Assembly: GCF_014844075.1 (NCBI RefSeq)
Contig: NZ_CP062165.1
Span: 4,154,001-4,218,000 of the forward strand
Reading direction: 5' to 3'
DNA: 64,000 nt
Source of the DNA: Paenibacillus sp. JNUCC-31
Lineage (GTDB): Bacteria; Bacillota; Bacilli; Paenibacillales; Paenibacillaceae
Shown here piece by piece: positions 1 through 64,000 of the stretch. The translations under genes and the position numbers were made by a program. A model generated the notes under the pieces. It was not told the origin of the DNA. It did no database searches and saw nothing but the letters and a program-made list of their open reading frames with translations. The stretch's first letter is position 1; every line of letters begins with the position of its first letter.

Positions 1-507
1 CGTACGGGTGCAATGCATGTACTGGAAGATATCAATCACCAGATCAGCTCGTTTATTCGTGGACAGATTATCGTCAGTTTCTGCATCGGCATTCTGCTCT
101 ACATCGGTTATATGATTATTGGTCTGGATTACGCGCTGATTCTTGCCATTATCGCATCGTTTACCAGTGTTGTTCCGTACCTGGGACCTGCAATCGCGAT
201 AACGCCTGCGTTAATCGTGGCCCTGGTCACTTCTCCGGTGATGCTGCTGAAGATGGTAGCGGTGTGGACGATCGTGCAATTAATTGAGGGTAAATTCATC
301 TCACCTCAGATTATGGGCAAAACGCTCAAGATTCACCCGATCACGATTATCTTCGTCATTCTGACTTCAGGCAATCTGTTCGGTGTAGTGGGCATTCTGT
401 TGGCCGTTCCGGGATACGCTGTGCTGAAAGTATGTGTGTCGCATATCTTCAACTGGTTCAAGGATCGATCCGGTCTATATGATCCGAAGAATAACAATCT
501 ACTGTAA
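1..507 (+). CDS. AI-2E/PerM family transporter, C-terminal part
   Basis: The reading frame is open from the first base, so only the last 168 residues of a polytopic membrane protein are visible. They contain several hydrophobic helices and the family's conserved C-terminal block: an acidic, glycine-containing [13 protein letters not shown] stretch, then an [11 protein letters not shown] segment and a glycine-rich [16 protein letters not shown] helix. AI-2E family proteins are eight-helix permeases; different members have been linked to autoinducer-2 export or Na+/H+ exchange, so the substrate cannot be read from sequence. A terminator follows, so the gene ends its transcription unit. The start lies outside the window. 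Confidence 0.85.
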
Positions 508-577
508 CCGGAGTGGGCAAGCCCTTAGCTTAACCTGTAATAAACTTCCTTTTTGGCAAAATGGTGCCCTTATTCAA

Positions 578-622
578 CAGAACCCCCGTCCATCGGCGAA
601 CAGCCGAGAGGCGGGGGTTCTG
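578..622. terminator. Rho-independent terminator between convergent genes
   Basis: CAGAACCCCCG pairs with CGGGGGTTCTG around a loop that itself contains a small CGGC/GCCG hairpin. It lies between the AI-2E permease and the convergent arsR-type gene. The flanking T-rich tracts are short, so direction is not decided; it probably serves both. Confidence 0.8.
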
Positions 623-646
623 TTGTGTGAACAGGCAGGCTCATGC

Positions 647-1018
647 CTAGCCATGTTTAATATGCTGGAGCGTTTGCAGGAAGATCTCCTCAATATGTGC
701 ATCATCCAGAGAATAATACACGGTCTTGCCTTCTTTGCGCCGCTTGACGATCCGCATGTTGCGAAGCGACCGCAGCTGGTGCGAAATGGCCGACTGTCCC
801 ATATCGAGCAGCACCGTTAGATCGTGCACACATAATTCCTTCTGCAACAGCGCATCAATAATACGAAGCCGTGTCGGGTCGCTGAATGCCTTGAACCAAT
901 CCGCCATCTCGGAAGAGGTCTCGCGATCCATGAGAGAAGCACGAATCGTCTGCACGTCAGCCTCTGTTCCGGAGCACGCCGCGTCGCATTCGGCTGGAGC
1001 CTTAACCGGTTGTTCCAT
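647..1018 (-). CDS. ArsR/SmtB-family metal-sensing repressor (CzrA/CadC type)
   Basis: This is a 123-residue winged-helix repressor. Residues around 42-95 carry the ArsR fold: FSDPTRLRIIDALL, the recognition helix region MGQSAISHQLRSLR and the beta wing RRKEGKTVYYSLDD. The last helix has D-A-H, then H and H spaced exactly as the four alpha5 zinc ligands of Staphylococcus aureus CzrA (Asp84, His86, His97, His100). The protein also has Cys residues near the N-terminus (ECDAACSG) and in ELCVHDL, the region that forms the CadC alpha3N cadmium/lead site, though CadC's second Cys there is His. It is divergent from the P-type ATPase gene, whose promoter carries a matching operator. I infer that it senses Zn, Cd or Co and represses the exporter and perhaps itself. 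Confidence 0.9.
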   Translation of the reverse strand: MEQPVKAPAECDAACSGTEADVQTIRASLMDRETSSEMADWFKAFSDPTRLRIIDALLQKELCVHDLTVLLDMGQSAISHQLRSLRNMRIVKRRKEGKTVYYSLDDAHIEEIFLQTLQHIKHG

Positions 1019-1150
1019 TTCCTATCACCACCTATATGAACTCAACCTTTGATGAAGTGTTGTTCTTCGATAAGCCTATTATATCCAAAAAACGTCTAAA
1101 GCGAAATGATTACTATTAGCATATTCTGTATGGAAAATCAACTGGAATTG

Positions 1151-1180
1151 TTGACACTCCTGTTTAGGCGTGCATATAAT
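1151..1180 (+). promoter_or_regulatory. SigA promoter of the P-type ATPase gene
   Basis: A consensus -35 box TTGACA (1151-1156) and a perfect -10 box TATAAT (1175-1180) are separated by 18 bases. Transcription should start near 1187, about 97 bases upstream of the ATPase start codon. Confidence 0.85.
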
Positions 1181-1194
1181 AGGGTTAACTAGAC

Positions 1195-1214
1195 ATATGA
1201 ATGATTGCTCATAT
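1195..1214. promoter_or_regulatory. ArsR-type operator
   Basis: The 20-base dyad ATATGA-8 bases-TCATAT begins a few bases after the expected transcription start. It resembles the imperfect palindromes bound by SmtB/CzrA proteins. A repressor bound here would block initiation or early elongation of the ATPase gene. A second short dyad, TGATT/AATCA, lies at 1217-1230. Confidence 0.7.
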
Positions 1215-1283
1215 ATTGATTGAAAAATCAAAAAAATTACGGATAACCATCATGTTTTACGTACTGCAAAGGGGAGAGTTCAC

Positions 1284-3680
1284 ATGGGAACCGGACAGGA
1301 ACAGGTGAAAAGGGAACTGCTGCTGGATGGATTGGATTGCGCCAACTGCGCATTGAAGATTGAGAATGGCGTCAAAAAGATTAAAGGCATTACCGATTGC
1401 TCGGTCAATTTTGTAACCAAAACCTTATCCATGCACACCACATCCGATATGGATGAGCAGGTGGTGGAAGAAGCGAAACGCAAAGTGCTCCGACTGGAGC
1501 CGCATATTCGCATCTCGGAAAAAGGTAAACCTTCGCACGGAAGTCGTGCTACTGCCGCGCCAGAAGGCTCGACATCCGGCAACATGCACGCACATGCAGG
1601 TAGCAGAGTCCACACGCATGAGCATATGTCGAGTGGGCACGATCATGATGGTCATGACCATGACCATCAACATGGAGTGCATGATCATGCCCATGACCAC
1701 GGCCATCATCATGGCATTCAAGGGCAAGCGCATGATCATGGAAGTCATGCCGGGCACGATCACGGACATGCGGACGGTCACAACCATGACGCGCACGCCG
1801 GACACTCACATGAACATGGCGCTGGGCAGACGAAGGTGCTGCTGGCACGTCTGGCGGCGGGTTCCATTCTGGTGGCAGCCGCGATCTGGTCTCCGCTGGA
1901 AGGATGGGCGCAGCTTGCTCTCTATGTTGTCGCTTATCTGATCGCAGGGGGAGATATCGTCCTTCAGGCATTCAAAAATATCATTCGCGGTCAGGTATTC
2001 GATGAATACTTCCTGATGTCTGTGGCTACCATCGGTGCTTTTGCTATTGGTCAATACCCCGAAGGTGTTGCGGTCATGCTCTTCTATCAGCTCGGTGAGC
2101 TGTTTCAGGGAATGGCGGTTAATCGCTCAAGGAAGTCGATTCAGTCGCTTATGGATATTCGCCCGGACTATGCCAATATGCTGATCGGTACGGGAGAAGA
2201 GACCAAGCGGGTTACTCCGGAAGAAGTACGTATTGGTGATCGCATTATAGTGAAAGCGGGTGAGCGGGTACCTCTGGACGGGATCGTCAAGGCAGGTCGT
2301 TCCATGGTGGATACGTCTGCTCTGACGGGTGAATCGGTGCCTCGTGAACTGGAACCCGGCAGTGATGTGCTGAGTGGATTCGTGAACAAAAACGGGATGT
2401 TAACCGTTGAGGTAACGAAGACCTTTGGTGAATCCACGGTATCCAAAATTCTGGACCTGGTGCAGAATGCGAGCAGCCGCAAAGCCAAAACGGAGCATTT
2501 TATTAGCAAATTCGCCCGTTATTACACCCCGGTTGTTGTCATTCTGGCCGCATTGATTGCGCTTGTTCCACCGCTGGTGCTCAGTGGAGCAACGTTCGCC
2601 GATTGGATCTATCGAGCACTGGTGTTCCTCGTGATCTCTTGTCCGTGTGCGCTGGTCGTTTCTATTCCACTTGGTTTCTTCGGCGGCATCGGAGCTGCCT
2701 CACGTAACGGTATACTCATCAAAGGAAGTAACTACCTTGAAGCATTGAACGATGTCAAAGTCGTTGTTTTTGATAAAACGGGTACACTAACCAAAGGTGT
2801 TTTCAAAGTAACAGCCATTCGCCCTGAAGGGGGACGCACGGAAGATGAATTGATGGAGCTTGCTGCGATTGCTGAAGCCCATTCAAACCATCCAATTGCT
2901 GAATCCATTCGCGCAGCTTGGGCAAAAGATATCCGGACTCAAGGTGTGGACGATTACGATGAGGTAGCCGGACATGGCATCAAGGTCAGTGTAGATGGAC
3001 GTAAAGTGCTTGCTGGTAACGCCAAATTGATGGAACAGGCGGGTATCTCCTACACGCCTCCACAAACCGTAGGTACGGTGGTGCACGTTGCCGAATCAGG
3101 TTCGTATGTCGGTCACCTGATCATTGCCGATGAGGTGAAGGATGACGCAGCGGCAGCCATTCAGGCACTCAAGAAGCTCGGTATCCGCAAAACGGTCATG
3201 CTGACAGGGGATGCCAAGGCTGTTGGTGAAGCTGTAGGTCGTGAGCTGGGTGTCGATGAAGTATACGCTGAGCTGCTGCCACAGCATAAAGTCGAACAGC
3301 TGGAGCGTCTCGAAGCTTCCAAATCTCCAAAAGAGAAAATGGTGTTTGTCGGTGATGGCATTAACGATACGCCAGTGCTCGCACGCGCCGATGTAGGCGT
3401 AGCGATGGGCGGACTCGGTTCGGATGCTGCAATTGAAGCGGCCGACGTGGTCATCATGACGGATGAGCCATCCAGACTGGCAAGTGCGATCCGGATTGCA
3501 AAACGAACACGAACTATTGTTTGGCAAAATATCGGTTTTGCATTGGGTGTCAAAGCGATCTTCCTGCTGCTGGGTGTGTTCGGCATTGCGACCATGTGGG
3601 AAGCCGTATTCTCTGATGTAGGAGTGACCGTGCTGGCTGTCCTGAACGCCATGCGAGTACTGCGGGTAAAGGACATCTAA
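1284..3680 (+). CDS. cadA: Heavy-metal P1B-type ATPase with histidine-rich N-terminus (CadA/ZntA-like)
   Basis: This 798-residue ATPase pumps divalent soft metals (Zn, Cd, Co, Pb) out across the membrane. It has an N-terminal HMA domain with the GLDCANC metal site (Cys19, Cys22), followed by a remarkable linker at residues 102-179 with 30 histidines, mostly in HDH/HGH pairs. The core holds TGES in the actuator domain, the CPC membrane metal site (453-455), the phosphorylated DKTGTLT (Asp497), an SNHP-type nucleotide motif and the GDGINDTP hinge. A good SD (AAAGGGGAG) precedes the ATG. The divergent ArsR gene and the operator at 1195-1214 point to metal-inducible expression. The HMA domain and CPC motif alone cannot separate Cd from Zn or Co preference. 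Confidence 0.95.
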   Translation: MGTGQEQVKRELLLDGLDCANCALKIENGVKKIKGITDCSVNFVTKTLSMHTTSDMDEQVVEEAKRKVLRLEPHIRISEKGKPSHGSRATAAPEGSTSGNMHAHAGSRVHTHEHMSSGHDHDGHDHDHQHGVHDHAHDHGHHHGIQGQAHDHGSHAGHDHGHADGHNHDAHAGHSHEHGAGQTKVLLARLAAGSILVAAAIWSPLEGWAQLALYVVAYLIAGGDIVLQAFKNIIRGQVFDEYFLMSVATIGAFAIGQYPEGVAVMLFYQLGELFQGMAVNRSRKSIQSLMDIRPDYANMLIGTGEETKRVTPEEVRIGDRIIVKAGERVPLDGIVKAGRSMVDTSALTGESVPRELEPGSDVLSGFVNKNGMLTVEVTKTFGESTVSKILDLVQNASSRKAKTEHFISKFARYYTPVVVILAALIALVPPLVLSGATFADWIYRALVFLVISCPCALVVSIPLGFFGGIGAASRNGILIKGSNYLEALNDVKVVVFDKTGTLTKGVFKVTAIRPEGGRTEDELMELAAIAEAHSNHPIAESIRAAWAKDIRTQGVDDYDEVAGHGIKVSVDGRKVLAGNAKLMEQAGISYTPPQTVGTVVHVAESGSYVGHLIIADEVKDDAAAAIQALKKLGIRKTVMLTGDAKAVGEAVGRELGVDEVYAELLPQHKVEQLERLEASKSPKEKMVFVGDGINDTPVLARADVGVAMGGLGSDAAIEAADVVIMTDEPSRLASAIRIAKRTRTIVWQNIGFALGVKAIFLLLGVFGIATMWEAVFSDVGVTVLAVLNAMRVLRVKDI

Positions 3681-3699
3681 GATTTACGAAACGATCCGT

Positions 3700-3737
3700 A
3701 CGGCTCTTCGTATATACGTAGAGCCGTTTTTTGTTTT
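3700..3737 (+). terminator. Rho-independent terminator after the P-type ATPase
   Basis: ACGGCTCT pairs with AGAGCCGT across a 12-base loop and is followed by a run of Ts (TTTTTTGTTTTT). Confidence 0.92.
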
Positions 3738-3776
3738 TATATCTGTGGTTTATTTTTAATGGAGTTAGGGGAGGAC

Positions 3777-4139
3777 ATGGTGGCAGGAGCAATTGTTGGT
3801 CTGATATGTGGCATATGTTATTTCGTACTGGGGTTAATGGTTTACAAAAAACCGCCTAAAAAAATCAATGGCATATATGGATACCGTACCCCGCGCGCGA
3901 TGAGTAACCCGGAATTGTGGGAAGAAGCACAACGATACAGCGCCAATTTGATGATGCAGTTTGGTGTCATTATCACGGTGTTTGGCATTCTCGGTTTCTG
4001 GTTTACCGATGTACAAGCATTGGTTCTGAGTCTTTTCGCTGTCGTGTTCTATACGGTACGGCTGTTTACCAAGGTTGAAGGTCGCTTGAAGGAAATGCAG
4101 CGTGTTCAGCAGCAGGGACAGAAGAAGCAAGGCGCTTAG
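3777..4139 (+). CDS. SdpI-family membrane protein
   Basis: This is a 120-residue protein with an N-terminal membrane helix, the block NGIYGYRTPRAMSNPELW that characterises the SdpI/YhfL C-terminal domain, then two more helices (about residues 65-105) and a basic, glutamine-rich tail. B. subtilis SdpI gives immunity to the SDP toxin and sequesters its repressor SdpR. Here there is no toxin gene or ArsR-type sdpR next to it, so a general envelope role is as likely as immunity. Start: an in-frame ATG at 3759 lacks an SD; AGGGGAGG just before 3777 favours the ATG at 3777 or the adjacent GTG at 3780. Confidence 0.8.
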   Translation: MVAGAIVGLICGICYFVLGLMVYKKPPKKINGIYGYRTPRAMSNPELWEEAQRYSANLMMQFGVIITVFGILGFWFTDVQALVLSLFAVVFYTVRLFTKVEGRLKEMQRVQQQGQKKQGA

Positions 4140-4168
4140 AAGCATGATGTGAATTCGACCTGAACAAG

Positions 4169-4193
4169 AGATCCGCGAGAGCGGATCTTTTTT
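4169..4193 (+). terminator. Rho-independent terminator after the SdpI-like gene
   Basis: A perfect 8-bp stem AGATCCGC/GCGGATCT with a GAGA tetraloop is followed by six Ts. Confidence 0.93.
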
Positions 4194-4311
4194 GCGTCTT
4201 ATAGAGGTAGAGAAGAGAGGGAATTACATTTAACAATATATTGGAAAGCTTTTATTGAGATATTCAGTTGATGTTTGAGACATACTATATATTCCGGTCA
4301 AAAATCTAACG

Positions 4312-4340
4312 TTGACGTTAACGTTAATAATATATATAAT
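4312..4340 (+). promoter_or_regulatory. Promoter of the MerR gene with repeated AACGTT motifs
   Basis: TTGACG (4312-4317) and TATAAT (4335-4340) are 17 bases apart. The -35 region is embedded in the repeats TAACGTTGACGTTAACGTTA (4308-4327), a likely operator for autoregulation by the MerR-family protein just downstream. Confidence 0.65.
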
Positions 4341-4383
4341 TATGTACATAACATTACAGACATATAAAAGTGAGGTGAAGGAA

Positions 4384-4824
4384 ATGAGTTTATATAAAAT
4401 CGACGACGTAGCGAAGGAATGCGGTTTGACCAAGCGTACCATTCGGTATTACGAAGAGATCGGTGTTATGCCTTCACCTCAGCGGACGGACGGCGGTACA
4501 CGGTTGTACACCCGGGAAGATATCGATTATCTGAAAAAGGTGGTCCGGGCGAAGGAAGTGTTGGGTTTCTCGCTTCAGGAGCTGCATACCTATGTGGCAA
4601 CGGCCGATGCGCTGAACGAACAGCGTTTTGATTATCAGCAGACCACTGAAGTGAGGGAACGGATCGAGAAGCTCACCAAGATAGAAGCGACGCTGGATGA
4701 CCAACTGCAACTCATTGAGCAGAAACTTCAGAGCATTCATGCCGTACAGGAGGAACTGGAGCAATTGCGTGAACGGGTTCAGAACGGCATTCGACGGTTG
4801 GAAGGGCACGAGGATGACACATAA
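4384..4824 (+). CDS. MerR-family regulator (YfmP-like)
   Basis: This 146-residue protein has an N-terminal MerR winged helix (residues 4-70: IDDVAKECGLTKRTIRYYEEIG, then the wing DGGTRLYTREDIDYL) and a long C-terminal coiled-coil dimer helix (about 85-140). No Cys cluster is present, so metal sensing is unlikely. The next gene encodes an MFS exporter that resembles YfmO; in B. subtilis the MerR protein YfmP regulates yfmO. By that precedent this regulator probably controls drug export. The start at 4384 is set by the SD GAGGTGAAGGA; an upstream in-frame ATG at 4312 lies inside the promoter and is rejected. Confidence 0.85.
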   Translation: MSLYKIDDVAKECGLTKRTIRYYEEIGVMPSPQRTDGGTRLYTREDIDYLKKVVRAKEVLGFSLQELHTYVATADALNEQRFDYQQTTEVRERIEKLTKIEATLDDQLQLIEQKLQSIHAVQEELEQLRERVQNGIRRLEGHEDDT

Positions 4825-4825
4825 A

Positions 4826-4943
4826 TGAGCATTTTGCATAAATCCAAAGAGCGTGTTCCAATCAGCATGATATAGATCGAAATGCTTTTATCCGTCTATA
4901 TCATGTACCCGAAGCGAATGCATCGAATGATGCAAAATGCTCA
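4826..4943. repeat. Palindromic intergenic repeat, family A, copy 1
   Basis: The element begins one base after the merR stop codon. It has perfect 14-bp terminal inverted repeats TGAGCATTTTGCAT (4826-4839) and ATGCAAAATGCTCA (4930-4943), and an inner perfect 11-bp pair CATGATATAGA/TCTATATCATG (4866-4876, 4895-4905). Its reverse complement aligns along its full length with 25581-25693, and its left half with 41566-41620. No protein is encoded. The size and terminal repeats resemble a MITE or REP-like element. Confidence 0.85.
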
Positions 4944-5095
4944 ATAAGTATTCCACAACAAGCACCGGGAGATCCGGTGTCATTTGTGCCGTTTTGTTTC
5001 CTTTATTTCTGAAAATAAAGATGATTATTTCACTATTTTCACAACGTTTCACAATTTGTTTCACAACATAAATCATGAACCAGGAGGAATTACGT

Positions 5096-6316
5096 ATGAA
5101 AAGAGAACCCTCATTACCTGACGAATTGCCGTCATCCCGTGGTGGTCTATTATCCCAGCCCAGAGCGGTATGGGCAGTAGCCTTCGCCTGTATCATCTCC
5201 TTTATGGGACTGGGATTGGTTGACCCTATTCTGCCTGCCATTGCGGATCAACTGCATGCTTCCAAAAGCCAGGTATCTTTATTGTTTACAAGTTATAACG
5301 CAGTTACCGGGGTAGCCATGCTGATTACCGGGGTAGTATCCAGCCGGATTGGTGTGAAGTGGACACTGCTCAGCGGGATATTGCTGATCATTGTTTTCTC
5401 TTTCCTGGGCGGAACCTCTGATACCGTAGGTGCACTGGTCGGTTACCGTGGCGGTTGGGGACTGGGGAATGCCCTGTTCATCGCAACTGCATTATCCGCT
5501 ATTGTAGGACTGTCCACTTCGGGGACAGCCAAAGCGATTATTTTGTACGAAGCAGCGCTTGGTCTGGGGATTGCCGTGGGTCCATTGCTCGGTGGTGAAC
5601 TGGGTTCCATCTCATGGCGTGGTCCGTTCTATGGGGTAGCTGTTCTGATGGCGATTGCTTTTATCAGTATTACGTTTATGCTGCCTAAGATGGCCAAACC
5701 CAAAACTCGCAGTTCCTTGTCCGATCCGTTCAAGGCTCTGGGTTATCCTTCATTGAAAACATTGGCGATTACGGCATTCCTGTATAACTTTGGTTTCTTT
5801 ACCTTGATGGCTTATTCACCTTATGTCATGAATCTGGATGAACACGGACTCGGTTATGTATTCTTCGGTTGGGGTCTGATGCTGGCAATTACGTCTGTAT
5901 TTGTCGCTCCAAGACTGCAACGTCGATTCGGATCGGTTCCTTCCATGAGCGTTATGCTGACCCTGTTCGCCATTGATTTGCTGGTGATGGCTGTCGGTAC
6001 GGTGATGGGATCATCCACAACGGTTATTGTGGCCGTTATCGTGGCCGGGGTTTTCCTTGGGATCAACAACACGTTAATTACAACGGCAGTCATGGAAGCT
6101 GCGCCCGTGGAACGTTCTGTGGCATCGGCTGCATACAGCTTTGTCCGCTTCCTTGGAGGTGCGCTGGCACCTTGGCTTGCTGGTAAATTGTCCGAGTGGT
6201 TCCTGCCGGAGACACCGTTTTATTTTGGCGCATTGATGGTTCTGATCGGGGTCGTTGTGCTTCTGGTACGCCGCAGACATCTACGCGATATCGATGCTGC
6301 TATTACGAACCATTAA
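5096..6316 (+). CDS. MFS drug efflux protein (YfmO-like)
   Basis: This 406-residue, 12-helix major facilitator protein probably exports small hydrophobic compounds by proton antiport. The first loop region (SSRIGVKWTLLSG) matches the MFS motif A position, and GLGIAVGPLLGG matches the drug-antiporter motif C in helix 5. It lies downstream of the MerR regulator, as yfmO follows yfmP in B. subtilis. The SD AGGAGG places the start at 5096 rather than the ATG at 5075. A 118-bp palindromic repeat separates it from the regulator, so coupling may be altered. The universal stress gene follows after 19 bases and is probably cotranscribed. Confidence 0.87.
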   Translation: MKREPSLPDELPSSRGGLLSQPRAVWAVAFACIISFMGLGLVDPILPAIADQLHASKSQVSLLFTSYNAVTGVAMLITGVVSSRIGVKWTLLSGILLIIVFSFLGGTSDTVGALVGYRGGWGLGNALFIATALSAIVGLSTSGTAKAIILYEAALGLGIAVGPLLGGELGSISWRGPFYGVAVLMAIAFISITFMLPKMAKPKTRSSLSDPFKALGYPSLKTLAITAFLYNFGFFTLMAYSPYVMNLDEHGLGYVFFGWGLMLAITSVFVAPRLQRRFGSVPSMSVMLTLFAIDLLVMAVGTVMGSSTTVIVAVIVAGVFLGINNTLITTAVMEAAPVERSVASAAYSFVRFLGGALAPWLAGKLSEWFLPETPFYFGALMVLIGVVVLLVRRRHLRDIDAAITNH

Positions 6317-6335
6317 TGAACAGGAGGAATGGAAC

Positions 6336-6758
6336 ATGCTGAAACAAATATTGGTTGCGGTCGATGGGTCGGATCATGCACATAAGGCTCTGGAGCAAGC
6401 TGTTGATCTGGCAGAAAGTTTGAAACAACCGGCTTCCTTGATTATCATACATGTCAATCCTTCGATCTCGCTGAATGAGCCCGCACTGGGTGTGGACCTG
6501 GAAGCAAGGATCGCTGAAGAAGGACAGCATATCATACAACCTGTTAATGACTTGTTATCCGGTCGTTCGGTTCATTCTGAAACTTTGCTGATTGCCGGTG
6601 ATCCTGTGAATGAGATCTGCCGGGTAGCGAAGGATAGGGACTGTGATCTCATTGTGATGGGTACGGCCGGGAAAAGCATGCTCGCCGAAATTGTGGTGGG
6701 AAGTGTCAGCCACGGTGTCCTGAAACAGGCAGGATGTCCGGTGATGACTGTGAAATAG
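6336..6758 (+). CDS. Universal stress protein (UspA family)
   Basis: This is a 140-residue single Usp domain. It starts MLKQILVAVDGSDHA, the usual first strand with the ATP-contacting Asp, and contains G-2x-G-9x-G-S (GTAGKSMLAEIVVGS), the signature of ATP-binding Usp proteins. It ends in CPVMTVK. The SD AGGAGG places the start at 6336. It follows the MFS gene closely. Usp proteins act in stress survival as cytoplasmic dimers, but the specific trigger cannot be read here. Confidence 0.9.
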   Translation: MLKQILVAVDGSDHAHKALEQAVDLAESLKQPASLIIIHVNPSISLNEPALGVDLEARIAEEGQHIIQPVNDLLSGRSVHSETLLIAGDPVNEICRVAKDRDCDLIVMGTAGKSMLAEIVVGSVSHGVLKQAGCPVMTVK

Positions 6759-6848
6759 TGGTATGACCTTCTTGTGTGGATGTTGCTAAAGTAGTGTATA
6801 AATAGGTATAGGGAAACTCTGCGGTAAACATGAATGGAGGATACAGCA

Positions 6849-8273
6849 ATGAAAAAACAACATCTGTTCATCTGGGGCAAGCCCACCGAATCAGTAGACT
6901 ATAAAGCACTTCAAGCACCATACTCTGGAGAAACGCTGGCAGAAGTATCCACAGCGTCGCCTGAGGAAGTCGAAGCGGCGATTGCCGCTGCAATTCAGGC
7001 GGGTCAAGAGATGCGCAGAATGCCTGCCCATCAGCGTGCGGACATCCTTTACAAGCTGTCAGCCATGCTGGAAGAACGGAAGGAAGAAGCGGCACGGATT
7101 ATTGCGTTGGAGGCAGCGAAGCCGATTACGGCGGCGCTCGCGGAGGTTGATCGTACGGTGGAAACGTATCGTTTCGCCGCAGAGGAAGCCAAGAGGCTCA
7201 CTGGAGAGACGGTCCCCATGGACGCAGCAAAAGGCGGAGAAGGACGGATCGGGTATACGATGCGACAGCCCTTGGGCGTTATCGGAGCCATTACACCGTT
7301 TAATTTTCCGATGAACCTGGTGGCTCACAAGGTAGGCCCAGCACTGGCGGCAGGCAACACAATTGTGCTGAAACCGGCGGAACAGACGCCGCTGTCTGCC
7401 TATTATATCGCCAGCTTGCTTCGGGAAGCCGGATTACCGGATGGAGCATTGAATATCGTGAGTGGTGACGGCAAAACGATTGGTGATGTGCTTGTAGAGC
7501 ATCCCGATGTGGCTCATATTACATTTACAGGCAGCCCTGCTGTAGGCCGAAGCATTCGCAGCAAAGCCGGGCTGAAACGGGTAACATTGGAGCTTGGGTC
7601 CAATGCGGCAGTTATTATAGACCGGGATGCCAATCTGGACAGTGTGGTGCCGAGATGTGTGACCGGAGCTTTTACGTACCAAGGACAGGTGTGCATTTCA
7701 TTGCAGCGGATTTATGTGCACAGCGAGATTGCGGATGAGTTTATTCGCCGCTTCGCTGAAGCCGCAAAACAAGTCGTAGTAGGAGATCCGCTGAACCCGG
7801 AAACTGTCGTCTCTGCGCTCATTACATCCAAAGACGTGCAGCGTACAATGGATTGGATTGATGAAGCGAAGCAGGCAGGCGCTGAGGTTGCAGCAGGCGG
7901 CGTAGCCGAGGGAGGCATATTGCGTCCAACGGTGCTGGTTAACGTTCCTCGGGATGCCAAGGTATCTTGTCAGGAGGTATTCGCCCCCATCGTTGTCATT
8001 GATACAGTGGAATCGGTTGAAGAAGGCATCGAACATGTGAATGATTCCATCTATGGGCTTCAGGCGGGTGTGTTCACGAATAATATTCATACCGCATTGC
8101 ATGCAGCGGACCACATTGAAGCAGGCGGCGTGATGATTAACGATATTCCCACATTCCGTGTGGACCATATGCCTTATGGCGGTGTGAAGCAGAGCGGCAT
8201 GGGACGTGAAGGGGTCAAGTATGCCGTGGAGGAAATGACGGAATTGAAGTTTGTCATGTTTAACAAGAACTGA
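6849..8273 (+). CDS. NAD(P)-dependent aldehyde dehydrogenase
   Basis: This 474-residue enzyme oxidises an aldehyde to a carboxylate with NAD(P). Key residues of the superfamily are visible: Asn152 in ITPFNFPMN, Lys175 in VLKPAEQTP, the FTGS nucleotide loop, general base Glu248 in LELGSNAA and nucleophile Cys282 in GQVCIS. Serine in ELGSN in place of the more common second Gly recalls the lactaldehyde/sulfolactaldehyde and related branches, but the substrate is not resolved. The SD GGAGG places the start at 6849. It stands alone between the stress protein and a terminator. Confidence 0.9.
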   Translation: MKKQHLFIWGKPTESVDYKALQAPYSGETLAEVSTASPEEVEAAIAAAIQAGQEMRRMPAHQRADILYKLSAMLEERKEEAARIIALEAAKPITAALAEVDRTVETYRFAAEEAKRLTGETVPMDAAKGGEGRIGYTMRQPLGVIGAITPFNFPMNLVAHKVGPALAAGNTIVLKPAEQTPLSAYYIASLLREAGLPDGALNIVSGDGKTIGDVLVEHPDVAHITFTGSPAVGRSIRSKAGLKRVTLELGSNAAVIIDRDANLDSVVPRCVTGAFTYQGQVCISLQRIYVHSEIADEFIRRFAEAAKQVVVGDPLNPETVVSALITSKDVQRTMDWIDEAKQAGAEVAAGGVAEGGILRPTVLVNVPRDAKVSCQEVFAPIVVIDTVESVEEGIEHVNDSIYGLQAGVFTNNIHTALHAADHIEAGGVMINDIPTFRVDHMPYGGVKQSGMGREGVKYAVEEMTELKFVMFNKN

Positions 8274-8320
8274 AGACATTTTAGGGCGAGCGGATAATTT
8301 GAGGTGAAAACAAAATAGGT

Positions 8321-8358
8321 AATCCTGTGCCCAAGTTAACGGGTGCAGGATTTTTTTG
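8321..8358 (+). terminator. Rho-independent terminator after the aldehyde dehydrogenase
   Basis: AATCCTGTGCCC pairs imperfectly with GGGTGCAGGATT across the loop AAGTTAAC and is followed by seven Ts. Confidence 0.92.
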
Positions 8359-8642
8359 CTTTTTCTGCATCGATCCATTCCGTCAAAAAAATACATAGCC
8401 TTTCTTCAATGACCCAGGGTTCACATCTGATGAGAAGGGTATAAATACTTATCATACCGCAAATCTACCCATTAGATGCCTATCATATCACCGAAACATT
8501 TTGTATCCATTCAGAGAAATGAACGGAATTTTGGGGTACAGAATGGTTGGAAGTCTTATAATCTCACACTTGAATTTAAATACAATGCAGTATGAATAAG
8601 CCTGAACCTAGAAGTTACAGGCCAGACAGGAGGTGTATTCAA
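8359..8642. other. Intergenic leader of the TipA-like gene
   Basis: This stretch has no gene. TATAAT occurs at 8557-8562, and the best -35 candidate is TTGGGG at 8531-8536, 20 bases upstream. Such an over-long spacer is typical of promoters that MerR-family activators untwist, so this may be the autoregulated promoter of the next gene. The -35 match is poor. Confidence 0.35.
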
Positions 8643-9452
8643 ATGGCATATTCCATGGCTGATGTATCCGGGATGTCCGGTGTAAGTCTGAGTGAATTGG
8701 GACAGTACGCTGAGACGGGGCTGCTGAATCCTGCCTTCGTGGGTCCAGATGAGGATATTTACTATGAGGAACCCGAGTTGCTGAGACTGCAGCAGATTCT
8801 CTTCTGTAAAGAAGTAGGCATGGAGGAAGAAGAGATAGGACCCATGCTCAGGGACACCCCTCGAGACATGATCCGTATTATGCAGCAGCATCGGATCGAG
8901 ATACTGGAGAAGGCACTTCATTTGCATGGATTGATTCAGACACTGGACAAAACCATCTCCTATTTACGTGGCGAGCAGGAACTGAGTCAGGACGAACTGT
9001 ATGCTGGGTTTTCGAATAAGGGGCGTCATCGGCTTTTGAATGAAGCGGCCTCTGACCATGCAACCAAGAATTATTCTGAACAGAAGCAGACAGAGGCCAG
9101 TCAGAAGTACAACATTTCCCCGGAGCCATCCACCCTGCCTGAGGTTCAGGAGATGAAGTCGAAGGAAGATTTTCTCGATTCCCAGGCGAAGCTTGACCGC
9201 ATTCATCTGGATTTGCAGAGGGCTATCGAGAATGGGTTAGAACCCGGAAGCCCCGAAGTGCAACAGATTATCGGCAGACATCTCGAATGGATCAAGGATT
9301 ATTACACCCCTACGGCAGAGATCTACCGGGATCTGGGCAATCTGTACGTCGAACACAAAAACTTTCGTCAGATGTATGATGGGTACCACCCCAAGTTGGC
9401 CGAGTTTTTGCGAGACGGGATGATGATAAAAGCGGAACAGGATTTATCCTAG
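8643..9452 (+). CDS. MerR-family regulator with TipAS-like C-terminal domain
   Basis: This is a 269-residue protein. Residues 1-70 form a divergent MerR helix-turn-helix (MADVSGMSGVSLSELGQYAETGLL, then IYYEEPELLRLQQI); 75-120 form the dimer helix. Residues about 175-265 resemble the TipAS antibiotic-binding domain: SPEVQQIIGRHLEWIKDYYTP, then MYDGYHPKLAEFLRDGM. In Streptomyces TipAL this domain captures thiopeptides and switches on resistance genes; in Bacillus Mta-type proteins it controls multidrug exporters. The ligand here is unknown. The region 122-165 is low-complexity and rich in Glu and Ser. The SD AGGAGGTG places the start at 8643. Confidence 0.82.
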   Translation: MAYSMADVSGMSGVSLSELGQYAETGLLNPAFVGPDEDIYYEEPELLRLQQILFCKEVGMEEEEIGPMLRDTPRDMIRIMQQHRIEILEKALHLHGLIQTLDKTISYLRGEQELSQDELYAGFSNKGRHRLLNEAASDHATKNYSEQKQTEASQKYNISPEPSTLPEVQEMKSKEDFLDSQAKLDRIHLDLQRAIENGLEPGSPEVQQIIGRHLEWIKDYYTPTAEIYRDLGNLYVEHKNFRQMYDGYHPKLAEFLRDGMMIKAEQDLS

Positions 9453-9501
9453 ATGCATAAAGTATCATGGGCGAGCGGAACATGGGTGTGAGATAAGAAT
9501 G

Positions 9502-9545
9502 ATAACAAAGAGCGCAGTCCTTTGGGAGGATGCGCTCTTTGTTAT
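9502..9545. terminator. Bidirectional terminator between convergent genes
   Basis: A perfect 15-bp stem ATAACAAAGAGCGCA/TGCGCTCTTTGTTAT lies between the TipA-like gene and the convergent GAF gene. A second, shorter hairpin GCCGATG/CATCGGC follows at 9561-9581, on the side of the minus-strand gene. Confidence 0.85.
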
Positions 9546-9603
9546 GGACATCATCGTAAGGCCGATGAACTCTCCATCGGCTTATTTGCCGTACTTGAGG
9601 TCC

Positions 9604-10092
9604 TTAGGATAATTCCAACTGCTCTGTAATCAGGCTTACCGCCTTTTCCAGGAAAATGCGGTCTTCATCGTCAAAACGGTTCTTGAGCGGACTGTCGATG
9701 TCGAGCACGCCGTACAATTCGCCGTTTTTGATAATCGGCACAACAATTTCACTGTTCGATGCGGCATCACAGGCGATATGGCCTGGAAAAGCATGAACAT
9801 CTTCAACGACCAGTGTACGTCTTTCCGCAGCAGATGTGCCGCACACACCGCGTCCAAGCGGAATACGGATGCAGGCAGGCAACCCCTGAAAGGGACCGAG
9901 TACAAGTTCTTTTCCATCATACAGATAGAAGCCGACCCAGTTGGTATCGGTCAAAAATACATTGAGCAGCGCCGCAGCGTTTGCCAGATTGGCAATGGCG
10001 CTAGGTTCATCACGGATCAGAGCACTTAACTGTCCCAGGACGGCGGTGTGCTGCTCGCTTCGTGTTCCTTCATAGGAAACAGCTTGAAACAT
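9604..10092 (-). CDS. GAF-type free methionine-(R)-sulfoxide reductase
   Basis: This 162-residue single GAF domain is of the fRMsr (MsrC/YebR) type, which reduces free methionine-R-sulfoxide with thioredoxin. The diagnostic pattern is present: WVGFYLYDGKELVLGPFQG, Cys74 in LPACIRI, Cys84 in GRGVCG, Cys108 in GHIACDAASNSEIVVP, and the GVLDIDSP strand. The length equals the family's usual 150-165 residues. It is monocistronic and convergent with the TipA-like gene. It belongs with the antioxidant genes elsewhere in the window (bacilliredoxin, two superoxide dismutases). Confidence 0.92.
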   Translation of the reverse strand: MFQAVSYEGTRSEQHTAVLGQLSALIRDEPSAIANLANAAALLNVFLTDTNWVGFYLYDGKELVLGPFQGLPACIRIPLGRGVCGTSAAERRTLVVEDVHAFPGHIACDAASNSEIVVPIIKNGELYGVLDIDSPLKNRFDDEDRIFLEKAVSLITEQLELS

Positions 10093-10277
10093 GGTAAATC
10101 ACCCTCCCGAGCAAAAATGGTACTTATTTTCAAGATAGTGCAGAGCCTCCGGTTAGTCAAGCGGAGGATTTCGGAAAAGGAGGCCAATCCCCGAGTATCC
10201 CCCTGTTTCTCATCTTCCTGCGTGGGGTAATTACTTAGCAATCACGGAGGGCTACAACCCGGGAAGGAGCTTGGCTT

Positions 10278-10574
10278 ATGCATGCAGAGGTACAGAATCT
10301 TTTTGTACGAATTCATCTTTTATATTTCGCTCAGAATCAGGACTTAACCATTGGCGACGCGTTGCCTCTATTGGAAGAACGGGGATATCGTGTTGGAGAG
10401 CGAGAGATCAAGCAGGAGCTTGAGCATCTGACACAGGAGAACTTCCTGACTGCCCATGGAGATCAATGGAGCCTCACGGGGACAGGCATTGAGGAGTTTA
10501 AAGAAATCATAGCTGTCTTTGGCCGAGTAAGCGAAGAATTACTTGCGACAGGCAAGAAAACGTCTAACGTCTGA
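10278..10574 (+). CDS. Hypothetical protein, possible small winged helix
   Basis: I do not recognise this 98-residue protein. It has two leading helices (VQNLFVRIHLLYFAQNQDLTIGDA), then EREIKQELEHLTQENFLTAHGDQWSLTGTGIEEF, which reads like the recognition helix and wing of a small winged-helix domain. Predominantly charged, no membrane segment and no Cys. A strong SD (GGAAGGAG, 8 bases from the ATG) and a terminator immediately downstream support a real single-gene unit. Confidence 0.65.
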   Translation: MHAEVQNLFVRIHLLYFAQNQDLTIGDALPLLEERGYRVGEREIKQELEHLTQENFLTAHGDQWSLTGTGIEEFKEIIAVFGRVSEELLATGKKTSNV

Positions 10575-10639
10575 ACTTGAATTGGACAGGCATGCCCGGG
10601 CATACTTCAAACTGGAATGGATTCATACGTAACAACAAG

Positions 10640-10668
10640 ACCGGGGGCGGAAGAGACCCGGTTTTTTT
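10640..10668 (+). terminator. Rho-independent terminator
   Basis: ACCGGG pairs with CCCGGT over an 11-base loop and is followed by seven Ts. It closes the unit of the preceding small gene. Confidence 0.9.
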
Positions 10669-10772
10669 GATGTGATTATGATGACTGAACAGTTGCCATT
10701 CAGCGCAGGTTATGGTTAGATGGCTATTGAATCTTATGGTCTTAGAGATAGTTCGGATCGGAGTGTCTTTAT

Positions 10773-11345
10773 ATGTATAAATGCAAAGGGAGAATTCCCG
10801 AACTAGAGACAGGGCGTCTGCGCCTGCGCAAAATGCGTCGTAGGGACGCAGCCCAGATGTTCGCTTGCTGGTCAGACCGGGACGTGACCCGTTATATGAA
10901 TTTGGCGCCCATGATTGGGACAAGCGAAGCTGCGGACATGATTGGGCTGCTGAACCACATGGCAGGAGAGGAGGAGGCGATTCGCTGGGGAATCGAACTC
11001 AAGGAGACGGGACAGCTTATCGGCAGCTGTGGTTATAACACATGGCAGCTTGAAGGTGCATTCCGGGGCGAAATCGGATATGAGTTGGGCCGTGAACACT
11101 GGCGTCACGGGTACATGACGGAGGCATTTTCGGTCTTGCTGCCTTTCGGGTATGAAACGATGGGTCTCAATCGGATCGAGGCGCTGGTAGACCCGCGTAA
11201 TTTGGCTTCCGGTGAGTTTCTGACGAACTGCGGCTTCACGCGGGAAGGCCTGTTGCGTCAAGTGCAGCATACGTCCACCGGATATAAGGACATGGTGATG
11301 TATTCCCTGCTGTACGATGAGTTTTTGCGTAAGAGAGATAAATAA
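10773..11345 (+). CDS. GNAT acetyltransferase, RimJ/RimL type
   Basis: This 190-residue protein begins with the family pattern LETGRLRLRKMRRRDAAQMF. It has the acetyl-CoA-binding region GYELGREHWRHGYMTEAFSVLLPFGYETMGLNRIEALVDPRN, followed by SGEFLTNCGFTREG. These are hallmarks of the ribosomal-protein-alanine N-acetyltransferase group (YdaF, RimJ/L). Many members modify antibiotics or small amines instead, so the substrate is open. The SD is weak (GGAG, about 9 bases upstream). The gene is followed by repeat element R1. Confidence 0.85.
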   Translation: MYKCKGRIPELETGRLRLRKMRRRDAAQMFACWSDRDVTRYMNLAPMIGTSEAADMIGLLNHMAGEEEAIRWGIELKETGQLIGSCGYNTWQLEGAFRGEIGYELGREHWRHGYMTEAFSVLLPFGYETMGLNRIEALVDPRNLASGEFLTNCGFTREGLLRQVQHTSTGYKDMVMYSLLYDEFLRKRDK

Positions 11346-11354
11346 AAGAAAGCA

Positions 11355-11543
11355 ATATATAATTTTTCACATTGAAATTTACACAATAACGAAGGGGCAG
11401 AACAAAGCTGGAGAAGCGGAGCGTTCGCATTTATCACCGGATTTCCCCTTTTGGAGGGGATGGAAAAAATCTGGGGATAACAGCGATCGAAAGATTGTTC
11501 TGGTCCGTAGTGGGCTGTGTAAATCAATGTTCCAATTATATAG
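11355..11543. repeat. Structured intergenic repeat, family R, copy 1
   Basis: The AT-rich ends (ATATATAATTTTTCACATTG and its partner ending at 11543) are imperfect inverted repeats. Inside them CAGAACAA (11398-11405) pairs with TTGTTCTG (11495-11502), and TTATCACCGGATTT (11431-11444) pairs with AAATCTGGGGATAA (11467-11480), enclosing an apical CCCC/GGGG hairpin. The same architecture and conserved words (GAAGCGGAGC, AATCTGGGGATAA, TTGTTCTG) recur at 45372-45605 and 55338-55485. No ORF is conserved between copies. Confidence 0.88.
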
Positions 11544-11567
11544 AGAATTGAAGAGAGAAGGGTTTGA

Positions 11568-13097
11568 GTGAATACAACCGGAGGTTTGAACCGCAGTTTC
11601 ATCTTGGCAGGATTACTGCTGGCAACCTTTTTGTCAGCGATTGAAGGTACGGTGATTGGACCAGCCGGACCAACCATTGTTAGTGAATTAGGTAGTGTGC
11701 AGCTTCTCAGCTGGATCTTTACCGCATATCTTCTGACGATGGCTGTGAGTACGCCGATCTTTGGCAAAATCAGTGACCTGTACGGGCGTAAGCCGGTATT
11801 TCTGATTGGCTGTGCCTTATTTTTACTGGGTTCACTTCTGTGCTGCCTTTCGCAGAACATGGAGCAACTGATTATTTTTCGCGCGATTCAAGGGATTGGC
11901 GCAGGTGCGGTGGTCCCCGTTACGTTTACAATCATTGGTGACATTTACCGGATTGAAGAACGAGGCAAAATACAAGGCTGGATCAGCTCGGTGTGGGGCA
12001 TTTCATCTTTGGCCGGACCGCTGCTGGGCGGTTACTTTGTAGATAATCTGGGCTGGCAGTGGATTTTTGGATTCAATGTGCCGTTCGGGCTGCTGGCGAT
12101 GTGGTTTGTGTTTCGTTATTTGAAGGAAGAAATGTCTCCGCGTACCGCCAAAATTGACTATATGGGTGCATTGACCTTTACCGTTGGTATTACCGCATTG
12201 CTCTTTGTATTGTCCGCAGGTGGACAGTATTATGCCTGGAGTTCTCCGATTATTGTGGGACTGAGCATTGTGGCTGTTGTTTTTATGATTTTATTTTTTG
12301 TGGTGGAAAAAAGGGCCCAGGCCCCGATGGTTCCTCTCCATCTCTTCCGTATTCGGGACATTCGGGTGGCGAATATCGCCGGACTGTTAACCAGTACCCT
12401 GATGATTGGCCTGACCAGTTATTTGCCTCTTTGGGTGCAGGGGGTTCGGGGCGGTAATGCGACTGAATCGGGGTTGCTGCTTGCACCGATGTCGGTTGGT
12501 TGGCTGATCGGTAGTGTTCTTGCTGGCCGTCTGTTGATGAAGATTGGATCACGCTTAACAGCGGTGATTGGATTAACCGGGATCGCCATTGGATCGGGAG
12601 GACTCTTCCTGGTCGGTGGAACGTCTCCTCAGGCGGTACTGTTTATATTAACCTTTATTTACGGACTCGGCTTCGGATTTGCTTTTACCATATTCACCAT
12701 TATTGCGCAGTCGTCGGTCGGCTATAAGGAACGTGGATCTTCTACGGCGCTGCATACCTTCATGCGTACGCTGGGACAGACCATCGGGGCTGCAGCGTTT
12801 GGTACATGGTTGAATTACCGAATTTCAACGTTGTCGGACGAACAGCATCTTGCAGATGCAGGCATTTCGGAAGGGGATCTGAATCAGCTGCTTGCTCCAC
12901 ATACAGAAGCTGCGCTGTCGGATGACAAATGGGCGCTTCTTCGTAACGTATTGGAAGGAAGTCTGCATTCCTTGTTTGTCATCATGTTTGTCATTGCCAT
13001 TATCTCATGGATAACGACACTGGCCTTGCGCAAACGGCTAATCGTTCCTGAGAAAGCAGCAGATGCTCCGCCAAAGGCCCAAGCTTCCGGGCAGTGA
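11568..13097 (+). CDS. MFS multidrug exporter, 14-helix DHA2 (EmrB/QacA) family
   Basis: This 509-residue transporter has about 14 hydrophobic helices. Motif A is seen in loop 2-3 (GKISDLYGRKPVF) and a drug-antiporter motif in helix 5 (GISSLAGPLLGGYF). DHA2 pumps exchange protons for drugs or dyes. It starts with GTG at 11568 after AAGGG. The gene lies just downstream of repeat R1, which therefore occupies its 5' region. No TetR/MarR gene is directly adjacent; the MarR gene at 13979 is separated by two small genes. Confidence 0.9.
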   Translation: MNTTGGLNRSFILAGLLLATFLSAIEGTVIGPAGPTIVSELGSVQLLSWIFTAYLLTMAVSTPIFGKISDLYGRKPVFLIGCALFLLGSLLCCLSQNMEQLIIFRAIQGIGAGAVVPVTFTIIGDIYRIEERGKIQGWISSVWGISSLAGPLLGGYFVDNLGWQWIFGFNVPFGLLAMWFVFRYLKEEMSPRTAKIDYMGALTFTVGITALLFVLSAGGQYYAWSSPIIVGLSIVAVVFMILFFVVEKRAQAPMVPLHLFRIRDIRVANIAGLLTSTLMIGLTSYLPLWVQGVRGGNATESGLLLAPMSVGWLIGSVLAGRLLMKIGSRLTAVIGLTGIAIGSGGLFLVGGTSPQAVLFILTFIYGLGFGFAFTIFTIIAQSSVGYKERGSSTALHTFMRTLGQTIGAAAFGTWLNYRISTLSDEQHLADAGISEGDLNQLLAPHTEAALSDDKWALLRNVLEGSLHSLFVIMFVIAIISWITTLALRKRLIVPEKAADAPPKAQASGQ

Positions 13098-13110
13098 CGG
13101 GAAAAGAATT

Positions 13111-13139
13111 AAGGCAGCTGTTCCTCGGCGGCCTTTTTT
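13111..13139 (+). terminator. Probable weak terminator after the DHA2 exporter
   Basis: AAGGC pairs with GCCTT over a 15-base loop and is followed by TTTTTT. The stem is only 5 bp, so efficiency may be low. Confidence 0.5.
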
Positions 13140-13189
13140 GGTTTATTATTTTCTAAAAGGAGCTTGCAATAAATGGGAGGCAGGTTGAA

Positions 13190-13684
13190 ATGACAAATCA
13201 ATGGACCAGATCGATCTGGGTAGTACCTTTCCCAATCAAATGTCTGGCAGCCATATTGACCAGCACTTCAATTTCTCTGATTGTCGGGATCATGGAATAT
13301 GTCCCCTTGGCGGAACGAGCGGAACATACATATTACTATCCCTTCTGGTATACATTGATCATAAGCGTTCTTATCAGCTCGGCTATTCTTCTGTTTCTGA
13401 TACTGCCTTTATCGTTATTTGCGGATCATGTGCTTGCTTCCCGAAGAATGAATAGAATTGTAACCAAGGTGATATTTGCAATCTTAACGTATTTGCTCCT
13501 TGGAGTGGGGAGTGGAGTGTTGTTCTCGATCTTTGTATTCAAGTTGGATGCCTTTGAGTATACAGGTCATTATCAGTACATCGTTATAATGACCTTTGTC
13601 TTTCTGTTGTGGCAACTAGGGCTGAGCGGGTTATTAAGCAGGGGCCGTGATGAGAACAGATCAGATAGCATCATTGATAAATAG
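13190..13684 (+). CDS. Hypothetical four-helix membrane protein
   Basis: I do not recognise this 164-residue protein. It shows four hydrophobic segments (about residues 15-33, 50-75, 90-112 and 125-150) separated by short charged loops and has a charged C-terminal tail (SRGRDENRSDS). The SD GGGAGG precedes the ATG. It is 27 bases upstream of another small membrane protein gene, which suggests cotranscription. Confidence 0.65.
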   Translation: MTNQWTRSIWVVPFPIKCLAAILTSTSISLIVGIMEYVPLAERAEHTYYYPFWYTLIISVLISSAILLFLILPLSLFADHVLASRRMNRIVTKVIFAILTYLLLGVGSGVLFSIFVFKLDAFEYTGHYQYIVIMTFVFLLWQLGLSGLLSRGRDENRSDSIIDK

Positions 13685-13710
13685 CCAACTCATGCTGAAT
13701 GGAGGCGCGG

Positions 13711-13896
13711 ATGATGTTTCCCAATAATCTAAATTCGTCCAAGGAAGATGAAGCCAAACGCAAGTACGAAGAGAATCAAAGAGAGATTGAGGGTCACAGC
13801 CGCTCGGGTCTGTCCAGTTACATTGTCGATTTGCTGATTGCAGGTGGGTTGGTCGTCGCTGCCCTAACGTTATTGATGTGGATTCTGTATCTTTGA
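13711..13896 (+). CDS. Small single-helix membrane protein
   Basis: This 61-residue protein has a charged, soluble N-terminal half (NSSKEDEAKRKYEENQREIEG) and one C-terminal membrane helix (about 38-60), the layout of a tail-anchored small protein. GGAGG just before 13711 selects that ATG over the one at 13699. No family recognised. A terminator follows. Confidence 0.65.
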   Translation: MMFPNNLNSSKEDEAKRKYEENQREIEGHSRSGLSSYIVDLLIAGGLVVAALTLLMWILYL

Positions 13897-13911
13897 TGAA
13901 CAACTACGAAC

Positions 13912-13942
13912 AACCGGTACTGCCTCTATAGGCAAACCGGTT
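13912..13942. terminator. Bidirectional terminator between convergent genes
   Basis: Nested hairpin: AACCGGT/ACCGGTT outside and GCCT/AGGC inside. It separates the small membrane protein gene from the convergent marR-type gene. Confidence 0.75.
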
Positions 13943-13978
13943 ATTTGTAGTGGAACAGGTGATACAGTTCTGGTCGTC

Positions 13979-14440
13979 TTAGCCGTTTGCAGATAAACGA
14001 TCCGCACCGTGTGCAAGCCTTTCCAACAGCTCAGAGAGCAATGTTTTATCATCCTCGCTAAGGCCGCTGACCGCACGATCTATTTTGTGTGCGTAACCCG
14101 GATAGATGTCATCCATCGTACGCTGGCCTTCCTCGGTCAATTCTACGAAAATAATGCGTCTGTCCTGCGGACAGTGTTTTCGAAGTAAAAGTCCCTTTTG
14201 CTCCAGCTTGTCAATGACATAGGTGACATTTCCGCTTTGCAGCAGAAGCTGCGCACCGACTTGTTGAATGGGCTGTGCTCCTTTCATATATAACACTTCG
14301 AGCACCCCGTAAGCGGTGGGGTTGAAGCCATGCGCTTTGCTTCCGGATACAGCGTGTTCATTCACGCTCTTGAATGTCTGGGCCAAGGTGCGGTACAGAT
14401 GAAGAGAACGTTCGGTTCCGATTTCCTGTAATTCCAGCAT
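13979..14440 (-). CDS. MarR-family regulator
   Basis: This 153-residue protein has the MarR winged-helix: NPTAYGVLEVLYMKGAQPIQQVGAQLLLQSGNVTYVIDKLEQKGLL, then the wing KHCPQDRRIIFVELTEEGQ, flanked by the N- and C-terminal dimerisation helices. The single Cys lies in the wing; the N-terminal redox Cys of OhrR proteins is absent, so it is not a typical peroxide sensor. The closest described group is the HosA/MhqR-like one that responds to phenolic compounds. Its target is unknown; the upstream region is shared with the divergent ABC operon. Confidence 0.85.
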   Translation of the reverse strand: MLELQEIGTERSLHLYRTLAQTFKSVNEHAVSGSKAHGFNPTAYGVLEVLYMKGAQPIQQVGAQLLLQSGNVTYVIDKLEQKGLLLRKHCPQDRRIIFVELTEEGQRTMDDIYPGYAHKIDRAVSGLSEDDKTLLSELLERLAHGADRLSANG

Positions 14441-14755
14441 GCTGATCCCGCCTTTTCAGATTATTGGAGTTGATGTGAATTTACATTTGACGATTCAGAG
14501 GTTCGCCATGTTTTTATTGTAAGTGTCTGTTTCCACGAAAAACATGCGATATGTCACAAGATTTGCATTTTTAGCAATTAAAATTTAATCATTTTCCATC
14601 TTTTCTGCTCTCAGGCATTATTTTGCTATGGATTCCTGGAGCACGGGTGAATTCATTATACAAATGCCCCAAATGATCAAACATTTCCTCATTAACTCGA
14701 TTACAATAACAATAATGAATCAAACAAGCACCTGACAGGACAGGGAGTGAATGAT
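14441..14755. other. Divergent intergenic region marR/ecsA
   Basis: This 315-base AT-rich stretch has no gene. It must hold the promoters of the MarR-type gene and of ecsAB. I found no consensus promoter and no clear perfect palindrome, so operator positions cannot be stated. Confidence 0.4.
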
Positions 14756-15487
14756 ATGCAAATCGAAAACAAAGATACAGTCGGACAGGAGTCCATATTG
14801 GACGTACATATTACGGAAGCAGGGTATACTGCGGGGCAATCGATAATACGAAACATCCGAATTCATGTGGCGCCGGGGGAACTGGTGGGCATTATCGGAC
14901 CGAACGGGGCTGGTAAAAGCACCACTATCAAAACGTTGCTTGGCCTGATGGAGCATGCCCAGTACGAAGTAACTATTGGAGGAGACGGGCGCTATGCCTA
15001 TATCCCGGAACAACCTGTTTTTTACGAATATATGACGCTGTGGGAACATCTCGATCTGGCTGCAGCTGCTTATGAGATGGAAGATGACATCTTTATAACC
15101 AGAGCGGAGGAGCTGCTGGTTCGTTTCGGAATGGACCATGTGCGCAACGATCTTCCGGCGAGTTTTTCCAAAGGCATGCGGCAGAAAATGATGCTGATGA
15201 TCGGTTTTCTGTCCTCGCCGGATGTATATATTGTGGACGAGCCTTTCATCGGTCTGGACCCGCGGGCAACCAAGGATTTTCTGAAATTGCTGGATGATGA
15301 ACGCCGCCGTGGTGCAGGTGTGCTCATGTCTACGCATGTATTGGATACTGCTGAGCGAATCTGTGATCGCTTTATACTCATTCACTCTGGACGTTCTGCT
15401 GCCGAGGGAACGCTGGACGAAATTCGTGCAGCCGCAGATTTGCCGGAAGCCTCGTTATTTGACTGTTTTGATACACTGACATCCTGA
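14756..15487 (+). CDS. ecsA: ABC transporter ATPase, EcsA-type
   Basis: This 243-residue ATP-binding subunit has Walker A GPNGAGKST (48-56), signature SFSKGMRQKM in place of LSGGQ, Walker B VYIVDEPFIGLD and a switch His in MSTHVLD. The pairing with an EcsB-like permease identifies the Ecs exporter. In B. subtilis, ecs mutants fail in protein secretion, competence and sporulation, partly because peptides accumulate that block membrane proteases. Two starts are possible: GTG at 14747 or ATG at 14756; GGGAG lies at the better distance from 14756. Confidence 0.88.
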   Translation: MQIENKDTVGQESILDVHITEAGYTAGQSIIRNIRIHVAPGELVGIIGPNGAGKSTTIKTLLGLMEHAQYEVTIGGDGRYAYIPEQPVFYEYMTLWEHLDLAAAAYEMEDDIFITRAEELLVRFGMDHVRNDLPASFSKGMRQKMMLMIGFLSSPDVYIVDEPFIGLDPRATKDFLKLLDDERRRGAGVLMSTHVLDTAERICDRFILIHSGRSAAEGTLDEIRAAADLPEASLFDCFDTLTS

Positions 15488-15507
15488 CCGGAAAGGGGGA
15501 AGATGAG

Positions 15508-16758
15508 ATGGAAACCTTCCAGCGTTACACACCACTTGGTTTATACCGACGCAGACGCAGAGAGCACTTCAAAGAACAGTTGAAAAACCTGAAACTGGTG
15601 GTCGATTGGACGGTATGGGTATACCTGCTTGTTCCCGGTCTGTTATATCTTGGTGGGTGGTATGTGAGTTCATGGACCAAACCGCTGCCCTCATGGGCGA
15701 CTGGCATAACGCTGCCTACACTGACCGGATTGATCGACATCGTTATACTTACAGGCGGCGTGCTGATATTTGTAGAGGAAGCGGACGTGTTATTCCTGAA
15801 ATCGAGGCCGTTGTGGATGCGAACATTGATGAAACAGGGGATGTACCGGGCTTGTTTGCAGCATCTGGGCAAAATGATTGCGATTATGGCTCTGACGGCA
15901 CCACTTTGGTCCCGTGTCTATGACATGTCTTTTATCCAGATGGCTCTTATAGCAGTCTGGTTCGGGGCAGTTGCTTCATTTCAGGCTATTGTCCTGCATA
16001 TGACGAAAGTGCGTCATACCGGGTGGAGACGCTGGATTCGAATGATCCCTTTGGCTGCTGCAATGGGCATCATGACGGTGATTGCAACATCATGGATGCA
16101 TACACAGACCTGGAGAATGATGCTGGGTACTGTGCTGGTAATGCTTCTAGTAATTACGGTTGGCCAGATGAGGCTGATCATGAAGGGAACATTTGAAGGC
16201 GATGTGCGTGAGGATCTACGAGGAAGACTAAAGCTCACGGCACTTTTACTTAGTCGATCTGTGACCAAGCCCAAAGCACCGCGCACACGGACGATGATCT
16301 TTCGCAAGCCGCGCAAGTTGCTGCGTAATCGTTCCATCGCTAATCGGACAGCAGAGACGGCATTCAAGGCATTTTTTCGGAACTCATCAACCATGAAGTT
16401 GTATTTGCAGCTTGGTGGCTTATCGATCGTTGCCGTTGCGCTGCCGCCTTTTCCGGTCAATGCGATTGTGTGTGTATTGTTGATGATCATGCTGAGTGTA
16501 CTCTTTTACCGTTCATGGGATGTATTTGCTACCTCCGATTATATTCAGCTCGTATCATACGATACCGAGGCGTTGAACCAGGCAGCGCAGACCATGGTAA
16601 GGATGTTGTTCATACCACTGGGGATTCTGATGGGATTTTCATTGGGAGCAGCATGGTTGGGCTGGTTGGAGGGCGTTGTTACAGCTGCTGCTGTCGTGGC
16701 ATTGGGGTTATTTATCCTGTCTATAACGGGCTGGATTCGTTCTCTCCGTTCCGATTGA
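15508..16758 (+). CDS. ecsB: ABC transporter permease, EcsB-type
   Basis: This 416-residue polytopic protein has a basic N-terminal segment (YRRRRREHFKEQLKNLKLV) typical of EcsB, a first helix pair at about 33-55 and 68-90, a basic cytosolic loop near 235-275, and further helices to the C-terminus. It starts 20 bases after the ATPase stop behind GGAAAGGGGG, so the two form an operon. An EcsC homologue is not seen downstream. It forms the channel of the exporter energised by EcsA. Confidence 0.87.
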   Translation: METFQRYTPLGLYRRRRREHFKEQLKNLKLVVDWTVWVYLLVPGLLYLGGWYVSSWTKPLPSWATGITLPTLTGLIDIVILTGGVLIFVEEADVLFLKSRPLWMRTLMKQGMYRACLQHLGKMIAIMALTAPLWSRVYDMSFIQMALIAVWFGAVASFQAIVLHMTKVRHTGWRRWIRMIPLAAAMGIMTVIATSWMHTQTWRMMLGTVLVMLLVITVGQMRLIMKGTFEGDVREDLRGRLKLTALLLSRSVTKPKAPRTRTMIFRKPRKLLRNRSIANRTAETAFKAFFRNSSTMKLYLQLGGLSIVAVALPPFPVNAIVCVLLMIMLSVLFYRSWDVFATSDYIQLVSYDTEALNQAAQTMVRMLFIPLGILMGFSLGAAWLGWLEGVVTAAAVVALGLFILSITGWIRSLRSD

Positions 16759-16871
16759 TTGATATTCTTCCTCGCATCGTAGCATATCCGGTCGTGTAAC
16801 TGACCATGCTATATAAGGGCAGCTCCTAACGTTTTGAAGGTAAGAGATGAGCTAGCAAGGAGGAAGAGATT

Positions 16872-17255
16872 ATGTTGGAAGATCGTGAACTTCAGGTTCA
16901 TTTCTCAGACCGTACAGATCTGCTTGCCGCTCAGGCGACACTGGAGGAACTGGGTTATAAGCCGTATCAATCAGGTCCGCTGGAATTGTACATTCCTACA
17001 GATCGTCAGGACCCGCAGTCTGCTGTGGAAATCGTACAATCCCATGGAGGGAGTGCGGTGTTTGCATCTTCTGTAGAGGATCTGGATCAGTTTCAGAATA
17101 TATCCATACCGGCTCATCTTGTGAACGAAGATTGGGATGAAGCATATACGAACGGAAGCCAGACAGAGAGTCCCGAGAAGGGTCTGCATAACCGGGACGA
17201 TGACCCGACATATGATGATTCCGTTGATGGATTTTCCGGTAGTGTCAAAGCGTAA
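16872..17255 (+). CDS. Conserved-looking hypothetical protein, acidic tail
   Basis: I do not recognise this 127-residue protein. The first 70 residues read as an alternating strand-helix fold (ELQVHFSDRTDLLAAQATLEELGYKPY, then LELYIP and SAVEIVQSHGGSAVF), and the rest is acidic and probably disordered (EDWDEAYTNGSQTESPEKG, DDDPTYDDS). No membrane segment. The SD AGGAGG is strong. A bidirectional terminator follows. Confidence 0.65.
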   Translation: MLEDRELQVHFSDRTDLLAAQATLEELGYKPYQSGPLELYIPTDRQDPQSAVEIVQSHGGSAVFASSVEDLDQFQNISIPAHLVNEDWDEAYTNGSQTESPEKGLHNRDDDPTYDDSVDGFSGSVKA

Positions 17256-17283
17256 GGATCACTTAAGCGATACCCTCGCTGCT

Positions 17284-17328
17284 GAAAAAACCTCGAACAC
17301 CACAGATCGTGGAATGTCGAGGTTTTTC
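17284..17328. terminator. Bidirectional Rho-independent terminator
   Basis: GAAAAAACCTCGA pairs with TCGAGGTTTTTC; A- and T-tracts on both sides serve the plus-strand small gene and the convergent flavoprotein gene. Confidence 0.93.
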
Positions 17329-17384
17329 ATGTTTTTATTACGGAATTCGTACGGGATTTTGTTATACATCATGAAATGTTTGCA

Positions 17385-18653
17385 TCATACACGAGCGTTT
17401 TTATACGCTGCTGCATGCATACCAGCCGTGTATCCTGTAGAGAAGGCAGCGGTAATATTATAGCCTCCTGTGTATCCGTGAATGTCCAGAACTTCGCCGC
17501 AAAAGAATAGTCCCGGCAGCAGCTTGGATTCCATGGTTTTTGGGTATATCTCCTTTAAGTGGATCCCTCCACCAGTTACAAAGGCTTCTTTGAGAGAGCG
17601 TGTTCCGTCTGCGCGGAAGGTAAAAGCCTTCATTAGCCCAACCAATGTAGTTAACATACCTTTGGGAAAATGGTGGAATGTGAGGTCTTCGCTAATCTCC
17701 GCACGTTTCATCAATAATGGAATCATGCGTTCAGGAACCCATGTTTTCAGTATGTTTTTAACCGCTTTGCGGGATTCGTGTTCCAGCACCTGCTGAACCT
17801 GGTTTTCCAGTGCACCAGCGGACAGATCCGGGAACAGATCAATACTCATCGTGACCTGAGGATTTCCTGATTTCATCTGTACCTTGCGAATGAACTGGCT
17901 GCAACGCAGCGCGATGGGTCCTGACACGCCAAAATGGGTAAAGATCATATCTCCGCGATGGGAAATGACCGATTTTCCTTTGGCATCCAGAACAGATAAC
18001 CCAACATCACGCAAGGAGAGGCCTTGCAGTTCTTTGGATTGAATCCAGCTCTCGCCAGACACAATCGGTACTTCCGTCGGATACAGCTCTGTAATCGTAT
18101 GTCCAGCTGCTTCCGCCCAAGGATAGCCATCTCCGGTTGATCCGGTTTGAGGAACGGATTTGCCTCCTGTAGCGATGATGACAGATCGCCCAAGCACTGT
18201 TGTACCGGAAGCCAGTTTAACGCCCTGCACATGTTGACCGTTCTGAATTAAATCCTTAACCGGCTGTTTGGTGCGGATCTCTACCCCGAGGGAAACGATT
18301 TTGCCTACCAACGCATCAACGACCGTTTTCGCTTTATCGGTGACCGGGAACATTCTTCCGTTATCCTCTTCTTTCAGGGCAATACCGAGATTCTCAAAGA
18401 AACGCATAATACCCTGATTGTCCAGATTCTGAAATGAACTATATAAAAAGCGTCCATTGCCTGGAATATGTCTGATCAGTTCATCCGTCTCCTTGGCATT
18501 GGTCACATTACAGCGACCTCCCCCAGAGATTCCAAGCTTGCGGCCGAGTTGATCTCCTTTATCCAACAGAAGTACGGAGGCTCCATACTCGGCAGCAGCC
18601 ACACAAGCCATTAAGCCCGCCGACCCGCCGCCAATTACAATGACATCATACAT
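17385..18653 (-). CDS. BaiN/YtfP-type NAD(P)/FAD-dependent oxidoreductase
   Basis: This 422-residue flavoprotein starts with the dinucleotide-binding motif VIGGGSAGLMACVAAAEYG and an acidic-to-LDKG strand end. The family marker GRKLGISGGGRCNVTN follows at about 37-52, and ATGGKSVPQTGSTGDGY lies mid-protein; the C-terminus has GGGIHLKEIYPKTMESK and the FAD-closing GYTGGYNITAAFSTG. It belongs to the HI0933/YhiN group. Members are widespread with poorly defined substrates; BaiN reduces bile-acid intermediates in gut clostridia, a role not expected here. Monocistronic. Confidence 0.85.
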   Translation of the reverse strand: MYDVIVIGGGSAGLMACVAAAEYGASVLLLDKGDQLGRKLGISGGGRCNVTNAKETDELIRHIPGNGRFLYSSFQNLDNQGIMRFFENLGIALKEEDNGRMFPVTDKAKTVVDALVGKIVSLGVEIRTKQPVKDLIQNGQHVQGVKLASGTTVLGRSVIIATGGKSVPQTGSTGDGYPWAEAAGHTITELYPTEVPIVSGESWIQSKELQGLSLRDVGLSVLDAKGKSVISHRGDMIFTHFGVSGPIALRCSQFIRKVQMKSGNPQVTMSIDLFPDLSAGALENQVQQVLEHESRKAVKNILKTWVPERMIPLLMKRAEISEDLTFHHFPKGMLTTLVGLMKAFTFRADGTRSLKEAFVTGGGIHLKEIYPKTMESKLLPGLFFCGEVLDIHGYTGGYNITAAFSTGYTAGMHAAAYKNARV

Positions 18654-18729
18654 ATTTTATTACCCTCTTTTTTTATTAATTTTATCGGTATACCGCATTT
18701 GTATCCAATCTGGGGATTGAAAATCAATC

Positions 18730-18771
18730 ATCTATATATAGATTGGGGTTTTTATTTTAATCTATATATAG
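18730..18771. promoter_or_regulatory. Two palindromic ATCTATATATAG sites upstream of the kinase gene
   Basis: A perfect 14-bp palindrome ATCTATATATAGAT (18730-18743) is repeated as ATCTATATATAG starting 30 bases later (18760-18771), which is about three helical turns. The region 18654-18953 between two divergent genes holds no ORF; a further dyad AAATGGT/ACCATTT lies near 18814-18839. A paired operator is possible; the binding protein is unknown. Confidence 0.4.
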
Positions 18772-18953
18772 TGTGTTCAAGCATTTATTATCGAATTATG
18801 CAGGATTATGTTTAAATGGTACATATTTTTGACCATTTATGGGAAATCAATCGTTCTATTATGCTGTCTTAAGGGATATATTGTAATATACTGTCGCCTA
18901 TGTTTTAATCAGAAATACATAAGGGATGTGCAGGCGAGGAGGGAGATGGCATT

Positions 18954-20648
18954 GTGGTTGCGTTAAAGGATATTCTTATACAGGTTCTGCTTGCAGGATC
19001 TGCAGTATTCCTGATTCCCTTATTCCATCTGGGGCTCACAAGACAGGCTGCCGCCAAGTTGGAACGTGCTGGAATGACGCAGATCAGTTTTGCTGCAACC
19101 AGCATGGTAAGCATGCTGCTGTGTTTGCTTTTTGCCTACTATGCGAGTTCAGTGTCCGTCCCCATTTCCATGGGTATTGTGCCTTTGACCCTCGTCATAT
19201 TGTATTGCAAACCCCGCATCGGTATCATGTTGTCTCTTCTCCACATATTCTTCTATTTTCTCTTTGCGCATCCCTATAATCTGTTCGAATTTCTACTTCA
19301 AACGGGCGTTCTTCTGTATCCTATTGTATGGTTGTCAGCCAAACGATTCAAGCATTATACACGTTCACGCAAAATGGGAACGATTATCGCCTTGATTACG
19401 GCTGAACTGGCTGTGGCCAGTGTACTGTACATCCTATCAGTTGAAAGCGAGCCCATCTTCTTCACAGTGGAGTGGGTGATGATCTTCCTGGGATACTTGA
19501 TAGGCGCAATCATTGCCGGCAGTCTTAGTATGCTCTGGATTGAACATATGCAGCATCATCGGGGACTGGAGCAGCATCTATCCGAAGTTCATCACAGATA
19601 CATAGCAGAAACGGAAAAGCTTAACCAAATTCTGAATGCCGTGCCTTTATCTATCGCTACTGTAGATAAGGAAGGGACCGTACAGTTTGTCAACGACACC
19701 ATGGAGCAAACAGCACGGGATCAATTGCCCTGCACCACGACACCGGATTTGATAGGACATCCGGCAAGTCAGTTTGTCGAACAAGCTCAGGCAGACAAGA
19801 TGGAGAGCGGTATTCAAAAAGCCATTGTTCATGGAGAAGTGAGCGGACTGACTGTACGATACGGCTCCCATGTGTTCCAGTCCCGAACAGTGCCTCTTTA
19901 TTCTTTTTCCAAAGAGTTTCCAAGAGAGGTTACAGGAGCCATGTTGATCATTCAGGATATCACTGAGCTTGAAATGCTGCGAAGTGAGCTGGATAATGTG
20001 GATCGCCTCAGTCTGGTGGGCCAAATGGCCGCAAGCATTACCCATGAAGTAAGGAATCCGATGGCGGTTGTGCGTGGTTTTCTTCAATTAATGCAGGAAA
20101 AAAGCCCGCAGTCCCTGGATCATTATTACCGGATCGTTCTGGAAGAGCTGGATCGCGCCAACAGCATTATTAATGATTTTCTTTCATTGGCACAAAATCG
20201 GATTGCCGAGAAAGAAGAATCCCAGCTGCATGACATTATTCATGAATTAAGTCCATTGTTATGGGCGGATGCAAATTTGCGCGGTCAAAGTATCGAATTC
20301 AATCTTGCTCATAATGTACCCAAGCTGCATCTGAATTCCAAAGAAATCAAGCAAGTCGTCCTTAATCTGGCCCGTAACGGAATGGAGGCCATGAATGAAA
20401 AGGGGGTACTTACGCTGGAGACCCGATTGGTGGATGACACTGTAGAGCTCTGTGTACGAGACACAGGGCCGGGTATACCTCCAGGAAAACATGAGAAGCT
20501 ATTCGAACCTTTTTTTACAACCAAGGCAAAAGGAACCGGATTGGGTCTATCCATGTGTCTGAGCATTGTGGAGAGGCATAACGGAAGCATCACTGTAGAA
20601 TCGGAGGAGAATCAAGGGACGACGTTCAAGGTGACATTTCAACGCTGA
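18954..20648 (+). CDS. Membrane sporulation-type histidine kinase (KinB-like)
   Basis: This 564-residue kinase has an N-terminal membrane region of about six helices (residues 5-190) that resembles the 5TM domain of KinB/LytS proteins. A PAS domain follows at about 215-340 (LNQILNAVPLSIATVDKEGTV). The phosphoacceptor His364 is in ITHEVRNPMAVVRGF, the sequence context of sporulation kinases that phosphorylate Spo0F, and the ATPase domain has N, G1 (DTGPGIPPG) and G2 (GTGLGLSM) boxes. It starts with GTG after AGGAGGG. No partner response regulator is adjacent, as is usual for phosphorelay kinases. The PAS insertion makes it longer than B. subtilis KinB (428 residues). Confidence 0.85.
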   Translation: MVALKDILIQVLLAGSAVFLIPLFHLGLTRQAAAKLERAGMTQISFAATSMVSMLLCLLFAYYASSVSVPISMGIVPLTLVILYCKPRIGIMLSLLHIFFYFLFAHPYNLFEFLLQTGVLLYPIVWLSAKRFKHYTRSRKMGTIIALITAELAVASVLYILSVESEPIFFTVEWVMIFLGYLIGAIIAGSLSMLWIEHMQHHRGLEQHLSEVHHRYIAETEKLNQILNAVPLSIATVDKEGTVQFVNDTMEQTARDQLPCTTTPDLIGHPASQFVEQAQADKMESGIQKAIVHGEVSGLTVRYGSHVFQSRTVPLYSFSKEFPREVTGAMLIIQDITELEMLRSELDNVDRLSLVGQMAASITHEVRNPMAVVRGFLQLMQEKSPQSLDHYYRIVLEELDRANSIINDFLSLAQNRIAEKEESQLHDIIHELSPLLWADANLRGQSIEFNLAHNVPKLHLNSKEIKQVVLNLARNGMEAMNEKGVLTLETRLVDDTVELCVRDTGPGIPPGKHEKLFEPFFTTKAKGTGLGLSMCLSIVERHNGSITVESEENQGTTFKVTFQR

Positions 20649-20723
20649 AGCCTTAAGCATATTTTGCCAAGAATGAAGACATCATATTGAAGAAGAAGCC
20701 TTTCCGCAGGCGGTGTCTGATCC

Positions 20724-20751
20724 TTGCTTTCATTGCTTAGGGATGTATAAT
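20724..20751 (+). promoter_or_regulatory. Putative promoter of the bacilliredoxin gene
   Basis: TTGCTT (20724-20729) and TATAAT (20746-20751) are 16 bases apart, about 65 bases upstream of the start codon. Confidence 0.55.
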
Positions 20752-20817
20752 AGGAATAGCATAAAAGCATTTAATTTTTGAAATAATAGAACCTACATGT
20801 TTAAGGAGTGAAACTGA

Positions 20818-21252
20818 ATGTCGATGTCATTTGATCAATACATGAAAGATATGGTTCAGCCAATGCGGGATGAGTTGACTCGTTTGGGAATTCAGGAGCT
20901 TCGTACACCGGAAGAAGTTGAAGCAAGTTTGCCGGATGCGAAAGGTACTGCTCTGGTTGTCATTAACTCTGTCTGCGGATGTGCGGCAGGTCAGTGCCGT
21001 CCGGGTGTATCTCAGGCACTTCAGCATGACATTACGCCAGACCACCTGTACACGGTATTTGCTGGTCAGGATAAGGAAGCTACCGCAAAAGCACGTGAAT
21101 TCTTTGCACCGTACCCTCCATCTTCACCGTCTATCGCCTTGATGAAAGACGGAGAACTCGTTCACTTTATCGAGCGTCACCAAGTGGAAGACCGTTCTGC
21201 GGAGGAAATTGCGGCTGAACTTACAAGTGCGTTTGACCGTTACTGCCGTTAA
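20818..21252 (+). CDS. Bacilliredoxin, BrxA/BrxB (YphP/YqiW) family
   Basis: This 144-residue thioredoxin-fold protein removes bacillithiol from S-bacillithiolated proteins. It has the diagnostic CGC active site (Cys53-Gly-Cys55) in NSVCGCAAGQCRPG, with Cys60 nearby, plus the PPSSPSIALMKDGELVHFIERHQ block. The length matches YphP. An SD (AAGGAGTG) is well placed. Its own promoter and a downstream terminator make it monocistronic. This implies that the organism uses bacillithiol. Confidence 0.92.
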   Translation: MSMSFDQYMKDMVQPMRDELTRLGIQELRTPEEVEASLPDAKGTALVVINSVCGCAAGQCRPGVSQALQHDITPDHLYTVFAGQDKEATAKAREFFAPYPPSSPSIALMKDGELVHFIERHQVEDRSAEEIAAELTSAFDRYCR

Positions 21253-21265
21253 TCAGCTCCAACAG

Positions 21266-21304
21266 CGCCCCGCCCTTCGGATGACCGATGCCGGGGCGTT
21301 TCAT
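21266..21304 (+). terminator. Rho-independent terminator after the bacilliredoxin gene
   Basis: CGCCCCG pairs with CGGGGCG across a 19-base loop and is followed by TTTCATTTT. Confidence 0.8.
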
Positions 21305-21389
21305 TTTGAGTGGATAAGGTTATTGAACCATTCAGACCTTTCAAAGTGGACATCAAATTTCATTATTGTAGAAACGGGGTGTGTGAACG

Positions 21390-22199
21390 ATGAGTTTGCA
21401 ACAACAGATCATCGCTGAATTGAAGGTTAAACCAAGCATTAATGAAGAAGAGGAAGTGCGCAAACGCGTTGATTTTCTCAAAACGTATGTAAAAAACGCA
21501 GGTTCCAAAGGATTGTTGATTGCGATTAGTGGGGGTATAGACAGCGCTGTAGCTGCTGCGCTCTGCAAAAAAGCGACGGACGAGCTGACTGCCGAGAACA
21601 ATCAGGAATACAAGACGCTGGGTGTGTTCCAGCCTTACGGGGAGCAATCGGATATCGGCGATAGCTATGCTGTTGCGAAAGCTTTTGACCTGAAGCATGT
21701 CGTGGAAACAAACATTGAAGATGCCGTTAACGAGATTGCTCTTGAAGTGGAGCAAGGCTTCAAATCCATGGGCAGTCCGCGTCATATGACTCACCAGGGC
21801 AAAGGGAACGTGAAAGCGAGAACCCGCATGGTGATGCAATATGCTCTGTCTTTTGAGGAAAATTTGCTGGTGGTAGGTACAGACCATGCTTCCGAAGCCA
21901 TTACGGGCTTTTACACCAAATGGGGTGACGGTGCTGTCGATATCACACCATTGAGCAGTCTGAACAAACGTCAGGTGCGTCAGCTGGCTGCCTACCTTAA
22001 CGTACCGCAGTCCATTTTGGACAAAGCTCCTTCGGCGGGATTATGGGAAGGCCAGACAGATGAGGATGAACTGGGTATTTCGTATGAAGCGAACAGTGAC
22101 TATCTGGAAGGCAAACCAATCGACCCGGCTGCACAGGAACGTCTTGAAGCATTCTACAAGCGTACACATCACAAACGCAATGCCATTCCTGGCATCTAA
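21390..22199 (+). CDS. nadE: NAD synthetase, ammonia-dependent
   Basis: This 269-residue enzyme makes NAD from deamido-NAD, ATP and ammonia. The PP-loop SGGIDS is at residues 47-52; later come NVKARTRMVMQYALS, VGTDHASEAITGFYTKWGDG and the loop KAPSAGLWEGQTDEDELGISY. The length matches NadE without a glutaminase domain, so it uses ammonia. The SD is modest (GGGGTGTG). A terminator follows, so it forms a single-gene unit. Confidence 0.95.
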   Translation: MSLQQQIIAELKVKPSINEEEEVRKRVDFLKTYVKNAGSKGLLIAISGGIDSAVAAALCKKATDELTAENNQEYKTLGVFQPYGEQSDIGDSYAVAKAFDLKHVVETNIEDAVNEIALEVEQGFKSMGSPRHMTHQGKGNVKARTRMVMQYALSFEENLLVVGTDHASEAITGFYTKWGDGAVDITPLSSLNKRQVRQLAAYLNVPQSILDKAPSAGLWEGQTDEDELGISYEANSDYLEGKPIDPAAQERLEAFYKRTHHKRNAIPGI

Positions 22200-22261
22200 T
22201 AACGATGCAGGCGTGCCAGCCGTGAATGGTTAAGACCCGTATCTGAACAGGGTGAACAAGC

Positions 22262-22296
22262 AAAGAGTCTCTGCATAAGCAGCGACTCTTTTTTGT
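22262..22296 (+). terminator. Rho-independent terminator after nadE
   Basis: AAAGAGTC pairs with GACTCTTT around an inner CTGC/GCAG hairpin and is followed by TTTTTT. Confidence 0.92.
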
Positions 22297-22394
22297 TATG
22301 TGGATAGGATGTACTCGCTTCTGCGCCCCCCTCCTGCTACAATAGAATACGTGTTCGGAGAGTTACGGATAATGCGACGGAATGGAGATCTTTT

Positions 22395-22606
22395 ACAATG
22401 CATTTTCAAAAAGGGGTTTTCAGTACCAAGAAGATGGGATGAAGGTAGAAATGGAGTAGCGGAGCGTAGGGAAAACTACGTGAGCAACTACAATGTTTCC
22501 GAAGGAAACATCCTTCGTAAGCATATGCTTATTCGGCTGAATTCCATGTTCGAAGCTGATGATGCCATTAGGCATCCTTCGTAATCAAAAGCGGACTTTT
22601 GAACAA
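22395..22606. repeat. Dyad-rich intergenic element (possible repeat)
   Basis: Imperfect terminal inverted repeats (TTTTCAAAAAGGGGTTTTC near 22395-22421 and the complement around 22586-22606) enclose several perfect hairpins: GTTTCC/GGAAAC (22495-22509), the palindrome AAGCATATGCTT and GATGCC/GGCATC. The arm containing AGCGGAGCG and a GAAGGAAA hairpin resembles the extra arm of the family R copy at 45372-45605. A 94-codon frame at 22300-22584 crosses it, but it has no SD and no protein-like pattern. I did not see a second full copy in this window. Confidence 0.5.
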
Positions 22607-22644
22607 CCTCTTACAGTATGAAAGATTAAGCGGGTGAAGCGTTA

Positions 22645-23061
22645 ATGATATATGGCATTGGTAACGATGTGCTGGAGATAGGACGGATGCGCAAGCTGTT
22701 GTCCGGTCGCCATGCGGAAGCATTTATGAATCGGATTTTAACATCTGCAGAGCGGGAGATTGCCAATCATCGGGGGAAGCGGATGACAGAGTTTGTATCC
22801 GGTCGATTTGCAGCAAAAGAAGCGGTGTCCAAGGCATTTGGCTGCGGCATCGGGAGCAAGATGAGTTTTACCGACATTGAGGTGCTGCCTGATGAGAAAG
22901 GGCGCCCCGTTGCCACACTGTCCGCTCAGGCATGGGAACGACTTCAGTTGCCTTACGGCAAACAATATGACATTCATCTGAGTATTACGCATCAGACAGA
23001 ATTGGCTGCGGCCTTTGCTATTGTGGAGCAGATGGAGAAGTCGTTGCCCGGGCTGGAATAG
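22645..23061 (+). CDS. acpS: Holo-[acyl-carrier-protein] synthase
   Basis: This 138-residue enzyme transfers the 4'-phosphopantetheine arm from CoA to apo-ACP. It has the two metal-binding signatures: Asp8 in GIGNDVLEIGRM and Glu59 in RFAAKEAVSKAFGCGIG, then the basic C-terminal SITHQTELAAAFAIVE. The length is slightly above the usual 120. It starts 60 bases before mutY in the same direction, so the two are probably cotranscribed. Confidence 0.94.
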   Translation: MIYGIGNDVLEIGRMRKLLSGRHAEAFMNRILTSAEREIANHRGKRMTEFVSGRFAAKEAVSKAFGCGIGSKMSFTDIEVLPDEKGRPVATLSAQAWERLQLPYGKQYDIHLSITHQTELAAAFAIVEQMEKSLPGLE

Positions 23062-23121
23062 TAACAATGAGGGAATGAAAAGTGGGAATAACGTTAGCAC
23101 GGTAACAGGAGAGGACGAAAT

Positions 23122-24480
23122 ATGGGTTTAATGGAACAGAAACGACATTTCAGCGTCCATTTGCTGGATTGGTATATGGTTAACAGACGGGATTTGCCGT
23201 GGCGTCGCCACAACAATCCGTATTTTACATGGGTATCGGAAATTATGCTTCAACAGACTCGGGTGGATACGGTGATCCCGTATTTCAATCGGTTTATCGG
23301 TAATTTCCCGACCGTACAGGCGCTGGCTGAAGCACCGGAAGAAGAGGTCTTGAAAAATTGGGAGGGACTCGGCTATTATTCCCGTGCCCGTAATCTCCAG
23401 GCAGCTGCCAGACAAGTGATGGAACTGCACGGAGGAGAGATGCCGCAGGACAAGCAATCCGTCTTTGCGTTAAAAGGCGTCGGCCCGTATACAGCCGGGG
23501 CCATTCTCAGCATTGCCTACAACCAGCCGCAGCCAGCGGTGGATGGCAATGTCATGCGGGTACTGTCCCGCTACTTCCTCATTGATGAGGACATTATGAA
23601 GGGCAGCACCCGGGTGTTGATGGAAGAGCTCGCAGGAGAGCTCATTCCGGAAGGGCGGGCGCGTGATTTCAATCAGGCGCTGATGGAACTTGGTGCGCTG
23701 GTGTGCACACCCAAAGCGCCGCACTGCCTGACTTGCCCGGTCATGGAGCAATGTTCCGGCCGCATCGCCGGACGGGAGCTCACACTGCCGGTCAAGACCA
23801 AGGCGAAGCCGCCGCGTCCTGAGCAGCGGCTGGTCGCCATTGTGGAGGGCCGCGGCGCTCATCGCGGCCAAGTGCTTGTGCGCCAGCGCCCAGCAACGGG
23901 CCTATTGGCCCGCATGTGGGAGCTGCCGCATGTGCTGGCGGCGCCCGCCGCAGCCGGCAAGGCGGCGGGGCCGCTGGCAGATGAGCCGGCCATGGCTTTG
24001 CTGGCCGGCAGTCTATGGGCGGAAGGCTTCGCTGCCCGCCCGGAAGGGCTGGCTACCCATGCGGAGCATGTGTTCAGCCATATTGTCTGGGGCCTGCAGG
24101 TGTACAAGTGCACCGAGCAGGACCAGAATGGCGAGCTTCCGCTGATCGCCGCGGAAGCCAGAGCCGCCTACGACGCACAGGCGGCCGCCAAGGACAACTC
24201 CTCCTCAGCTTCAGCTGCATTTGAGTCGGCAGCGAATCACTCGGAGCAGCTCAGTACAAAAGCACTCCAAATTGCGAACTTACTGGACGATCCGAGTCTG
24301 CGAACTGAATCACCACAGGCAGATAACGCAAGCGCGCAGCTCATGCTGACAGGGAAGGGCGATGGCCTGACCTATCGTTGGATCGGACCGGAAGATATGG
24401 ACAAGATGGCCTTCCCGAACATCTTTCTGAAGCTGATCAGCAGTTATTTTGCAGGGGCTTATGATCAAGCGAACGAATAG
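23122..24480 (+). CDS. mutY: A/G-specific adenine DNA glycosylase
   Basis: This 452-residue enzyme removes adenine mispaired with 8-oxoguanine. The N-terminal HhH-GPD domain has Glu40 (SEIMLQQTRVDTV), the hairpin ALKGVGPYTAGAILS, catalytic Asp141 (AVDGNVMRVLSR) and the [4Fe-4S] ligands Cys195, Cys202, Cys205 and Cys211 in C-x6-C-x2-C-x5-C spacing. A NUDIX-like C-terminal domain that reads 8-oxoG begins near residue 230. The C-terminal part is longer than the usual 350-370 residues: about residues 345-405 form an Ala/Ser-rich low-complexity insert encoded by markedly GC-richer DNA (about 23740-24200). AGGAGAGG precedes the ATG. Confidence 0.95.
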   Translation: MGLMEQKRHFSVHLLDWYMVNRRDLPWRRHNNPYFTWVSEIMLQQTRVDTVIPYFNRFIGNFPTVQALAEAPEEEVLKNWEGLGYYSRARNLQAAARQVMELHGGEMPQDKQSVFALKGVGPYTAGAILSIAYNQPQPAVDGNVMRVLSRYFLIDEDIMKGSTRVLMEELAGELIPEGRARDFNQALMELGALVCTPKAPHCLTCPVMEQCSGRIAGRELTLPVKTKAKPPRPEQRLVAIVEGRGAHRGQVLVRQRPATGLLARMWELPHVLAAPAAAGKAAGPLADEPAMALLAGSLWAEGFAARPEGLATHAEHVFSHIVWGLQVYKCTEQDQNGELPLIAAEARAAYDAQAAAKDNSSSASAAFESAANHSEQLSTKALQIANLLDDPSLRTESPQADNASAQLMLTGKGDGLTYRWIGPEDMDKMAFPNIFLKLISSYFAGAYDQANE

Positions 24481-24600
24481 GGCTAAACTTAACTTTTAAC
24501 TCCTCACGAAAAGTGAAGAACGCATCTTATGGATGTCAGACTACGTTCATACGCATGCAAGAGGCTGTTCCCAAACAAGGTTGTTGGAAGGGGTAGCCTG

Positions 24601-24794
24601 CTAACGAATCCTAAAGATCTTATTAAGCGAATAAATTTGAAATATAAATTTTAAAGAACCTGAGTGGCGTTATTTAAGCTGAAACGACTAAAAAGGCGTA
24701 CCTGAGTCAACACATGGGATAATAACGTCTCTGTGATTCGTTAGATTTTCCATGCAATGGAATACGAAGCAATAGCGTGTCCCCAGTTCGTTAG
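24601..24794. repeat. Intergenic repeat, family T, copy 1
   Basis: A 194-bp element bounded by CTAACGAA and TTCGTTAG lies between mutY and sodA. Its reverse complement aligns with 39690-39884 (195 bp): shared words in order are CTAACGAAC, ACACGCTATT, a TAACGA-TCACAGA-ACGTTATT block and a CTCAGGTTC-TTAAA block. No ORF. AT-rich internally. Confidence 0.85.
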
Positions 24795-24870
24795 TAGAAA
24801 CGCTCATGAGGGTTCCGGTTTTCTACCGAAATAAAGAAACATACGTATTTCTTATGTATTGCCTAACTAA

Positions 24871-24911
24871 AAAGAGCCTGATCCGGTCGCAATGACCGAA
24901 TCAGGCTCTTC
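24871..24911. terminator. Terminator of sodA (active on the minus strand)
   Basis: AAGAGCCTGAT-CGGTC pairs with GACCG-ATCAGGCTCTT around GCAAT. Read on the minus strand the stem is followed by TTTTTAGTT. It may also stop plus-strand readthrough. Confidence 0.92.
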
Positions 24912-24927
24912 TATTATGCTAACAGTC

Positions 24928-25539
24928 TTATTTCGCTGCAGCGTAACGTTTGTTTACTTCGTCCCAGTTGATTACATTCCAGAAAGCACCGATGTAGTCA
25001 GGGCGTTTGTTTTGATATTTCAGGTAGTAAGCATGCTCCCATACGTCCAGACCCAGAACTGGAGTCAGACCTTCGAAGAGAGGGCTATCTTGGTTAGGTG
25101 TGCTAGTGATGGACAATTTGCCATCTTTGCCAACTACGAGCCAAGCCCAGCCGGAACCAAAACGAGTTGTAGCTGCTTTTGCAAAGTCTTCTTTGAATTT
25201 GTCAAAGCCACCCAGTTCGCTATCGATTGCTGCTGCGATGTCGCCAGTAGGAGCGCCGCCGCCGTTAGGTCCGATGATTTCCCAGAACAGGCTGTGGTTC
25301 GCATGTCCGCCACCATTGTTGCGAACGGCTGTGCGGATACCTTCAGGTACGCTGTCCAGGTTAGCGATCAGATCTTCCAGGCTTTTTCCTTGCAGTTCAG
25401 GAGCGCTTTCCAGAGCTGCGTTCAAGTTCGTTACGTAAGTATTGTGATGGCGATCGTGGTGGATTTCCATCGTTTGTGCATCAATATGTGGTTCCAGTGC
25501 GTCGTTAGCGTAAGGAAGTGCTGGTAATTGAAAAGTCAT
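24928..25539 (-). CDS. sodA: Superoxide dismutase, Mn type
   Basis: This 203-residue cytosolic enzyme converts superoxide to peroxide. It begins [20 protein letters not shown], with the first metal His, followed by [13 protein letters not shown], the [12 protein letters not shown] block with the second His, GSGWAWLVV and the DVWEHAYYL Asp and His ligands. GGGHANHS and WAWL favour manganese. The SD AGGAGG (25548-25553) sets the start at 25539; a longer frame from 25584 would start inside a repeat element. The gene is preceded by family A repeat copy 2, which would lie in its leader. Confidence 0.96.
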
Positions 25540-25580
25540 AGTGAAATACCTCCTGAGATTTTTGGATTTTGTTAAGGTCA

Positions 25581-25693
25581 GCATTTTGCATAATTCAATT
25601 CGAATCGCTTCCGGGACAAGTTTTAGACGAATAGGTTCACTTCGATCTATATCTTGCTGAATGAAAGTCGCTCATAGGATTTATGCAAATTGC
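25581..25693. repeat. Palindromic intergenic repeat, family A, copy 2
   Basis: Bounded by GCATTTTGCAT and ATGCAAATTGC. It aligns over its whole length with the reverse complement of 4826-4943; shared segments include GCATTTTGCAT, ATTCGCTTC or AATCGCTTC, TAGACG-ATA, TTCGATCTATATC and GGATTTATGCAAA. It lies 28 bases upstream of the sodA SD, probably within the sodA leader. Upstream at 25712-25735 (minus strand) GTTTAA-12-GGGTAT resembles a SigB promoter with a one-base-short spacer. Confidence 0.85.
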
Positions 25694-25888
25694 CCAGGTA
25701 CCTATGTAATAATACCCTTGTCACTAATATTAAACCGCATCCGGGCTAATTAAGCAACATTTTTGTTTATTAAGTCCCCCCAAATGTTAATCCATTCATG
25801 GGTTAGAGATAACAAACATATTTTACCCATTATGAAACTATTTATGTGATTTTCGGGGTTTAAATAGAGAAAAAGTTTAATATTCGGA

Positions 25889-25916
25889 TGTAAACGATTA
25901 CAATTAAGCGCTTTCA
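25889..25916. promoter_or_regulatory. Tandem catabolite-responsive (cre) sites
   Basis: TGTAAACGATTACA (25889-25902) fits the CcpA-binding consensus in both halves. One base later, TTAAGCGCTTTCA (25904-25916) is a near-perfect cre core on the other strand (TGAAAGCGCTTAA). They lie about 160 bases before the GNAT gene and 350 bases before sodA, which are divergent. Which gene they control cannot be told from position. Confidence 0.65.
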
Positions 25917-26014
25917 AAAGAAAATGCGTGTTTTATGGCGTAAAGTATGGTTTAATTGACGAAGAAGCGGTATTTTCTCGTTTTTTGTCATTATATGAAC
26001 ATTGGGTTTTTGGT

Positions 26015-26034
26015 AAAAAGGGGAGCCCCTTTTT
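26015..26034. promoter_or_regulatory. Perfect AAAAAGGGG/CCCCTTTTT palindrome before the GNAT gene
   Basis: A 20-base palindrome with a two-base centre (AG) lies 41 bases upstream of the start codon. As RNA it would form a GC-plus-AU hairpin ending in Us, like an intrinsic terminator or attenuator in the leader; as DNA it could be an operator. Confidence 0.5.
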
Positions 26035-26075
26035 GTAAAACCTCATCTAAGCTAACGAAAAGGGAGATTTAAGAC

Positions 26076-26501
26076 ATGCACGTTCGTTCCTTTCAGTTGA
26101 GTGATGCAAGCCAGATGACGGAGCTTCTCCAGGTTGCACTATCGGAAGAGTGTTATGAGAACACGATGGGCCCGTTTGCCCGTCAATTGTCATGGGATTC
26201 TGACCTGATCATGGTTGCAGAAGAAGAGGGAGACCTCGTCGGCGCTTTGATCGGTACGATTGATCACAACCAGGGATGCATCTACCGTATTGCGGTCCAT
26301 CCAGACTATCGTCGCCGCGGAGTCGGCAAAAAACTTGTCGAGACCATGGAACAACGGTTCCAGCAGCGTAAAGTCAGTCAAATATGGGTGGCAGGTGATG
26401 AGCACAACAAAGTAGCCATGCCTCTGTATGAAGCAATGGGTTATGGTGCCAATCAGATTATGAGTGCTTTCCAGAAACTTAGTATCTTGTCCAAAGCTTA
26501 G
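26076..26501 (+). CDS. GNAT family N-acetyltransferase
   Basis: This 141-residue single-domain acetyltransferase shows motif A: CIYRIAVHPDYRRRGVGKKLVETME, with the acetyl-CoA pyrophosphate loop RRRGVGK, followed by the C-terminal LYEAMGY motif B. The closest described members act on protein N-termini or small amines; the substrate is unknown. The SD AAGGGAG is good. The upstream region is unusually loaded, with tandem cre sites and a terminator-like palindrome. Confidence 0.87.
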   Translation: MHVRSFQLSDASQMTELLQVALSEECYENTMGPFARQLSWDSDLIMVAEEEGDLVGALIGTIDHNQGCIYRIAVHPDYRRRGVGKKLVETMEQRFQQRKVSQIWVAGDEHNKVAMPLYEAMGYGANQIMSAFQKLSILSKA

Positions 26502-26545
26502 TTTGTATGGTTAAAAAGAAAAAAAACAGATTTTGATTTCATATT

Positions 26546-26587
26546 AGGCGTATCTCTTCAGCGTGTAACAACGTGAGGGATACGCCT
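26546..26587 (+). terminator. Terminator-like hairpin after the GNAT gene
   Basis: AGGCGTATC pairs with GATACGCCT across a 24-base loop that holds a further short CGTG/CACG-type pairing, followed by TTCTATTT. Confidence 0.75.
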
Positions 26588-26857
26588 TTCTATTTATATG
26601 TGCGCTATTCACCGATTATTCCTGTTTTCGCATCGCATCTTCTGCCGGATATTGGTGCTCATAACCAATTGTTTCACACTTCCAAATGAAGTAGACTTAA
26701 AGAGAGTATGATGCATCGAATTAGACGATAACTGAACGTATATACCTATAGAGCACCGAATTATTGTTATTGGATGAGCAACGTCTTTATGTGTGGACAA
26801 CGTGCTGAGAGTCCGGAAATAGACGTTTTTAACAAAATTGATAAACGAGGTGTCCCT
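26588..26857. other. Intergenic region before signal peptidase
   Basis: No gene could be supported here. An in-frame ATG at 26774 could lengthen the signal peptidase but lacks an SD. No consensus promoter stands out; TTGTTT near 26669 with TAGACT about 17 bases later is the best weak candidate. Confidence 0.3.
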
Positions 26858-27463
26858 GTGAATTCCAACAACTTTTCTACGGAGCATATGGCTCCAGAGG
26901 AACGAAACGGGTCGGCAATGCCTGATCAGCCGGAAAAATCCTGGGCTGCAGAGCTGTGGGATTGGGTGAAAACGATTGTGATTGCTTTTGTAATCATGAT
27001 GCTTCTCAATCTGTTTGTATTCAATCTCTCGATGGTCAAAGGGCAATCGATGCAGCCAACGCTGGTCGAGCGGGACCGTTTATTTGTGAATAAAATTGTA
27101 TATGATTTTGGGACACCATCCCGTTCGGATGTCATCGTACTTCGTGATCCAAGCGAAGGCGTCGAGAAGAAGGATTTTCTGGTCAAACGGGTTGTCGGAC
27201 TTCCCGGAGATACGATTGAAGTACGGGATCATCATTTGTACGTGAATGGCGAGCAGCAAGCGGAAACGTATACGGATACGGAGGTTCAGGACCCTGATTT
27301 TGGACCGGTTACGCTGGAAGCAGACCATTACTTCGTGATGGGGGATAACCGTCATGAAGGCAAGAGCAAGGATAGCCGTGTGTTTGGAAGTATTACATCC
27401 AGTGAAATTGTAGGCCGGGCAGAGTTTATCTTTTGGCCGTTCTCGGAGATCAGAAAACTGTAA
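26858..27463 (+). CDS. sipS: Type I signal peptidase
   Basis: This 201-residue membrane serine protease cleaves signal peptides from exported proteins. A charged N-terminus is followed by one membrane anchor (about 37-58), the nucleophile Ser64 in GQSMQPTL, the general base Lys110 in LVKRVVGLPGD, then YFVMGDNR and SKDSRVFG. One anchor and about 200 residues fit Bacillus Sip proteins. The GTG start at 26858 sits behind GAGGTG; the ATG at 26774 has no SD. The next gene begins 173 bases downstream. Confidence 0.93.
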   Translation: MNSNNFSTEHMAPEERNGSAMPDQPEKSWAAELWDWVKTIVIAFVIMMLLNLFVFNLSMVKGQSMQPTLVERDRLFVNKIVYDFGTPSRSDVIVLRDPSEGVEKKDFLVKRVVGLPGDTIEVRDHHLYVNGEQQAETYTDTEVQDPDFGPVTLEADHYFVMGDNRHEGKSKDSRVFGSITSSEIVGRAEFIFWPFSEIRKL

Positions 27464-27636
27464 AATGTTAGCAGGACAACAACTTCACAACGCATTTTGC
27501 GTAAATTATATAGACTCGGTTTCATATTCAAATACGTTATGCAAGATTTGCATATCGAAATCAGCGCCTGTCCTCCCCCGTGAGGCGGGCGTTCCCTGTT
27601 TACGGAATACGAGCTGGAAGAAGCGAGGGAAGAGAC

Positions 27637-29535
27637 ATGACAAGCGTACAGACCGGGGCAGCACAGGCAGCCGCTGTATGGGAGAAGTTAAAACAGGAGA
27701 TTAAGGCTGCTGCCCCAGGACTGGGCATTGATGATATTGGATTTGCTTCGGCAGAACCGTTTGTGACATTGAAATCCATACTGGAACAGCATCGGGCTAA
27801 AGGCTATGAGTCCGGATTTGAGGAGCCTGATATTGAGAAAAGGGTACGTCCTGAACTGAAAGATGGCGAGCCCGCTTCGCTCATTGCCATTGCCGTGGCT
27901 TATCCGTCGAAGATGGTCAATCCGCCGAAGTCGGAGCCAGGCGCATATCGCGGTATTCTGGCCCGTTCCGCCTGGGGGCAGGATTATCATCAGGTCCTGC
28001 GGGCAGCAATGGACAAGCTGGTTCATTTTATACGTGAGCGCGTACCTGAAGCCATGATCGAAAGTATGGTAGACACCGGGGCGTTGGTAGATCGTGCAGT
28101 CTCTCAGCGTGCAGGGATTGGTTTCAGCGCCAAGAACTGTGCCATTATATCGCCCAAATTCGGTTCATGGATCTTTCTCGGTGAACTGGTCACGAATATT
28201 CCGTTTCAGCCGGATACACCGGTGACGGAGGATTGTGGTGAATGTACGAAGTGTATTGATGCCTGTCCAACAGGAGCATTGGTGGGACCTGGACAGCTGA
28301 ATGCACAGCGCTGTATTTCATTTGTGACCCAGACGAAAGGGTTCGTGGATGAAGAGTTTATGCTGAAAATTGGTAACCGTCTGTACGGTTGCGATACTTG
28401 TCAGATCGTCTGTCCGAAGAATCGTGGCAAGAACTGGGATCATCATCCCGAGTTTCATCCCGATCCGGAGATTGTGAAGCCTTTGCTGTTACCGCTGCTG
28501 GACATTGGCAACCGTGAATTCAAAGAGCGTTTCGGCCAAAGCTCCGCCGCCTGGCGGGGCAAGAAGCCGATTCAGCGCAACGCCGTGATTGCCCTGGGCA
28601 ATTTCAAAGACAAAACCGCTGTACCGAAACTAACCGAGGTACTGAAGCGAGATCCGCGTCCTGAGCTGCGGGGAACCGCAGCCTGGGCGCTGAGCAGAAT
28701 TGGAGGAGAAGACGCAATGAGAGCGATTGGGGAAGCTGCCGCTAACGAACAAGATGGGAACGTGCTAAGCATGCTGCAGAAGGCCAAGGAACGACTGAGT
28801 GCGTCCATGACCTTACCCGATAAGACGAAGGCAAAGCAAGTAAGCCATGTTAAGCTTGAGGAACAGAAGGAGCAGAAGGAACAAAACAAGCAGAACAACC
28901 CGTTGGACATGCAACTGTCGATTCAGAAAACGGAAGATGCACCCGAACAGGAAAGCGGGCAAACTACAAAGTCAGCCAAACCGGAAGCGGCAGCATGGAA
29001 ACCTTCGGCCGTAACGGGCCTGCATGGTACGCCGGTCTATTACGATGAGGTGCTGACACCAATTGGTACGCTTACGCTCTGTGCTACGGATAAAGGCCTG
29101 TGTCACATCGATTTTGGGGCTTTCCACGTGCGTGAAGCGCATCTGCAACAATGGGCCCGTACCTGGATTGGCGAGTATCGATATGAGAGAAATGAAGAGA
29201 AGCTTAGTGAAGCTGCAAAGCAGGTACAAGCGTATTTTGCTGGAGAACGAAAAGGGTTTGATCTGAAGCTCGATTTGTTTGGAACACCGTTTCAGCTACA
29301 GGTATGGCAAGTCCTGTCCGATATATCTTATGGAGAGGCCTCATCACACCAACAGGTTGCGGAAGTCATCGGGAGACCCAAAGCGGTTCGTGCCGTTCTG
29401 GATGCGATTAGCAAAAATCCGATTCCGATCATTATTCCCTGTCACCGCATCAGCGGCAAGGACGGAACCCTGGTGGGTTATGTAGGCGGTCTGCAAACCA
29501 AAGAGCAATTGCTCACATTGGAGCAGCAATCGTAA
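27637..29535 (+). CDS. QueG-Ogt fusion: epoxyqueuosine reductase plus DNA alkyltransferase
   Basis: This 632-residue polypeptide joins two enzymes in one frame. Residues 1-390 are QueG: catalytic Asp146 in MVDTGALVDR, two [4Fe-4S] clusters (Cys200, 203, 206, 210 and Cys226, 252, 255, 259) and a HEAT-like repeat (RNAVIALGNFKDKTAVPKL). QueG reduces epoxyqueuosine at tRNA position 34. After a Gln/Lys/Glu-rich linker (about 395-455) comes a complete O6-methylguanine-DNA methyltransferase, with RPKAVRAVLDA, the acceptor Cys602 in IPCHRISG and GYVGGLQTKEQLL. No stop or frameshift lies in the linker, so the fusion is genuine at sequence level. The SD GAGGGAAGA places the start at 27637. Confidence 0.9.
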   Translation: MTSVQTGAAQAAAVWEKLKQEIKAAAPGLGIDDIGFASAEPFVTLKSILEQHRAKGYESGFEEPDIEKRVRPELKDGEPASLIAIAVAYPSKMVNPPKSEPGAYRGILARSAWGQDYHQVLRAAMDKLVHFIRERVPEAMIESMVDTGALVDRAVSQRAGIGFSAKNCAIISPKFGSWIFLGELVTNIPFQPDTPVTEDCGECTKCIDACPTGALVGPGQLNAQRCISFVTQTKGFVDEEFMLKIGNRLYGCDTCQIVCPKNRGKNWDHHPEFHPDPEIVKPLLLPLLDIGNREFKERFGQSSAAWRGKKPIQRNAVIALGNFKDKTAVPKLTEVLKRDPRPELRGTAAWALSRIGGEDAMRAIGEAAANEQDGNVLSMLQKAKERLSASMTLPDKTKAKQVSHVKLEEQKEQKEQNKQNNPLDMQLSIQKTEDAPEQESGQTTKSAKPEAAAWKPSAVTGLHGTPVYYDEVLTPIGTLTLCATDKGLCHIDFGAFHVREAHLQQWARTWIGEYRYERNEEKLSEAAKQVQAYFAGERKGFDLKLDLFGTPFQLQVWQVLSDISYGEASSHQQVAEVIGRPKAVRAVLDAISKNPIPIIIPCHRISGKDGTLVGYVGGLQTKEQLLTLEQQS

Positions 29536-29550
29536 GAGCGGGGGACGTTC

Positions 29551-30582
29551 ATGAAGTATGTTAACGTGGAGAGCGTGGAAGCGGGGGAGCTTCTGGGCAA
29601 AACAGTATATTCCGGTAACGGTACAGTATTGCTGTCTGCCGGAGTCCAACTCACCGTATTTATGGTTAATACGCTGAAGCGTATTGGCGTTACCATGCTG
29701 TACATCCAGGATGAAGCGTATAAAGATGTGGATACAGAAGACATTCTGGATGAAGCCACGAAAAAGGCAGTAATTAATGAAATGAGTGTCACGCTTGACT
29801 CTATCCGTTCCGGGAAGGATTGGAGCCCGAAAAAGGTTGCAATCAGCATAGACAAACTGCTGAACGATGTCCTGAATGGACGTGAACTGCTAGTTCAGCT
29901 CACCGATATTCGGACCAAGGATAACGCACAGTATGTTCATGCCATGAATGTATGCCTGCTGTCGTCTGTCATAGGCCTGAATCTGGGGCTGAATTATGTG
30001 CAGCTTAAGGATCTCGCTATTGGAGCCTTGCTGCATGATATCGGCAAAGTGGGCGAGTCATCCGGCAGCGGTTCGGCAGCAAATTCTTCCTTGCACCACA
30101 CGTGGAGGGGATTTGAGCTGATCAAATCCAAACGGGAGTTCAATCTGCTCGTGGCACATACGTCTCTGCAGCATCATGAGCATGTGGATGGCACAGGGCT
30201 GCCAAGAGGCATTAAGGGAAAAGACATTCATCTGTTTGCCAAAATCGTCAGTGCAGCTAACACGTATGATAATCTGATTAACGGTTTGTCGGGTCGCAGC
30301 ATGCTGCCACACGAAGCATGTGAAGAGATGATGGCCATGTCCGGCACGAGGCTGGACCGTGATATTCTGATTGAATTTAACCGAAGTGTGTCCGTTTATC
30401 CGAATGGAACAGCTGTTCGATTGTCTACCAAAGAGACTGGAGTTATTGTACGTCAGCATCGGGGGTTGCCCGGCAGGCCGGTCATTCGGGTTGCTCGTGG
30501 CAGTACACGTTATGATCTGGATGTGATAGAAGTGGATCTGGCTCAGCAAACAACCGTTTTCATAGAATCAGTGCTTGCGTAG
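29551..30582 (+). CDS. HD-GYP domain protein, probable c-di-GMP phosphodiesterase
   Basis: This 343-residue protein has an HD-GYP core at about 120-275: His130, His162-Asp163 in LLHDIGKVG, HHE at 208-210 and HVDGTGLPRG, in which the usual GYP is GLP. The N-terminal 110 residues resemble the DUF3391-like segment common before such domains; the last 60 residues form beta strands. HD-GYP enzymes hydrolyse cyclic di-GMP; the Tyr-to-Leu change may affect partner contacts more than catalysis. It starts 15 bases after the QueG-Ogt stop with AGAGCGGGGG upstream, so it is cotranscribed. Confidence 0.87.
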   Translation: MKYVNVESVEAGELLGKTVYSGNGTVLLSAGVQLTVFMVNTLKRIGVTMLYIQDEAYKDVDTEDILDEATKKAVINEMSVTLDSIRSGKDWSPKKVAISIDKLLNDVLNGRELLVQLTDIRTKDNAQYVHAMNVCLLSSVIGLNLGLNYVQLKDLAIGALLHDIGKVGESSGSGSAANSSLHHTWRGFELIKSKREFNLLVAHTSLQHHEHVDGTGLPRGIKGKDIHLFAKIVSAANTYDNLINGLSGRSMLPHEACEEMMAMSGTRLDRDILIEFNRSVSVYPNGTAVRLSTKETGVIVRQHRGLPGRPVIRVARGSTRYDLDVIEVDLAQQTTVFIESVLA

Positions 30583-30669
30583 CTGATTCGGATCTGCCTG
30601 AGTAGTTTTAGGCACCGTTTTCTGTTCGTTTGCTGGGTGACAAATTCAGAAACCAACTGGAAAATCCGT

Positions 30670-30698
30670 TTGCTCAAGGCGTGCGGAAATGCTATGAT
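30670..30698 (+). promoter_or_regulatory. Putative promoter of the yneF-like gene
   Basis: TTGCTC (30670-30675) and TATGAT (30693-30698) are 17 bases apart, about 108 bases before the start codon. Confidence 0.55.
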
Positions 30699-30806
30699 AG
30701 CTTTCAGGAAATCCGGTTCGTGACATGTTTATATCTTGAGTGTTTAACATCAAGTGCTGACACGGATCATCAGGCTTTTTAGATTGCATACAGAGGTGTC
30801 TAAGAG

Positions 30807-31070
30807 ATGGATATTGTAATACCGATTATTACATTGATCGTAGGTCTGGTCGGGGGATTTTTCATCGGGGTGTACTACTTGCGTAAACAACTCGAGAAAA
30901 TGCAAAGTGATCCCGACATGCTCCAGAAGATGGCGAAGCAAATGGGTTATAACCTGAACGGCAAGCAAATGCAGCGCGCCCAGCAGATGATGAAGAACCA
31001 GCAGCCTGGCGCGAAGATGCCTCAGCCTGGGCAACATCCTGCGCGTAAAAACTCGGGCCGCCGAAAATAA
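30807..31070 (+). CDS. YneF family (UPF0154) small membrane protein
   Basis: This 87-residue protein has one N-terminal membrane helix (about 3-25) with the glycine pattern LIVGLVGGFFIGVYYLRKQLEK, then DPDMLQKMAKQMGYNLNGKQMQRAQQMM, both typical of YneF. Its tail is Gln/Pro/Lys-rich and longer than in B. subtilis YneF (72 residues). The function is unknown. It is followed by folE after 83 bases, which include a short sequence like the end of a family A repeat (31083-31106). Confidence 0.87.
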   Translation: MDIVIPIITLIVGLVGGFFIGVYYLRKQLEKMQSDPDMLQKMAKQMGYNLNGKQMQRAQQMMKNQQPGAKMPQPGQHPARKNSGRRK

Positions 31071-31153
31071 AAGCTGTTTTTTGAATCGAATTATGCATAA
31101 TGCTGAAGTGAATGACTGCTTACAGCATGTGGTTCGAAAGGAGGCGTTCGGCA

Positions 31154-31747
31154 GTGGCTGGCGTTAAAGATTATTTGAATTCAAAAGTATCCGACAATCG
31201 GGAGAAGATCGAGTACCATGTGGAACAGATCCTCAAACTGATCGGAGAAGATAGTACACGGGAAGGGCTGCTTGAAACGCCTGCACGTGTGACCCGGATG
31301 TACGAAGAGATTTTTGGCGGATATGAAGTGGACCCGCGTGATGTACTGGGAGTTACTTTTGACGAGAATCATGAAGAACTGGTCATTGTGAAGGACATTG
31401 TCTATTACAGCCAATGTGAACACCATATGGCACCTTTCTTTGGCAAGGTGCACATTGGATATGTACCGAGTGGCAAGATTGTGGGATTGAGCAAAATGGC
31501 CCGTCTGGTTGAAGCGGTTACCCGCCGCCTGCAGGTTCAGGAGCGTATTACCTCACAGATTGCCGATATTCTGACTGAAGCGGTAGAGCCGAACGGTGTC
31601 ATGGTTGTTGTGGAAGGTGAGCACTTGTGCATGTGTTCCCGCGGCGTGAAGAAACCTGGCAGCAAGACGGTAACGTCGGCTGTACGTGGTTCTTTCCGTG
31701 ACAATCCGGCACAGCGTGCCGAGTTCCTGTCGCTCGTGAAAGATTAA
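31154..31747 (+). CDS. folE: GTP cyclohydrolase I
   Basis: This 197-residue enzyme makes dihydroneopterin triphosphate, the first step of folate synthesis. Its zinc ligands are visible in QCEHHMAPFFGKVHIGY and HLCMCSRGVKKPGS; the C-terminus FRDNPAQRAEFL is typical. A GTG start at 31154 follows AAAGGAGGCG; the upstream in-frame ATG at 31112 has no SD. It is a FolE1-type enzyme and therefore zinc dependent. Confidence 0.96.
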   Translation: MAGVKDYLNSKVSDNREKIEYHVEQILKLIGEDSTREGLLETPARVTRMYEEIFGGYEVDPRDVLGVTFDENHEELVIVKDIVYYSQCEHHMAPFFGKVHIGYVPSGKIVGLSKMARLVEAVTRRLQVQERITSQIADILTEAVEPNGVMVVVEGEHLCMCSRGVKKPGSKTVTSAVRGSFRDNPAQRAEFLSLVKD

Positions 31748-31837
31748 GATCGGGCTCAGTCCACTCGTTGGACAAGCCGAAGTATTGATCCGTTGGCAAT
31801 GGCAGAATAGATGCTAGTGCCCATGGAAGATTTCATA

Positions 31838-31872
31838 AAATAAGCCGTGTTCCCTGGGGAACCGGCTTATTT
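31838..31872 (+). terminator. Rho-independent terminator after folE
   Basis: AAATAAGCCG pairs with CGGCTTATTT around an inner GTTCCC/GGGAAC hairpin; followed by an AT-rich tract. Confidence 0.88.
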
Positions 31873-31965
31873 ATATATTACTTTTGCATGCACACCAGGT
31901 GCTACATAAGGATCACGCTATTACTTCAATTTATCCAGATTAGTTTAGTCGGAGGCTATCATTAT

Positions 31966-32820
31966 ATGAGTGTACCGTCCAATTCAGATCAACCCGGATC
32001 GCCGGGAGCAGAGCAACCAATGCCGCTTCACCCGTCCTTGCGTCTACAGATTTGGGAGACACCATTGCTGCGCCACGGAAGCAGCGTTCTTGAAGCATTT
32101 GCCTGGGAAGAAGTGATGTGCCGCCGAGTGGGGGAGGGGCAGTTACCTGTTGCTCATATTTGGCGGCATCCAGATGCCTTTGTAGCGGGGCTGCGGGATC
32201 GGAGGCTGCCACATGCCGTAGAAGCCATGGAACGCATTAGAGACATGGGAACGGCGGTCTGTGTTCGTCCATCCGGTGGTGCAGCAGTTCCGCTGAATCC
32301 AGGGGTGGTTAACGTGTCTTTAATTTTGCCCAATCCGGGCCGTGCGATCAATATTCATGATGATTTCCGGGAGATGGCTTCACTGATCGCCGAATCGCTA
32401 ACACCATGGTCGAGTCAGGCACAGACGGGTGAAATCCAAGGTGCTTTCTGTCCTGGTGATTATGATGTCAGTGTGGGAGGTCTGAAATTCTGTGGAATTG
32501 CCCAGCGCAGACAGGCCAAGGCTTATATTATTACTGCTTTTATCATCGTGGAAGGACAAGGAGACCAACTGGCAGCAGACGTTCGCAAGTTCTATCAGGA
32601 CGCAGCAGGCGATGCAAGCGAAGGGTATCCCGATGTCCGGCCTGGAACGATGGCGAGTCTGCAGGAACTGGCAGGTGTCCCTTCTGCTGCGGCGTATACC
32701 GCATCGCTGGTGCGCACACTGCGGCAGCGGTATCCCCTGGCAGAGACAAACCGAGTGTTGACCGTGGAGCAGGAAGCCGTAAGACTCACAGCCGAGCAGA
32801 TGAAGCTGCGCTACGATTAG
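31966..32820 (+). CDS. lipL: Octanoyl-[GcvH]:protein N-octanoyltransferase
   Basis: This 284-residue amidotransferase moves octanoyl from GcvH to the E2 subunits of lipoate-dependent enzymes. The biotin/lipoate ligase fold shows RPSGGAAVPLNPGVVNVSLI and the LipL signature FCPGDYDVSVGGLKFCGIAQRR, with nucleophile Cys162 and Lys174. B. subtilis LipL has the equivalent Cys150. The SD GGAGG places the start at 31966; a longer frame from 31888 overlaps the region just after the folE terminator and is rejected. Confidence 0.9.
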   Translation: MSVPSNSDQPGSPGAEQPMPLHPSLRLQIWETPLLRHGSSVLEAFAWEEVMCRRVGEGQLPVAHIWRHPDAFVAGLRDRRLPHAVEAMERIRDMGTAVCVRPSGGAAVPLNPGVVNVSLILPNPGRAINIHDDFREMASLIAESLTPWSSQAQTGEIQGAFCPGDYDVSVGGLKFCGIAQRRQAKAYIITAFIIVEGQGDQLAADVRKFYQDAAGDASEGYPDVRPGTMASLQELAGVPSAAAYTASLVRTLRQRYPLAETNRVLTVEQEAVRLTAEQMKLRYD

Positions 32821-32890
32821 GTTCACAAGCTTGGACTTGGAATTGGGTAATAGAGATGATATGATGTGATTTCGAAAGGAGAGTGTCTAC

Positions 32891-33115
32891 ATGGAAACAT
32901 TAAGATATACGTATTTATATGAGGTCATTTCCACAGGCGAAAAGTCTGAATTCAGCCAAATGGCAACAAGCAAGGAAGAAGCAGCTGCCCTGATCGTTGC
33001 CCGTATCGCGGATCTTGAATTTACAGGTGAAGAAGATATCAAGCTGGGCGATCTGATCGCGATTAGCAAACAGGTTGGCGACAACTATGTGGCCTGTGAG
33101 GGTTGCGCCTCTTAA
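32891..33115 (+). CDS. Small hypothetical protein with C-terminal CEGC
   Basis: This 74-residue protein follows lipL by 70 bases with a strong SD (AAAGGAGAG). It reads as a strand-helix protein (TYLYEVISTGEK, SKEEAAALIVARIADLEF, KLGDLIAISKQ) and ends NYVACEGCAS, with a Cys-x2-Cys pair that could bind metal or be redox active. I do not recognise a family. Confidence 0.7.
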   Translation: METLRYTYLYEVISTGEKSEFSQMATSKEEAAALIVARIADLEFTGEEDIKLGDLIAISKQVGDNYVACEGCAS

Positions 33116-33146
33116 TGGCGTGAAGTTCATAGAATTATCCTGATAC

Positions 33147-33184
33147 AAGCAAGTCTTCTTGGATCAAGAGGCTTGCTTTTTTTT
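33147..33184 (+). terminator. Rho-independent terminator
   Basis: AAGCAAG pairs with CTTGCTT, with an inner CTT/AAG pairing, and is followed by eight Ts. Confidence 0.88.
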
Positions 33185-33198
33185 GCGAGTTTCAATAT

Positions 33199-33246
33199 AA
33201 GAGATACCTTTCAGTCATCCGGCTGAAAGATATCTCTTTTTTGGCA
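33199..33246. terminator. Second terminator, convergent position
   Basis: AAGAGATA-CTTTCAG pairs with CTGAAAG-TATCTCTT and is followed by six Ts on the plus strand. It lies 21 bases after the end of the composite dismutase gene and could act on both strands. Confidence 0.88.
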
Positions 33247-33266
33247 TATTTCCGAATGTTTAATTC

Positions 33267-34586
33267 TCAGTAAGGCGGCCACAACAGCTTGCGTGCGGTC
33301 TCGTAACGTTCTGCCACAGCAGGCCAGTACACGACATTCCACCAGTTCTCAATATATTTTTTTCGTTCATTTTGGTGTTTCAGGTAATAGGCATGCTCCC
33401 ATACATCGAGTGGTAAGAGTGGGACGATGTCGGATTGGGACAGGTTCTGGTGTTTCTCCGCCTGCAGAATCTCCAATCTGTGCGCCCGTGGGCTCCAGAC
33501 CAGCATGGCCCAGCCACCGCCTTCCACTTTGTTGGCAGCTTCGGTGAATTGATTTTTGAACGCTTCATAGCTGCCGAAATCCCGCTTGATCTGCTCTGAG
33601 AGCATACCGGAGGGTTTGCCTCCACCCTTGGGATTCATGACCGTCCAGAAGATCGTATGCAGGTAGTGGCCTGCACCATTAAAGGCGAGTTCACGTTCCC
33701 AATGTTTGATGAGTTCGAAGTTATTCTTTTTCCGCGATTCCGCCAGTTTTTTCTCTGCGGTGTTCAGTCCGTCCACGTAGGATTGATGGTGCTTGTCATG
33801 GTGAATGCGCATCGTCATCTCATCAATATGGGGCTCAAGGGCGTTATAAGCATAGGGCAGGGGAGGGAGAGTGTGTCCACCGATGGGAACAGGCTTCTCC
33901 TTGACCGGCGCTGTCGAAGAGGTGGATGAACCCTCTGTAGTTGGAAGACCAGACTGAACAGCCGCAGATGATTGTGCCTGCTCCGATGGATGAGGGTTCA
34001 ATTTTCCAACGGTAGGCGAAGGATCTTCCGTTGCTTCACGATTGGACTGCCCAGACTCGTATGGCGGGAACTTCTGTAGATTGGGTTCTGACGGGTACCC
34101 CGAGGTTTGAAGAATCTGATCCAGTGAAAAAGATGGGTCAGCCGCCAAATCCCGCATAACTCCAGGCTGCTTCAGCGTATCGAGCACCCCCAGGAAATAC
34201 TCGGATTCGCGAATGAAATGCAGGAGAACCACTTTGGCGAGTGGCACAGCCTGCACGGCGGTACTTTGCTCCAGCAGGACATACAACTGTCTAATGAACT
34301 CCCGTGACTGTGAGCAGGAGGCGGCGATCAGTTGTTCGATGCAGCGGATGATGTAGGGGGCTGGAGGGTGAGTTCCTGGCAGGAGCTGCTTCAGCAGTTG
34401 ATTTGCCGTTCGCTCACTATTTGCAAAGGTAGCCTCCCATTCTTCAAGCAGCTTGACATAAGAGGACTCAAGCTCAGGAACCAGTGCTCGCAAAACGATC
34501 GTATGCTCCTTCTCCTGCTCTTTCCAGAAACGGATCTCTTCGAGTACCCGCAGAGGCAGCAGATGCCCATATCCATACCAATTCAT
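33267..34586 (-). CDS. Composite superoxide dismutase with N-terminal DUF2935-like helical domain (SodF-like)
   Basis: This 439-residue protein has a C-terminal Fe/Mn superoxide dismutase domain (about 238-439): LPPLPYAYNALEPHID with His253, AFNGAGHYLHTIFW with His310, and DVWEHAYY with Asp394 and His398. It resembles B. subtilis SodF rather than SodA. Residues 1-145 form a helical domain with RFWKEQEKEHTIVL and LHFIRESEYFLGVL, the paired E/H motifs of DUF2935, a possible four-helix metal-binding unit. A Pro/Ser/Gln-rich linker (about 165-235) joins them. There is no signal peptide. The start at 34586 is set by GGAGG ten bases upstream; longer in-frame starts lack an SD. Together with sodA it gives the cell two dismutases. 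Confidence 0.87.
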   Translation of the reverse strand: MNWYGYGHLLPLRVLEEIRFWKEQEKEHTIVLRALVPELESSYVKLLEEWEATFANSERTANQLLKQLLPGTHPPAPYIIRCIEQLIAASCSQSREFIRQLYVLLEQSTAVQAVPLAKVVLLHFIRESEYFLGVLDTLKQPGVMRDLAADPSFSLDQILQTSGYPSEPNLQKFPPYESGQSNREATEDPSPTVGKLNPHPSEQAQSSAAVQSGLPTTEGSSTSSTAPVKEKPVPIGGHTLPPLPYAYNALEPHIDEMTMRIHHDKHHQSYVDGLNTAEKKLAESRKKNNFELIKHWERELAFNGAGHYLHTIFWTVMNPKGGGKPSGMLSEQIKRDFGSYEAFKNQFTEAANKVEGGGWAMLVWSPRAHRLEILQAEKHQNLSQSDIVPLLPLDVWEHAYYLKHQNERKKYIENWWNVVYWPAVAERYETARKLLWPPY

Positions 34587-34742
34587 ATACGGTGAACCTC
34601 CATTCAAATTGAATTCAAATTCAGACCCAACAGCAGAAATAAAATTGGCTAGCCCGGTTCGCTCCATTTTAATGTACAAGCTAGAGCTGTCTTTAATTAC
34701 GTCCCAAGAGTATATTCTCCCGGCATGTTGTCCTATGTGTAC

Positions 34743-34770
34743 ATAAAAAAAAGAGCCCCTAAGGGCTCTT
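34743..34770 (-). terminator. Rho-independent terminator of the membrane hydrolase gene
   Basis: On the minus strand AAGAGCCC pairs with GGGCTCTT across a 4-base loop and is followed by eight Ts. Confidence 0.92.
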
Positions 34771-34784
34771 CAATTACCGAATCA

Positions 34785-35813
34785 TCACGATTCTCCGCTA
34801 TTGGTATTATCCACATCATCGCTGCTTGTCTTCGTCACATGACTCAGGAATGTGGAGACACGGCGCAGATATTCCTTCGGATGCTCCCGGAAGATCAGCT
34901 CATGATGCGCATCGTCCACAATCCACTCATCGGAATACGGATTGGTCTGGTTGGCAGCGAGCAGCTCCGCAATAGGGTAAGGGGCTTTCTCGTCCTCGGT
35001 ACCATGGATGAAGAAGATCGGGAAAGGATAATCTTCTTTTTTCACTTCCTGATACGGAATTTGCTGCAATCCGGTTCCGTTCAGAATCGGGAACAGCAGG
35101 TTCATAATCTCCAGCGTAGGCTGACGCGGCAGATCAATCTGATTATGGATGTTGTGGTACAGTGTATCCGGCTCCAGCAGGAATGTGCTGTCCAGAATCA
35201 TCGCATCCACATCTTTGGTAATAAGTCCAGTCTGGAGGGCCGTACCGGCACCCATGGAGAAGCCCCATACGACAAGTTCCTGAGCTCCGCGCTGCTTGGC
35301 AAATTGAATGGCACCAAGCAGCTGCTGGGACTCGGCTTTACCTCCTGTAGCGACGGCCTTGTTCACCTGGGAGGCGAAGCCATAATCGAACATCACCACA
35401 TTAAATCCGAGCTGGTGAGCATAATGGGCCAGATCATACATCGGAACCCAGGTTTCCTCACGATTCGCACCATATCCATGGCTGAATATGATCGTTTTGT
35501 TCGCATTATTGTCAGCTGGGATATACCAGCCCTGCATCGTTCGACTGCCGTCAGCTGCCGGGAACGTGATGTCTTGATACTTCATGTTCTTGGCCTGCAT
35601 GGGATTGGAGAAGACGGGCGCCACAGTTGGATTGGATAATACCCAGGCAATATACCCGTGTAGTGCAATGAAACAAAAGAGCAGAAAAAATACAACGGAG
35701 AGCAATAACGCCACGACAATATGTTTGAACCGGATCAGCCTCGGTGATAACGAAGAGGGCAGATCGGACACTTTCGTTTGCAGCGGGGCTTCGCTCTGGG
35801 ATGTCTGATACAT
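34785..35813 (-). CDS. Membrane-anchored alpha/beta hydrolase
   Basis: This 342-residue protein has one N-terminal membrane helix (about 32-55) and an extracellular or membrane-facing alpha/beta hydrolase domain. The oxyanion region IIFSHGYGANREE is followed by the nucleophile elbow GFSMGAG (Ser186), an Asp in HGTEDEKAPY and the catalytic His in VDDAHHELIF. It belongs to the BEM46/YqkD-type hydrolases, whose natural substrates are not known. AAGGAGGGG places the start at 35813. It is divergent from the IclR gene. Confidence 0.87.
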   Translation of the reverse strand: MYQTSQSEAPLQTKVSDLPSSLSPRLIRFKHIVVALLLSVVFFLLFCFIALHGYIAWVLSNPTVAPVFSNPMQAKNMKYQDITFPAADGSRTMQGWYIPADNNANKTIIFSHGYGANREETWVPMYDLAHYAHQLGFNVVMFDYGFASQVNKAVATGGKAESQQLLGAIQFAKQRGAQELVVWGFSMGAGTALQTGLITKDVDAMILDSTFLLEPDTLYHNIHNQIDLPRQPTLEIMNLLFPILNGTGLQQIPYQEVKKEDYPFPIFFIHGTEDEKAPYPIAELLAANQTNPYSDEWIVDDAHHELIFREHPKEYLRRVSTFLSHVTKTSSDDVDNTNSGES

Positions 35814-36107
35814 GATTGCCCCTCCTTTTAAAATCAAATGAAGATAACAACGAGACGAACAGAGCGGATAAATGATAATGATAAATGATTTTTCTGACTA
35901 CTTATGAAGCAAAATCTGAATTTAATATATCTTTATCGTATGTTCCAATATAGTCAAAGTCAATTGATTGGAGGCATTTGTTACGCAATTGTTATATAGT
36001 TCTGAAGATATATGGTTAACATTTCCTAAGGGTGCAAATTGCAGGGGATTTATATTTATAAAAAGAAAATATTTACACTTCTCCCTATTCCATATTGGCG
36101 CTTTTGG
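35814..36107. other. AT-rich divergent intergenic region
   Basis: No gene is supported between the hydrolase gene and the IclR promoter. The sequence is strongly AT-rich. No terminator or repeat of the families described elsewhere was seen. Confidence 0.4.
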
Positions 36108-36136
36108 TTTACAGATGAGACCGTTTCTCATATAAT
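36108..36136 (+). promoter_or_regulatory. SigA promoter of the IclR-type gene with embedded dyad
   Basis: TTTACA (36108-36113) and TATAAT (36131-36136) are 17 bases apart. The spacer holds the dyad ATGAGA-5-TCTCAT (36115-36131), an excellent position for a repressor to exclude RNA polymerase. Confidence 0.75.
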
Positions 36137-36148
36137 TTATGTAACCGA

Positions 36149-36165
36149 GTTTCATGTGATGAAAC
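36149..36165. promoter_or_regulatory. Palindromic operator candidate for the IclR-type regulator
   Basis: A perfect 7-3-7 palindrome, GTTTCAT-GTG-ATGAAAC, lies between the promoter and the SD of the regulator gene. IclR-family proteins bind palindromes of this length and usually repress their own gene. Confidence 0.55.
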
Positions 36166-36183
36166 ATGAGGAGGATAACATCC

Positions 36184-36927
36184 ATGGAAGACCGCAAGTT
36201 AACCGTCCGGGCTGTAGAACGGGCGCTGGATATATTATTATGTTTTACAACCCGTAGTGATCTGGGACTCACGGAAATTGCCAGCCAGATCGGTCTGCAC
36301 AAAAGTACAGTCCACCGTCTGATGGCAACTTTGGAGGAACGAGGATTCGTCATCCGTGATGCAGCAACCGAGAAGTATCGACTCGGCATACGTATATGGG
36401 AGCTGTCTGCACATATGTCTCGAAGCGATGATCCAGCCATTCTGCTCCTTCCTGCGATGGAGCGGCTAAGAGATCGGCTGGGCGAAACGGTGAGTTTGTA
36501 TTTGCGTGATGGCAGTGAGCGGATTCGGATTCAAGCCGTGCAGAGTGATCAAGCGATTCGCCGTGTGGCTCCGGTGGGAGTGAGGCTGCCGCTATCCGTG
36601 GGAGCGTCCAGCAAAGTGCTGATGGCTTTTGCGACCGAAGAGGACCGTGAAGATCTGATGAATGGGCCGGAATGGCCTGTATTTATCGATCCCAAAGTGT
36701 ATCTTGCACAGATGGGTGACATTCGTGAACATGGATACGCAACGAGTTATGAGGAACGTGAGCCGGGAGCAGCAGCCGTATCTGTCCCTATTATGGACCG
36801 CAGAGGTAATATCGCTGCCGCCTTGTCGTTATCCGGCCCAGTTAGCCGCCTGTCCCAGAAGACCTTGCACGAATATGCACCTGTGTTGAAGGAAGCTGCC
36901 ACACAGATGGGACTTATGCTGTCCTGA
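36184..36927 (+). CDS. IclR-family regulator
   Basis: This 247-residue protein has an N-terminal winged helix (RAVERALDILLCF, then LTEIASQIGLHKSTVHRLMATLEERGFV) and a C-terminal IclR effector domain (about 80-245) with RVAPVGVRLPLSVGASSKVLMAF and REPGAAAVSVPIMDRRGNIAAALSLSGP. No catabolic gene is adjacent: the neighbours are a divergent hydrolase and thiC. Its target is therefore not evident. GAGGAGGA selects the ATG at 36184. Two dyads upstream suggest autorepression. Confidence 0.9.
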   Translation: MEDRKLTVRAVERALDILLCFTTRSDLGLTEIASQIGLHKSTVHRLMATLEERGFVIRDAATEKYRLGIRIWELSAHMSRSDDPAILLLPAMERLRDRLGETVSLYLRDGSERIRIQAVQSDQAIRRVAPVGVRLPLSVGASSKVLMAFATEEDREDLMNGPEWPVFIDPKVYLAQMGDIREHGYATSYEEREPGAAAVSVPIMDRRGNIAAALSLSGPVSRLSQKTLHEYAPVLKEAATQMGLMLS

Positions 36928-37049
36928 TTTCAGATTTCTGGAATATAAAGGTTGTCTTTTTTATTTCGATACGCTACTCTGTAATGGACGGCCTCACAGG
37001 CCAGCATAACTGAATATGGATCTGCAGCGTATATGCTGCAACTTGTTAA

Positions 37050-37150
37050 CGTTACTGGGGGAGTCCGAATTGTCCGGACTGAGACGGAATCGCATGAGAT
37101 TCCGGACCCTTTGCACCTGATCTGGATCATACCAGCGTAGGGAAGTAATC
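37050..37150 (+). promoter_or_regulatory. TPP riboswitch (THI element)
   Basis: The THI-box order is complete: CTGGGGGAGTCC, the variable P3 hairpin (GGAATCGCATGAGATTCC), CTGAGA just before it, ACCCTTTGCACCTGATCTGG, ATCATACCAGCGTAGGGAA. It senses thiamine pyrophosphate and turns off thiC. A GCAGC/GCTGC hairpin lies just upstream (37023-37039). Confidence 0.95.
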
Positions 37151-37240
37151 GGCGATACGACCACGAACACCACATATGTGACTTATGGATGGACTCCGCT
37201 CTGGAGCCTGAATGAGTTGCATGAGTGGTGATGGACATAG

Positions 37241-37268
37241 GCCGGTTCCCTTGGGAACCGGCTTTTTT
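37241..37268 (+). terminator. Expression-platform terminator of the TPP riboswitch
   Basis: GCCGGTTCCC pairs perfectly with GGGAACCGGC over a TT centre and is followed by six Ts. It lies 90 bases after the aptamer and 237 bases before thiC, so TPP binding should cause early termination. Confidence 0.9.
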
Positions 37269-37391
37269 ATATACCGTATACAGGCGGAAGACGATACCAG
37301 AGCTGCTTTTTGGACAAGTGCCAAGAGTGGTTGGCGAGCGTTGGGGAGGAAGTTTTTTTTGCCCCGAATGTCTGTATTACTTGGAATGTGA

Positions 37392-39311
<1,920 letters not shown>

Positions 39312-39350
39312 GCGTCGTTACAACGCAATCTGGACAGCCTGACATAGTGA

Positions 39351-39390
39351 AAAGCCGTTCCTCTCCGTGATCGCGGAGAAGAGCGGCTTT
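39351..39390 (+). terminator. Terminator after thiC
   Basis: AAAGCCG pairs with CGGCTTT, with a CTCCG/CGGAG inner stem. The following T-tract is poor. Confidence 0.75.
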
Positions 39391-39502
39391 AACTTGGGTA
39401 CGTGGTGCGCACACTTACTCTTAAAGAACAAGAAGTGCGACTCAATATATGTTTATCAGTTATAGGTTGATTGTCTAACAGATGCATAATAATATGAATA
39501 TA

Positions 39503-39637
39503 AGTAAAAACAAATAAGAGTAGTCAGGCCAATGGCTACTCCTGCACAGCATTTGCGATGGGTATTCCTCCAATTACAGCATCTTAAGACGAAGTGACCC
39601 GTCAGGCCCTCAACCTGTGGCGGGTCACTTCTTTTTT
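39503..39637 (+). ncRNA. Candidate small RNA between thiC and the racemase-like gene
   Basis: A strong orphan terminator (39591-39637) has no gene in front of it. A possible promoter, TTGATT (39467-39472) and TAATAT (39490-39495) with a 17-base spacer, would start a transcript of about 135 bases. It would contain the hairpin GAGTAG/CTACTC near 39508-39531 and no ORF with an SD. The promoter match is moderate, and I do not recognise an Rfam family. Confidence 0.35.
39591..39637 (+). terminator. Strong orphan Rho-independent terminator
   Basis: GAAGTGACCCG pairs perfectly with CGGGTCACTTC over a 19-base loop and is followed by six Ts. It lies 200 bases after the thiC terminator. Confidence 0.88.
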
Positions 39638-39689
39638 ACGGTCTATGTATGTCAGGAGTGCAATAATTAACATTGCGAACAGGCAGCCC

Positions 39690-39884
39690 CTAACGAACCG
39701 AGCACACGCTATTTGCCGTAATTTCAACAGATCTGCGATTTAACGAGTCACAGAAACGTTATTTCTTGAGATGCACGTCCTGCTGTACTGAAATCGCATG
39801 TCTGGACCCCATTAAGGTGGCTCAGGTTCGTTAAACTTAGCAGATCACGATAATTCTGCTAATAAGACGGGCTGGTTTCGTTAG
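39690..39884. repeat. Intergenic repeat, family T, copy 2
   Basis: A 195-bp element bounded by CTAACGAA and TTCGTTAG, in the opposite orientation to the copy at 24601-24794. It shares the ordered blocks ACACGCTATT (39704-39713), TAACGA-TCACAGA-ACGTTATT (39741-39763) and CTCAGGTTC-TTAAA (39821-39835). No ORF. Confidence 0.85.
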
Positions 39885-40044
39885 AGTTTTTGCTCCAATC
39901 TAGAGCAAGAGAACTTCTGGAACAAGTTCTTCAGATGAGATGTCGCATCACTGACTGATCTTTGGCGTGGCGTTACCGATATAAGCAGTCTGGAAAATCA
40001 GTTTTTATATCGACGCACCGCTCATACGCACTTACCGCTCAACA

Positions 40045-40734
40045 TTAACGCCGAATTATGTTCAAATTCTTCTCCAAATACGCCGCAAGCGAAGTCAATG
40101 GACTATAGATCAACATGCCTGCGTCTGCGGTGACACGCGCCGCTGCGGGAGCCATGGACAGTTGAGCAGCGATTACCCTTTTAGTAGGGAACTGCTCAGC
40201 AATTTGCTGTAATCCAGCACTCACCGCCGCTAGATAGCCTTCCTTATCGCCTCGCATAATTAACTCAAATGTCCCTGGGATCAGCACCGCTTCAGTCCCC
40301 ATGGTCACGGCCTCGTGCAGCTGCTCATGTTCATCATTTTGCTGCAATGCCTGATTCACCCGCGCCATCGTTCCTTCAATCGTTGCAGGGTTGGTAAACG
40401 CCAATATGAATCTCCCCGGTACCCGTTTCATTTCCTGAAGTAATGGATCATCAATGCCAACCACGAGGACGGGAACATGCTGTGCCTCCTGCCCAAGTAC
40501 GGCCGCAAACAGGGTGCAAGTGACGAGGATGGCGTCGGCATGACAGTGTGCGATCCATTGCAGCGTCTGTGATACTTTCTCATGTGTAACTGCCTCAGTG
40601 AAATCAGCGTCATGTTTGAGGCGATCCAGACCCGGATCGACATAGTGTACGAGTTCAACCTCATAAGGAGCGAGTGCCTCTTCAATCAGAGCAATGTTGG
40701 AATAATGAGCGTGAAAACAGGCGATGGTCATCAT
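40045..40734 (-). CDS. Aspartate/glutamate racemase-like protein
   Basis: This 229-residue protein resembles the Asp/Glu/hydantoin racemase fold: TIACFHAHYSNIALIEEAL, DAILVTCTLFAAVLG, VGIDDPLLQEM and LIPGTFELIMRGDKEG. Only one of the two catalytic Cys positions seems kept (VTCTLF); the C-terminal half has AAQLSMAPAA where a second Cys-Thr is expected. It may therefore be a non-racemising relative. SD GGGGGA on the minus strand selects the first of two adjacent ATGs. It is flanked by long gene-free regions and is monocistronic. Confidence 0.7.
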   Translation of the reverse strand: MMTIACFHAHYSNIALIEEALAPYEVELVHYVDPGLDRLKHDADFTEAVTHEKVSQTLQWIAHCHADAILVTCTLFAAVLGQEAQHVPVLVVGIDDPLLQEMKRVPGRFILAFTNPATIEGTMARVNQALQQNDEHEQLHEAVTMGTEAVLIPGTFELIMRGDKEGYLAAVSAGLQQIAEQFPTKRVIAAQLSMAPAAARVTADAGMLIYSPLTSLAAYLEKNLNIIRR

Positions 40735-40951
40735 CGTATTTTCCCCCTGAAATGGATTATGTTGTCTCAATAAGTGCCGCAAATATTTAACCCATTATAG
40801 AGGTTTATAGAGATGTGACAATAGACTGTACATATGTACAATGCAGATGTAACAGCAATTAAACTGAAAACGCGAATAACCGTTCATCCGCAACTTCGCA
40901 GAAGAACGGTGAATATACAGGAAGCGAGTATGAATTCGCTCCTCATTTCAT

Positions 40952-41119
40952 TTATCGCAGTGAAGGGGAAGCATTCTTTTTAGCCATTTTTTGCTGCAGA
41001 ATTTCATGAAAGGATAGACCTTGAGTGTTCTCATTCTCCTTTTTGGGAGCAGTGGTCGCCGTGTTGCGCGGATACTGGTGGTGGTACGGGATCATTTGCT
41101 GAATAGGCATGCGGATCAT
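40952..41119 (-). CDS. Small hypothetical protein, 55 residues
   Basis: AAAGGAGGAACC followed by ATG at 41119 gives a very strong ribosome binding site for this short frame. The product is basic and rich in Gln, Pro and Asn (IPYHHQYPRNTATTAPKK) and ends in an amphipathic segment (GLSFHEILQQKMAKK). No membrane segment or known family. A longer frame reaching 41209 has no SD. Confidence 0.6.
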   Translation of the reverse strand: MIRMPIQQMIPYHHQYPRNTATTAPKKENENTQGLSFHEILQQKMAKKNASPSLR

Positions 41120-41565
41120 CTTGGTTCCTCCTTTAATGCATTCTCGAATATGCATATGTGATTTTTGATAGATTATGTATTCTGGCGAGTTATCGTCCCT
41201 TTTACGCAAATAGGTATATGTGACTTGTTAGACGAAACAGGCAACTTAAGGTGTAATTCCAATTGGATTGTAGTGATTTTACCCCGTATTGGTGAGATGT
41301 AAACGTTTTTGGGGAAATTCAGGAGGAAAGGACTGCATATGTGAGGTTTCTTATGGGAGGATAGAAGCGGTTGTTAAGTGAATAGACCCAGTTTTGATAA
41401 TGCCAATGGTGTCGAAATTAAGACCTATTGTCTGGCTGCATAGGTACGACGCAAGCTAACTAACTTGGTACCATGGTCGGTTGTCGGGTGCATAATTAGG
41501 GCAATTTTCGAAGGGGAGATCACGTAGTATGGCAAAAAGCCGCCAGGAAAACCTGACAGCCTAAC
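41120..41565. other. Gene-free region
   Basis: No supportable gene lies between the small protein gene and the half repeat at 41566. It must contain the promoter of the minus-strand small gene. Nothing else was identified. Confidence 0.35.
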
Positions 41566-41620
41566 AACATTTTGCATAAATCCAGTGAACGGTATTCAAT
41601 TGCTGAAATATAGATTGAAA
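41566..41620. repeat. Half copy of palindromic repeat family A
   Basis: CATTTTGCATAAATCCA, a GAACG/GAGCG block, TTCAAT and ATATAGATTGAAA match the left half of the element at 4826-4943 in order. The right half and its terminal repeat are missing, so it is a truncated remnant 43 bases beyond the end of the zinc-ribbon gene. Confidence 0.7.
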
Positions 41621-41662
41621 CGGTCCAATTGGAATGAAGAAATGAACATAATCACTTTTTTC

Positions 41663-42481
41663 TTATTGTTCTTGCCGAACAGCAATATACAGATCTACTT
41701 GTACGTTCTCAGGATCGAGACTCCGCTCATCATACAATTCGAAATCGCCGGTAAACGTGCGCTCCCCCTGATTGTTCCAGGCCCAGACCGCACCCCAGGC
41801 TTCACCTACAACTTCGGCCATCGGTCCCTTTCTGGAGGTGAACACTGCATACGTCGCAGGCGGCAGCTCAACGGAATTCACTCCCTCAGGCAATGTTTCT
41901 TCCGGATCTACCTCATGCCCCACCAATATGGTGTATTCTCCATTTATACCATCCGTATAGTCTGCGTAACAGCCATAACGGGCCGCTTCAGGGGCTGGCT
42001 GATGATCTGAAGCGAAGTAGCTGTTCCAGAGTCCCTGAATACAGCCTTTACCACTCATCTCAATGGCATTGGTTGTTCTCGCGGACACACCTGCAAGGCG
42101 TTTCCCTGGCAGTGTGACATACCTCACTGGTTGGGCAGATAGAGTGTTATCGCCATCTAGCCGACCGGGATGAGCAGGCTCATTTGAATTTTCTGCCGAA
42201 AATGCATTCTGTTCAGAGGCAGACGTATTCCATCTTTTCAAAAAAGGGAGTTGGTTGCGCAGCATTGACCTTGCGGATTCCTCGTCCATACCTTCCTGGT
42301 CCAGAATGGCGGTGCACATTTCAATCATGCCCTCCAGCGTAATATCGGGCTGCTCGAACTTGCCCTCTTTGTAACAATAGATACAGTATTCGCGGGTTGC
42401 ATTACCATCCGCTTCTGTTCCGAATTGGGCGGGGGTAGTAAGCGGCATTCCGCAGCTTTGGCATACGGTGACGTTCATCAT
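41663..42481 (-). CDS. Zinc-ribbon and GyrI-like effector-binding protein
   Basis: This 272-residue protein starts with a zinc ribbon (CQSCGMPL, then CIYCYKEG; two Cys-x2-Cys pairs) and a helical segment (DITLEGMIEMCTAIL). The C-terminal half is an AraC/Rob effector-binding (GyrI-like) domain: YVTLPGKRLAGVSARTTN, ELPPATYAVFTSRKG and FELYDERSLDPENVQVDLYIAV. Such domains bind small amphipathic ligands. It lies 69 bases downstream of a WYL-type regulator in the same direction, so the two probably form an operon, with this protein acting as a ligand-binding partner. AGGAGG selects the ATG at 42481. Confidence 0.82.
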   Translation of the reverse strand: MMNVTVCQSCGMPLTTPAQFGTEADGNATREYCIYCYKEGKFEQPDITLEGMIEMCTAILDQEGMDEESARSMLRNQLPFLKRWNTSASEQNAFSAENSNEPAHPGRLDGDNTLSAQPVRYVTLPGKRLAGVSARTTNAIEMSGKGCIQGLWNSYFASDHQPAPEAARYGCYADYTDGINGEYTILVGHEVDPEETLPEGVNSVELPPATYAVFTSRKGPMAEVVGEAWGAVWAWNNQGERTFTGDFELYDERSLDPENVQVDLYIAVRQEQ

Positions 42482-42550
42482 CAATTCCTCCTCGTTATGT
42501 ACAGCTTGGATATAGTAAAAGTATAACGGGAGGAACTGGACATCTGTCTG

Positions 42551-43501
42551 TCAGGTTAGGGGAGGAACTTTATAATTTTGCACAATCTGTTCAGCGATTC
42601 TACGAATCTCCTCTCGAATATGCAGAGGCTCCAGTACTTCGACATCTGCACCAAATCCAAGAATGAACCCATACAGCCAGTTGTCCTCCGGAAATGCGAC
42701 CTGGCTGATATAATATCCCTCACCATCTGAAACGACGTTTTCTATGCCAAACCATTCCTCTGCGATGTGGCGGATACGGGCATGGAATCTCAGGCTCAGG
42801 GCCACCTTATTACACGGAGTAGCCCAATCCTGCTGCCAAGGCTTGTCCTGCAGGTTAATCGGCTTGCGTTCGAAGCTCCCTTGTGCAAGGGTAACGTCTC
42901 GCATACGGACCAGCTTGAACATGCGGAACTCGTTGCGGTCGTGACAGAACGCATAGAGGTACCAGGAATGTTTTTTGAGCACAAGGGTATGCGGATCGGT
43001 CGTTCGATGGGTCTGGGTACCCTCGGCACTGCAATAGGTAAATGTGATAGGCCGCAGTTGATCCATGCCCTGCTCAATGAGCTGAAGCTTGATTTGCAGC
43101 GCTTCGGGATGCGTCCACATCGAATAATCCACAATGAAGCGGCTGGTATTGGCCTGAAAATCCTCATTCTTGGCTTCAGGCACGATACTGCTGAGTTTCT
43201 CCATCAACAAGTCCCGTGCCACATTCGTATGGGAAGTGGAGACACTGCGTAACGCAGTGACAATAGAGGCCAGATCCTTGTCGGTCAGTACATTCCGGTC
43301 AAGCCGGTAGCCTTCTGCAAGGCCAATACCGCCGCTTGCACCCTGATAGGTGACGACAGGAATACCCGCCTGACCCAGTGTGTCTATATCCCGGTAGATG
43401 GTGCGGATGGATACTTCAAACGTGTCCGCCAAATCCTTGGCTTGTACCCGACCACGATTGATCAGCAGCACGACGATAGCTAATAAACGGTCCAGTTTCA
43501 T
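42551..43501 (-). CDS. WYL-domain regulator, YafY/DeoR-like
   Basis: This 316-residue protein has an N-terminal HTH_11 winged helix (KLDRLLAIVVLLINRGRVQAKDLADTFEVSIRTIYRDID) and GGIGLAEGYRLDRN as a wing. A WYL domain (about 135-215) contains HSWYLYAFCHDRNEFRMFKL, and a WCX extension follows. WYL domains sense nucleic acids or small ligands. The gene precedes a GyrI-like protein gene in the same direction. AAAGGA selects the ATG at 43501; a TTG at 43519 is possible but without support. It is divergent from vanR. Confidence 0.87.
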   Translation of the reverse strand: MKLDRLLAIVVLLINRGRVQAKDLADTFEVSIRTIYRDIDTLGQAGIPVVTYQGASGGIGLAEGYRLDRNVLTDKDLASIVTALRSVSTSHTNVARDLLMEKLSSIVPEAKNEDFQANTSRFIVDYSMWTHPEALQIKLQLIEQGMDQLRPITFTYCSAEGTQTHRTTDPHTLVLKKHSWYLYAFCHDRNEFRMFKLVRMRDVTLAQGSFERKPINLQDKPWQQDWATPCNKVALSLRFHARIRHIAEEWFGIENVVSDGEGYYISQVAFPEDNWLYGFILGFGADVEVLEPLHIREEIRRIAEQIVQNYKVPPLT

Positions 43502-43584
43502 ATATTGGATTCCTTTCAATCATTTATAAGTTGGATTCAGATATGTTATATTGTTGAGCATCACATATAGGAGTGGAATAAGCA

Positions 43585-44280
43585 ATGAAGCGTATTACGA
43601 TTTTGATCGCAGATGATGAAATTGAGATCGCAGATCTGGTTGCGTTGCACTTGCAAAAAGAAGGATATCACATCATTAAGGCATTCGATGGGAAAGCGGC
43701 GGTCCAAGCTGTGCAGACACAAGCGATAGATTTAGCCATTTTGGATATCATGATGCCTGGTATGGATGGTTATGAGGTCACCCGTAAAATTCGGGAGCAC
43801 TACCACTTGCCTATCATTTTTCTGAGTGCCAAAACTTCCGATATGGATAAGATCACCGGACTCGTGATGGGTGCGGATGATTATATGACCAAGCCATTCA
43901 ACCCGATGGAACTGGTTGCCCGGGTGAATTCCCAGCTGCGCCGTTCACTTCAATTCAGCCAGTCTGCACCGGTCCAACGCTCTATTCTGGAAAAAGGCGG
44001 GCTTATTATCTCTCCAGATCAGCATAGTGTCACCCTGTACAGCAAACCAGTAGAGTTAACACCGAAGGAGTTCGACATCCTGTATCTGCTCGCGAGCCAT
44101 CCCAAACAGGTGTTCAGTGCGGAGAGCATCTTTGAACAGGTATGGGGAGAGGCTTATTACGAGAGCGGTAATACCGTTATGGTTCATATTCGGACCCTGC
44201 GCAAGAAGCTGGGGGAAGATGTGGACAAGAACAAGTTTATCAAAACGATCTGGGGTGTGGGGTACACGTTCAATGAATAA
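43585..44280 (+). CDS. vanR: Response regulator, VanR-type (OmpR family)
   Basis: This 231-residue regulator has a receiver domain with Asp54 in LAILDIMMPGMDGYEV and Lys in TKPFNPMELVARV, and an OmpR-type winged helix (ELTPKEFDILYLLASHPKQVFS, VWGEAYYESGNTVMVHIRTLRKKLGED). These stretches resemble VanR of glycopeptide-resistance operons closely. Its kinase gene overlaps it by 8 bases, so translation is coupled. The probable targets are vanY and vanZ downstream. Confidence 0.88.
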   Translation: MKRITILIADDEIEIADLVALHLQKEGYHIIKAFDGKAAVQAVQTQAIDLAILDIMMPGMDGYEVTRKIREHYHLPIIFLSAKTSDMDKITGLVMGADDYMTKPFNPMELVARVNSQLRRSLQFSQSAPVQRSILEKGGLIISPDQHSVTLYSKPVELTPKEFDILYLLASHPKQVFSAESIFEQVWGEAYYESGNTVMVHIRTLRKKLGEDVDKNKFIKTIWGVGYTFNE

Positions 44281-45361
44281 ACGCAGAAGTTTCCGAACGA
44301 CCATGATTCTGTTGCTTGGTTTAAGCATGCTGGCGTCTGGCGCGATTACCTTTGGTGTATATAAGCTGATGCAATACTATTACATGGGTGTTCGCGCAGA
44401 AGATCCGCTCGCAGAGTATCGCCATTTTATGAGAAGTATAGGGGATATCTACTTTTTCCTCATCTTGTTCATTCCGCTTGCCATCCTATTTTTCTTCTGG
44501 TTTACCAAGCCTTATGTCACTTATTTCAAAGACATTTCTACGGGGATTCGGCATCTCGCCAGTGGGGACTTCCAGCACCGCGTGCAGATTTCGACGAAGG
44601 ATGAGCTGGGCGCTATTGCGGAGGATATAAATCTGGCGAGTCAGAAACTGAGGGAAGCAGTAGAACGAGGAGATTTTGCCGAGAACAGCAAGGACCAGCT
44701 GGTAGTAAACCTGGCGCATGATCTGCGAACCCCGTTAACTTCCGTATTGGGTTATCTGGATCTGCTAGTGAAAGATGATCAACTAACGGAGGAGCAGGTT
44801 AGGCACTTCACATCCATTGCGTTTACCAAATCCCAGCGTTTGGAGAAACTGATTGATGATTTGTTTGAAATTACCAGAATGAACTATGGCATGTTGCCGA
44901 TTGAGAAAAAGAGACTTGATCTTAGTGAACTGCTGAGGCAGATGAACGAAGAGCTGTACCCCGTTTTTGAAAAAAATCGCCTGGTCACCCGTCTTCATAT
45001 CGATTCCGAACTAACCATTTCCGGGGATGGAGAGCTGCTTGCGCGCGTGTTTGAGAACCTGTTAATCAATGCAGCCCGTCACGGCAAGGACGGTCTCTAT
45101 GTAGATATCCATGGTCATCGTGATGCAGGACAGGTTATCATTCAGGTCATGAACTATGGCGGACATATTCATCCAGAGGATCTGCCCCATATCTTCGATA
45201 TGTACTATACCGGGGATCGTGCCCGGACACCTCAGGAGGGTGGAACAGGTCTGGGCCTGTTTATCGCCAAAAATATCGTGGAGCAGCATGATGGGTCTAT
45301 CTCGGCCCAAAGTGATGTGGTACGGACCGTATTTGAAGTTCGTTTGCCTACATTAGAATGA
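44273..45361 (+). CDS. vanS: Sensor histidine kinase, VanS-type
   Basis: This 362-residue kinase has two membrane helices (about 10-30 and 63-83) with a short extracellular loop of some 30 residues (YMGVRAEDPLAEYRHFMR), as in VanSA. HAMP follows, then His149 in VNLAHDLRTPLTSVLGYLDLL and the N, G1 and G2 boxes (ENLLINAARHGKDG, GGTGLGLFIAKNIVEQH). The short sensor loop fits sensing of membrane or wall change rather than of a large ligand. The start ATG overlaps the vanR stop. Confidence 0.88.
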   Translation: MNKRRSFRTTMILLLGLSMLASGAITFGVYKLMQYYYMGVRAEDPLAEYRHFMRSIGDIYFFLILFIPLAILFFFWFTKPYVTYFKDISTGIRHLASGDFQHRVQISTKDELGAIAEDINLASQKLREAVERGDFAENSKDQLVVNLAHDLRTPLTSVLGYLDLLVKDDQLTEEQVRHFTSIAFTKSQRLEKLIDDLFEITRMNYGMLPIEKKRLDLSELLRQMNEELYPVFEKNRLVTRLHIDSELTISGDGELLARVFENLLINAARHGKDGLYVDIHGHRDAGQVIIQVMNYGGHIHPEDLPHIFDMYYTGDRARTPQEGGTGLGLFIAKNIVEQHDGSISAQSDVVRTVFEVRLPTLE

Positions 45362-45371
45362 AGTAACAGGC

Positions 45372-45605
45372 TATATAAATTGAACTAAACATTTACACGA
45401 GAACGGAGAGGACAGAAATAACCTGAAGAAGCGGAGCTAAAAGCTTTCTGAAGGAAAGCTGCATCGGAAGCATACACTGCGCCTTTATCCCCGGATTTTC
45501 TCCTTTGAATAAGGGAACCCAAAAAAATCTGGGGATAACCGTGATCGGAAGGTTGTTCTGTCATCGGAGTGGTAAGTGTAAATATTATTTAGTTCAATTT
45601 ATATA
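45372..45605. repeat. Structured intergenic repeat, family R, copy 2
   Basis: This is the longest copy (234 bp), with clear terminal inverted repeats: TATATAAATTGAACTAAA (45372-45389) and TTTAGTTCAATTTATATA (45588-45605). GACAGAA pairs with TTCTGTC, and TTATCCCCGGATTTT (45485-45499) pairs with AAAATCTGGGGATAA (45524-45538) around a CCTT/AAGG tip. It has an extra arm, AGCTTTC/GAAAGCT (45442-45460). It sits between vanS and vanY. Confidence 0.9.
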
Positions 45606-45691
45606 ATTTAAGAAAAACTTTAGAAATGCCCTGCTTTTTTTTAACTAGTTTTCTCTATCCTTGATCATACGAGGTAAAGGAGGAACATGGA

Positions 45692-46555
45692 ATGAAAAAG
45701 TGGGGATTTCTGATATGTATCATTGTATTGGGATATTTTCTGATCAAGTCACCTGCATGGCTTCAACAGCCAAAAGAAGCGAATGTGGAAATTCAGAATA
45801 CGGTTGAAATTCCAGCGGGGTACACCGAAACAATCAGCGTGGATATGAAGAATGAAGTACATAAAGGGAATCTTTTACTGGTCAATTCGGAATATCCTGT
45901 ACATGCGGATGGTATTAGAACCGACATTGTCAATTTGGCTGAACAACAAGAGCTGGTCCGTGGATATGGCTTACTGGATCAAAATATCATGTTGTCACGG
46001 TATGTAGCACAAGCGTTCCAGAAGATGATTGAAGCTGCTGGGGAAGAAGAAGTACGATATTTTATCATTAGCAGTGGCTATCGGGATTTTAAGAAACAGG
46101 AGCAGCTTTATGAGGAAAAGGGATCGGATTATGCGCTTCCTGCGGGTCACAGTGAACATAATCTGGGCTTGTCCATGGATATAGGCTCCACTCTGGCTGC
46201 CATGAGTGAGGCACCAGAAGGAGCTTGGTTAGAGAAAAATGCATGGAAATACGGTTTTGTTTTGCGTTATCCAAAGGATAAAGTGGACATCACCGGAATT
46301 CAATACGAACCATGGCATTTCCGGTATGTAGGACTGCCGCATAGTGCCATCATGTACCATAATAATCTGGTGTTGGAGCAGTACCTGGAATTGCTGCAGC
46401 AGAAAAAGAGCATTTCCGCTGAAGTTGAAGGCGAGCACTATCTTGTACGATATTATGAAGCATCCAAAGATAAGACCATCAACATACCTGAGCACGGTCA
46501 ATATGAGATATCGGGAGACAACATGAAGGGAGTAATCGTGACAGTGGAGGAGTAA
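45692..46555 (+). CDS. vanY: D,D-carboxypeptidase, VanY-type
   Basis: This 287-residue, membrane-anchored zinc peptidase removes the terminal D-Ala from peptidoglycan precursors. An N-terminal anchor (about 4-22) is followed by SSGYRDFKKQEQLYEEKG, the zinc site SEHNLGLSMDIG (His and Asp) and EPWHFRYVGLPHSAIM with the third ligand His. The tail YEISGDNMKGVIVTVEE matches VanY of the VanA cluster. In glycopeptide-resistant bacteria VanY lowers the pentapeptide targets of vancomycin. AAGGAGG precedes the ATG. vanZ follows after 27 bases. Confidence 0.93.
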   Translation: MKKWGFLICIIVLGYFLIKSPAWLQQPKEANVEIQNTVEIPAGYTETISVDMKNEVHKGNLLLVNSEYPVHADGIRTDIVNLAEQQELVRGYGLLDQNIMLSRYVAQAFQKMIEAAGEEEVRYFIISSGYRDFKKQEQLYEEKGSDYALPAGHSEHNLGLSMDIGSTLAAMSEAPEGAWLEKNAWKYGFVLRYPKDKVDITGIQYEPWHFRYVGLPHSAIMYHNNLVLEQYLELLQQKKSISAEVEGEHYLVRYYEASKDKTINIPEHGQYEISGDNMKGVIVTVEE

Positions 46556-46582
46556 ACAACAAGAAATACACGGAGGTTCATT

Positions 46583-47134
46583 ATGAAACCTAAGGGGTTA
46601 AATATTAAGATCGTTTGGGTGGCCGCATTAATTATATATCTATATCTGTTAACCAAACTGATCCTGTTCAAGTGGCATACGATGGATTGGGACTTCGTTT
46701 GGATTCAACTTATGACGATCGCGCAACAGCCGGAATTGATTCATACGCGAACCGTTAACCTGACGCCATTTCAGGAAATTTTAAGAGACTGGCATAGCCT
46801 GACTTTGCATCGTCCGGGTACTACGATCCATTTGCTCGGCAATGTCATGGCTTTTATCCCACTGGGCATCTTCATTCCTGTACTTATGGGGAACAAGCTG
46901 TTGTCTGGGGCAAAAGTACTTGTACTTTCCTTGCTTTTGAGTTTTGCTTTTGAAGTAACACAGCTATTGACGGGCATGGGCATATTCGATGTGGATGATC
47001 TGATGCTGAACACCTTTGGTGGCATGATTGGGTATGTTCTGTATACGATGCTTATCGGCATCAAGCGGTTGATTGTGGGTGGAACCACTCCTGCCGCGAA
47101 AAAAGAGTATAATTCTAACCAGAGTCGCGTGTAA
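46583..47134 (+). CDS. vanZ: VanZ-family membrane protein
   Basis: This 183-residue protein has about four membrane helices and the VanZ pattern: LTKLILFKW, VNLTPFQEI, LLGNVMAFIPLGIFIPVL, LLLSFAFEVTQLLTGMGIFDVDDLMLNTFGGMIGY. VanZ proteins give low-level teicoplanin or lipoglycopeptide resistance by an unsettled mechanism. The gene lies 27 bases after vanY with an SD (ACGGAGG) and is cotranscribed with it. Confidence 0.92.
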   Translation: MKPKGLNIKIVWVAALIIYLYLLTKLILFKWHTMDWDFVWIQLMTIAQQPELIHTRTVNLTPFQEILRDWHSLTLHRPGTTIHLLGNVMAFIPLGIFIPVLMGNKLLSGAKVLVLSLLLSFAFEVTQLLTGMGIFDVDDLMLNTFGGMIGYVLYTMLIGIKRLIVGGTTPAAKKEYNSNQSRV

Positions 47135-47146
47135 GGAGGGGAGCAT

Positions 47147-47359
47147 TTGATTTTATTGGCTGCTTTAATGATTGGCACAGGTATTGTGTTTATCGTTCGT
47201 CCGCGCTACGTTACTCATTCTTCTTCGAAGGATGGAATCAACAACAATCAAATCACCGCCAGATGGATTGGGTACTCATTAATCATAATGTCCTGTCTGT
47301 TTCTGGTCATGGCCGCACTTCAAACACTGGATCAAGCTTCACATTACATTGGACATTAA
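47147..47359 (+). CDS. Small two-helix membrane protein
   Basis: This 70-residue protein starts with TTG at 47147, 13 bases after the vanZ stop and behind AAGGAGGGGA that overlaps that stop. It has two hydrophobic segments (about 1-19 and 40-60) around a polar loop (RYVTHSSSKDGINNNQ). The N-terminus MILLAALMIGTGIVFIVRP recalls DUF6199-like small proteins; I am unsure. It is probably the last gene of the van unit. Confidence 0.65.
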   Translation: MILLAALMIGTGIVFIVRPRYVTHSSSKDGINNNQITARWIGYSLIIMSCLFLVMAALQTLDQASHYIGH

Positions 47360-47410
47360 AGGGAAGTTGGCATCAAACATCATTAAGCATGCCCATATTC
47401 ATTCTATTAA

Positions 47411-47455
47411 AAAAGCTCCTCGTCACGTGCAGAACGCACGTGACGAAGAGCTTTT
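47411..47455. terminator. Bidirectional terminator between the van unit and aconitase
   Basis: AAAAGCTC-TCGTCACGTGC pairs with GCACGTGACGA-GAGCTTTT over AGAAC, flanked by A and T tracts on both sides. Confidence 0.95.
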
Positions 47456-47489
47456 CTGTATAACTTAATTGCATTAAATATAAAGGCAA

Positions 47490-50204
47490 TTAAGATTTTT
47501 TCATCATTTGACGCAATACGGTTTGCAGGATACCACCGTTATGGTAGTAGTCTACGTCAACCATGCTGTCCAGACGAGCGATAACAGGGAAGTCGAACTT
47601 GGTACCATCCTCACGAGTTACGGTAACCGTCAGCTCTTGACCCGGTTTCACATCATTGCTCAGACCTGTGATGTCGTACGTTTCACGTCCGTTCAGACCG
47701 AGGCTGGACCAGCCATGACCTTCCTGGAATTGCAATGGCATTACGCCCATGCCTACCAGGTTACTGCGGTGAATACGCTCGAAGCTTTCTGCGATAACGG
47801 CTTTGACGCCAAGCAGGAATGTTCCTTTTGCCGCCCAGTCACGTGAGCTTCCTGTACCATACTCTTTACCAGCGATAACGATCAGGTTCTGTCCTTCATC
47901 CTGATACTTCATGGAAGCATCGTAGATGGACATTTCTTCGTCCGTTGGCAGGTATTTCGTAATACCACCTTCGGTACCTGGAGCCACTTGGTTACGAATA
48001 CGAATGTTGGCAAACGTACCGCGCATCATGACTTCATGGTTACCACGACGGGAGCCGTAAGAGTTGAAGTCTTTGCGTTCTACGCCATGTTCTTTCAGGT
48101 ACAGTCCAGCCGGACTGGATGGTGCGATATTACCCGCTGGCGAGATGTGATCCGTTGTTACGGAATCAGCAAGCAATGCCATGACACGTGCGGAACGAAT
48201 ATCTGCAATATCCGTCAACTTGTCGCCAAGCTCCTGGAAGAATGGTGGATTCTGAATGTACGTGGAGTTTGGATCCCATTCATACAATTCGCCTTCCGGT
48301 ACAGGAATCGTATTCCAACGTTCGTTAGCTGTAAATACGTTCTCGTATTTGTTGCGGAACATTTGGGCGTTCAGGGAGCTTGCAATGGTATCCTTGATTT
48401 CCTCGGAGCTAGGCCAGAGGTCTTTCAGGAATACAGGCTCGTTGTTGGTATCATAACCAATTGGATCGGTTGCAAAATCAATATTAACGGTACCCGCCAG
48501 AGCATACGCCACAACGAGTGGCGGAGATGCCAGGTAGTTGGCTTTGACCTGTGCATGCACACGGCCTTCAAAGTTACGGTTACCGGACAATACAGCCGCT
48601 ACCGTCATGTCGTTCTCGGCGATTGCTTCGCTTACTTCGTCTGGCAGTGGGCCAGAGTTACCGATGCAAGTTGCGCAACCATAGCCGGCAACGTTGAATC
48701 CGAGTTTGTCGAGGTATTCGATCAGACCTGCTTTTTCGAGATATTCGGTAACCACGAGGGAACCTGGAGTCAAGCTGCTTTTCACGTAACCAGGCTTAGT
48801 CAGACCACGTTCAACGGCTTTTTTCGCAAGCAGACCCGCTCCGACCATAACGCTAGGGTTAGATGTGTTAGTGCAGCTTGTGATTGCCGCGATAACGACA
48901 GCACCAGCAGTCAGTTCGCTAGTGGAACCGTCCGGGTGTTTCACAGGCACTTTCTCAGCGATTTTCTCGTCGCTCAGTCCATAACCGCCTTTGTCGATTG
49001 GCGTACGGATGATGCTGTTGAAGCTTTCTTTCATTTGAGTCAGTTCGATGCGATCCTGTGGACGCTTAGGTCCTGCGAGACTTGGTACTACGGAAGCCAG
49101 GTCCAGTTCAATCACATCTGTAAATTCAGGATCAACCGTGCTGGAAGTCCGGAACATGCCTTGAGCCTTGTAATAAGCTTCAACCAGATCCACTTGTTCG
49201 TCGGTACGGCCCGTATTACGCATATAGTTCAGTGTTTCGCTATCAACAGGGAAAAAGCCGATGGTTGCGCCGTATTCCGGTGCCATGTTGGCAACTGTTG
49301 CACGGTCAGCCAGACTGATGTTGGCAAGGCCTGGTCCGTAGAACTCGACGAATTTACCAACAACGCCTTTTTTACGCAGCATTTGCGTCACTGTGAGTGC
49401 CAGATCCGTTGCGGTTGCACCTTCGCTCAGGCTTCCTGTCAATTTGAAACCGATAACGTCAGGTGTTACAAAATAAAGCGGTTGGCCCAGCATGCCTGCT
49501 TCAGCCTCGATCCCGCCAACACCCCAGCCAACAACGCCGAGTCCGTTGATCATGGTGGTGTGGGAGTCTGTACCTACGAGGGAATCCGGGAATACAACGG
49601 TCTCGCCATCAATCGTTTTGGTGGCAGCCACGGAAGCCAGATACTCCAGGTTAACCTGGTGAACGATCCCTGTGGATGGTGGAACGGCACGGAAGTTGTT
49701 GAATGCCGTTTGCGCCCAGCGCAGGAAGCGATAACGCTCTTCGTTACGCTCGAATTCAACCTTGATGTTGTAGTCCAGTGCGTCATTGGTTCCGAATGCA
49801 TCGACCATGACGGAGTGGTCAATTACGAGATCAACCGGTACAAGCGGATTGATCTGTTTTGGATCGCCGCCTGCTTTTTTTACCGTATCGCGCATTGCTG
49901 CAAGGTCAACGACAACGGGTACACCGGTGAAATCCTGCAGAACGATACGAGCAGGAATGAATGGAATTTCCTTGTTATTGTCACGGCCTTCTGCCCAGCC
50001 GGTCAGTTGTTTCACATGTTCTTCAGTAATGGCACGTCCGTCGAATTGACGAACTGCTGCTTCGAGCAGCACTTTAATGGAGAAAGGAAGCTTGGAAAGG
50101 TCGCCGTAGCCGCCTTCCTGAAGAGCATCGAGACTGTAGTAGCGGTAAGACTTGCCTCCGACCTCAAGACTGCGGGCGGCGGAAAAATGATTCTTGGCTG
50201 ACAT
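47490..50204 (-). CDS. acnA: Aconitate hydratase A
   Basis: This 904-residue TCA-cycle enzyme interconverts citrate and isocitrate. The three cluster cysteines lie in [15 protein letters not shown] and [13 protein letters not shown], the substrate region in [22 protein letters not shown], and the swivel domain ends SDNVKPGQ-type as in IRP1-like aconitases; in Bacillus (CitB) the apo-protein also binds RNA. The SD AAGGAGG precedes the ATG at 50204. A long antisense frame opposite it is a codon-usage shadow. Confidence 0.97.
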
Positions 50205-50584
50205 ACATGTACCTCCTTAAAATGTGTCGGTGAGATGAAGAAAACGTTCATTTAGGTGAAGAACAGGCCTTCATCGTTCCGTGTCCCTGTTTGTGAGTTT
50301 CATTAGGTGAAACGTAATTTCATAATTGTAACTTTAGTATTAAGTATACCGTTTTCAACATCGTACGTAAAGGGCTTTTTGCCTTCCCAGTCAAGCCATT
50401 GGAACTATGAATGCGTTTTCCCGAAGAGATGAAGGACATGACCCCTTCCGTTCGCATTATACCCTTTTGTAAGGCCTCAAACTCAACCGGACACATACAA
50501 CCGAAAATTCCCTCATATAAGTAGAAAGAGTATTCATGTAATGGATTATTCCAGACAGAACGGATGCCAAAGGGGGACACAGGC

Positions 50585-51583
50585 TTGGAACGCGAATGGA
50601 AGAGTGCCTTATATACCTACGTGAACCAGTATAACCGCTGTGAGATCGATTACCGTCCACAGACGAGTGAACGGATCGTCACCGATCCGGAATTTGTGCT
50701 GGAACGGGGAGAACGGATGGCCAGACTGGACCAATGGTACCGTAAGCGGCGGGCCGTTCCTCTTCGCAGCGAGACCAGTGCCAAGCTTGTGCGGACACTT
50801 ATGGATGGGGCGGATGAATCGGTGGTGGATGTGCAATTGTACAGCAGGCTGTTCTATGAGAAGAGCGGCCTGACCCATCGGGAGGACCGGATTGAGCGGG
50901 AACGTCTGACCTTTCTTAGGCAAGGTGGAGTCTGGACCATTGCACGTGTGGAACGTGAAGTGCCGGAGCGTCGTCCGGTAGGGGAAGGACGTCCTTTTCA
51001 ACAAGCGGATTTTGTACAGGCGATGAATCGGCCGCTCCTTAACCGGGAAGTACTGGGACAGGGCAGAAGATCAAGACAGCAAAGTTATCGCAGGGATCTG
51101 GCTGTCGCCTACGCAGATCGGTGGTGGAATGCGGGAAACCCGGCATTTGAGGAATTCGAGGTAGACTGCACCAATTATGTGTCCCAATGTATCTTTGCAG
51201 GGGGAGCACCCATCCACTATACTGGTAAAAGAGAAGCAGGCTGGTGGTATAAAGGGTATGTAAATGGCTCGGAAATGTGGAGTTACAGCTGGGCAGTGTC
51301 CAATAGTCTGGAGCGTTATTTATCCGGCAGCAGTTGGGGCTTATCTGCCACAGAAGTGGATCGTCCCGAGCAATTGATGCTCGGAGATGTAATTTTCTAC
51401 GACTGGGACGGCGATGGCAGGTTTCAGCATAGTACCGTTGTGACCGCCTTTGATGCGGGGGGCATGCCGCTTGTGAATGCACATACGGTCAGCAGCCGCC
51501 ACCGTTTTTGGGATTACCGGGATTCTTACGCTTGGAACGAGCGGACGGTGTACCGGCTTTTTCACATTGCAGATGAGTTTTGA
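50585..51583 (+). CDS. Amidase_6-type putative cell-wall hydrolase
   Basis: The C-terminal half (about residues 165-332) is a putative amidase domain (PF12671 type): YADRWWNAGNPAFEEFEVDCTNYVSQCIFAGGAP with the likely nucleophile Cys195, WWYKGYVNG, GDVIFYDWDGDGRFQHSTVV with a catalytic His, and NAHTVSSRHRFWDY. The first 140 residues form an alpha/beta module with arginine-rich stretches. There is no signal peptide, which is odd for a wall enzyme. The start is uncertain: AAGGGGG lies well before TTG at 50585, while the ATG at 50564 has no SD. Confidence 0.78.
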   Translation: MEREWKSALYTYVNQYNRCEIDYRPQTSERIVTDPEFVLERGERMARLDQWYRKRRAVPLRSETSAKLVRTLMDGADESVVDVQLYSRLFYEKSGLTHREDRIERERLTFLRQGGVWTIARVEREVPERRPVGEGRPFQQADFVQAMNRPLLNREVLGQGRRSRQQSYRRDLAVAYADRWWNAGNPAFEEFEVDCTNYVSQCIFAGGAPIHYTGKREAGWWYKGYVNGSEMWSYSWAVSNSLERYLSGSSWGLSATEVDRPEQLMLGDVIFYDWDGDGRFQHSTVVTAFDAGGMPLVNAHTVSSRHRFWDYRDSYAWNERTVYRLFHIADEF

Positions 51584-51715
51584 GAGCCAAAGATTTTACG
51601 GGATTCGGTGACGTGGGCATCCGCTTCCGTGTAAAATAAGTCTAGATAGCAGAATAAAAGTGGTGCTGAGCATGCAGAGATGACAGCATCATGCACAGAT
51701 AATCGGAGGTTACGC

Positions 51716-52816
51716 ATGAGTATGGATAAATTAAAAGTAGGCGTCGTTTACGGCGGCAAGTCAGGCGAGCATGAGGTATCGCTGCAAACGGCGTTTGCTG
51801 TAACAAATGCATTTGATTATGAAAAGTATGAACTGGTTCCTTTTTTCATCTCCAAGCAGGGTACGTGGAAAAAAGGATCCGTAATGCATGCGCCATTCGC
51901 GCAGATTGAAGATTTGAAGCTGGAGCAGGCGTCGGGTGGAACCCAGGAAGCGCTGAACGCGCTGTTTGGCCGTTTATATGGCGGAGAAGAGGCGATGGAC
52001 GTGATGTTCCCGCTGCTGCACGGTACGTTTGGTGAGGATGGTACCATTCAGGGCATGTTCGAGATGGCGGATATGCCTTATGTTGGGGCAGGTGTACTGG
52101 CTTCGGCAGGCGGCATGGACAAAGTGGTCATGAAAAAGCTGTTCGCACAGGCCGGAATCGACCAATGTGCCTTTACCTATTTTAACGCAACACAGTGGAA
52201 GCAGTCCGAATATGAAATGATTGTACAGGTGGAGGATGAACTTGGTTATCCTTGTTTCATTAAGCCGGCCAATCTTGGCTCCAGCGTAGGGATCTCGAAA
52301 GCGCGCAATCGGGATGAGCTGAAGACGGCAGTGGAGTTCGCACTTCGTTATGATACGAAGGTTGTCATTGAGGAGTTTGTAGAAGCGCGTGAAGTTGAAG
52401 TCAGTGTGCTTGGCAATGACGAACCGATGGCATCCGTACCAGGAGAAATCGTATCTTCCGGTGAATATTATGACTATGCAGCCAAATATATTGATGGGCA
52501 GTCACAGATGCTGATTCCTGCTCCGCTCGACCCGGAAGCCGCAGATCGCATCCGTGAGGCCGCATTGCAGGCATTTCGCGCGATTGAAGGCAATGGTATC
52601 TCCCGTGCAGACTTTTTCATTCGCAAATCGGATGGGGCATTGCTTATTAATGAAGTAAACACCATGCCAGGTTTCACTCCATACAGCATGTATCCGCTCT
52701 TGTGGCGTGAGACAGGTGTATCGTATGCCGAACTGCTGGATCGCATGATTGAGCTGGCCTTGGAACGCTACAACCGCAAGCAGGCGCTGAACTATGAGAA
52801 CGGCGTACAGGCATAG
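51716..52816 (+). CDS. ddl: D-alanine--D-alanine ligase
   Basis: This 366-residue ATP-grasp enzyme makes the D-Ala-D-Ala dipeptide of peptidoglycan. Motifs: VVYGGKSGEHEVSLQ, FPLLHGTFGEDGTIQGMFE, the ATP-binding FIKPANLGSSVGISKA, the omega-loop EYYDYAAKY and the metal site LLINEVNTMPGFTPYSMYP. The omega-loop Tyr-Asp-Tyr and Lys-Tyr indicate a D-Ala ligase, not a D-lactate ligase of VanA type. So the vanY/vanZ genes 4.5 kb upstream are not backed by a D-Lac pathway here. GGAGG selects the ATG at 51716. Confidence 0.95.
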   Translation: MSMDKLKVGVVYGGKSGEHEVSLQTAFAVTNAFDYEKYELVPFFISKQGTWKKGSVMHAPFAQIEDLKLEQASGGTQEALNALFGRLYGGEEAMDVMFPLLHGTFGEDGTIQGMFEMADMPYVGAGVLASAGGMDKVVMKKLFAQAGIDQCAFTYFNATQWKQSEYEMIVQVEDELGYPCFIKPANLGSSVGISKARNRDELKTAVEFALRYDTKVVIEEFVEAREVEVSVLGNDEPMASVPGEIVSSGEYYDYAAKYIDGQSQMLIPAPLDPEAADRIREAALQAFRAIEGNGISRADFFIRKSDGALLINEVNTMPGFTPYSMYPLLWRETGVSYAELLDRMIELALERYNRKQALNYENGVQA

Positions 52817-52847
52817 CCTGAGGACGATAATACAAGGAGGGGTATGA

Positions 52848-53171
52848 ATGGGATTTCAGACTGAATTCAATTCCGTATGCAAATTCAAGAATGAACAAGA
52901 GTTGTTCGAATTGCTTGAATACGGCCGTGGCAAAATGGTCAAACAAGGCTTTCGTGTATTTCCTACCGGACAGAAAGTCATTGCGTACACACCGGATAAC
53001 GTGGCCGTAGCCATCGTAAAAATTGTAGTCTCCATTGCAGAGATTAACTTCCAGGGTCAGGAAGTGACCGAAGTGGAGATGCAATTGATCCGCAAACTGA
53101 ACGAGGAAGAATCACGCATTCAGACCGCGCTCGCAGATGAGATGTTCTTTGGTGAGCAGGCCCAGGGATAG
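52848..53171 (+). CDS. Conserved-looking hypothetical protein downstream of ddl
   Basis: This 107-residue protein starts 31 bases after ddl with the SD AGGAGGGG, so it is cotranscribed. It reads as a soluble alpha/beta protein (CKFKNEQELFELLEYGRGKMVKQGFRVFPTGQKVIAYTPDNVAVAIVKIV) with a helical, acidic C-terminus. I do not recognise a family with certainty. Confidence 0.7.
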   Translation: MGFQTEFNSVCKFKNEQELFELLEYGRGKMVKQGFRVFPTGQKVIAYTPDNVAVAIVKIVVSIAEINFQGQEVTEVEMQLIRKLNEEESRIQTALADEMFFGEQAQG

Positions 53172-53324
53172 ATTGTTACATTTGAAGTGAAACGGTGGAC
53201 GGATTTGCTCAAATAACGATTATGGTCACTCTTTTAGGGTAAAACTTGGTTATATACAGTGAAGGGAAGACTGTCGGCTTTATATGCCGGAAGGAATCCC
53301 GCCTTAATAGAGAGGAAGAAATTC

Positions 53325-54326
53325 ATGCTCGTACGTTTTGGCTATGTAGCGATGTCTGTGCTTGTGGAGAATGCTTCACCTTCCCGGACGATGACCATGT
53401 CCAGTTTTAAAAAAATCGATGACAGGGAAGCGGCGATTCGCAAGCTGGAACGGATTGCGGCCGAGAACTTGCATAATACATTACGTTTGCTCAGACACAA
53501 CAAAGGTAGCCATATTCATGTATATCGTTTCTCTTCCAAATTAATTCCGCTGGCAACTCATGAGGATTTGAGTGATTGGGACCCTTTTCCCGCGCTCAAG
53601 CAGGACTTTGCTGCAATTGGTGATTTTGTGAAGGCGAACGAGATGCGTGTATCCTTCCATCCGGATCATTTTACCGTACTCAGTACGCCAAGGGAGGAAG
53701 TGTTGCGCAACTCCATGCGGGACCTTCGGCATCATGTACGGATGCTGGATGCCATGGGCCTGAATGCCACTGCCAAGAACAATATACATATTGGTGGTGC
53801 ATACGGGGATAAGCCTAGTGCAGCGCTGCGCTTTGAAGAAAATTTTCTGAAGCTGGATCGGGATATTCAGGAGCGGATGACGCTTGAAAATGACGACAAA
53901 ACGTTCAATGCATCCGAGACCCTTGCGGTATGTCAGCGTTTGGGACTGCCCATGGTATTGGATATCCATCATCAATGGGTAAACAATGAAGGCGAACAGC
54001 CGTGGGAGCTCTGGCCTGATATATTGAAGACCTGGGAGTCCCCGCTTGCCCAAGCGGATTCACCGGCAGACAAGCCGCTGCCACCCAAAATTCACGTCTC
54101 CAGTCCAAAGAGTGAGAAGGACCTTCGTGGTCATGCTGATAGTGTAGAGGTGGAGCCGTTGCTCGATTTCTTACGTCATATTGCAGCAGGTACGCCGGCT
54201 CTTGATGTGATGATTGAGGCCAAGCGCAAGGATGAAGCTCTGGTGCAGTTGATGCAGAAGCTAGCATTCTATCACAAAGAGGGTGTGGAATGGGTGGACG
54301 AGTCGACGGTTATCATTCATCCGTAG
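53325..54326 (+). CDS. uvsE: UV damage endonuclease
   Basis: This 333-residue TIM-barrel endonuclease nicks DNA 5' to UV photoproducts and is common in spore formers. It begins VRFGYVAMSV and contains KLERIAAENLHNTLRLLRHN, FHPDHFTVLS, IHIGGAYGDKPSAALRFEENF, LDIHHQWVN and VMIEAKRKDEAL, which together hold the metal-binding His, Glu and Asp residues of UVDE. GAGAGGAAG selects the ATG at 53325; an in-frame ATG at 53259 has no SD. Confidence 0.95.
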   Translation: MLVRFGYVAMSVLVENASPSRTMTMSSFKKIDDREAAIRKLERIAAENLHNTLRLLRHNKGSHIHVYRFSSKLIPLATHEDLSDWDPFPALKQDFAAIGDFVKANEMRVSFHPDHFTVLSTPREEVLRNSMRDLRHHVRMLDAMGLNATAKNNIHIGGAYGDKPSAALRFEENFLKLDRDIQERMTLENDDKTFNASETLAVCQRLGLPMVLDIHHQWVNNEGEQPWELWPDILKTWESPLAQADSPADKPLPPKIHVSSPKSEKDLRGHADSVEVEPLLDFLRHIAAGTPALDVMIEAKRKDEALVQLMQKLAFYHKEGVEWVDESTVIIHP

Positions 54327-54424
54327 AGCCAAAAGGGGCCTGGGCAGCGGGAAACTTTACGACCCTTGGGGCGTATACTTTTAACAAGTATTTCAACTTT
54401 TCGTAGATTGATATAGAAAGTAGA

Positions 54425-55297
54425 GTGAACGCTTTGAATGAGAAGGAAAAAACACCTTATGTCGTGACAAGCAAAAGCTATACTGCCGTTGCCATTAATG
54501 CAGCTTCCAAAGCTGGAGAGTGGATCAAGAGCCGTCTCGGAACGGTGGGGGAACCCGGAACCAAGTATTCACCGCAGGATCTCGTTACCGAAGTCGATAA
54601 AGGAGCGGAACAGATGATCCGCCGCCTGATTCTGACGCATTTTCCCCATCATGCCATCCTGGGTGAAGAAGGCGTTGAACCGGGACCGGAAGCTTCGGCG
54701 AAAGCGCTGAAAGAAGCGGAGGAAGAAGAGTTCCTCTGGATTGTGGACCCGGTGGACGGAACGACGAACTTTGTACACGGTTTTCCGTTCTATTCGGTAT
54801 CCATTGCTTTGGCCCATAACGGTGAGGTGATTGTGGGGGTAATTTACGATCCTTCCCGTGACGAAATGTTTGTTGCAGAAAAAGGAAAAGGCGCCTACGT
54901 CCACGGAAACCGCATGGTTGTGTCTGGTGAACAGGAACTGGCCCAGAGCCTGATCGCGGTTGGCTTCCCAGCGGATACGACCTACGCGTTGCCGATTAAT
55001 ATGGCCGCTGTCCAGGCACTTGCGCCGCAAGTGCGCAGTCTGCGGGCAGGCGGTTCTGCCGCCCTGCATTTGGCATATGTTGCAGCGGGTCGCCTCAGCG
55101 CTTATACCGAAGTTGGTCTGAAGCCATGGGATATCGCCGCAGGTGCACTGCTGGTTGAGGAATCCGGCGGCAAGGTTACCGATACCGTGGGGACGCCTTA
55201 CCAGCTGTCCGTGAGTCATGTGGTTGCCAGCAATGGCAAGATTCATGATGCATTGACTGATGTGCTGAAGGAAGCAAACGCAACCGGTTTGGAGTGA
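54425..55297 (+). CDS. Inositol-1-monophosphatase family protein (SuhB-like)
   Basis: This 290-residue Mg-dependent phosphatase has the metal motifs LVTEVDKGAE, ILGEEGVEPG, WIVDPVDGTTNFVHGFPF and GLKPWDIAAGALLVEESGG. The substrate may be inositol phosphate, fructose-1,6-bisphosphate or PAP-like compounds; sequence alone does not decide. The start is uncertain: GTG at 54425 has only a weak purine-rich SD, and TTG at 54434 is an alternative. It is followed by repeat R3. Confidence 0.9.
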   Translation: MNALNEKEKTPYVVTSKSYTAVAINAASKAGEWIKSRLGTVGEPGTKYSPQDLVTEVDKGAEQMIRRLILTHFPHHAILGEEGVEPGPEASAKALKEAEEEEFLWIVDPVDGTTNFVHGFPFYSVSIALAHNGEVIVGVIYDPSRDEMFVAEKGKGAYVHGNRMVVSGEQELAQSLIAVGFPADTTYALPINMAAVQALAPQVRSLRAGGSAALHLAYVAAGRLSAYTEVGLKPWDIAAGALLVEESGGKVTDTVGTPYQLSVSHVVASNGKIHDALTDVLKEANATGLE

Positions 55298-55337
55298 GTG
55301 AGTTTATTCAACTCATCAATGCTTGAAAAATTTGAAA

Positions 55338-55485
55338 TTGTACATTAAACGGAGGGGACTGAACAAATCTGAAGAAGCGGAGCGCTAGCCTTTATCACCG
55401 GATTTCTCCCTTGGAAAAGGGAATCAAGGAAATCTGGGGATAACAGCGATCGGGAGATTGTTCTGTCAACGAAGTGAAAGTACAA
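55338..55485. repeat. Structured intergenic repeat, family R, copy 3
   Basis: This is the shortest copy (148 bp). TTGTAC/GTACAA at the ends, GACTGAACAA (55357-55366) with TTGTTCTGTC (55458-55467), and TTATCACCGGATTTC (55392-55406) with GAAATCTGGGGATAA (55429-55443) form the same nested stems as copies 1 and 2. The apical stem is CCCTT/AAGGG, different in sequence from copy 1 (CCCC/GGGG) but paired in both. Confidence 0.88.
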
Positions 55486-55532
55486 TAGTAAGGTTAGTGC
55501 ATATGTGACTTTAATTTAAGGAGCGAACAACA

Positions 55533-55823
55533 ATGGATGAATCCAAAGAACTGGAACGACGTTTGAGTGATATGCTGACTGAAGGGGACATGGAGGAGTC
55601 CGGCGATGCTGACAAGCGTGAACGCCAGCTGATTCCTCCCAAGTACGAGGTGCGCATCCAGACAGAACGGGACCCGATTGTCGAGGAAACGTTGAAGTTC
55701 CGGGATATGGCCCGAGAAGTGGATGATCGTTATGATCGTTATATCGAACGTTCTGCCGGGAACAAGCCGGATACAGACACGATTGATTCAGATCCAGAAG
55801 ACTTGGAGAAACCGAAATCTTGA
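55533..55823 (+). CDS. Small acidic hypothetical protein
   Basis: This 96-residue protein is strongly charged and low in hydrophobic residues, with no predicted membrane segment (ELERRLSDMLTEGDMEESGDADKRERQ, then PIVEETLKFRDMAREVDDRYDRYIERSAG, and an acidic Ser/Asp tail). It is probably largely disordered or helical. Strong SD (AAGGAGCG). Its leader contains repeat R3. Family not recognised. Confidence 0.65.
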   Translation: MDESKELERRLSDMLTEGDMEESGDADKRERQLIPPKYEVRIQTERDPIVEETLKFRDMAREVDDRYDRYIERSAGNKPDTDTIDSDPEDLEKPKS

Positions 55824-55851
55824 CAGATTAGCTTTTGATCTGTGGTAAACG

Positions 55852-55895
55852 AAGGGGCTTTCCAATCGTCATGAATATGACGGGAAGCCCCTTTT
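55852..55895 (+). terminator. Rho-independent terminator
   Basis: AAGGGGCTT-CC pairs with GG-AAGCCCCTT around an inner CGTCAT/ATGACG hairpin and is followed by TTTT. Confidence 0.92.
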
Positions 55896-56034
55896 AGGTG
55901 AGCGCCTCCTTTTTCGTACAGACGACAGCGCCCCTTTAATAATGTTAGAATAGAGTTACACGAACTTCTGTCATCAGAGTGAACAGTGTATGTCATTTTA
56001 TTTTATAGATACGAGAATAAGGAGTGTTCCAAGA

Positions 56035-57357
56035 ATGAAGCGTAAACGTATATGGAGCAATACAGCGGCAGGTTTAACAGCCAGCATGCTGGCGGGTATG
56101 TTGTTGCTGGCATCTTCCGCACAGCCTGCGCAAGCCGCAGATAACAGCTCTATCGCATTGCCAGCTGGTAAAACCGAAGCATCCCTGTCTGCAAAGAAAG
56201 ATGCAATCGCGTTAACCAAAGAATTCCGCATTGTCACTTTGGGGGATTCTATTACCGTCGGCTATGAGCCTAACCTGAAAGAACTGCCTTATGGTTATGT
56301 AGAACGGTTGCAACAACAAGGCCTGCTTCATGGACGTACCAAGGTGGACAACTATGGGATTGCGGGCTTGAAGAGCACGGGTCTGAAAAATTTTGCAGAT
56401 GCGATGAAGGAAATTAAAGCAATCACATCCGAAGCGATCCAACCTTCTCTTCCTGATCCAAGAGCAGGACAAGTAGGTGCCAATATTGCTGCCATTCGGG
56501 AGAATGTAGCCGGGGCTAATCTCGTTGCAATCACGATTGGAGGTAATGATGTATCCGAGTTGCTCGGTACAGCAGATAAACTAAGTGATGCGGAAATGGA
56601 AGCAAAAGTAAAGGAATTACTATCTTCCTATACAGCAAATGTTAGCGCTGTGATTAATGATATTCATGAGATTAATCCCAATGCCAAAATCGTAATCGCA
56701 GATCAATACCAACCTATGCCAGAAGTAGCTGGTAAGGAGCTTTATGCGAAACTGATGGAAGCCTCTCAGGGATTCACTGCAACCATTGATCGTATTGCGA
56801 CTGAATTTTCCACTAAAGGGATCGACGTAAAAGTGGCTCATGTTGCAAAGGAATTTGTAGGCGGTGAAGGCACGATGACTCACATGATTAAGGATCGCGA
56901 TTTCCATCCGAATCAGTTGGGTTATGAAGCGATTGCCAAAGTGTTTGCAGAAACCATCTGGGGCGATTACACCAAGCTGGCTGCTCCTGCAGCAGGTCAA
57001 CCGATGAATATTATCGTCAGTGGCAAAACGCTGGATACACCGTACAAACCAATCATCCGCAATGGCAAAAACTTTGTGGCGATCCAGGATATCGTGAACG
57101 CTGTTGGCGCAACCACGGTATGGGATAATAAAACCTCAACTGCAACCATTACATACGGAGACCGGAAGGTTGCCGTGAAGATCGGTGCCACGGCCGTTCA
57201 GGTGAATGGCGCATCCGTAGCTGTGGATACACCTGCATTCCTGAATAAGGTTGGTAAAGAGTCCAAAACCTATGTACCTCTTGCTATGGTAGCCGAGGGT
57301 CTTGGTTTTGATGTACAGTATGTAGCCAAGCTGAAAACCGTTTTTGTGAATCCGTAA
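56035..57357 (+). CDS. Secreted SGNH/GDSL hydrolase with copper-amine-oxidase-type stalk domain
   Basis: This is a 440-residue exported protein. A signal peptide with a basic start and AQA cleavage site covers residues 1-34. The SGNH hydrolase domain (about 62-325) has block I TLGDSITVGY (Ser72), block III IGGNDVSEL and the Asp-x2-His pair in DRDFHPNQLGY. A copper_amine_oxidase_N-like domain (about 335-440) follows: PIIRNGKNFVAIQDIVNAVGATTVWDNKTSTATITYG and TYVPLAMVAEGLGFDVQY. That module is abundant in Paenibacillus exoproteins as a wall or substrate adhesion domain. The SD AAGGAGTG selects the ATG at 56035. Confidence 0.9.
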   Translation: MKRKRIWSNTAAGLTASMLAGMLLLASSAQPAQAADNSSIALPAGKTEASLSAKKDAIALTKEFRIVTLGDSITVGYEPNLKELPYGYVERLQQQGLLHGRTKVDNYGIAGLKSTGLKNFADAMKEIKAITSEAIQPSLPDPRAGQVGANIAAIRENVAGANLVAITIGGNDVSELLGTADKLSDAEMEAKVKELLSSYTANVSAVINDIHEINPNAKIVIADQYQPMPEVAGKELYAKLMEASQGFTATIDRIATEFSTKGIDVKVAHVAKEFVGGEGTMTHMIKDRDFHPNQLGYEAIAKVFAETIWGDYTKLAAPAAGQPMNIIVSGKTLDTPYKPIIRNGKNFVAIQDIVNAVGATTVWDNKTSTATITYGDRKVAVKIGATAVQVNGASVAVDTPAFLNKVGKESKTYVPLAMVAEGLGFDVQYVAKLKTVFVNP

Positions 57358-57410
57358 AACGTATGTATTAATTAAATAAGGTTTGTGAATACGAAACGAT
57401 GTTAAAATGA

Positions 57411-57460
57411 GAATGCCAGTCCCTTCCTTTATGATCAGGAAGGGACTGGCATTCTTGTTT
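57411..57460. terminator. Bidirectional Rho-independent terminator
   Basis: A perfect 18-bp stem, GAATGCCAGTCCCTTCCT and its complement, with an 8-base loop, ends in TTGTTT. It separates the SGNH hydrolase gene from a convergent membrane protein gene. Confidence 0.93.
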
Positions 57461-57477
57461 ATTGGAACTAAATAAAA

Positions 57478-58032
57478 CTATAAGGTCGTACTATTTTTCC
57501 TCTTTTTGTAAATATGGTGAATCCAAGTGAATATCCATTCCATAATATGATATAAAACTGAAATGGATAGAGCTGACCAGAAATCTTGGATATATACCCC
57601 TTCAAAGATGGACCCCAAAAAATAAATAATGATACCGTCGATTATTATGGTGACAGAGTTTCTGGTATAAACTGAAACCCGTCTTTGTATACCATAGTTC
57701 AGGGCAGCAATGATAATAGGATGGAAAAGTGTTTCAAATAATATAAAGCCAATTAAAATAAATACAGAAAATATAATCCCATCACCAATCTGTTCAAAAT
57801 ATAACGAATTACTCATTCCACCAAAAGTATAAAAAAACAAACTATATAATATTGTGAAAAAAGCAACAGGAACAATGATCAATAGAGATAACAAAGGAAC
57901 AAGCCAAAGTCTTACGTTTACTGGCGGGGGCGATTCTTTATCTTTGCGAGCTATAAACTTAATGATTTCATTTAGTGATAGGAAAAGAAAAAGTAGCAAA
58001 ATAAAGAGAATAAGCAAATGGGTAGAATTCAT
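57478..58032 (-). CDS. Hypothetical five-helix membrane protein (possibly YrvL-like)
   Basis: This 184-residue integral membrane protein has about five hydrophobic segments and a basic C-terminus (HHIYKKRKN). Its coding DNA is distinctly richer in A and T than neighbouring genes, which hints at acquisition or low constraint. The pattern near residues 88-165 (FILFETLFHPIIIAALN, then TIIIDGIIIYFLG, then DFWSALSISVLYHIMEW) loosely recalls the YrvL regulatory family, but I cannot confirm it. SD CTCCTTAAGGAG-type sequence precedes the ATG. Confidence 0.6.
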   Translation of the reverse strand: MNSTHLLILFILLLFLFLSLNEIIKFIARKDKESPPPVNVRLWLVPLLSLLIIVPVAFFTILYSLFFYTFGGMSNSLYFEQIGDGIIFSVFILIGFILFETLFHPIIIAALNYGIQRRVSVYTRNSVTIIIDGIIIYFLGSIFEGVYIQDFWSALSISVLYHIMEWIFTWIHHIYKKRKNSTTL

Positions 58033-58234
58033 AATTTCTCCTTAAGGAGCATTTTAATTAAAATTACTATAATTCCCATGGGAATGAAATACGCTACCCT
58101 TCGAAAATGACTCACATGTTGCATAAATATGGCTTGTCATCTGACCATGGATGTGTAAATATGAAAATAACTTACAGCAGATCGAAAACCATTTCGAATA
58201 ACAGCACCCTTCGCAAGCCAAAGGAGCGCTTTGG

Positions 58235-60022
58235 ATGAGAAAAATTAAGAACGCTTTCACGACATTGCCCATTCATCACAAAACCATTCTTCTCATCGGA
58301 CTTTTGATGTTGATCAGTTTCACGTTCTATGTATCTGTCCTCGGATATGTGTTCAGAATCTATGATCGACAGATCTATGAGAAATCGTCACAGGTACTTA
58401 ATATGTCTTCCGTAGGCATTGAGAATCAGCTGCGCGAAATCTCTAATCTATCCTTTAAAGTCATGTCTGATGAGCCGCTCCAGCAATACCTTCTCCAGTT
58501 AGGAAAAGCCGAGACGGGATATGAGCAAAATGGGCTGCGTAAAAAAATTACCAATAGGTTAGTGGCTTATGCCGGCTCAGAGAAATATGTCTATTCCATG
58601 ATTTTTATCGATAATGATAATAATATTATGGCGGCTGGGAACCGGGAGGGAATCTCTGGGGCACAGCAAAAGGAATTGGTTGCCCTAGGGCAGGAATATT
58701 CAGGTTCCAACGTCTGGTACACGAGTGGAGATCAACAAGCGAGACTGCTGTCTGTGAGACAGGTGAAGTCCTTTACCGGTGGAGCATTCACGCTGGAGAA
58801 GCTTGGTACACTCGTTATTCGTGTACGACTGGATCGGATTGTTCAGGACCAGATGCAGCACCCGGCAGAGGATTCACAGCTATTAATTACAGATGGCCGG
58901 GAAGTGATCTATCCCACGCAATCCACGGTAAGTGAAGAAGAGCTCAATTCGGAATTGAAGCGTACCCAGCCTTACGGGATTGCGATGTTTGAGAAGGGGA
59001 GAAATTTCGTTGCCCGTGCGCATTCATCCTATACGGATTGGGTGTATCTGTACATGACCCCCTTTGATCAGATGTTTAAACAGATCCAGTTTGTCAAACA
59101 GTTGGTGACGGTTATTTTTATCATGATTTTCCTAGCGGCACTTGTATTTGGGGCGAAGTTGTCCAGAAGCATTACCCAGCCCATCGCCCAGTTGATCAAG
59201 AAAATGCGCAATATTGAAAAAGGGGACCTCGACAAACTGGAAGAAGCTGCACTTGGCAACGTTCCGGAATCTTCACAAAATGAGGTCGGATTGCTGCATC
59301 GCACGTTCAAGATGATGTTACAGCGGATACGTGAACTCATTGATGAGAATTATGCAAAGCAACTGGTGATTCGTGAAACAGAATTGAAAGCGCTTCAGGC
59401 ACAGATTAATCCACATTTTCTATATAACACACTGGAATCGATCAATTGGCTGGCCAAAGTACAGAAACAGCACCAGATTTCCGAAATGGTTGAAGCTCTC
59501 GGATTTTTGCTGCGCAGCTCGGTGAACATGTCCGAGAAGTGGATCACGCTGGAAAGAGAGCTTGATATCGTCCGCAGTTATGTGACCATCCAACGCACGC
59601 GATTTGAGGAAAGACTTGATTTTGAGATGGACATTGCTCCTGAAGTGGGGACGGCCCGCATTCCGAAATTAACTTTGCAGCCATTGGTTGAGAACGCAAT
59701 TCATTATGCATTGGAGCCAAGTATTGACCCATGCCGGATTCGGATCAGGGCCAGAGCGGATGGAGACAACGTTGTTATTGAAGTGGAAGACGATGGTCCA
59801 GGCATGACTCCGGAATTTCTGGAGCAGTTGCAAGAAGGACGAATACAGACGAGGGGACAGGGGATCGGGCTGTCGAACATCAAGGAACGGATCAGATTGA
59901 CCTTTGGCGACGAAGGCGAAATGATCATGAGCAGCAATCCCGGCTCAGGGACCGTAGTATCGATCAGAATACCTTGGATTAGAGAGGACGATGACGATGT
60001 ACAAAGTGATGCTCGTAGATGA
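58235..60022 (+). CDS. Sensor histidine kinase, YesM family
   Basis: This 595-residue kinase has two membrane helices (about 20-42 and 285-308) flanking a dCACHE-like extracellular sensor, then HAMP (RSITQPIAQLIKKMRNIEKGDL). The His_kinase domain has His394 in QAQINPHFLYNTLESINWLAK, and the ATPase domain has GPGMTPEFL and GIGLSNIKERI. YesM kinases pair with YesN-type AraC regulators and control sugar uptake. The next gene overlaps its 3' end by 26 bases, and a sugar ABC transporter follows. Strong SD AAAGGAGCG. Confidence 0.92.
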   Translation: MRKIKNAFTTLPIHHKTILLIGLLMLISFTFYVSVLGYVFRIYDRQIYEKSSQVLNMSSVGIENQLREISNLSFKVMSDEPLQQYLLQLGKAETGYEQNGLRKKITNRLVAYAGSEKYVYSMIFIDNDNNIMAAGNREGISGAQQKELVALGQEYSGSNVWYTSGDQQARLLSVRQVKSFTGGAFTLEKLGTLVIRVRLDRIVQDQMQHPAEDSQLLITDGREVIYPTQSTVSEEELNSELKRTQPYGIAMFEKGRNFVARAHSSYTDWVYLYMTPFDQMFKQIQFVKQLVTVIFIMIFLAALVFGAKLSRSITQPIAQLIKKMRNIEKGDLDKLEEAALGNVPESSQNEVGLLHRTFKMMLQRIRELIDENYAKQLVIRETELKALQAQINPHFLYNTLESINWLAKVQKQHQISEMVEALGFLLRSSVNMSEKWITLERELDIVRSYVTIQRTRFEERLDFEMDIAPEVGTARIPKLTLQPLVENAIHYALEPSIDPCRIRIRARADGDNVVIEVEDDGPGMTPEFLEQLQEGRIQTRGQGIGLSNIKERIRLTFGDEGEMIMSSNPGSGTVVSIRIPWIREDDDDVQSDARR

Positions 60023-61550
60023 TGAACGTGTCATTCTGGAGGGAATTTCGCAAGTCGTGGACTGGGCCGCAGCGGGAACAGAGCTGGTGGATACCGCGAG
60101 AAACGGAATTGAGGCACTGGACAAAATCAGTCAGTCCAGACCGGATATTATCATTACGGATATATCCATGCCGGGTCTGGATGGTCTTGGACTAATTGAA
60201 AAGGCGTCCGAAGCTTATCCTGGACTTCGCTTTATCATGTTATCCGGTTATAAGGAGTTCGAATATGCCCGCCGGGCCATGCAATATGGGGTAAAGCATT
60301 ATCTGCTCAAACCGTGTAATGAGAACCAGATTCATGATGCTTTGGCTGAACTGCTTCAGGAACAGCAGGATGCTCAGGTGAAGGAACATGTGGCAGGAGA
60401 AATGAAACAACGGCTGCAGCGTGTGCTTCCACATGTGAAGGAGCAGTTCCTGCTGGAGTTTATGACCAACCGGACCTATGGTCCGGTCGACTTGGAGTAT
60501 TACCAGGAGCTGTTTGATCTTGAACTTGAGGCTAACGAAGTTCGACTGCTGCTGTTCCGGATTGCGGATGAACATGATTATAGTCACCTGTTTGCGATCA
60601 AAAATATTGCCAGTGATCTGCTGCCTCATGTTCTGTTAAGCACCACTATTGAAGGCAAGCTGTTAATTCTGCTAGCTGACGCTGCCGATCCTGCGAGGCT
60701 GAAGGCGAGCATCGAGGAAGTGCGGGCTGCCTTTACGAGACTGTACAAGTTGGAAGTCACGGCTGCACTCAGTGAAGCGGATCGAATGATTCAGTCCCGG
60801 CGTTTGTTTCGGGAGGCGCTGCAATGTCTGAATCACCGCTTTTTTATCGGTGAAGGCAAGTTGATTACCAAAAGTGATCTGGAGCTGGCCGGGGAATGCG
60901 ACGGGGTGCATGTTGAGCAGGATGCAGAGCAGCTGTGCCAGTTAATTAAGTCAGGCAACACAGAGGAAGCCGCAGCTGAAGTGGATCGTTTGTTTGATCT
61001 TCTGTCCGGCCAACAGCTTGAAATTGGGATTACCCGTTCTTATGTGGTGCAGCTGTATTCCGCCATGATCCATGTCTGTCCACCTGAGGAGGCGGCGGAG
61101 TTCACGCAGCGCATGGCAGATTTGTCTCATATTGATACGTTGTCTGGCTTGAAGTCCTTTGTCGCCAGCAGTGCAGCCCGATTAACCTCCGGTTATTACA
61201 AAAACCATATTAGCCGCCAGTCTTCTGCTGTGGAGAAGATGATGGATATCGTGGATCGTCATTATGGGGAAGCGGATCTTTCCCTGAATGGAGTCGCTCA
61301 CCAGATGTTGTATATGAATCCAGATTATCTCGGTAAAATTTTTAAAAAAGTGACGGGCGAGAACTTCTCCAACTATGTCAATCGTTTGCGTATTGAACGA
61401 GCCTGCGATCATATTCGCAGAGGTGGGGATGTGAAGGTATTTGAGCTTGCCGAACTGTTTGGTTTCGGGGGCAACTCGCAATATTTTAGCCAAGTGTTCA
61501 AAAAATGGACCGGTATGACACCGACCGAATTCCGTAGAATCGGCATATAA
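59997..61550 (+). CDS. Response regulator, YesN family (receiver plus AraC HTH)
   Basis: This 517-residue regulator has a receiver domain (residues 1-120, Asp55 in IIITDISMPGLDG, Lys in LLKPCNENQ), a long middle region and a C-terminal AraC helix-turn-helix pair (about 415-517): LSLNGVAHQMLYMNPDYLGKIFKKVTGENFSNYVNRLRIERA and VFELAELFGFGGNSQYFSQVFKKWTGMTPTEFR. Of two nearby ATGs, 59997 sits at a normal distance from GAGAGG; 59991 is too close. It overlaps the kinase gene, so the two are translationally coupled. It probably activates the ABC transporter downstream. Confidence 0.92.
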   Translation: MYKVMLVDDERVILEGISQVVDWAAAGTELVDTARNGIEALDKISQSRPDIIITDISMPGLDGLGLIEKASEAYPGLRFIMLSGYKEFEYARRAMQYGVKHYLLKPCNENQIHDALAELLQEQQDAQVKEHVAGEMKQRLQRVLPHVKEQFLLEFMTNRTYGPVDLEYYQELFDLELEANEVRLLLFRIADEHDYSHLFAIKNIASDLLPHVLLSTTIEGKLLILLADAADPARLKASIEEVRAAFTRLYKLEVTAALSEADRMIQSRRLFREALQCLNHRFFIGEGKLITKSDLELAGECDGVHVEQDAEQLCQLIKSGNTEEAAAEVDRLFDLLSGQQLEIGITRSYVVQLYSAMIHVCPPEEAAEFTQRMADLSHIDTLSGLKSFVASSAARLTSGYYKNHISRQSSAVEKMMDIVDRHYGEADLSLNGVAHQMLYMNPDYLGKIFKKVTGENFSNYVNRLRIERACDHIRRGGDVKVFELAELFGFGGNSQYFSQVFKKWTGMTPTEFRRIGI

Positions 61551-61582
61551 CAATTGACTACCGATCATGTAGTCGATATGGG

Positions 61583-61632
61583 GGAGGACGAACAGCACCA
61601 TATAGGGTGCAGTTGTCCTCCTCTGTTTTTTG
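61583..61632 (+). terminator. Rho-independent terminator after the YesN gene
   Basis: GGAGGAC pairs with GTCCTCC around an inner GCACC/GGGTGC hairpin and is followed by TCTGTTTTTT. Confidence 0.9.
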
Positions 61633-61700
61633 AACCAACAAGACGGTTTTGTGTATTCAACTCTGATCGTACATTTGCGAAAATGACAATATAAAGTTTG

Positions 61701-61714
61701 TGAAAGCGTTATCA
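61701..61714. promoter_or_regulatory. cre site of the sugar ABC transporter
   Basis: TGAAAGCGTTATCA matches the CcpA cre consensus at all fixed positions. It follows a possible -10 box TATAAA (61690-61695), so it would cover the transcription start and cause catabolite repression. Confidence 0.75.
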
Positions 61715-61770
61715 GAAGTTAAAGGGTAACTCGTTCACACAACCATTTCAACATAAAAGGGGAGATTGGC

Positions 61771-63054
61771 ATGGTGAAAAAGGCAATATTCCTGATGATG
61801 GCGGCATTGCTGGTATTAACGACGGCATGCAGCAGCAGCGGAGAATCGGGCGGAACGTCTGCGGATGATTCGGTAACACTTCGTATCGCGTGGTGGGGAT
61901 CGGATGCAAGGCACGAATACACACAGAAGGTCATTGACTTGTACAAAGAAAAAAATCCGAATGTCAAAATTGATGTGGAATATGCCTCATTCGACGACTA
62001 CTGGAAAAAGCTTGCTCCACAAGCTGCCGCGAATCAGCTGCCGGACATTGTCCAAATGGATATTTCCTACATCAGCCAATACGCGCAGAATGGTCAGCTT
62101 GAGGATTTAGCGCCTTACCTGGGCAACCAGATCAAAGTGGACGACGTATCCGAAAACGTCATCAGCACTGGAGTAATCAATGATAAACAATACGGTGTAC
62201 CTGCAGGGGTTAACGTATTGGGCTTCCAATATGACCCGGCTTTGCTGAAAAAAGCAGGAGTGGATACATTCCCGGAAAATTTGACTTGGGAAACTTACGA
62301 AGCACTGGGTAAGGAAACAGCCGCCAAAGGACTGTTTCTGGATGGGGGCGTTGCCCCGGATATTTTCTTCCACTATTTCCTGCGGACCAAAGGATTGTCT
62401 CTTTACAATGCAGAAGGAACCGGTCTTGGCTATGACGACGATAAACTGTTTGTTGAGTTCTTCGGATTAATGCGTCGGATGATCGAGCAGGGTGCAGCAC
62501 CTTCACCGGATGTGGCTAACCAGACGAAAGGCATTATTGAAGAATCGGATTTAGTCAAAGAAAAAGGAATTGGTGTATGGCAGTGGTCGAACCAATTTGT
62601 AGCCTTGCAGCAGGTAGCCAACCGTCCATTGGAGATTGCTCCAATGCCAGGACCGGATATGGAAAAAGGACTCTATATGCAGCCAAGTATGTATTGGGCT
62701 GTAACATCCAATTCGAAAGTGAAGGAAGAAGCGGCCAAATTCATTGATTTCTGGGTGAATGATGTGGAAGCAAACAAACTGATCAAAGGTGAGCGTGGTG
62801 TGCCGATCTCCGGCAAAATCAAGGAAGCTATTGCGCCTGAGTTGAGTGAATCAACGAAACAGGTATTTGACTTTGTAGCGGCCATGGAGCCAAAGGCCTC
62901 TCCAATGAGCCCACCTCCACCTGTGGGTTCACCTGAAGTTATCGCTTCTCTGGCGGATGTCGTAGAGGAACTGAACTTTGGCAAGATTACACCGGAACAA
63001 GCAGCAGCGACATTCCGCAAAAACGCCGAATCTGTTCTTGCCAACAATAAATAA
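61771..63054 (+). CDS. Sugar ABC transporter, substrate-binding lipoprotein (family 1)
   Basis: This 427-residue lipoprotein has a signal sequence ending in the lipobox LTTAC (Cys20), then a Ser/Gly-rich tether. The mature part fits family 1 extracellular solute-binding proteins: TLRIAWWGSDARHEYTQKVIDLYKEKNPNVKIDVEY, LPDIVQMDISYISQYAQNGQLEDLAPYL and FIDFWVNDVEANKLIKGERGVPIS. It captures a sugar or oligosaccharide outside the membrane; the identity is unknown. The SD GGGGAGA is good. A permease gene follows and a YesM/YesN pair precedes it. Confidence 0.92.
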   Translation: MVKKAIFLMMAALLVLTTACSSSGESGGTSADDSVTLRIAWWGSDARHEYTQKVIDLYKEKNPNVKIDVEYASFDDYWKKLAPQAAANQLPDIVQMDISYISQYAQNGQLEDLAPYLGNQIKVDDVSENVISTGVINDKQYGVPAGVNVLGFQYDPALLKKAGVDTFPENLTWETYEALGKETAAKGLFLDGGVAPDIFFHYFLRTKGLSLYNAEGTGLGYDDDKLFVEFFGLMRRMIEQGAAPSPDVANQTKGIIEESDLVKEKGIGVWQWSNQFVALQQVANRPLEIAPMPGPDMEKGLYMQPSMYWAVTSNSKVKEEAAKFIDFWVNDVEANKLIKGERGVPISGKIKEAIAPELSESTKQVFDFVAAMEPKASPMSPPPPVGSPEVIASLADVVEELNFGKITPEQAAATFRKNAESVLANNK

Positions 63055-63074
63055 CAGTTGAATGATTGCTTGCT

Positions 63075-63092
63075 CATCCCACTTCCGGGATG
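63075..63092 (+). promoter_or_regulatory. Intercistronic hairpin
   Basis: CATCCC pairs with GGGATG over six bases, without a T tract, between the binding-protein and permease genes. Such hairpins often protect the upstream mRNA and let binding protein outnumber permease. Confidence 0.45.
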
Positions 63093-63195
63093 GATGGGAA
63101 TAGGGCTACTCGTTTACCGCGAGGGCCTTTCCCCGTCCAGTGATTTGAATTCAGGCAGCGGGGAGCAAGCGGATCAATAAAGGAGGTTCGTTCCG

Positions 63196-64000
63196 TTGAG
63201 GCAGTATTCGTCGTTGCGCAGAAATTTAACCGGGTATGCATTTATAAGTCCGTTTATTATCGGTTTTCTGGGCTTTACACTCATCCCGATGTTTGTATCC
63301 CTGTACATGTCGTTTACGAGTTATAACCTGTTCACTTCCCCGCGCTGGATCGGGATGGACAACTACACCAAAATGTTTTTTGATGATCCGAAGTATTGGA
63401 ACTCGGTGAAGGTAACGTTCCTGTACGTGTTCATTGGTGTACCGCTGAGGCTGGTCTTTGCGCTCTTTGTAGCCATGATCCTGAATACGGGGTCTCGTAT
63501 GGTCGGAACGTATCGTACCTTGTACTACCTGCCATCGATTATTGGTGGTAGTGTGGCCGTATCGATTATGTGGCGTAATCTTTTTAGTAATGAAGGTGTC
63601 ATCAACAGTGCATTAACGGCAATCGGAATTGGACCAATCAGTTGGTTTGGTGATCCGAATGCATCCTTGGTTATGCTGATCTCTCTATCTGTTTGGCAGT
63701 TCGGATCTTCCATGCTCATCTTTCTGGCGGGTCTGAAAAATATCTCACCCGAGATGTATGAGGCGGCAGGTGTGGACGGGGCAAACCCAATTCGCAAATT
63801 CTTCGGTATCACCCTACCGCTGCTCAGTCCAATCATCCTGTTCAACCTGATTATGCAAACGATTGGTGCATTCATGACCTTCGTACCTGCATATATCATT
63901 TCCAAAGGAGAGGGCGGTCCAATGGACGGTACCATGCTCTACTCGCTGTATTTGTTCCGTCAGGCCTTTATGTTTAACAACATGGGTTATGCTTCGGCCA
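63196..64000 (+). CDS. Sugar ABC transporter permease, MalF/UgpA type (partial)
   Basis: The frame opens with TTG at 63196 behind AAAGGAGG and runs off the window, giving at least 268 residues. It begins with a cytosolic arginine-rich start, then GYAFISPFIIGFLGFTLIPM as the first helix. The MalF-type pattern SPRWIGMDNYTKMF, the region YRTLYYLPSIIGGSVAVSIMWRNLF and the EAA loop YEAAGVDGANPIRKFFGITLPLLSP, which contacts the ATPase, follow. It forms the channel with a second permease expected just outside the window. It uses the same regulation as the binding protein. Confidence 0.9.
   Translation, partial: MRQYSSLRRNLTGYAFISPFIIGFLGFTLIPMFVSLYMSFTSYNLFTSPRWIGMDNYTKMFFDDPKYWNSVKVTFLYVFIGVPLRLVFALFVAMILNTGSRMVGTYRTLYYLPSIIGGSVAVSIMWRNLFSNEGVINSALTAIGIGPISWFGDPNASLVMLISLSVWQFGSSMLIFLAGLKNISPEMYEAAGVDGANPIRKFFGITLPLLSPIILFNLIMQTIGAFMTFVPAYIISKGEGGPMDGTMLYSLYLFRQAFMFNNMGYASA

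Follow-up and report, generated by a model that had tools for sequence, protein, structure and literature searches.

The 7.55 Mb genome of Paenibacillus sp. JNUCC-31 carries, at 100 places, an element of ~190 bp, MITE-like, with terminal inverted repeats (TATATAAGTTGAAC...), which appears to be a bacterial MITE in kind with a structured transcript and to constitute an undescribed family, its nearest kinds, ERIC and bcr, being compared by description. Its sense placement, the selection seen on the RNA strand and the conservation of an internal junction together are best explained by an intercistronic element acting in mRNA processing or stability, i.e., an ERIC/bcr-like mobile hairpin that moved as DNA, inserts at TA and retains a conserved structured RNA transcript when in sense, a reading to which we would commit about half of our confidence. 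From the analyses taken together, the element probably tunes mRNA processing or stability.

Three of the 100 places lie in the window, by which we mean the entire stretch of 64,000 nucleotides analysed here, and all are on the + strand: copy 1 at 11358..11542 (covariance model R1, 166.8 bits; fold z -5.25), copy 2, a long form with an additional hairpin module, at 45372..45605 (142.5 bits; z -8.58), and copy 3 at 55324..55505 (140.5 bits; z -4.87). The initial annotation had recognised these copies by a set of shared words, all of which are present, and had described them as folded, non-coding and placed between plus-strand genes. This description holds: each copy folds better than all 200 of its dinucleotide shuffles and, by a home-made gene caller, all three sit between + strand genes with no called gene over any of them; copy 1 is overlapped by a 200-aa ORF of the minus strand (11258-11860) that was listed mechanically. 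Of the limits it drew, those of copy 3 have to be widened, by 14 nt on the left and 20 nt on the right according to the covariance model, and the basal stem that it quoted has a mismatch in the same copy (CTGAACAA vs TTGTTCTG).

The own-genome model was built from 30 sequences (alignment A2), and the covariance-model search that the initial annotation had proposed gave 106 rows in this genome, or 100 places once six reverse-strand duplicates are removed. The consensus of 194 nt begins with TATATAAGTTGAACTAAACATTTACAC and closes with the inverted repeat of the same, the ends being of the TATAAGTTGAAC type. From the outside inward, the architecture comprises P1, in which the two terminal repeats pair, a symmetric internal loop, P2, a junction, P3, P4 and an apical hairpin. 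In copy 2, sequence and fold place the two arms of P1, i.e., the left and right terminal inverted repeats, at 45372..45398 (5' arm, +) and 45576..45605 (3' arm, +); in old copies this outer stem is copy-specific. The internal loop is of the form GNA/GNA, with the G and A of both strands (columns 34, 36, 155 and 157) conserved at 98-99%. The junction reads G-N-A-G-A-A, its fixed positions conserved at 94-99%, followed by a GC-NNN-GC mini-hairpin and facing N-A. In copy 1 these correspond to GGA-GA-A and GC-GGA-GC at 11410..11422 (+), as defined by the column frequencies and mini-hairpin covariation of 93 copies, with AA on the opposite junction strand at 11490..11491 (+; columns 137-138), where GA is commonest in the family. 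The pattern GNAGAARC is found in 76 of the 100 own copies as against 6 of 100 reversed copies.

The main measurement of covariation used a model-based alignment of own-genome copies, 93 of them distinct once four identical rows had been left out. In this set, 80.6% of cells pair versus 73.7% after shuffling, two-sided change occurs at 64 of 70 pairs (45.1 shuffled), and the two-sided cells number 532 against 214 ± 13 in shuffled alignments and 172-245 with the partners slid. The signal thus exceeds both kinds of control. Because the 93-copy alignment leans toward the model, the result from the sequence-only alignment A2 matters: its 30 copies have 24 two-sided cells versus 4.7 ± 1.7 when shuffled. 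The apical stem, whose pairing-preserving changes had first drawn attention, does pair but is among the weaker helices (72.7% of cells), the middle helix being stronger at 87.8%; the two base pairs on the outer side of the GNA loop are paired in 98.9% of cells and give a strong signal, and the mini-hairpin likewise covaries over the 93 copies. The outer arms were compared in 90 of the 100 copies, those below 170 nt and two named copies being left out. Divergent ends occur in 37 of these 90 full-length copies, and here the mean pairing energy of a left arm is -13.8 kcal/mol with the right arm of the same copy as against -9.2 with the arms of others (0 of 10000 permutations). The right arm of the same copy ranks as the best partner of all in 15 of the 37, and in only 18 of the 90 overall.

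Compensatory change can also be followed at loci where the element is fixed. In the low-copy genus g33 (11 genomes), the copies read number nine at ilvC-leuA and seven at citZ-icd; Pfam named one neighbouring protein of each kind, and the others were named by similarity. Two-sided change is seen at 8 of 37 pairs in the ilvC-leuA orthologues, with 4 pairs showing some non-pair, and at 7 of 40 pairs in the citZ-icd orthologues, with 10 such pairs. The 16 copies between XkdX and holin genes are conserved without two-sided change: 25 of 32 pairs are invariant and 4 of 512 cells are unpaired.

The initial annotation had left it open whether selection acts on RNA or on hairpin DNA, and the strand-specific signal bears on this choice. 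Among 215 distinct copies (orthologues included, matches covering less than about 120 of the 194 positions left out), the outcome of a one-sided transition is G-U in 319 cells and A-C in 164, cells that are not independent because the copies are related. Counted by pair, G-U exceeds A-C at 43 pairs and the reverse holds at 10, or 28 versus 5 with P1 excluded. A mutation bias of ~1.2 at unpaired positions (C>T 10.4% vs G>A 8.5%; A>G 5.1% vs T>C 4.1%) explains a part of this excess. The asymmetry points to the RNA of the element's strand rather than to a DNA hairpin, so that the RNA half of the original suggestion is favoured and the DNA half disfavoured; together with the covariation in the 93 copies and the compensatory changes at two fixed loci, it argues for selection on RNA structure. 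Long inverted repeats are also known to allow template switching, or quasi-palindrome correction, and the arms could in principle be kept complementary by this process or by gene conversion between copies, with no selection on RNA. The inserted hairpin module does differ from one orthologous copy to another, a pattern that conversion might produce; however, the residues of the internal loop have remained unpaired and conserved instead of being corrected, and the G-U asymmetry also speaks against such an origin, which we consider very doubtful.

The setting of the copies relative to genes is similarly directional. With gene calls from the home-made caller, 73 own-genome copies lie in sense and 11 in antisense between tandem genes, 15 lie at mixed borders and 1 has no called downstream neighbour; 105 copies from other genomes (loci of the core-pattern search, two thirds of them listed with a title; orthologues included, copies near locus ends left out) divide into 71 sense, 9 antisense and 25 mixed. 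GC-skew sampling places the origin near 3.2-3.4 Mb, and by this measure 80 of the 100 own copies are on the leading strand. Tandem genes on the lagging strand hold 5 sense and 2 antisense copies in the own genome and 0 and 2 in the others, and the mixed borders divide into 9 leading and 6 lagging, so that the orientations of transcription and replication are not cleanly separated. A placement in mRNA leaders, one of the original suggestions, proves too narrow in that the copies mostly lie between co-directional genes, e.g., citZ-icd, ilvC-leuA and XkdX-holin, and no theme unites the neighbours read around them. In the own genome (739319-739442, L262) and in G217 (L385), spoVAA lies directly downstream of a copy, an adjacency in two genera that may be due to chance; at the own-genome spoVAA locus an AraC-like gene follows sigF. 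As a stable hairpin that often stands close behind a stop codon, the element might be taken for a transcription terminator or attenuator. This is highly improbable, as the sense-strand consensus lacks a T-run directly after the hairpin and in many copies the next gene, in the same direction, follows within some 40 nt (median distance 38 nt).

The family is spread across the order. BLAST finds a match in 62 of 99 genomes, the own included, and a second model (R2), with at most 12 places scored per genome, finds one in 147 of the 198 genomes of the order surveyed and in 27 of 43 genera. In a class sample of 299 genomes, members of the order among them, 28 match, 27 of them in the own family, and the single match outside it (E 5.9e-4) is at chance level over that many genomes. 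The exact core pattern recovers 120 stretches, and 80 of 80 among the matches listed with a title are from Paenibacillus. Copy number varies widely between genomes: 22 genomes picked for few matches have between one and five copies apiece, and of their 44 matches 30 were read. A deep conservation of positions was considered and rejected: R2 finds the element at only 1 of 15 ilvC, 1 of 5 citZ and 1 of 10 sigF loci, and hence different genera do not have it at the same positions.

The element has no match among phage records and two weak matches among plasmid records, both from Paenibacillus cellulosilyticus. Core-pattern matches were found in 28 IMG/VR contigs (L463-L490), a sample that is phage-like by construction, and here every called neighbour, 28 upstream and 25 downstream, shares the strand of the element. 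Downstream, 16 genes fall into a single cluster that includes a holin confirmed by Pfam (PF05105); upstream, eight genes fall into one that includes an XkdX protein (PF09693). In phage-like structural operons, the element is also seen five times between genes of 488 aa and 136 aa. The conservation of the XkdX-holin position in 16 contigs, the genera with one to five copies and the complex conserved junction might all be accommodated by a stand-alone or ligand-sensing structured RNA, such as a small RNA or a riboswitch-like one, that multiplied by chance. Nevertheless, the absence of a common theme among the neighbours read, of an obvious expression platform and of any Rfam match renders this quite improbable.

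That the element has moved is evident from its sites. The joined flanks of own copies (10 of 12 sites covered) were searched against 58 other genomes, and at several sites the flanks match uninterrupted in close relatives. The site of copy 2 is empty in two of these (G001 and G026), and its junction is clean, the own GC-TA[...]TA-ATTTAAG corresponding to GC-TA-ATTTAAG in the relative (L292), which defines the left and right target-duplication TA at 45372..45373 and 45604..45605. Of nine sites aligned, this is the one clean TA duplication; two are compatible, with TC and CA at the empty site, and the rest have diverged or deleted junctions. The empty sites and the clean duplication establish mobility and bear out the MITE reading offered in the initial annotation, as the short length, lack of coding capacity, inverted ends and high copy number also agree with a bacterial MITE; the REP-like reading that it offered alongside finds no support, given the length and the long terminal inverted repeats. 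Two older copies, at sites 892182 and 4271989, have their sites occupied in many relatives. At the first, the element is present in 10 of 11 orthologues read, the remaining one having a different or rearranged element, and at the second several relatives carry a different or nested element. Copies lying beside or within the remnants of other copies, at 2618107-2618296 of the own genome and in the orthologues of site 4271989, suggest repeated insertion at the same spots.

Neither the solitary end matches of the own genome nor the search for an IS630-type DDE_3 transposase yielded a mobilising enzyme or a parent insertion sequence with the same ends. Terminal-repeat matches outside the known copies, considered as an autonomous partner, turned out to be copies of the element that are deleted, truncated or divergent and lie next to ordinary genes, as did a pair of end matches 1.6 kb apart in opposite orientation; the DDE_3 family matches in 10 of 29 genomes, has no match in most of the element-rich ones, and does not track the element. 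Internally deleted or truncated copies at 3788556-3788651 and 3790032-3790215 of the own genome (L169) flank an ABC-transporter-like gene and thereby mimic the ends of an insertion sequence. Mobility and matching ends, together with a very uneven copy number across genomes and the turnover of positions between genera, would also suit a purely selfish MITE, in which pairing is kept for end matching in transposition or as a DNA-hairpin substrate and the sense excess arises from the harm done by antisense copies. However, such an element leaves the G-U excess on one strand, the compensatory changes that orthologous copies at fixed loci show in their inner stems and the conservation of unpaired loop residues without a ready account, and we consider it rather unlikely as the full explanation.

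The element itself also serves as a site of insertion. Of the 100 own copies, 22 contain an inserted hairpin module of 38-40 nt with the core AGCTTTCTGAAAGAAAGCTRCATCGGAAGCAT; in copy 2 of the window it spans approximately 45438..45480 (+; pattern match 45442-45473) by alignment and pattern search. The own genome has 24 places of this module, 22 within the element and 2 outside, and four relatives (G022, G023, G024 and G008) have 59-66 places, some of them tandem pairs 45-46 nt apart. It occupies two different points of the element and may be present or absent between orthologous copies.

The absence of a named family, noted at the outset, is upheld by the searches. At the gathering score, Rfam 15 recognises in the window only a TPP riboswitch (RF00059; 37047-37160, 79.5 bits), which lies elsewhere; copy 2 searched at E up to 10 gives matches at chance level only, and 14 loci at E up to 0.5 give a single match, outside the element. 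None of the papers listed in searches of openly licensed PMC literature describes the element. The closest parallels lie among other small repeats. ERIC, also named IRU or RU-1, is a small, non-coding, intergenic sequence present in many copies, with a long hairpin transcript, TA ends and target duplication (PMC2229807), features of which the element shares the small non-coding hairpin, the TA ends with target duplication, the intergenic setting and the many copies. In Yersinia, ERIC is described as cotranscribed and its orientation as crucial for the effect on mRNA, with both ERIC and NEMIS acting in mRNA through cleavage (PMC2229807). ERIC is a 127 bp enterobacterial sequence, whereas the present element is longer and has a multi-loop junction and strand-specific covariation, the two being set apart by description. 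The bcr1-bcr3 repeats are MITE-like, reported for the Gram-positive Bacillus cereus group and often found in UTRs and operon spacers, bcr3 going with a longer mRNA half-life in a correlation hedged by its authors (PMC3446304); in being MITE-like and Gram-positive they resemble our element, a comparison by description only. Correia/NEMIS and RUP have terminal inverted repeats, TA ends and target duplication, NEMIS hairpins being cut by RNase III and RUP having an IS630 partner (PMC2229807), whereas no DDE_3 partner tracks the element here. REP is a palindrome of 20-40 bp (PMC3733652), well short of the present element.

By its sequence, the junction resembles a kink-turn, with GNA-GA opposite G/A-A. 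A three-nucleotide bulge is followed by G-A and A-G, the positions over 93 copies being 1b G 94%, 2b A 95%, 1n A 98% and 2n G 73% or A 24%, and a natural k-turn with A at 2n is on record (PMC5061560, PMC3985660). The G-A pairs are not followed by a continuous non-canonical stem, as the mini-hairpin (columns 60-66) intervenes. K-junctions carry their extra helix on the non-bulged strand (PMC10573300), whereas the mini-hairpin interrupts the bulged strand and the following stem is discontinuous.

Taking the intercistronic reading as a guide, some transposase, whatever its kind, would move the non-autonomous element in trans as DNA. Where insertion falls in sense inside a transcription unit, the RNA hairpin would act as an intercistronic element through which the upstream gene's mRNA may be shielded, cut or otherwise set apart from the downstream message, the purine-rich conserved junction being a putative binding site for a host protein or nuclease. 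Useful copies would then be kept and evolve by compensatory change. More speculatively, and with a probability that we regard as low, the element might be a transposable riboregulator, i.e., mobile DNA bearing a protein-binding RNA processing site or switch as its cargo, order-wide and repeatedly fixed between co-directional genes (for the TCA cycle, branched-chain amino acids, sporulation and the phage holin), whose transposition would place new operons under a single RNA-level control system via the kink-turn-like junction.

The novelty lies in the family itself, in how widely it extends across the order, in the strand-specific signal that was measured, in the low-copy loci at which the element is fixed and in the hairpin module nested within it. 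Many bacteria are known to have small repeats that form hairpins, and selection on their RNA can seldom be tested. In the present case, the many copies, the many genomes and the low-copy lineages with fixed copies make such selection directly testable. If the RNA function holds, the family would offer a tractable case of mobile DNA providing ready-made regulators for operons.
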